A stretch of 5,865 nucleotides of DNA from Elusimicrobiota bacterium (lineage in GTDB: Bacteria; Elusimicrobiota; Elusimicrobia; UBA1565; UBA9628), in assembly GCA_016194625.1 (NCBI GenBank), contig JACQBB010000438.1, forward strand, positions 1 to 5,865, in the 5' to 3' direction. The notes under the pieces were generated by a model. That model was given only the letters and a program-made list of their open reading frames with translations, did no database searches and was not told where the DNA came from. How positions within the stretch are numbered: position 1 is the first letter of the stretch; every line of letters starts with the position of its first letter. This document shows, piece after piece, positions 1 to 5,865 of this stretch. Both the position numbers and the translations under genes were made by a program.

Positions 1-277
1 ACAGCTTCTGGCGCTGCTTGTAGGCGTTGACGCGGAAGCGCGCGACGTCGCCGGCCTGGAACGAGAAGTCGCACTCGCCCTTCTCCTCGAACACGCGCTT
101 CGCGCGCGGGCTGGCCACCTGCATCAGCATCTGCTCGACCTCGGCCGGCGAGATCGCGTCCGGCGCGGCCTGGATCAGGTCGCCGTCCACGCGGATGTAC
201 GCCGGGCCGCCGGCGCGCACGTGGAGGTCGCTGCCGTGCTTGTTGACGAGCGTCTGGAGGAGCTCTTGGAGGGTCAT
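1..277 (-). CDS. pilT: Type IV pilus retraction ATPase PilT, N-terminal part (cut by window edge)
   Basis: The 92 complete codons visible encode the N-terminal domain of a PilT-type secretion ATPase. PilT is the cytoplasmic hexameric motor that depolymerises type IV pili during twitching motility. The protein opens MTLQELLQTLVNKHGSDLHV; the GSDLH motif near residue 15-19 is characteristic of PilT, and the following IRVDGDLI, a stretch rich in acidic and Gln residues, and DFSFQAGDVARFRVNAYKQR near residues 70-90 match the PAS-like N-terminal domain of the family. The Walker A and B motifs and the C-terminal helices lie outside the window, so PilT cannot be cleanly separated from the paralogue PilU. 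The ATG at 277 overlaps the ftsZ stop as ATGA. It has a GAGGAA ribosome site at 284-289, six bases upstream and inside the last ftsZ codons, so translation is probably coupled to ftsZ. The family call is firm; the exact paralogue is less sure. Confidence 0.9.
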   Translation of the reverse strand, partial: MTLQELLQTLVNKHGSDLHVRAGGPAYIRVDGDLIQAAPDAISPAEVEQMLMQVASPRAKRVFEEKGECDFSFQAGDVARFRVNAYKQRQKL

Positions 278-1416
278 TTCAGTTTCCTCACTTTGAAGCG
301 CATGAACGCGGGCTTGGTCCAGCGGTCGGGCTCGTTGAGGCTCTGCAGGAGCTTCGCGTCCGAAGGCTCGTTCGCGTCGGGCGCCTCGCGCCCCGCGCGA
401 GCGAGCTGAGACCCGGGCCGCAGGCCGGCGCGGAAGCCGCCGCGCGCGCGGCGCAGCGGGATGCCGGTGGCGATGACGGTGACGCGGATCGTGTCGCCCA
501 GGCTCTCGTCGTACAGCTGGCCCATCTTGAAGTTCACGTCGGGGCTCACGGTGCCGTGGATCAGCGCCATGACCTCCTCGATCTCGGAGGTCAGCAGCGT
601 GGACTTGCGGCCCGCGATGTTGACGATCAGGCCCTTCGCGCCGTCGATGACCTCGTTCTCCAGCAGCGGCGAGGTCATCGCCTCCTTGGCGGCGGCCATC
701 GCGCGGCCGGGGCCGCTGGACTCGCCGATGCCGATCAGCGCCTCGCCGGCGTTGGTCATGATCGCGCGCAGGTCGCTCATGTCGAGGTTGATGTCGCCGA
801 GCGTGGTGATCAGCGTCGAGATCGACTGCACGCCGCGGCGCAGGACGTCGTCGGCGAGCCGGAAGGCCTGGTCGTGCGTGGTGTTCTGGTCGATCACGTC
901 GAACAGGCGCTGGTTCGGGATGACGAGCAGGGTGTCCACGCTCTGGCGCATCTCGGAGATCCCCTGCTCGGCGATCGACGCGCGGCGCAGGCCCTCGAAC
1001 TCGAACGGCTTCGTGACGATGCCGACGGTCAGCGAGCCCAGCTCCTTGGCCAGGCGCGCGACCACGGGAGCGCCGCCGGTGCCGGTGCCGCCGCCCATGC
1101 CGGTGGTGACGAAGACCATGTCCGCGCCGCGCAGGACCTCGCGCAGCTGCTCCTCGCTCTCCAGCGCGGCGGCCTTGCCGCGCGACGAGTCGCCGCCCAC
1201 TCCCAGGCCCTTCGTCAGCGTCTCGCCCAGCTGGACGCACACGTGCGCCTGGCAGCGGCGCAGGACCTGCGCGTCGGAGTTCGCGGCGATCAGCTCCACG
1301 CCCTCCAGGCCGGCCTCCACCATGCGGTTGATCGCGTTGCAGCCGGCGCCGCCCACGCCGAGCACCTTGATGACGGCGCGCTTCTCGTCGATCTCTTCCG
1401 ACAGCTGGATGCGCAT
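274..1416 (-). CDS. ftsZ: Cell division GTPase FtsZ
   Basis: FtsZ is the tubulin-like GTPase that polymerises into the cytokinetic ring. The 380 residues contain the whole family signature: GVGGAGCNA (20-28) and AANSDAQ (44-50) at the nucleotide pocket, the tubulin-type G-box GGGTGTG (108-114), and IPNQRL (166-171). The T7 synergy loop has N210, D212 and D215 in NLDMSD, the residues that complete the GTPase site of the neighbouring subunit. The core closes with ESLGDTIRVTVIATG (304-318). A short Arg/Gly/Ala-rich linker (about 319-360) leads to the tail peptide TKPAFMR (367-373), which matches the conserved PAFLR-type site that binds FtsA, followed by a basic end (RFKVRKLK). The ATG at 1416 immediately follows the ftsA stop, with GAGGAA at 1426-1431 nine bases upstream. 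Small departures from the usual consensus are NQRL for NDRL and TGTGGAP for TGTGAAP. Length and motifs indicate a full functional protein. Confidence 0.98.
   Translation of the reverse strand: MRIQLSEEIDEKRAVIKVLGVGGAGCNAINRMVEAGLEGVELIAANSDAQVLRRCQAHVCVQLGETLTKGLGVGGDSSRGKAAALESEEQLREVLRGADMVFVTTGMGGGTGTGGAPVVARLAKELGSLTVGIVTKPFEFEGLRRASIAEQGISEMRQSVDTLLVIPNQRLFDVIDQNTTHDQAFRLADDVLRRGVQSISTLITTLGDINLDMSDLRAIMTNAGEALIGIGESSGPGRAMAAAKEAMTSPLLENEVIDGAKGLIVNIAGRKSTLLTSEIEEVMALIHGTVSPDVNFKMGQLYDESLGDTIRVTVIATGIPLRRARGGFRAGLRPGSQLARAGREAPDANEPSDAKLLQSLNEPDRWTKPAFMRFKVRKLK
284..289 (-). promoter_or_regulatory. pilT ribosome binding site inside ftsZ
   Basis: GAGGAA lies six bases before the pilT ATG and inside the last codons of ftsZ (encoding part of VRKLK). 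It supports the ATG at 277 as the true start and coupled translation of ftsZ and pilT. Confidence 0.65.
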
Positions 1417-2673
1417 CTAGAAGAGTTCCTCGAGGAACTGGGTCGCCTTGCGCATCCACATCGGGCGCTTGCGCTGGACGACGCGGGAGTTGACGCCGCC
1501 CCAGCGCGGCGAGGTCGAGTACTGGAGCAGGCCGAGCGCCGTCGAGTACGCCGGCGACAGCCACGCCTCGTCGGCCTGGACCAGGTCCGGGTGCGGGACG
1601 CCGCGGCGCACCGGGATGCCCAGGATCTGGGTCGCCGCGTCCACGGTGCCGCGCATCAGCGAGCCGCCGCCCGTGAGGATCGCCCCGCCGGGCGCGATCA
1701 CGTCGGAATAGGAGGAGTTCTGCAGGTCCTCCAGGACCACCGAGAAGATCTCCTCGACGCGCGGCAGGATGATGCCCATCATCATGCTGGTCTTGATCGT
1801 CATCGGCGTGCGGCCGTCGATGCCGTGGCAGTCGATGTCGGCGTCGCCGTTGAGCAGCGACGGGTGCGCGATGCCGTGCTCCATCTTGATGCGCTCGGCG
1901 GTCGCGATCGAGGTCTTCAGGCCGACCGCCAGGTCGCGCGTGATGAAGTCCGCGCCGATCGGCAGCTCCTTCGAGTACTTGATCGTCCCCTCGCTGTACA
2001 CGCCGATCGACAGCGACTGGCCGCCCAGGTCGATCAGGACCGAGCCGAGCTCCTTCTCCTCGGGCGTGACCAGCGTCTCGCCGGCGGCGAGCAGGCCGTA
2101 CACCGGCTCGACGACCTCGAAGCCCGCCTGCGCGACGGTCTTCACGATGTTGTTGAGGTGCGCGCTCGACGCGGTGATCACGTGCACGTCCACCTCGAGC
2201 AGCGACGCCTCCATGCCGACGGGGTTGGGCACGCCGCGCTGGCGGTCCAGCGAGAAGCCCTGCGGCACGACGTGCAGGATCTCGCGGTCGGACGAGAGCG
2301 GGATCGCGCGCGTGCTGGCGACGACCGCGTCCACGTCGGCGGCCGTGATCTCGCGGTCGGTGCGCGCGATGTTGTAGGCGCCGTGGTTGTTGAAGGACTG
2401 CAGGTGGGAGCCGCGCACGCCCAGCCAGACGGAGGAGACGGTCGCCTTCGCCTGCGCCTCGGCGTCCTCGACCGCGCGCGTCACCGCGGCGGCGGCCTCG
2501 GTCATGTTGATGACGACGCCGCCCTTGAGGCCGCGGCACGCGACGCTGGAGCCGGCCAGAACCTTCACGGCCCCGGTCGCGGCGTCGGGCGTCCCGATCA
2601 GGCAGGTGACCCGCCCGCTGCCGATGTCCAGGCCCGCGACGAGCTCGGGTCCGGTCCTGCGCATGCGCTTCAT
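1417..2673 (-). CDS. ftsA: Cell division actin-like protein FtsA
   Basis: FtsA is an actin/Hsp70-fold ATP-binding protein that tethers FtsZ filaments to the membrane and recruits later division proteins. At 418 residues it has the normal family length. Visible parts are the phosphate-1 motif GLDIGSG (14-20), the FtsA-specific 1C subdomain (about 85-165, with DREIT 106-110 and EILHVVPQGFSLD 131-143), a phosphate-2 region IDLGGQSLSIGVY (214-226), and the adenosine motif GGAILTGGGSLMRG (329-342). The C-terminus, MRKATQFLEELF, is a typical amphipathic membrane-targeting helix. The phosphate-2 motif is unusual: it reads GGQSL where many FtsA proteins have GGGTT, so nucleotide contacts may differ. 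The ATG at 2673 is one base after the ftsQ stop and has GGAGG at 2685-2689, 11 bases upstream; a second ATG three codons later is possible but lacks better support. The gene abuts ftsZ, as is usual for this pair. Confidence 0.97.
   Translation of the reverse strand: MKRMRRTGPELVAGLDIGSGRVTCLIGTPDAATGAVKVLAGSSVACRGLKGGVVINMTEAAAAVTRAVEDAEAQAKATVSSVWLGVRGSHLQSFNNHGAYNIARTDREITAADVDAVVASTRAIPLSSDREILHVVPQGFSLDRQRGVPNPVGMEASLLEVDVHVITASSAHLNNIVKTVAQAGFEVVEPVYGLLAAGETLVTPEEKELGSVLIDLGGQSLSIGVYSEGTIKYSKELPIGADFITRDLAVGLKTSIATAERIKMEHGIAHPSLLNGDADIDCHGIDGRTPMTIKTSMMMGIILPRVEEIFSVVLEDLQNSSYSDVIAPGGAILTGGGSLMRGTVDAATQILGIPVRRGVPHPDLVQADEAWLSPAYSTALGLLQYSTSPRWGGVNSRVVQRKRPMWMRKATQFLEELF
1424..1439. repeat. 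Perfect 16-bp palindrome at the ftsA/ftsZ junction containing the ftsZ ribosome site
   Basis: AGTTCCTCGAGGAACT is a perfect inverted repeat. In the mRNA it can fold as a 6-bp stem (AGUUCC/GGAACU) with a UCGA loop. It encodes the FLEEL part of the FtsA membrane helix and also contains the GAGGAA Shine-Dalgarno sequence of ftsZ (1426-1431), nine bases before the ftsZ ATG. Pairing would hide GGAA unless ribosomes finishing ftsA open the stem. A role in translational coupling is inference; the symmetry and the overlap are seen directly. Confidence 0.55.
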
Positions 2674-2674
2674 A

Positions 2675-3505
2675 TCAGTTCAGTCCTCCGCGGACTCCCG
2701 CCGTCTTCAGCCCCAGCGGCTTGAGCAGGACCTTGCCGTCCTCGAACCAGCGCAGGTCCGCCGTGAACGCGCCGGGCTCCTTGGAGCGCGCGTCCTTGAG
2801 CGCCTCGGCCAGGCGCGAGAGCTTCTCCTTCGTCCAGTCGAGGCGGCCCCACGCGACCGTCGTGCCGTCCTGCAGGCGCGCCTCCCAGCCGTCCTCCGCC
2901 GAGAGCCAGGCCATCTGCGCCAGCGGCGCCGGCATCGCGCCGGCCGCGGTCAGCGCGGGCCACTCGCGCGCGAGCGCGCGGCGGTCCGCCTCGGGCGCGT
3001 CGCCGACGTCGGCGGACGGTCCCGCGAAGCGGTACACGCCCTCGGGCGCGGCGAACACGGAGCCGTCGGCGCCGAGCACGCCCGCGGGACGGCCGCGGCG
3101 CAGCGCCGGCGCCACGCCGCTCTTCAGTGTCAGCGTCAGCGTCGAGCGCTTCTCGCCCCACGGGCGGCGCACGCCCACGTCGGCGACGCACGGGAAGCGG
3201 CGCGCGATCTCCGCGGCCTTCTCGCCGGCGGTGCCGGGGACGGAGTCGGCGGCGGCCTGCGCCAGCGAGAGCATCGGCTCGTCGAGGCCCGCGACGACCG
3301 CGGCCTCGGGTCCGGCGGCGGCGACGGACGGGAGCGCGACGCGGACCTTCGCCAGCGTGACGGCCGCGTTCTTCAACGCCGCGACGGCGACGGCGCCGAG
3401 CAGGGCGACCGCGGCGGCGGCGCCGGCCAGCTTGGCCCGGCGGGCGCGCTCCTGCGGGCGCGCGACGACGCGGTAGCGGCGGCGGGAGGAGGGGCGCTTA
3501 TTCAC
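2675..3505 (-). CDS. ftsQ: Cell division protein FtsQ (DivIB family)
   Basis: FtsQ is a bitopic membrane protein of the division complex that connects FtsB/FtsL to the rest of the divisome. The 276 residues show the expected plan. A very basic cytoplasmic tail (1-25) is followed by one hydrophobic helix (about 26-45), then an extracytoplasmic POTRA-like region (about 50-130) ending FPCVADVGVRRPWGEKRSTL and a strand-rich FtsQ domain. The C-terminal signatures are GVLGADGSVF (142-151), RLQDGTTVAWG (210-220) and ADLRWFEDGKVLLKP (249-263), equivalent to the family's vDLRy..g pattern. Sequence conservation is low, as is normal for this family, so the call rests on topology, motifs and position before ftsA. 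The start is GTG at 3505, eight bases inside murB, chosen because a GAGG site lies at 3513-3516, seven bases upstream, and because it retains the basic tail. The composition is strongly Ala/Arg-biased, as expected at this GC. Confidence 0.9.
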   Translation of the reverse strand: MNKRPSSRRRYRVVARPQERARRAKLAGAAAAVALLGAVAVAALKNAAVTLAKVRVALPSVAAAGPEAAVVAGLDEPMLSLAQAAADSVPGTAGEKAAEIARRFPCVADVGVRRPWGEKRSTLTLTLKSGVAPALRRGRPAGVLGADGSVFAAPEGVYRFAGPSADVGDAPEADRRALAREWPALTAAGAMPAPLAQMAWLSAEDGWEARLQDGTTVAWGRLDWTKEKLSRLAEALKDARSKEPGAFTADLRWFEDGKVLLKPLGLKTAGVRGGLN

Positions 3506-4397
3506 CGACGACCCTCATCTCGAGCTCGAGTCCCACGCCGAATGTCGCGCGGGCTCGCTCGCGGATGAGGTCGACGAGAGCGAGGACATCGGAGGCCTTG
3601 GCCCCGGCGAAGTTCTCGATGAAGTTGGCGTGCATCGGGGAGACGCGGGCGCCGCCGACGGCGTGGCCCTTGAGTCCCATCTGCTCGATCATCTGAGCGG
3701 CGAAGCGGCCCGGCGGGTTCTTGAAGGTGGATCCCACGTTATAGGTATGGATCGGCTGAGTCTGGAGCCGCTTCTGCTGATAGCGCGCGACGACGGCCAT
3801 TATATCACCTTTGTCCCCGGGCTTCAACTGAAGCAGGCACGACAGCGCGATCAGGCCGTCCAGAGGCCCATGCCGGTACGCGAACGCGAGCTCGGGCTTG
3901 GTCAGCCGGCGCAACTCCGCGGTCTTCGGGTCGGCCGCGACGATCTCCAGCGTCAGCGGGCCGATCTCGCCGTCGCGCGTGCCCGCGTTCATCGCGAGCG
4001 CGCCGCCGACCGTGCCCGGCACGCCGACGATCGGCTCGAGGCCCGATAGGCCCTTCTCCGCGCACGCGACGACGAGCTGCGGCACGCGCACCGCCGCGCC
4101 CGAGCGCGCGCGGTCGCCGCCGGGGAACTCGACGCGCTCGAACTCTCCGTCGAGCTTGAGCACGATGCCGCGCACGCCGCGGTCGCGCACAAGCAGGTTC
4201 GAGCCCCAGCCCAGCGCGAACAGCGGCCGGTCCAGCTCGCGCGCCGCGCGCAGGACGGCGAGGACCTCGGCGGGCGTGCCGGCCGGGACGAACGCGTCGG
4301 CGGGGCCGCCGATCTTGAAGGTGGTGAACGGCGCGAGGGGCTCGTCGAAGCGCGCGCGGGGGCAGGCCCTCTTCAGCGCGTCTCGCCAATCGCTCAT
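3498..4397 (-). CDS. murB: UDP-N-acetylenolpyruvoylglucosamine reductase MurB
   Basis: MurB is the FAD-dependent cytoplasmic enzyme that uses NADPH to reduce UDP-GlcNAc-enolpyruvate to UDP-MurNAc, the second step of peptidoglycan precursor synthesis. The 299-residue length fits the compact type II form. FAD-binding motifs are TTFKIGGPA (25-33), LGWGSNLLVRDRG (62-74) and GLSGLEPIVGVPGTVGGALAMNAG (116-139). GSTFKNP (222-228) carries the catalytic Ser223 that protonates the intermediate, and the C-terminus GLELEMRVVG supplies the conserved acidic position. The YR pair (174-175) is kept, but the usual YRxSxF pattern reads YRHGPL. The ATG at 4397 has AGGAG at 4402-4406, only four bases upstream. 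This is the first gene of the leftward operon and overlaps ftsQ by eight bases. Codon use becomes less GC-strict in roughly the last third of the gene (CTT, TTG, AAA, GGT, GAT, ATA, TAT, GGA), where an internal promoter lies. Confidence 0.97.
   Translation of the reverse strand: MSDWRDALKRACPRARFDEPLAPFTTFKIGGPADAFVPAGTPAEVLAVLRAARELDRPLFALGWGSNLLVRDRGVRGIVLKLDGEFERVEFPGGDRARSGAAVRVPQLVVACAEKGLSGLEPIVGVPGTVGGALAMNAGTRDGEIGPLTLEIVAADPKTAELRRLTKPELAFAYRHGPLDGLIALSCLLQLKPGDKGDIMAVVARYQQKRLQTQPIHTYNVGSTFKNPPGRFAAQMIEQMGLKGHAVGGARVSPMHANFIENFAGAKASDVLALVDLIRERARATFGVGLELEMRVVGE
3513..3516 (-). promoter_or_regulatory. Ribosome binding site supporting the ftsQ GTG start
   Basis: GAGG lies seven bases before the GTG at 3505, within the codons for the last residues of MurB (MRVVGE). 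It supports the eight-base overlap of murB and ftsQ and a translationally coupled start. Confidence 0.55.
3799..3827 (-). promoter_or_regulatory. Predicted internal sigma70-type promoter inside murB
   Basis: On the minus strand this site reads TTGAAG at 3827-3822 (four of six matches to the -35 consensus), then exactly 17 bases, then TATAAT at 3804-3799 (a perfect -10). The -10 is preceded by TGA, giving the extended -10 motif TGnTATAAT. A start would be expected near 3792, about 290 bases upstream of the ftsQ GTG. The promoter faces ftsQ-ftsA-ftsZ-pilT, so it could supply the division genes independently of the murB start signals. This parallels the known placement of Escherichia coli ftsQAZ promoters inside the upstream ddlB gene. 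The overlapping MurB codons encode LKPGDKGDIM, so the AT-rich bases are partly chosen at synonymous positions. No transcript data are available; this is a prediction from consensus. Confidence 0.6.
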
Positions 4398-4435
4398 CGT
4401 TCTCCTTTTTTACCAATTAATGATAGGATGCCGCC
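4398..4435. promoter_or_regulatory. Divergent AT-rich intergenic region between murB and the rhomboid-like gene
   Basis: These 38 bases are the only non-coding gap longer than one base in the window, and much richer in A and T than the flanks. For murB there is a possible -10, TATCAT (minus strand 4425-4420, five of six matches), about 22 bases before the start codon, but no convincing -35 at the right distance, and AGGAG at 4402-4406. For the plus-strand gene there is AGGA at 4425-4428, seven bases before the ATG. Any plus-strand promoter would have to extend into murB. The two ribosome-site and promoter elements nearly touch, so the two units may compete for polymerase. No terminator is seen. 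Confidence 0.4.
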
Positions 4436-5068
4436 ATGGACGGCGCCTGGGTCGACAAGCTGGAGCGGCGCTTCGGCTTCCTCGCGGCTCCCGGTCTGCC
4501 GACCTTCGTCGTCGGCATGACCGCGGTCGTCGCCGTGCTGCGCGAGCTGAAGCCCGAGTTCGCGGCGCTGCTCACCCTGGATCCCGCCGGGCTCGCCTCG
4601 GGCCAGGCCTGGCGCGCGGTCTCCTTCCTGCTCGTCCCCCCGCCGGTCGGCTCGCTGTGGCTGGTGTTCTGGCTCCTGATGGAGTACGCGGTCCTGAACG
4701 CGCTCGAGGCCTCGTGGGGCGAGTTCAAGCTCACCGTCTTCGTCGCGCTCGGCGTGCTGGCGACCGGCCTGGGCGCGATCGGCGTCGGCGCGGAGTTCGG
4801 CAACTCGGTGCTGGTGCTCGCCGCGTTCCTGGCGTTCGCGCGGCTGATGCCCGACCGCGAGGTGCTGGTGATGTTCGTGCTCCCGGTGAAGCTGCGCTGG
4901 CTGGCCGCCCTGTCCGGCGTTTGGGCCGCCGTCGAGTTCCTCACCGTGCCGCTGCCCGGCAAGGTCCAGCTCGCGGCGGGACTGGCGCCCTACCTCCTCT
5001 TCTTCGGTCCCGGCCACTGGCGGGACCTGCGCTTCGCCTGGCGCCGCTGGAGGAACGGGCTGCCGTGA
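4436..5068 (+). CDS. Rhomboid-like integral membrane protein, probably non-catalytic
   Basis: The 210 residues form about six hydrophobic helices (roughly 20-35, 74-90, 98-117, 122-137, 143-170, 176-191). Rhomboid/Derlin-type landmarks are GQAWRAVSFLLVPP (56-69, the WR motif after the first helix), LEASWGEFK (90-98, matching LE..WG), and FLAFARLMPDREVLVMFVLPVKLRWLA (131-157 in parts), which resembles the LFP...L.FFIPIK.KWL stretch of rhomboid-like bacterial membrane proteins. The catalytic GxSG serine motif is not convincing: the nearest sequence is GNSV at 122-125. The only His (194) lies after the last helix rather than inside it, so a Ser-His dyad seems absent and proteolysis unlikely. The ATG at 4436 has AGGA seven bases upstream. 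It is divergent from murB and overlaps the next gene by GTGA, suggesting that the two act together. The fold call is moderate; the function is unknown. Confidence 0.75.
   Translation: MDGAWVDKLERRFGFLAAPGLPTFVVGMTAVVAVLRELKPEFAALLTLDPAGLASGQAWRAVSFLLVPPPVGSLWLVFWLLMEYAVLNALEASWGEFKLTVFVALGVLATGLGAIGVGAEFGNSVLVLAAFLAFARLMPDREVLVMFVLPVKLRWLAALSGVWAAVEFLTVPLPGKVQLAAGLAPYLLFFGPGHWRDLRFAWRRWRNGLP
5049..5054 (+). promoter_or_regulatory. Ribosome binding site deciding the GTG start of the secreted-protein gene
   Basis: GGAGGA sits ten bases before the GTG at 5065, within the final codons of the rhomboid-like gene. It favours this GTG, and the start is also required to give a complete signal peptide. 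Confidence 0.6.
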
Positions 5069-5865
5069 GGCTCGCGCTCCTGCTCGCGGCGGCGCTGTGC
5101 GCGACGGCGGCGCGCGCCGCCACGGTCAAGCTGTTCGCGTTCGACGAGAAGGGCCGCCCGCTCGACCTGGCCGGGCTCACGGCGCGGCTGTCGCGCGCCG
5201 ACGAGAAGTCCCCCGACCCGGAGCGCCTGCCGTTCTGGGCCGTCCCGCTCGACGAGAAGGCCGCGCCGGTCCGCGTGAAGGTCGCGCCGCTCGGCAAGCT
5301 GCTCACCGCGACCTGGCCCGGCGGCCCCGCGCGTCTGGAGCTGGTCTGGCCGGTGAAGGAGGACGGCTACTCCTCGGTGTCCGCCGACAACGACGGCAAC
5401 GGCTACGCCGACGGCGCCGTCGTCTTCCTCGACGAGGAGATCGCGCAGACCGAGTACCGTCTCTTCAAGGAAGCCTGGAAGCGCCGCACGACCGACTGGC
5501 AGCCGCTGTACGAGCCCGGCCGCAAGGCCAAGGCGCTCGCCGACGAGGCCAAGGACGCGATGGCCGACGCCGCGCGCGAGAAGGAGGCCCCCGCGCGCGC
5601 CGCGGCCTTCGAGAAGGCGCTGCACGCGACCGCGCTCGCCTGGGAGAAGACGCTGTTCGAGCACGGCCTCCAGCTCGCCACCGACGAGCGCCGCGCCAAG
5701 TCGACGCGCTTCGGCCTGACGCTGGACGACTCGCTGGTCAAGCGCCTCGACGACGTGGACTGGGTCGCCGAAGCCGTCGCGCGCTCCGGCTCCGACTGGG
5801 CGCGCGTGGTCCTGCGCCCGAACGCGTCCGACTTCGCCTACGCCAGCCTGCGCTCGTTCAACGAG
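5065..5865 (+). CDS. Secreted protein of unknown function, N-terminal part (runs off window)
   Basis: The reading frame stays open for 267 codons to the window edge. The GTG start at 5065 overlaps the previous stop as GTGA and has GGAGGA at 5049-5054, ten bases upstream. Residues 1-19 (RLALLLAAALCATAARAA after the start) form a signal peptide with an AxA cleavage site near 18-19; Cys12 is not in a valid lipobox, so a lipoprotein is unlikely. The mature part begins with a strand-rich region (about 20-100). An Asp/Asn/Gly loop, DNDGNGYADG (108-117), follows and looks like an EF-hand or dockerin-like calcium loop. A long Ala/Lys/Glu-rich helical segment (about 127-212) comes next, then FGLTLDDSLVKRLDDVDWV and SDWARVVLRPNASDF. 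That last part faintly recalls the first strand and helix of a TIM-barrel glycoside hydrolase, but I do not recognise a family. Codon use is strongly GC-ended throughout, which supports real coding. Confidence 0.85.
   Translation, partial: MRLALLLAAALCATAARAATVKLFAFDEKGRPLDLAGLTARLSRADEKSPDPERLPFWAVPLDEKAAPVRVKVAPLGKLLTATWPGGPARLELVWPVKEDGYSSVSADNDGNGYADGAVVFLDEEIAQTEYRLFKEAWKRRTTDWQPLYEPGRKAKALADEAKDAMADAAREKEAPARAAAFEKALHATALAWEKTLFEHGLQLATDERRAKSTRFGLTLDDSLVKRLDDVDWVAEAVARSGSDWARVVLRPNASDFAYASLRSFNE

Follow-up and report, generated by a model that had tools for sequence, protein, structure and literature searches.

Base-level conservation points to a promoter within murB that would serve ftsQ, ftsA and ftsZ in Elusimicrobiota

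The window, which is the whole 5,865-nucleotide stretch of Elusimicrobiota DNA analysed here, carries murB followed on the same strand by ftsQ, ftsA, ftsZ and a pilT-like gene. The genes and the signals at the murB-ftsQ junction are listed below.

3498..4397, minus strand: murB (UDP-N-acetylmuramate dehydrogenase), the host gene of the element described below (Pfam MurB_C and FAD_binding_4; NCBIfam TIGR00179)
3503..3516, minus strand: ftsQ start codon GTG (3505-3503) with its probable ribosome-binding site GAGGG (3516-3512), both within the last part of murB (read from the sequence)
2675..3505, minus strand: ftsQ, the first gene downstream (Pfam FtsQ_DivIB_C)
1417..2673, minus strand: ftsA (Pfam)
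274..1416, minus strand: ftsZ (Pfam Tubulin and FtsZ_C)
2..277, minus strand: pilT-like gene, truncated at the window edge (NCBIfam pilT_fam, 4.7e-20, below the cut-off; PDB PilT chains)

The GTG start of ftsQ overlaps the murB stop codon, and no Pfam match was found for the first 92 residues of the pilT-like product, the part that lies in the window. A simple terminator scan of the window returned no sites, a result that says little because shuffled sequences gave 1.6; by gene order and this weak scan, the fts genes lie downstream with no terminator-like site found in between. Facing murB is a divergent gene (4436-5068, plus strand), with 38 bases (4398-4435) between the two starts, whose 210-residue product looks hydrophobic and gave no Pfam or NCBIfam match.

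Within the murB frame, the minus strand from 3827 to 3799 reads TTGAAG, then a spacer of 17 bases, then TATAAT; a TG occupies the extended -10 position. The whole element takes up murB codons 191-200 on the coding strand of that gene, which is the cistron upstream of the fts genes and shares their strand. Its parts are as follows, with counts referring to a set of 42 related murB genes defined below.

3822..3827, minus strand: -35 element TTGAAG, murB codons 191-192 (TTG AAG)
3805..3821, minus strand: 17-base spacer, identical in length in 42/42 genes
3810..3810, minus strand: A at -18, the wobble base of codon 196, A in 41/42
3806..3807, minus strand: TG of the extended -10, where T is the wobble base of codon 197 and G the first base of codon 198, 42/42
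3799..3804, minus strand: -10 element TATAAT, formed by the end of GAT, then ATA, then the AT of ATG

Judged as a sigma-70-type extended -10 promoter, the window sequence matches TATAAT at six of six positions, has TG ahead of the -10 and places the -35 at a spacing of 17, within the range of 16-18 bases. GC content around the element (3740-3859) is 0.58, compared with 0.60-0.70 in adjacent segments and 0.73-0.85 further out; the dip is broad and spans the 3' half of murB, and another dip (0.60) lies at the murB 5' end.

The original prediction had described this minus-strand sequence as a near match to the promoter consensus that was unlikely to have arisen by chance, and on both counts it was borne out. 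A promoter scan of the window found the element as the sole site with 10 of 12 matches. Sites with at least 9 of 12 matches numbered two, against 0.2 in shuffled sequences, and TGNTATAAT with no more than one mismatch occurred once, against 0.07. When murB was recoded synonymously with the window's own codon usage, TATAAT appeared in 179 of 20,000 trials, and none of the 20,000 yielded the complete element; the probability of these forms arising by chance at the four decisive codons was 2e-7. Across murB, ftsQ, ftsA and ftsZ of the window, none of the 63 Ile codons except that of the element is ATA, and over the same murB-ftsZ interval its TTG is one of 3 among 140 Leu codons, its GAT one of 3 among 69 Asp codons and its GGT one of 2 among 145 Gly codons. 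A chance match was rejected as very unlikely on the shuffles, the synonymous recoding and the TGNTATAAT count.

Of 340 genomes examined in the phylum, 315 gave a MurB match, and codons were read in the loci fetched among these. A total of 164 murB loci were read, L044 and L021 being dropped because their contigs break off on one side of the site or the other; merging of sequences identical around the site gave 121 distinct murB genes, the window included. The window and the 41 relatives with at least 50% protein identity to its MurB make up the set of 42 genes. The strict form of the element was defined as TTG, TG and a -10 matching at 5 or more of 6 positions; the looser form was defined as a -35 matching at 4 or more of 6, TG and TAnnnT.

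TTG-17-TGnTATA[A/C]T was present at the homologous codons in 42/42 genes of at least 50% identity, with TATAAT as the -10 in 38/42 and TATACT in 4/42. The -35 begins with TTG in all 42, although TTG accounts for 15% of Leu codons, and the hexamer is mostly TTGAAG or TTGAAA; the exception L129 reads TTGCGG and matches at only 3 of 6 positions. Positions -35 to -33, -15 to -9 and -7 are invariant (42/42), -32 is A in 41/42, and -8 is either A (38 genes) or C (4 genes). The spacer bases of these genes are largely variable, the exceptions being -26, -18 and -17. The residue at codon 197 can be V, G, A, D or R, yet the codon always ends in T. The outcome named beforehand as speaking against a promoter was that the -10 and -35 bases would drift freely at synonymous sites among close relatives, and this comparison found the element kept in 42/42. 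Outside the set, the strict form was present in 12 of 79 distinct genes; by identity band, it was found in 8/12 genes at 45-50% and in 4/67 below 45%. In one complete genome (CP096137.1; L019 and L133), murB is split into two frames past the element, which may be real or an assembly error.

Pairwise codon identity was compared with each genome's codon usage over 294 columns of murB. Codons 191, 197, 198, 196 and 199 ranked 1, 2, 4, 7 and 9 of 294 by excess identity. Scan rank by itself is not proof, since codons 49, 202 and 264, in neither hexamer, ranked 3, 5 and 6; codon 202 lies at the predicted transcription start. The unusually uniform codon choice at codons 49 and 264 may be chance or may mark another signal. 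In a ranking by improbable codon use, ATA at codon 199 came 1st of 287, followed in 2nd place by codon 298 (GGT, where the ftsQ GTG overlaps murB), which serves as a control, and codon 295 (AGG, in the likely ftsQ ribosome-binding site) came 12th. For codons 191, 197, 198 and 199 together, the joint log10 P, given the codon usage of each genome, was -74.6 over 19 representatives of less than 70% identity, a figure that assumes independent rows and so overstates. Other Leu columns, such as codons 189 and 211, are scrambled to approximately random codon choice, indicating that many synonymous sites are near saturation.

The rows without the strict form included a distant group of 29; the scan took in 23 of them and omitted the other 6, which branch separately and lack the element. 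Among these 23 genes, from a distant and mostly AT-rich clade, the strict form was found in 0/23, TG in 22/23 and the looser site in 18/23, and 12 of the 18 looser sites read TATTTT or TATTCT. The same murB codons ranked 1, 2, 4, 5 and 6 of 243 in the scan of the 23 rows. In four genes of this clade codon 199 encodes Ser, and AGT or AGC is used, so that the A at -11 is retained. In a MurB tree, the clade containing the window comprises 44 rows with the strict element in 44/44, and the element label needs 6 changes compared with about 40 when labels are shuffled. Forty MurB genes from outside the phylum, mostly Planctomycetota or Actinobacteria, were also compared, L062 ending before the site; TATA[A/C]T was found at the site in 0/39 readable genes, and one Bacillus gene (L058) has TATAGT there and lacks TG.

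An account by protein constraint or codon choice alone would hold that the enzyme needs Leu-Lys and Asp-Ile-Met at these places, or that rare codons here slow translation. Leu191, Asp198 and Ile199 never vary within the set of 42 and rare codons do cluster at the element, as this account expects. However, the codons used are exclusively those compatible with the promoter, the residue at codon 197 changes while its last base is fixed, and the Ser199 genes of the distant clade keep the first A of the codon; slow translation would fix neither the spacing nor the TG. The account was rejected on the codon scans and is extremely unlikely. Bases are kept where the protein code is free, which argues for a selected switch and not a chance match.

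The sequence AAAGGTGATATAATG can also be read as a Shine-Dalgarno sequence and ATG for a shortened MurB consisting of the C-terminal domain, and in the window AGG does stand at the proper distance ahead of an in-frame ATG. In the 42 genes, however, the ATG is present in only 30 (ATC in 8, CTC in 4), whereas TATA[A/C]T is present in all, and AGG is in place in 11. An internal translation start would also leave the TG and the TTG at its fixed distance unexplained. This reading, lacking a conserved start codon and Shine-Dalgarno sequence, was rejected as scarcely credible.

The layout seen in murB was compared with that of promoters upstream of tmRNA, for which 24 of 25 loci were readable. The exact TTG-17-TGnTATA[A/C]T was found in 19/24 of these upstream regions, 5-10 bases before the RNA, and TG with a -10 matching at five or more of six positions in 22/24; of the misses, L222 lacks TG and L225 lacks any such site. 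The identity of layout may be taken as an indirect pointer to the primary sigma factor. The tmRNA promoters differ from the murB element in that they stand ahead of an RNA gene, that their commonest -35 is TTGCCG (9/22) and that they seldom have A at -18. That base is A in 41/42 murB genes, against 4/22 tmRNA promoters and 1/8 other perfect sites, and is not accounted for by the promoter consensus; contact of the polymerase with the spacer is one possible role. The extra A is also the point in favour of a binding site for a dedicated regulator, a division repressor or activator, that resembles a promoter by accident. Yet the remaining fixed wobble bases are those of the -35, the TG and the -10 at 17-base spacing, just as in the tmRNA promoters, and a regulator site of this kind is very improbable.

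The pattern TTGA-16-TGNTATAAT was searched for in the whole genomes of 26 clade members and gave 36 sites, 25 of which were the murB site, while the reversed control gave 0 occurrences in the 26 genomes. G187, whose murB has TATACT, gave no match. Eight of the 11 non-murB sites were inspected by eye in translations, and each lay no more than about 120 bases ahead of a plausible gene start; the genes that follow include a rimP-like gene (twice), a dps-like gene and a TetR-like gene. On the murB strand, the murB site was the only one to pass a filter of 9 of 12 matches and TG in 34/34 loci (window included; two are second copies). By these genome-wide and locus scans, therefore, the murB site ranks with the closest matches to the promoter consensus that these genomes contain.

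Two further arrangements were observed by eye in related loci. In L252 and L263, a perfect TTGA-16-TGnTATAAT near position 1500 is followed by a short leader with a T-run and an apparent rimP, and the leader is possibly that of an attenuated nusA operon. In L018 (near 4979) and L108 (near 1464), TATAGT lies a few bases ahead of the apparent murB start, so close that murB there would be nearly leaderless.

The spacing from the -10 and the base make-up of the site give the following predicted features.

3791..3792, minus strand: predicted transcription start, C followed by a purine
3506..3791, minus strand: predicted leader of about 286 bases, made of murB 3' coding sequence

Position 3791 is a purine in 42/42 genes, is preceded by C in 37/42 and is the best candidate by base make-up. 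The original prediction had placed the start near 3792, with which this estimate agrees, and had aimed the promoter at ftsQ, ftsA, ftsZ and pilT, all of which do begin downstream on the same strand. Its suggestion that the leader might itself be regulatory gained no support: mean excess codon identity was 0.052 over codons 203-290, in the leader, compared with 0.068 over codons 1-185, and the Rfam search of the leader gave no match at the gathering threshold. A regulatory RNA leader was rejected because of this lack of extra base-level conservation and of an Rfam match.

In 79 of the 121 genes, ftsA lies downstream on the same strand (within 2,136 bases past the murB frame), and 47 of these 79 have the strict element. 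No ftsA was found in 17 genes with at least 2.9 kb seen, and the strict element is present in 0/17; among them, L069 has the looser form and L162 has TATAAT without TG. These counts suggest that the element and the fts gene order go together, but the comparison comprised 2 supported independent pairs only, with which a formal test could not reach significance. Three distinct relatives in a small clade (L075, L088 and L089) have ftsA 681-786 bases downstream and no such element, which shows that the promoter is dispensable for this gene order. In L147 and L165, where ftsA is further off, a ddl-like gene was seen by eye between murB and ftsQ.

These neighbourhoods also bear on the proposal that the promoter is real but yields, in place of the ftsQAZ message, mainly a short RNA from the 3' end of murB, or else reflects pervasive initiation. 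Some bacterial internal starts do yield small RNAs, which counts in its favour. On the other side, the weak terminator scan found no terminator-like site (0 against 1.6 expected), the leader has neither an Rfam match nor excess conservation, and the strict element is missing from all 17 genes for which no ftsA was found nearby. A product of this kind is quite unlikely.

Taken on the sequence evidence, it is very probable that murB of Elusimicrobiota holds a genuine housekeeping-sigma promoter, kept by selection, that feeds ftsQ-ftsA-ftsZ; the promoter interpretation first offered is supported, with the element retained throughout the close set and its direction and target standing. RNA polymerase carrying a primary (sigma-70-type) sigma factor would recognize the -35 and extended -10 inside the murB frame. 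The transcript would begin near 3791 and cross the last third of murB into ftsQ, ftsA, ftsZ and perhaps pilT. Its first 286 bases or so would be murB sequence without a complete murB frame, and ftsQ would be translated from its own GAGGG site. Promoter selection would fix those murB bases that the protein code leaves free. With such an internal start, division proteins could be made apart from transcription entering at the murB start, and the cell would presumably have need of that supply.

A bolder version is doubtful. It holds that division in the phylum was ancestrally, and still is mainly, driven from the murB promoter, which would have become fixed inside the enzyme gene before the deep lineages split; that selection on it is so strong as to dictate MurB codons and even residues; and that the A at -18 is a dedicated contact, for polymerase or a regulator, making the promoter a controlled division switch where a strong constitutive start would otherwise be assumed.

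Internal promoters of division clusters are already known, and the murB case joins them with unusually deep conservation. In E. coli, promoters of ftsQ are located in ddlB. As far as the E. coli cluster is covered by the source used here, the arrangement is alike in having a promoter inside the upstream cistron on the same strand, and unlike in that the host gene here is murB, the phylum is another one and base-level conservation is shown clade-wide. The source text describes at least three promoters of Escherichia coli ftsZ within ftsA (PMC3762067). For Bacillus mycoides, the same text places the main ftsZ start inside the ftsA coding sequence, confirmed by a construct in B. subtilis, and several ftsQ cDNA ends inside the upstream murB (PMC3762067). 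Those transcript ends resemble the start predicted in murB here; unlike it, they carry no promoter assignment and no claim of conserved bases in the portion of the report drawn upon (PMC3762067). In the Burkholderia cenocepacia dcw operon, according to the section consulted, assays for internal promoters between ddl and ftsA gave no activity under the conditions tested (PMC7761207). Going by that section, internal division-cluster promoters seem absent there, unlike the murB case. None of the papers listed in our literature search, which covered few subscription papers, dealt with promoters of Elusimicrobia, with their start sites or with how their ftsZ is transcribed.

Transcript maps are the usual basis for calling internal promoters, a good many of which may be noise. 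Here, selection marks an internal promoter through bases fixed in coding sequence amid scrambled synonymous sites, an example of regulatory DNA limiting the codons of an enzyme gene. For Elusimicrobiota, a phylum known here mainly from metagenome assemblies, the layout TTG-17-TGnTATA[A/C]T would serve as a native promoter layout, and the element in murB may offer a handle on what drives the division genes.
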